Shown here: in pieces, positions 1 to 7,086 of the stretch
Numbering within the stretch: position 1 is the stretch's first letter
How the letters are laid out: every line of letters begins with the position of its first letter
Origin: Candidatus Zixiibacteriota bacterium
GTDB lineage: Bacteria > Zixibacteria > MSB-5A5 > GN15 > FEB-12
DNA length: 7,086 nt
Assembly: GCA_003641345.1 (NCBI GenBank)
Contig: QNAD01000106.1
Coordinates: forward strand, 1-7,086
Direction: 5' to 3'
Program-made: the position numbers and the translations under genes
The notes under the pieces: generated by a model
Told to the model about the DNA's origin: nothing
What the model saw: the letters and a program-made list of their open reading frames with translations, nothing else
Database searches by the model: none

Positions 1-1030
1 CAATAAAAATAGGAACAGATATTAAATTTAATAAAATAAATTTTTTATCACTTAGTATTTCTTTAATTAACTGGCTATGATCTTTTATAAATATTAATGT
101 CAAAGGAATTATAAACATAAACGGCGGGGAAAATAGCCGCGTTTCTCTTGCCAGAGTAATTGTTAAAGTAGAAGTTGTAAATATTATGATTGTAAAAAGA
201 CCTCCCCATCTGAGCATGTTATAATATTTTATATCGTATCTGTTATTCTGGAAAATTTGGTAAATGCCTGTAAACCACATAAATCCAAATGAAATAATCG
301 CTGAAAACAGAGTATCAATAATTCTTTGATAGTTATCAAAATTAAAATAAAAACAATTGAATCGGTTCTCTGCCCACCCTGTTTCTGTTCCGGTAAAAAT
401 TATCCGAAAAACAAGAAAAATGAGAGCTGTTAACGACAAATATTTAAGCAACCTAAAGTATTTTTGCCCTTGTTCATTTAAGAAAATAACTGACCAAATT
501 AAGATGAATATTATGGTGGTTTCTCGGGCTAAAAGAGAAACGCTCATAAAAAATACTGACAATTGATATCTCTTCTCAAACAAATATATAAACCCATAAG
601 GTATAAATAAATACATCCAAAAATCAGACCAGGTATATATAGGGGCAAAATGTGCTAAAATAACCGGAACTGAAAATCCGAAAAGCGATATCCCTATTAG
701 AGAATAGTAATGATTAAAATTTAAAATCCTTAAGTATTTGTAAAATATAAGAATCATTAGCAAGTGCAACATATAGTGAAGAACAAAAAACGAGATTTTA
801 TATGGAATTTGAAAATTATCATAACAAAAAGTTAGAATATTAGTTGTCAAGGGTCTGATTTTAAAAGGTGTCCAATCTCGGTGTAGTTCCAACCGTTTAG
901 TCCATTGCTCATAAGATTGATTCATGGTACTCGGTGCAAAATAATGAAAAGATAAAGATATCAGAACCAAAATTAGAGCTAATACCCAAACGATATACCA
1001 CTCTCGATGAGGGATTTTTACAATATTCAT
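1..1030 (-). CDS. Polytopic membrane protein of unknown function, C-terminus beyond the left edge
   Basis: The frame is open from an ATG at 1030 to the window edge and gives 343 residues with no stop, so the gene is truncated at its 3' end. An in-frame TAA two codons upstream (1034-1036) supports this start. The N-terminus carries K5, H8 and R9, then a first membrane helix at about 12-29. A roughly 48-residue polar loop (30-77, containing RDW and IRPLTT) follows, then further helices at about 78-97, 106-125, 137-151, 157-184, 195-212, 240-257, 278-293 and 303-315. A long first extracytoplasmic loop followed by many helices resembles GT-C-type glycosyltransferases and polysaccharide-assembly membrane proteins, but I see no diagnostic catalytic motif and do not assign an activity. 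The motif LARET occurs twice (167-171 and 293-297), each time beside a helix. It is transcribed divergently from the c-di-GMP-type gene at 1239. No Shine-Dalgarno is visible. Confidence 0.85.
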   Translation of the reverse strand, partial: MNIVKIPHREWYIVWVLALILVLISLSFHYFAPSTMNQSYEQWTKRLELHRDWTPFKIRPLTTNILTFCYDNFQIPYKISFFVLHYMLHLLMILIFYKYLRILNFNHYYSLIGISLFGFSVPVILAHFAPIYTWSDFWMYLFIPYGFIYLFEKRYQLSVFFMSVSLLARETTIIFILIWSVIFLNEQGQKYFRLLKYLSLTALIFLVFRIIFTGTETGWAENRFNCFYFNFDNYQRIIDTLFSAIISFGFMWFTGIYQIFQNNRYDIKYYNMLRWGGLFTIIIFTTSTLTITLARETRLFSPPFMFIIPLTLIFIKDHSQLIKEILSDKKFILLNLISVPIFI

Positions 1031-1238
1031 AATTTAAAATATTATATCATTTTAAAGCTGATAAATCACCAAAAAATTTAATTGTTCAAAATTTGCACAG
1101 TTTAAAATAAAAACCAAAACAGTTAAAATCTTTAAAATATAACCGATATATAAGGAAAACTGACAATTTTGCTATTTTTGGAATGAAATTATTTTGAAAA
1201 AACAAACAACAATAATTTACATTACCTAATGAGGAAAA
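1031..1238. other. Divergent intergenic region, 208 bp
   Basis: This very AT-rich spacer separates two divergent genes and must hold both 5' regions. It contains the extended -10 described for the leftward gene and three copies of TTTAAAATA on the plus strand (1033-1041, 1101-1109, 1131-1139). For the rightward gene I find no convincing promoter. TTGAAA at 1194-1199 has only poor -10 candidates downstream (TTACAT at 1217-1222), and these would leave too short a leader. A Shine-Dalgarno-like GAGGA at 1231-1235 sits just before the ATG at 1239. No RNA gene or intrinsic terminator is apparent. Confidence 0.5.
1041..1049 (-). promoter_or_regulatory. Candidate extended -10 promoter for the membrane protein gene
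   Basis: On the minus strand TGATATAAT matches the extended -10 consensus TGnTATAAT exactly. Only 10 bp separate it from the ATG at 1030, so a transcript would start about 4 nt before the start codon and be almost leaderless, which would fit the missing Shine-Dalgarno. No good -35 lies 16-18 bp upstream; TTGGTG at 1067-1072 is 20 bp away. About one such match is expected by chance in a window of this composition, so the position is the main support. Confidence 0.35.
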
Positions 1239-3368
1239 ATGAGAAAGAAAAGACTCGATGATATTCTTCTGGATCAAACCCAGGTAACCGAAGCTCAGAT
1301 TAAAATAGCTCTAAAACACCAAAAAATATATGGCGGGCGTTTTGGGTCTCTTTTAATGCATCATGGATTTATCAATGAAGAAAATTTGGTAAACGCATTA
1401 GCAACTCAATTTGAATGCGAGGGTGTAATTATTTCAAATTTGACTATTTCTGATGATATATTAAATCTAATACCCCCGGATATTGCCACTTCAAGAATGG
1501 TAGTTCCGTTTGATTATGACGAAAAAGACAATACTGTCTATGTTGCTTGCGAAGAACCTGACAACCAAAACTTAATTGATGAATTAAAATTCATAATTCC
1601 TGATAAAAATTTAAAATTATATGTAGCCGCCGAATTAGCTCTTGTAAATATTATTACTATTTTTTATAAGCCTCAACTTGAGAATAATAAAACCCAAAAA
1701 AATCCTTATTCCGGAACTTCCAAATTATCTTCCGATTTAATTTGTGATGAATTTGATGACATCTCTGATATCGTTGAAATATCTTCCAAATCAGCCCTCC
1801 TTGTAACAGATGATGATTCTTATACTCCTCTTATAAAAATGTTGCTTGAAGAAGATAACTATAAAGTCATTACAACCAATTCAGCTGATGATGCAATAGA
1901 TATTATCAAAGATAAAAAATTTGATGTTGTTTTTATTAAAGATACCGTCTCCGGAGATTATCTTGATTTGATTGACAGATTAAGAAAAAATTCTCCCAGT
2001 ACGTTTGTCCGTTATTTTGAATCTACTACCCAAATTTTATTAAACGAGAAAGATAATGAATCGGAATATAGTTTAATTGAAAGAAATCTGGAAATATTTT
2101 TATCACTTCTTTCTATCAAAGATAAAAACAACATAAATCATAGTGGACGGGTTGGAGAATATGTAAAAAAACTATGTGATATATTAGGATTGCCTCTCAA
2201 AGATAAAATGCTTGTTGTTAATGCAGGTTATATTCATGATTTGGCTCGCTTTTATTATCCTTCTCTAAGCAATGAAAACTATAAAAAGGTTATCAAAGAA
2301 ACAGTATCACTTCTTACTTCATTCAATTACGATCCGGTTGTAGTTGAAATGATAAGATCGATGTATATAGACTTAAAGAAAAAATATACAAAAAGATTAC
2401 CTATTGAAATTCTCGGCGGAAATATTATTACAATTTGTGATCTTTATTGTAAGAATATCACCAACGAACAACAACTGACTGTTGATAGATTCGAAATCCT
2501 TAAGCAAAAGTTTCAAGACCTCAAGGGACATCTTTTCTTGCCCGAAGTTGCAAAAGCTTTTATGAGATTGATTCAAAAAGAAATGCTGAACAGTAAAGCC
2601 ATTAACAAATTCAGTCAAATTTTAATTTATTCTAATCTACCCGAAGGTATGTTACCGCTGGAAACCCATTTAAACAAAGAACGATTTAGAACTATTACTG
2701 TTAATAATATTAATACTTTTATTAAACTTTACAACAGAAGCAACCCAGATATTATTCTTTTGAATCTAACATCTAATAAAGCTGATATTATTGATACTGT
2801 AAATATGATGAAAAGTGAAAATATCCATTTCAATGAAATCCCAACTTTGGTGTTAACCAATAATGATTTAATCGATCAGATTCAATCTCTGACTAAAGAA
2901 GGTATTGAAGATATTATTGAACATCAATTAAATCATGATTTTATTGTAATGAAAATAAAGAAAATTAGAGATCGTACTGAAAAAAGAGCCACCAGGCAAA
3001 AGTCTGTAATTAAAGGTGAATCTTCTACAAAAGGGAACCTGTCTGATTTAAACCTAATAGACCTGCTACAGGCTTTGGGACCAAGTCAACGCACCGCTAA
3101 AATCAAAGTGGAATCTGCTCACTCCGAAGAAGAAGAACTAATTATTTATCTACATCATGGTAATATTATTTATGCGGAATTATCCGGAATTAAAGGCGCC
3201 GATGCCGTATATCAGGCATTGGGATGGCCAAACGGAACCTGGTCGGTAGAACAAATCAAAGAAGATAATCTGCCAGAGCCTAATAATGAAATTCCTAATG
3301 AATCAATTCTGATGGAAGGTTGTCGGTTAATAGATGAAACAACATTCACAAAAAAAGTGAATGTATAA
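1239..3368 (+). CDS. MshEN - pseudo-receiver - degenerate HD-GYP - pseudo-receiver - DUF4388/PATAN-like protein
   Basis: 709 residues, probably cytoplasmic: no signal peptide or membrane helix. Domains in order: MshEN c-di-GMP-binding fold (about 1-143) with tandem 24-residue motifs at 5-28 and 34-57; receiver-like segment (about 185-261) with acidic D191-D193 but K234 at the expected phospho-Asp position; HD-GYP-like domain (about 296-445) keeping NHSGRV (300-305), IHDLA (332-336) and ITICD (397-401), but lacking the HHExxDGxGYP block; second receiver-like domain (about 459-577) with N509 in PDIILLNL where Asp is expected; DUF4388/PATAN-like domain (about 598-673) with GNLSDLNLIDLLQAL, YLHHGNIIYAE and GTWSVEQ. 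Catalysis and phosphorelay therefore look lost. I infer a c-di-GMP-responsive scaffold, perhaps for a type IV pilus or secretion motor. The start is supported by GAGGA at 1231-1235, only 3 nt from the ATG. The reading frame is intact, so this is not a decayed pseudogene. Confidence 0.9.
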   Translation: MRKKRLDDILLDQTQVTEAQIKIALKHQKIYGGRFGSLLMHHGFINEENLVNALATQFECEGVIISNLTISDDILNLIPPDIATSRMVVPFDYDEKDNTVYVACEEPDNQNLIDELKFIIPDKNLKLYVAAELALVNIITIFYKPQLENNKTQKNPYSGTSKLSSDLICDEFDDISDIVEISSKSALLVTDDDSYTPLIKMLLEEDNYKVITTNSADDAIDIIKDKKFDVVFIKDTVSGDYLDLIDRLRKNSPSTFVRYFESTTQILLNEKDNESEYSLIERNLEIFLSLLSIKDKNNINHSGRVGEYVKKLCDILGLPLKDKMLVVNAGYIHDLARFYYPSLSNENYKKVIKETVSLLTSFNYDPVVVEMIRSMYIDLKKKYTKRLPIEILGGNIITICDLYCKNITNEQQLTVDRFEILKQKFQDLKGHLFLPEVAKAFMRLIQKEMLNSKAINKFSQILIYSNLPEGMLPLETHLNKERFRTITVNNINTFIKLYNRSNPDIILLNLTSNKADIIDTVNMMKSENIHFNEIPTLVLTNNDLIDQIQSLTKEGIEDIIEHQLNHDFIVMKIKKIRDRTEKRATRQKSVIKGESSTKGNLSDLNLIDLLQALGPSQRTAKIKVESAHSEEEELIIYLHHGNIIYAELSGIKGADAVYQALGWPNGTWSVEQIKEDNLPEPNNEIPNESILMEGCRLIDETTFTKKVNV

Positions 3369-3372
3369 ATTA

Positions 3373-4389
3373 TTATTGTAATTTTTCAAATTTCTTAATT
3401 TTGTCTTTTTGACGATCCCTGATAGATTCTGGAATTTTATCATCATATTTAAAAAATAATTCTACGATTTTATCTATTTCTAATTCGTTTTTAGATTTCT
3501 TATACAGAAGATACAAATTGTAATCACACTCAATCAAATTGTAATAATTCCCCGGTTCTTGAGATAACTTTTCTCTTAAATATTTATACTGCTCAATTGC
3601 TTTTGGATAATTACCTATATCTAAATAAGATTTAGCTAACGCCCATCGGAATAGTTTTCCATCTGGGAAATATCCAAGAAGCTCTTCACATGCCGTAATA
3701 GAAGAATCATATTTTTTTTCATTCATCCAAATCCAGATTAGAGCATTCAATGAAGAATAACAGGAAATTACAGAAGAATCTCTTGCCAGATATAATTCTT
3801 CAATACCCTTTTTTTTATCATTGCTAAACAGACCGATAGTTCTTAACAGTCCGGCTTTGACAGATTTCCAATAGTGAAAACCGCCCAGTCCCATATAGAG
3901 GTCATAAAGTTTATATCTTTTCAAACCATTTTCGTAGTTGCCTTTAGCTTTATAAGCTAATTTTAAAGCAGAAAAACCGGAACCGAACCTGGCTTCATAT
4001 AATGAATGATAAATACGGGCATGTCCTCTAAACAGATACATCCATGCGGCAGTAGTATCATCACAATTTTTTAATTTTTGTTCGGTGAAAATATAAATAG
4101 AATCAAGAATTTTCAGAAAACTCTCACCATAAATATTTTCTTCTTTGTCAGAACTATTACTAAGCATCATTGATGCTTTCATCATATAACCACCCGGATC
4201 ATCAGGTGAATTGTCAGTAAATAAAGTTACTAAAGAATCTGCCTGTGAGAATTTATCATTAAAAAGGTAGTTCTCTGTAAGAAGAAAAAACTCTCTTTTC
4301 TCATCAGTTAGATAGTCAGCTTTAGATATTTGCAAACAAAATATCAGAATGATTGGAAACAGGTAAAAAAACCTGGAATATTTTTTCAT
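3373..4389 (-). CDS. Exported TPR-repeat protein
   Basis: 338 residues. The N-terminus is a clear Sec signal peptide: K2, K3 and R6, a hydrophobic core at about 7-20, and a signal-peptidase-I-type site after S22-K23-A24. C18 in LIFC is not a good lipobox because Phe precedes the Cys, so a periplasmic protein is more likely than a lipoprotein. The mature part is helical, with TPR-like helix pairs at about 31-64, 211-244 and 245-280 (the last includes ALAKSYLDIGNYPKAIEQY). A conserved-looking central block, YMGLGGFHYWKSVKAGL (165-181), resembles uncharacterised TPR proteins of FCB-type bacteria. TPRs bind proteins or peptides; no enzyme motif is visible and the partner is unknown. Its stop lies 4 bp from the stop of the convergent gene at 3368. 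It has its own candidate promoter upstream and no strong Shine-Dalgarno. Confidence 0.88.
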   Translation of the reverse strand: MKKYSRFFYLFPIILIFCLQISKADYLTDEKREFFLLTENYLFNDKFSQADSLVTLFTDNSPDDPGGYMMKASMMLSNSSDKEENIYGESFLKILDSIYIFTEQKLKNCDDTTAAWMYLFRGHARIYHSLYEARFGSGFSALKLAYKAKGNYENGLKRYKLYDLYMGLGGFHYWKSVKAGLLRTIGLFSNDKKKGIEELYLARDSSVISCYSSLNALIWIWMNEKKYDSSITACEELLGYFPDGKLFRWALAKSYLDIGNYPKAIEQYKYLREKLSQEPGNYYNLIECDYNLYLLYKKSKNELEIDKIVELFFKYDDKIPESIRDRQKDKIKKFEKLQ

Positions 4390-4431
4390 TTTAGTAACTT
4401 ATCTAAATTTTCGTGAAAGGTAAATCAAAAA

Positions 4432-4459
4432 ATTATAAGATTGAATAGCTCGGCGTAAA
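4432..4459 (-). promoter_or_regulatory. Candidate sigma-70-type promoter for the TPR gene
   Basis: On the minus strand TTTACG (4459-4454) and a perfect TATAAT (4437-4432) are separated by 16 bp. The -35 matches TTGACA at four of six positions. Transcription would begin near 4425 and leave a leader of about 35 nt before the ATG at 4389. This suggests the TPR gene is its own transcription unit rather than the tail of the sigma operon 178 bp upstream. TATAAT alone is common in DNA this AT-rich, so confidence is moderate. Confidence 0.42.
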
Positions 4460-4471
4460 CTTAATTCTTTT

Positions 4472-4487
4472 ACCACAGATTTGTGGT
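4472..4487. repeat. Perfect inverted repeat upstream of the TPR gene promoter
   Basis: ACCACA (4472-4477), a 4-nt gap GATT, then TGTGGT (4482-4487) form a perfect 6-bp dyad. Its centre is about 55 bp upstream of the predicted TPR gene transcript start, a place where activators often bind. Read on the minus strand it is followed by AAAAG rather than a T-run, so it is not an intrinsic terminator for the sigma operon. On the plus strand TTTT follows, but no plus-strand gene ends here. An operator is the likelier role, though chance is possible. Confidence 0.4.
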
Positions 4488-4567
4488 TTTACGAATATTC
4501 TGGAATCTCAAATTTTCTTATAGGAGTTATTTCGGCTAAAGAAATAGCAATTGAATCGTTTATTTTT

Positions 4568-4816
4568 TTAACATGATTGAGAATCTATTTCGTCCATTTT
4601 CGTCATAATACGATTTTTTAAATCACCAAGGCTAGCCAGTGGATTGTCGTTTTTTAGTTTGGTTTCAATAAAATCATTAATATTATTTTCCAGCTTAAAC
4701 ATTTTAAAACAGTCTTTACATTTGGAGAGATGTTCTTTGATCTGTTTTTCGTCAATGTCTGAGACTTCTTTATCAATGTAATCGTATAAAAGTTCGAGTG
4801 CTTCTTGGCAATCCAT
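4568..4816 (-). CDS. Small soluble zinc-type anti-sigma factor (RsrA/zf-HC2-like)
   Basis: 82 residues with the zinc anti-sigma signature HxxxCxxC at H29-C33-C36 and an upstream C3. The spacing C3 to H29 (26 residues) and then C33, C36 equals that of the zinc ligands I recall for Streptomyces coelicolor RsrA (C11, H37, C41, C44). There is no membrane helix, so it should be cytosolic and hold the sigma factor inactive until thiol oxidation or another signal releases zinc. The last residue is also a cysteine (C82). The ATG overlaps the sigma gene stop codon by one base (TAATG), with AAGGA nine bases upstream, indicating co-transcription and translational coupling that would keep the two proteins near a fixed ratio. 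Redox sensing is inferred from spacing; a plain zf-HC2 anti-sigma responding to another cue is the alternative. Confidence 0.88.
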   Translation of the reverse strand: MDCQEALELLYDYIDKEVSDIDEKQIKEHLSKCKDCFKMFKLENNINDFIETKLKNDNPLASLGDLKNRIMTKMDEIDSQSC

Positions 4817-5415
4817 TATTTCAAATCCTTGATGTAACCGTTTTTGATAGCATAATCATATAGTTCTTTTTGCAACAATTTTCGACCTCGATGTAATCTC
4901 GATTTTACGGTTCCAAGTTGCAAATCGGCAATTTCAGCAATTTCCTGATATGAAAAACCCTCTAAGAAAGAAAGAATAATTACTACCCTAAAATCATCGG
5001 GAAGGTTTTCAATAGCTTTTTTGACATCATCATCAAAAACTTTAGCGAATAATTGTTTTTCAGGGTCCTCCATATTTACATCGGATGCCAACTGACCAAT
5101 AAGGAAGTTGTCATCTATTTCATCGACATTAACCGCCACGGGCGATCTCGATTTTGAACGATACTCATTGATAAAAATGTTGGTCATAATCTTAAATAAC
5201 CACGCACGACAATTTGACCCCGGTTCAAATTTATCCCAAAACCGGTAGGCTTTTACTATCGCTTCCTGAACCAAATCCTCGGCATCTTTATCATTTTTTG
5301 TCATCCGAAGAGCAGTTCTAAATAAAGCATCCATATGAGGCAGAGCTTCATTTTCGAAGCTTTTTCGCTTTAACTGTATCGTTTCTTTTCCGAGAGCCAT
5401 ATTCAGTTTTTCCAT
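4816..5415 (-). CDS. ECF RNA polymerase sigma factor, SigR/SigH-like
   Basis: 199 residues with the two domains of an ECF (group 4) sigma factor and no region 1 or 3. Sigma-2 spans about 22-88: DAEDLVQEAIVKAYRFW (44-60) is region 2.2, and NCRAWLFKIMTNIFINEYR (68-86) covers regions 2.3-2.4. Sigma-4 spans about 131-185 with the helix-turn-helix FSYQEIAEIADLQLGTVKSR (154-173). The segment GSNCRAWLFKIMTNIFINEYR resembles SigR/SigH/RpoE-type ECFs, which work with RsrA-like anti-sigma factors, and such a gene follows directly. The ATG at 5415 has GAGAGG touching it with no spacer, which is unusual. A second in-frame ATG at 5400 (Met6) could be used instead; both keep sigma-2 whole. An in-frame TAA at 5443-5445 rules out a longer protein. 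Likely autoregulated from the GGAAC-N18-GTT promoter upstream. Confidence 0.93.
   Translation of the reverse strand: MEKLNMALGKETIQLKRKSFENEALPHMDALFRTALRMTKNDKDAEDLVQEAIVKAYRFWDKFEPGSNCRAWLFKIMTNIFINEYRSKSRSPVAVNVDEIDDNFLIGQLASDVNMEDPEKQLFAKVFDDDVKKAIENLPDDFRVVIILSFLEGFSYQEIAEIADLQLGTVKSRLHRGRKLLQKELYDYAIKNGYIKDLK
4826..4830 (-). promoter_or_regulatory. Shine-Dalgarno of the anti-sigma gene inside the sigma gene end
   Basis: AAGGA on the minus strand lies nine bases before the anti-sigma ATG (4816-4814), within the last codons of the sigma gene. It fixes this start and, with the TAATG overlap, supports re-initiation by ribosomes finishing the sigma factor. Confidence 0.6.
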
Positions 5416-5457
5416 CCTCTCAAATCTGAATAAGACAATCGGTTATCTATTAAAACA

Positions 5458-5483
5458 AACATCATGGTAACTCCGAAAGTTCC
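5458..5483 (-). promoter_or_regulatory. Candidate ECF (SigR/SigH-type) autoregulated promoter
   Basis: On the minus strand GGAAC (5483-5479) and GTT (5460-5458) are separated by exactly 18 bp. This matches the SigR/SigH promoter form GGAA(T/C)-N18/19-GTT. The -10 lies 42 bp before the sigma gene ATG, giving a leader of about 35 nt. Because the sigma factor itself looks SigR/SigH-like, positive autoregulation is the simplest reading. About one such bipartite match is expected by chance across the whole window, but finding it directly before its own sigma gene is much less likely. Confidence 0.65.
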
Positions 5484-5489
5484 CTTATC

Positions 5490-5508
5490 TTGAAAATAGT
5501 TGAAAATA
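5490..5508. repeat. Tandem direct repeat just upstream of the ECF promoter
   Basis: TTGAAAATA occurs at 5490-5498 and again at 5500-5508 on the plus strand, a 10-bp period, or about one DNA turn. On the transcribed strand the repeat ends 6 bp before the GGAAC -35 element. It could be a binding site for an activator or an UP-like A/T element that aids RNA polymerase. Confidence 0.5.
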
Positions 5509-5728
5509 CACTCAGCGTAATAAAATTCCTAAGTTATATTACACCAATACCTTGACAAATAAGTTCACTAAAAGATACTTAAGCAGAGTAGAAATCACAA
5601 GTATAAATTTAATTTGGGAAAAACCGAAACCTACCCGATATATAATTCCATAATGATCAGAAATAACAGTGTCATGAATTTTGTGTAAACGGTTAATTAG
5701 TTTTTTTCAAATTCCGGAAAGGTCTGCC

Positions 5729-7086
5729 TTATATTTTTGAAATTTTAACTGGTCGGTCAAGCTCTGTTCTTACAGCGGTTGCAATAACATTTTTTGTTAT
5801 AGGTTTTTTTATGAAAGCACCAGCTCCCAGTTCCTGAGCTTTGAAAACTTTATCCGATTCTGAAAATCCTGATAAGATTATTGCTTTTTGGTTAGAATTA
5901 ATCTCAAGTATTCGTTCGTATGTTTCCGCTCCGTCAATTCCTCCCGGCATCACCATATCAAGAATAACTAAATCCTGAGGATTATTTTTCAAGAAATCAA
6001 CAGCTTTTTCTCCACTTTCAACAACATTAACTTTGTATCCCAATTTATTAAGAAGCAATACCGCAACATCACGTTGGATTTTATCATCATCTACAAGCAG
6101 GATTGTTTCATTGCCGCCTAAGATGCCATTGGATTTACTCTCAACAATATCTTCTCTGGTAACAGGAAAATAAATGTAGAAAGAAGTGCCATAGCCAACT
6201 TTACTGCTTAAATCTAAATATGCATTATGATCTTTTAAGACAGCATCAACAACACTTAATCCAAGTCCGGAACCGCGTACTTTGTCAGTTGTTTTGGTTG
6301 AGAAAAACGGGTCAAGGATTTTTTGAATAATATCGTTTGGGATACCACATCCTGTATCGGAAATAGTTAATTTTACATATTCCCCTTTGGGGACACGTCC
6401 AAACGAAATTGAAGTATCGTCTGCATAATAATTTTCAGTCTTAATAGAAATATTTCCAACATTTTGCATAGCATCTTGAGCATTGACAAATAGATTAGTA
6501 AGCATGCGGTGAATTTGAGCACTTCCGCCTTTTATATTCAATAAGTTTTCACTAAGATTCAATTCACAAATTATATTTTTAGCTCGTAATTCCATTTCTT
6601 TGGCTGCCTGCAATACAATTTGATTTAGATTTAGAACGTTCTGCTCATAATGCCCTCTTCGTCCCATAGTCAAAAGGTCTTGGTTGATATTGGCAATTTT
6701 CTGAGCGGCTTTTTCTATATCATCTAAATATGCTCTTGCTTTGTGGTCGTGTGGAAGGTCATCTTTAATCAGTTCAGGATATGCCATTATGGGGCCTAAC
6801 AAATTATTGAAATCGTGCGCAACCTGTCCGGCAATAGTACCTGCCATTTCAAGCCGGTCGGCGCGTGATTCCAACTGTTGAAGGCGTTTGATTTCGGTGA
6901 TGTCACGATTGCTACCGCGTTGCCCAATATTCTTTCCGTCTATATCATAAACAGTCTGGCGTATGTGACCAATCCATCTAATATCTTTGTTTTTAGTGAT
7001 AATACGAAATTCTATTGGTGAAATTTCGCCGGATTCAAGAACTTCATGATTATGGTCTTTAACAAAATGAATATCTTCGGGGTGAA
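5729..7086 (-). CDS. PAS - histidine kinase - receiver hybrid sensor kinase, N-terminus beyond the right edge
   Basis: The frame is open from the window edge to the TAA at 5729-5731, giving 451 visible residues; the true start lies outside. Residues 1-66 are the C-terminal half of a PAS/PAC domain (starts HPEDIHFV, ends GSNRDITEIKRLQQ). HisKA follows with the H-box VAHDFNNLLGPI, phospho-His H90. The HATPase_c domain has N-box NLFVNAQDAM (about 197-206), G1 DTGCG (D243) and G2 GSGLGL (271-276). A C-terminal receiver (about 328-440) has acidic D332-D334, phosphoacceptor D376 in LVILDMVMPGG, S405 and K427 of FIKKP. All catalytic and phosphotransfer residues are present, so this is a functional hybrid kinase that autophosphorylates on His and passes phosphate to its own receiver. 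No output domain follows, so it probably feeds a separate phosphotransfer protein or is tuned by its receiver. The signal and partner are not visible. Confidence 0.93.
   Translation of the reverse strand, partial: HPEDIHFVKDHNHEVLESGEISPIEFRIITKNKDIRWIGHIRQTVYDIDGKNIGQRGSNRDITEIKRLQQLESRADRLEMAGTIAGQVAHDFNNLLGPIMAYPELIKDDLPHDHKARAYLDDIEKAAQKIANINQDLLTMGRRGHYEQNVLNLNQIVLQAAKEMELRAKNIICELNLSENLLNIKGGSAQIHRMLTNLFVNAQDAMQNVGNISIKTENYYADDTSISFGRVPKGEYVKLTISDTGCGIPNDIIQKILDPFFSTKTTDKVRGSGLGLSVVDAVLKDHNAYLDLSSKVGYGTSFYIYFPVTREDIVESKSNGILGGNETILLVDDDKIQRDVAVLLLNKLGYKVNVVESGEKAVDFLKNNPQDLVILDMVMPGGIDGAETYERILEINSNQKAIILSGFSESDKVFKAQELGAGAFIKKPITKNVIATAVRTELDRPVKISKI

Follow-up and report, generated by a model that had tools for sequence, protein, structure and literature searches.

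MshEN, a direct receptor domain, is best known from extension ATPases, and to our knowledge the route from c-di-GMP to pilus retraction is poorly understood. In the accessible part of the report that describes it, the domain consists of two 24-residue motifs separated by a 5-residue spacer, each with the pattern RLG...L...L..Q, and fusions of MshEN to REC and to HD-GYP are already on record there (PMC5013675). PATAN regulators of PilB and HD-GYP receptors that do not hydrolyse c-di-GMP have both been published: in the available portions of the respective papers, PATAN regulators of Synechocystis contact PilB1 and PilC (PMC12288463, PMC7690835), and DvhD acts as a receptor for c-di-GMP but does not hydrolyse it, its HD-GYP domain being devoid of key metal ligands (PMC13090378). 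Our searches of the open-access literature turned up neither a fusion of MshEN with DUF4388 nor a PilT gene paired with the gene of such a fusion, in agreement with an earlier remark that the architecture considered here was not familiar as a described system; the PilB cofactor review PMC11656802 does not mention PATAN.

Here we analyse a gene that lies in a 7,086-nt stretch of DNA (the window). Judged from its sequence and those of its relatives, the encoded protein is, with moderate confidence, a cyclic-dinucleotide-responsive adaptor of a type IV pilus motor, with a putative ligand and a putative motor partner.

Results

A Five-Module Protein Conserved in One Phylum

The gene and its modules occupy the following positions of the window.

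1231..1234, + strand: GAGG, resembling a ribosome-binding site, 4 nt 5' of the ATG, as read from the sequence
1239..3368, + strand: whole gene, 709 aa, in the order MshEN - receiver 1 - HD-GYP-fold domain - receiver 2 - DUF4388
1239..1679, + strand: MshEN domain, aa 1-147
1788..2048, + strand: receiver 1, aa 184-270, modelled without the fifth strand
2049..2603, + strand: HD-GYP-fold domain, aa 271-455
2604..3014, + strand: receiver 2, a pseudo-receiver, aa 456-592, with N509 at the acceptor site
3030..3341, + strand: DUF4388 domain, aa 598-701 (PF14332, 62.5 bits against a cut-off of 25)

The original prediction had described a single intact frame of 709 residues with five modules. This frame is real, and the architecture is confirmed: the MshEN fold, the HD-GYP fold and the DUF4388 profile are all present, and a 118-sequence family alignment stands behind the whole frame. 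When the model of the whole protein was used in a fold search the matches were mostly receivers, and the HD part was therefore folded separately; the HD-GYP fold is present in the middle of the protein. In the DUF4388 region (aa 596-709), 27 of the 114 alignment columns are conserved at 95% or more.

A search of 5.8 billion proteins, with 7,991 candidates scored, gave 191 relatives at E<=1e-3. Among the 120 relatives listed, length is mostly similar and most have the same precomputed domains. The protein belongs to a conserved family. These 191 homologues, together with the strict conservation, rule out a chance frame or a pseudogene. Because identity across the 118-sequence alignment is only 38-79% (600 sampled pairs), the invariance of single sites is informative.

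When 84,980 species genomes were scanned with two core-specific peptide patterns, 82 stretches matched and 38 loci were confirmed. The titles of these loci are mostly Zixibacteria, with some GN15, Calditrichota, FCB group or simply "bacterium", and all 38 host genomes belong to a set of 132 genomes from one little-studied phylum. Since the patterns are specific to the core of the family, distant relatives in other phyla may exist. Within the 132 genomes a family match of at least 450 bits is listed in 66 (counted by eye); we use this number instead of a wider count of 104, which takes in weak matches that cover only the MshEN domain of PilB/GspE-size frames.

In eight shorter relatives (423-460 aa) MshEN and DUF4388 are retained, but receiver 1 and the HD domain are not. 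BLAST finds a receiver-2-like stretch in six of the eight, a Pfam scan of two of them found no receiver, and a protein search returned many further relatives of the same size. The constant part of the family is therefore its two ends.

Neither Receiver Has a Phospho-Acceptor, and the HD Domain Keeps Half of Its Metal Ligands

The acceptor Asp that follows beta-3 is missing from both receivers; the original prediction had three of the five modules without the residues that their chemistry requires. The site is occupied in receiver 1 by K234 (codon 1938-1940; K or R in 114/118), around which D191 and D235 are conserved (116/118 each). Phosphorylation of receiver 1 through D235 was rejected, as alignments with NtrC-type and PorX receivers place K234 at the acceptor position and D235 one residue later. 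In receiver 2, which is the least conserved of the five modules (mean top-residue frequency 0.50), the site is N509; this column holds L, I, A, V or M in 95/118, and Asp is absent from its seven commonest residues in the 118-sequence alignment. In the Synechocystis PATAN proteins a receiver with its acceptor Asp is fused to PATAN, whereas receiver 2 of the 709-aa protein lacks that Asp.

For the HD domain the reference is PmGH, whose metal ligands, as given in the accessible text, are E185, H189, H221, D222, H250, H276, H277 and D305, and in which replacement of H250, H276 or H277 by Ala leaves no c-di-GMP hydrolysis (PMC4159591). Four of these ligands have equivalents in the window.

2139..2141, + strand: H301, equivalent to PmGH H189 by HMMER alignment to PmGH, 117/118
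2235..2240, + strand: H333-D334, the HD dyad, equivalent to PmGH H221-D222, 118/118 and 113/118
2439..2441, + strand: D401, equivalent to PmGH D305, placed through an alignment with DvhD (where the residue is N), 118/118

The equivalents of E185, H250, H276 and H277, whose places were read from the alignment by eye, are missing, as is the HHExxDGxGYP motif, the corresponding region being SMYIDLKKKYTKRLPIEILGG. A basic residue is found at the place of PmGH K225 (R or K in 111/118). Hydrolysis of c-di-GMP by this domain is unlikely on the alignment, because the places of H250, H276 and H277 are lost and each is essential in PmGH, while a four-ligand H...HD...D metal site is plausible. The description of the protein as non-catalytic throughout was thus right in that c-di-GMP hydrolysis has likely gone with the four lost ligands, but was too strong in view of the retained H...HD...D set. 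The same division applies to the proposal of selection on binding rather than catalysis: it fits the receivers and the loss of c-di-GMP hydrolysis, and may or may not hold for the HD domain, in which four core metal ligands are retained.

These four residues raise the alternative that the domain is still an enzyme, a regulated phosphohydrolase that would hold one metal ion via H301, H333, D334 and D401 and act on another phosphate compound. All four are present in L070, a distant relative, and three in L071; at least one is missing in L050-L053, L055, L057 and L067-L069, and also in two core members, L074 and L075. We regard this alternative as unlikely, and prefer to see in the domain a part of an adaptor.

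A PilT-Type Gene Lies Directly Upstream in Relatives

In several family loci the gene directly upstream encodes a PilT-family ATPase (PF00437), here called PilT2. This dedicated PilT-type gene is the strongest new evidence for a link to the pilus motor. The PilT2 at L014:8894-9982 has 362 aa and matches TIGR01420 from residue 4 onwards with 439.7 bits (cut-off 319.1); it has an intact Walker A motif, GPTNSGKTTT, and is without MshEN. PilT2 is 44% identical to the housekeeping PilT encoded in the genome G014. A profile built from five of the adjacent PilT-family proteins (A2) was run over the 132 genomes and gave 24 matches at 452-698 bits, separated by a gap from all others, which score 425 bits at most. 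When the best-hit tables were compared by eye, 23 of the 24 lay immediately upstream of a family match on the same strand. The remaining one, in G064 (L042), ends at a contig edge in the order glyS-recO-divIC-pilT2, and in G034 and G078 an incomplete copy at the end of a contig is likewise the neighbour of a family member. PilT2 and the adaptor gene are -4 to +1 nt apart in 19 of 21 pairs and 33-42 nt apart in the other two; the pairs cover 21 of 25 genomes, all except those of L047, L049, L054 and L056. PilT of any kind is nearly universal, as A2 matches at E<=1e-60 in 129/132 genomes and the TIGR01420 cut-off is exceeded in 37/38 host genomes. Co-occurrence therefore says nothing, and adjacency alone is informative.

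A tree of 53 family rows (fragments below 600 aa left out, two contig-start rows unlabelled) has the PilT2-linked rows in basal positions. The window falls in a clade of 31 rows, 29 of them labelled (the window counted), and none of these 29 has an adjacent PilT2. A single loss of PilT2 at the base of this clade fits the tree (4 changes; support 90, not starred); the tree program cautions that the outer rows bring long branches together. Within the 7,086 nt of the window, tblastn found no PilT2 (best E 7.6). The window's clade seems to have lost PilT2, although the window's genome may carry a copy elsewhere, and since there is no adjacent copy, any motor partner in this clade is putative: either a different motor has taken the place of PilT2, or the protein has changed its function.

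The PilT2-linked L052, L053, L055 and L057 (684-700 aa) keep MshEN and DUF4388, and Pfam misses most of their middle. L054 and L056, the loci of G129 and G131, are likewise PilT2-linked with both end domains kept, and have longer frames. In the divergent PilT2-linked L050-L053, L055 and L057 the set of four HD residues is lost or broken, a point against the adaptor reading.

The MshEN Pocket Is Conserved Here and Degenerate in PilB

The two motifs of MshEN were located as follows.

1251..1322, + strand: MshEN motif I, aa 5-28, R5 L6 D7 ... I21 ... L25 ... Q28
1338..1409, + strand: MshEN motif II, aa 34-57, R34 F35 G36 ... L50 ... L54 ... Q57

Their spacing is exact. In the family alignment R5, L25 and Q28 of motif I are found in 118/118, and in motif II the counts are 118/118 for G36 and L54, 117/118 for L50 and 114/118 for Q57; position 34 is K in 94 sequences and R in 24. 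The third place of each motif, where the consensus has Gly, is occupied by Asp in motif I (D7, 117/118) and by G36 in motif II. The pocket is also kept in the majority of divergent relatives, an exception being L068 with C at 36 and H at 57; in L070 and L071 the N-terminus lies outside the alignment. Place 36 is Glu in all eight of the 423-460-aa relatives, one of which also lacks R5. In these loci, L059-L066, Glu in the third place of motif II comes together with Asp in motif I (L062 has Thr).

In a Thermus PilF construct, replacement of the equivalent motif II Gly by Ala weakens binding 10- to 30-fold, according to the accessible part of the paper (PMC12002112). The invariant D7 is a warning about c-di-GMP binding by MshEN, and may mark an altered ligand preference. 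A match to NF053729 was dropped as proof of c-di-GMP binding, since a degenerate PilB of the same phylum also passes the cut-off (43.8 bits).

PilB was searched in 30 chosen genomes, and 26 loci were looked at, of which 25 have the N-terminus and 23 are over the TIGR02538 cut-off. Glu or Asp replaces the pocket Arg in 25/25; the first pocket Gln (Q28 place) is kept in 1/25 and the second (Q57 place) in 8/25. A second PilB/GspE-type ATPase, seen at four loci, has a motif nearer to the consensus, in which the first Arg has become K and the second Gln R, so that the adaptor is not the sole candidate receptor. GGDEF genes are present in 30/30 of the relative genomes examined and PilZ in 28/30; the latter rules out the adaptor as the only c-di-GMP receptor of the cell.

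These observations bear on the alternative that MshEN is a dock and not a sensor, replacing the N-terminal domain of PilB at the pilus base and recruiting PilT2 with no need of a nucleotide, so that PilT2 and adaptor together would make up a split motor. Such a role would suit a PilT2 that has no MshEN of its own and is co-encoded with an MshEN protein, as well as a motif I with an invariant Asp where the consensus has Gly and its backbone contact, and some MshEN domains, XpsE for example, no longer bind, as stated in the available text of PMC5013675. However, the residues whose side chains touch c-di-GMP (R5, L25, Q28, L50, L54 and Q57) are kept in 114-118 of the 118 sequences, whereas PilB of the same phylum has lost most of them, and a pure dock would need none. 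We therefore consider a dock improbable and favour an adaptor that senses a cyclic dinucleotide.

DUF4388 Genes near pilT and pilB

DUF4388 and PATAN are presumably one family. PATAN proteins are also named in Myxococcus xanthus, MXAN_3211 and MXAN_4965 (PMC11580455). Among 14 control genomes DUF4388 was found only in Synechococcus elongatus, Thermus and Deinobacterium. Three genomes were searched for a second DUF4388 gene, and two of them have such a frame no more than about 8 kb from pilT and pilB (405 aa in G014, 411 aa in G038); in the third, G028, the listed DUF4388 matches are on contigs other than those of the listed PilT/PilB-type matches. The G014 cluster (L079 4497-14489) has the order pilC-pilT-pilB, followed by an Arf/Ras-type GTPase, a TPR-roadblock protein and a DUF4388 protein of 403 aa. 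This arrangement brings to mind what we take to be a comparable set, MglA/MglB of Myxococcus, which serves polarity.

The original prediction had also guessed at a connection from c-di-GMP to a pilus motor. The guess has gained from PilT2 upstream in relatives, from DUF4388 near pilB-pilT in two of three genomes, from a PilB pocket that is degenerate in contrast to the conserved one here, and from GGDEF in all 30 genomes; it is weakened by a window's clade without PilT2 and by the invariant D7.

Neighbouring Genes

Beside the adaptor gene, at 3373-5415 of the window, are genes for a TPR protein, an anti-sigma factor and an ECF sigma factor, common to many relatives. Where the block is kept its order is glyS-recO-divIC, then the family gene with or without pilT2 (L044 and L074, respectively), then TPR-anti-sigma-ECF sigma or part of it. 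The zf-HC2 anti-sigma gene of the window (4568-4816) encodes only 82 aa as against about 264 aa in many neighbours; that of G049 (L044) is also short, at 88 aa. A partial gene on the minus strand (5729-7084) encodes a PAS-histidine kinase-receiver hybrid. Divergent from the adaptor gene, another partial minus-strand gene (2-1030) encodes a hydrophobic protein that matches nothing in Pfam; in many relatives this place is taken by divIC-recO-glyS.

The protein might act together with the TPR, anti-sigma and ECF sigma genes, in envelope stress and not in pili. The TPR cluster is present in 21/39 and the ECF sigma gene in 18/39 of the loci (the 38 confirmed loci plus the window, many of them short). 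Yet these genes are convergent to the adaptor gene and share no operon with it, they often stand in a block with the housekeeping genes glyS-recO-divIC, the order of which may be merely inherited, and they were not seen beside the divergent PilT2-linked L050-L053, L055 and L057. The convergence and the possibly inherited order led us to lower the weight given to these genes, and we hold a function with them to be very unlikely.

Discussion

Taken together, the data can be read as describing a pilus-motor adaptor with a sensor, MshEN, at one end, a motor contact, DUF4388, at the other, and a middle that serves as a scaffold without phosphorylation or c-di-GMP hydrolysis; we hold this joint reading to be reasonably likely. 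MshEN would be the input and bind c-di-GMP or a close relative of it. Receiver 1, the HD-GYP-fold domain and receiver 2 would form a transmission body that is no longer phosphorylated, in which the HD part is probably past c-di-GMP hydrolysis and its four-ligand H...HD...D site may hold one metal ion. DUF4388 would be the output and touch the ATPase of a motor. In the ancestral state this would be the product of the adjoining upstream gene, PilT2, and for the clade of the window a housekeeping PilT or PilB. With the c-di-GMP pocket of PilB itself lost in these bacteria, c-di-GMP sensing could be brought to the pilus in trans by the adaptor. The sequences establish the architecture, its conservation, the adjacency to PilT2 in relatives, the decayed pocket of PilB and the presence of GGDEF genes. 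The ligand, the binding of a partner, whatever concerns the partner in the window's clade, and the direction of the effect, that is, whether retraction is helped or hindered, are what we infer from this set of observations.

More tentatively, the motor may have been split: MshEN sensing would have moved from PilB, whose pocket decayed, to a separate five-module adaptor that governs how active PilT2 is or how it docks, and thus controls retraction in trans. The signal would pass via receivers that are dead and a body that has a metal site without HD-GYP activity. We see this as a possibility of lesser weight.

The proposed adaptor gives DUF4388, a name that a single paper of the open-access literature searched contains, a concrete, testable role and a partner. 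A phylum in which MshEN sits on a separate adaptor, often with a PilT of its own, while the pocket of PilB has decayed, is also a natural test of whether sensing is separable from the motor.

The FimX-PilZ-PilB proteins have domains that differ from those of the 709-aa protein, and we know of no dedicated PilT in their operon. They resemble our case, as far as the accessible text of PMC8389850 goes, in being separate c-di-GMP-linked proteins on a pilus ATPase, and that complex acts on PilB. With the MshE/PilB-type extension ATPases that carry an N-terminal MshEN, such as Vibrio cholerae MshE (PMC5013675), the 709-aa protein shares the MshEN fold, most pocket residues and the type IV pilus link; unlike them it has no ATPase, but carries receiver, HD and DUF4388 modules instead, and has Asp in the third place of motif I. 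The HD domain finds its best structural match in DvhD of Desulfovibrio vulgaris, likewise an HD-GYP fold considered as a non-hydrolysing receptor; DvhD, however, combines PAS with HD-GYP as the receptor in an adhesin protease system (PMC13090378), and its HD motif is SQ where the family has H...HD...D. PmGH, an active HD-GYP phosphodiesterase in the part of PMC4159591 available, has in common with it the HD fold, four of eight metal ligands and the basic place of K225, but also possesses E185, H250, H276, H277 and HHExxDGxGYP, which are missing here. Closest on the output side are PixE, PixG and LsiR of Synechocystis, which likewise combine a DUF4388/PATAN-type domain with a receiver and a proposed motor contact (PMC7690835, PMC12288463, PMC9090330). 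The accessible text of these papers attributes neither MshEN nor an HD module to them, whereas both receivers of the 709-aa protein are without an acceptor Asp and MshEN is its likely input.
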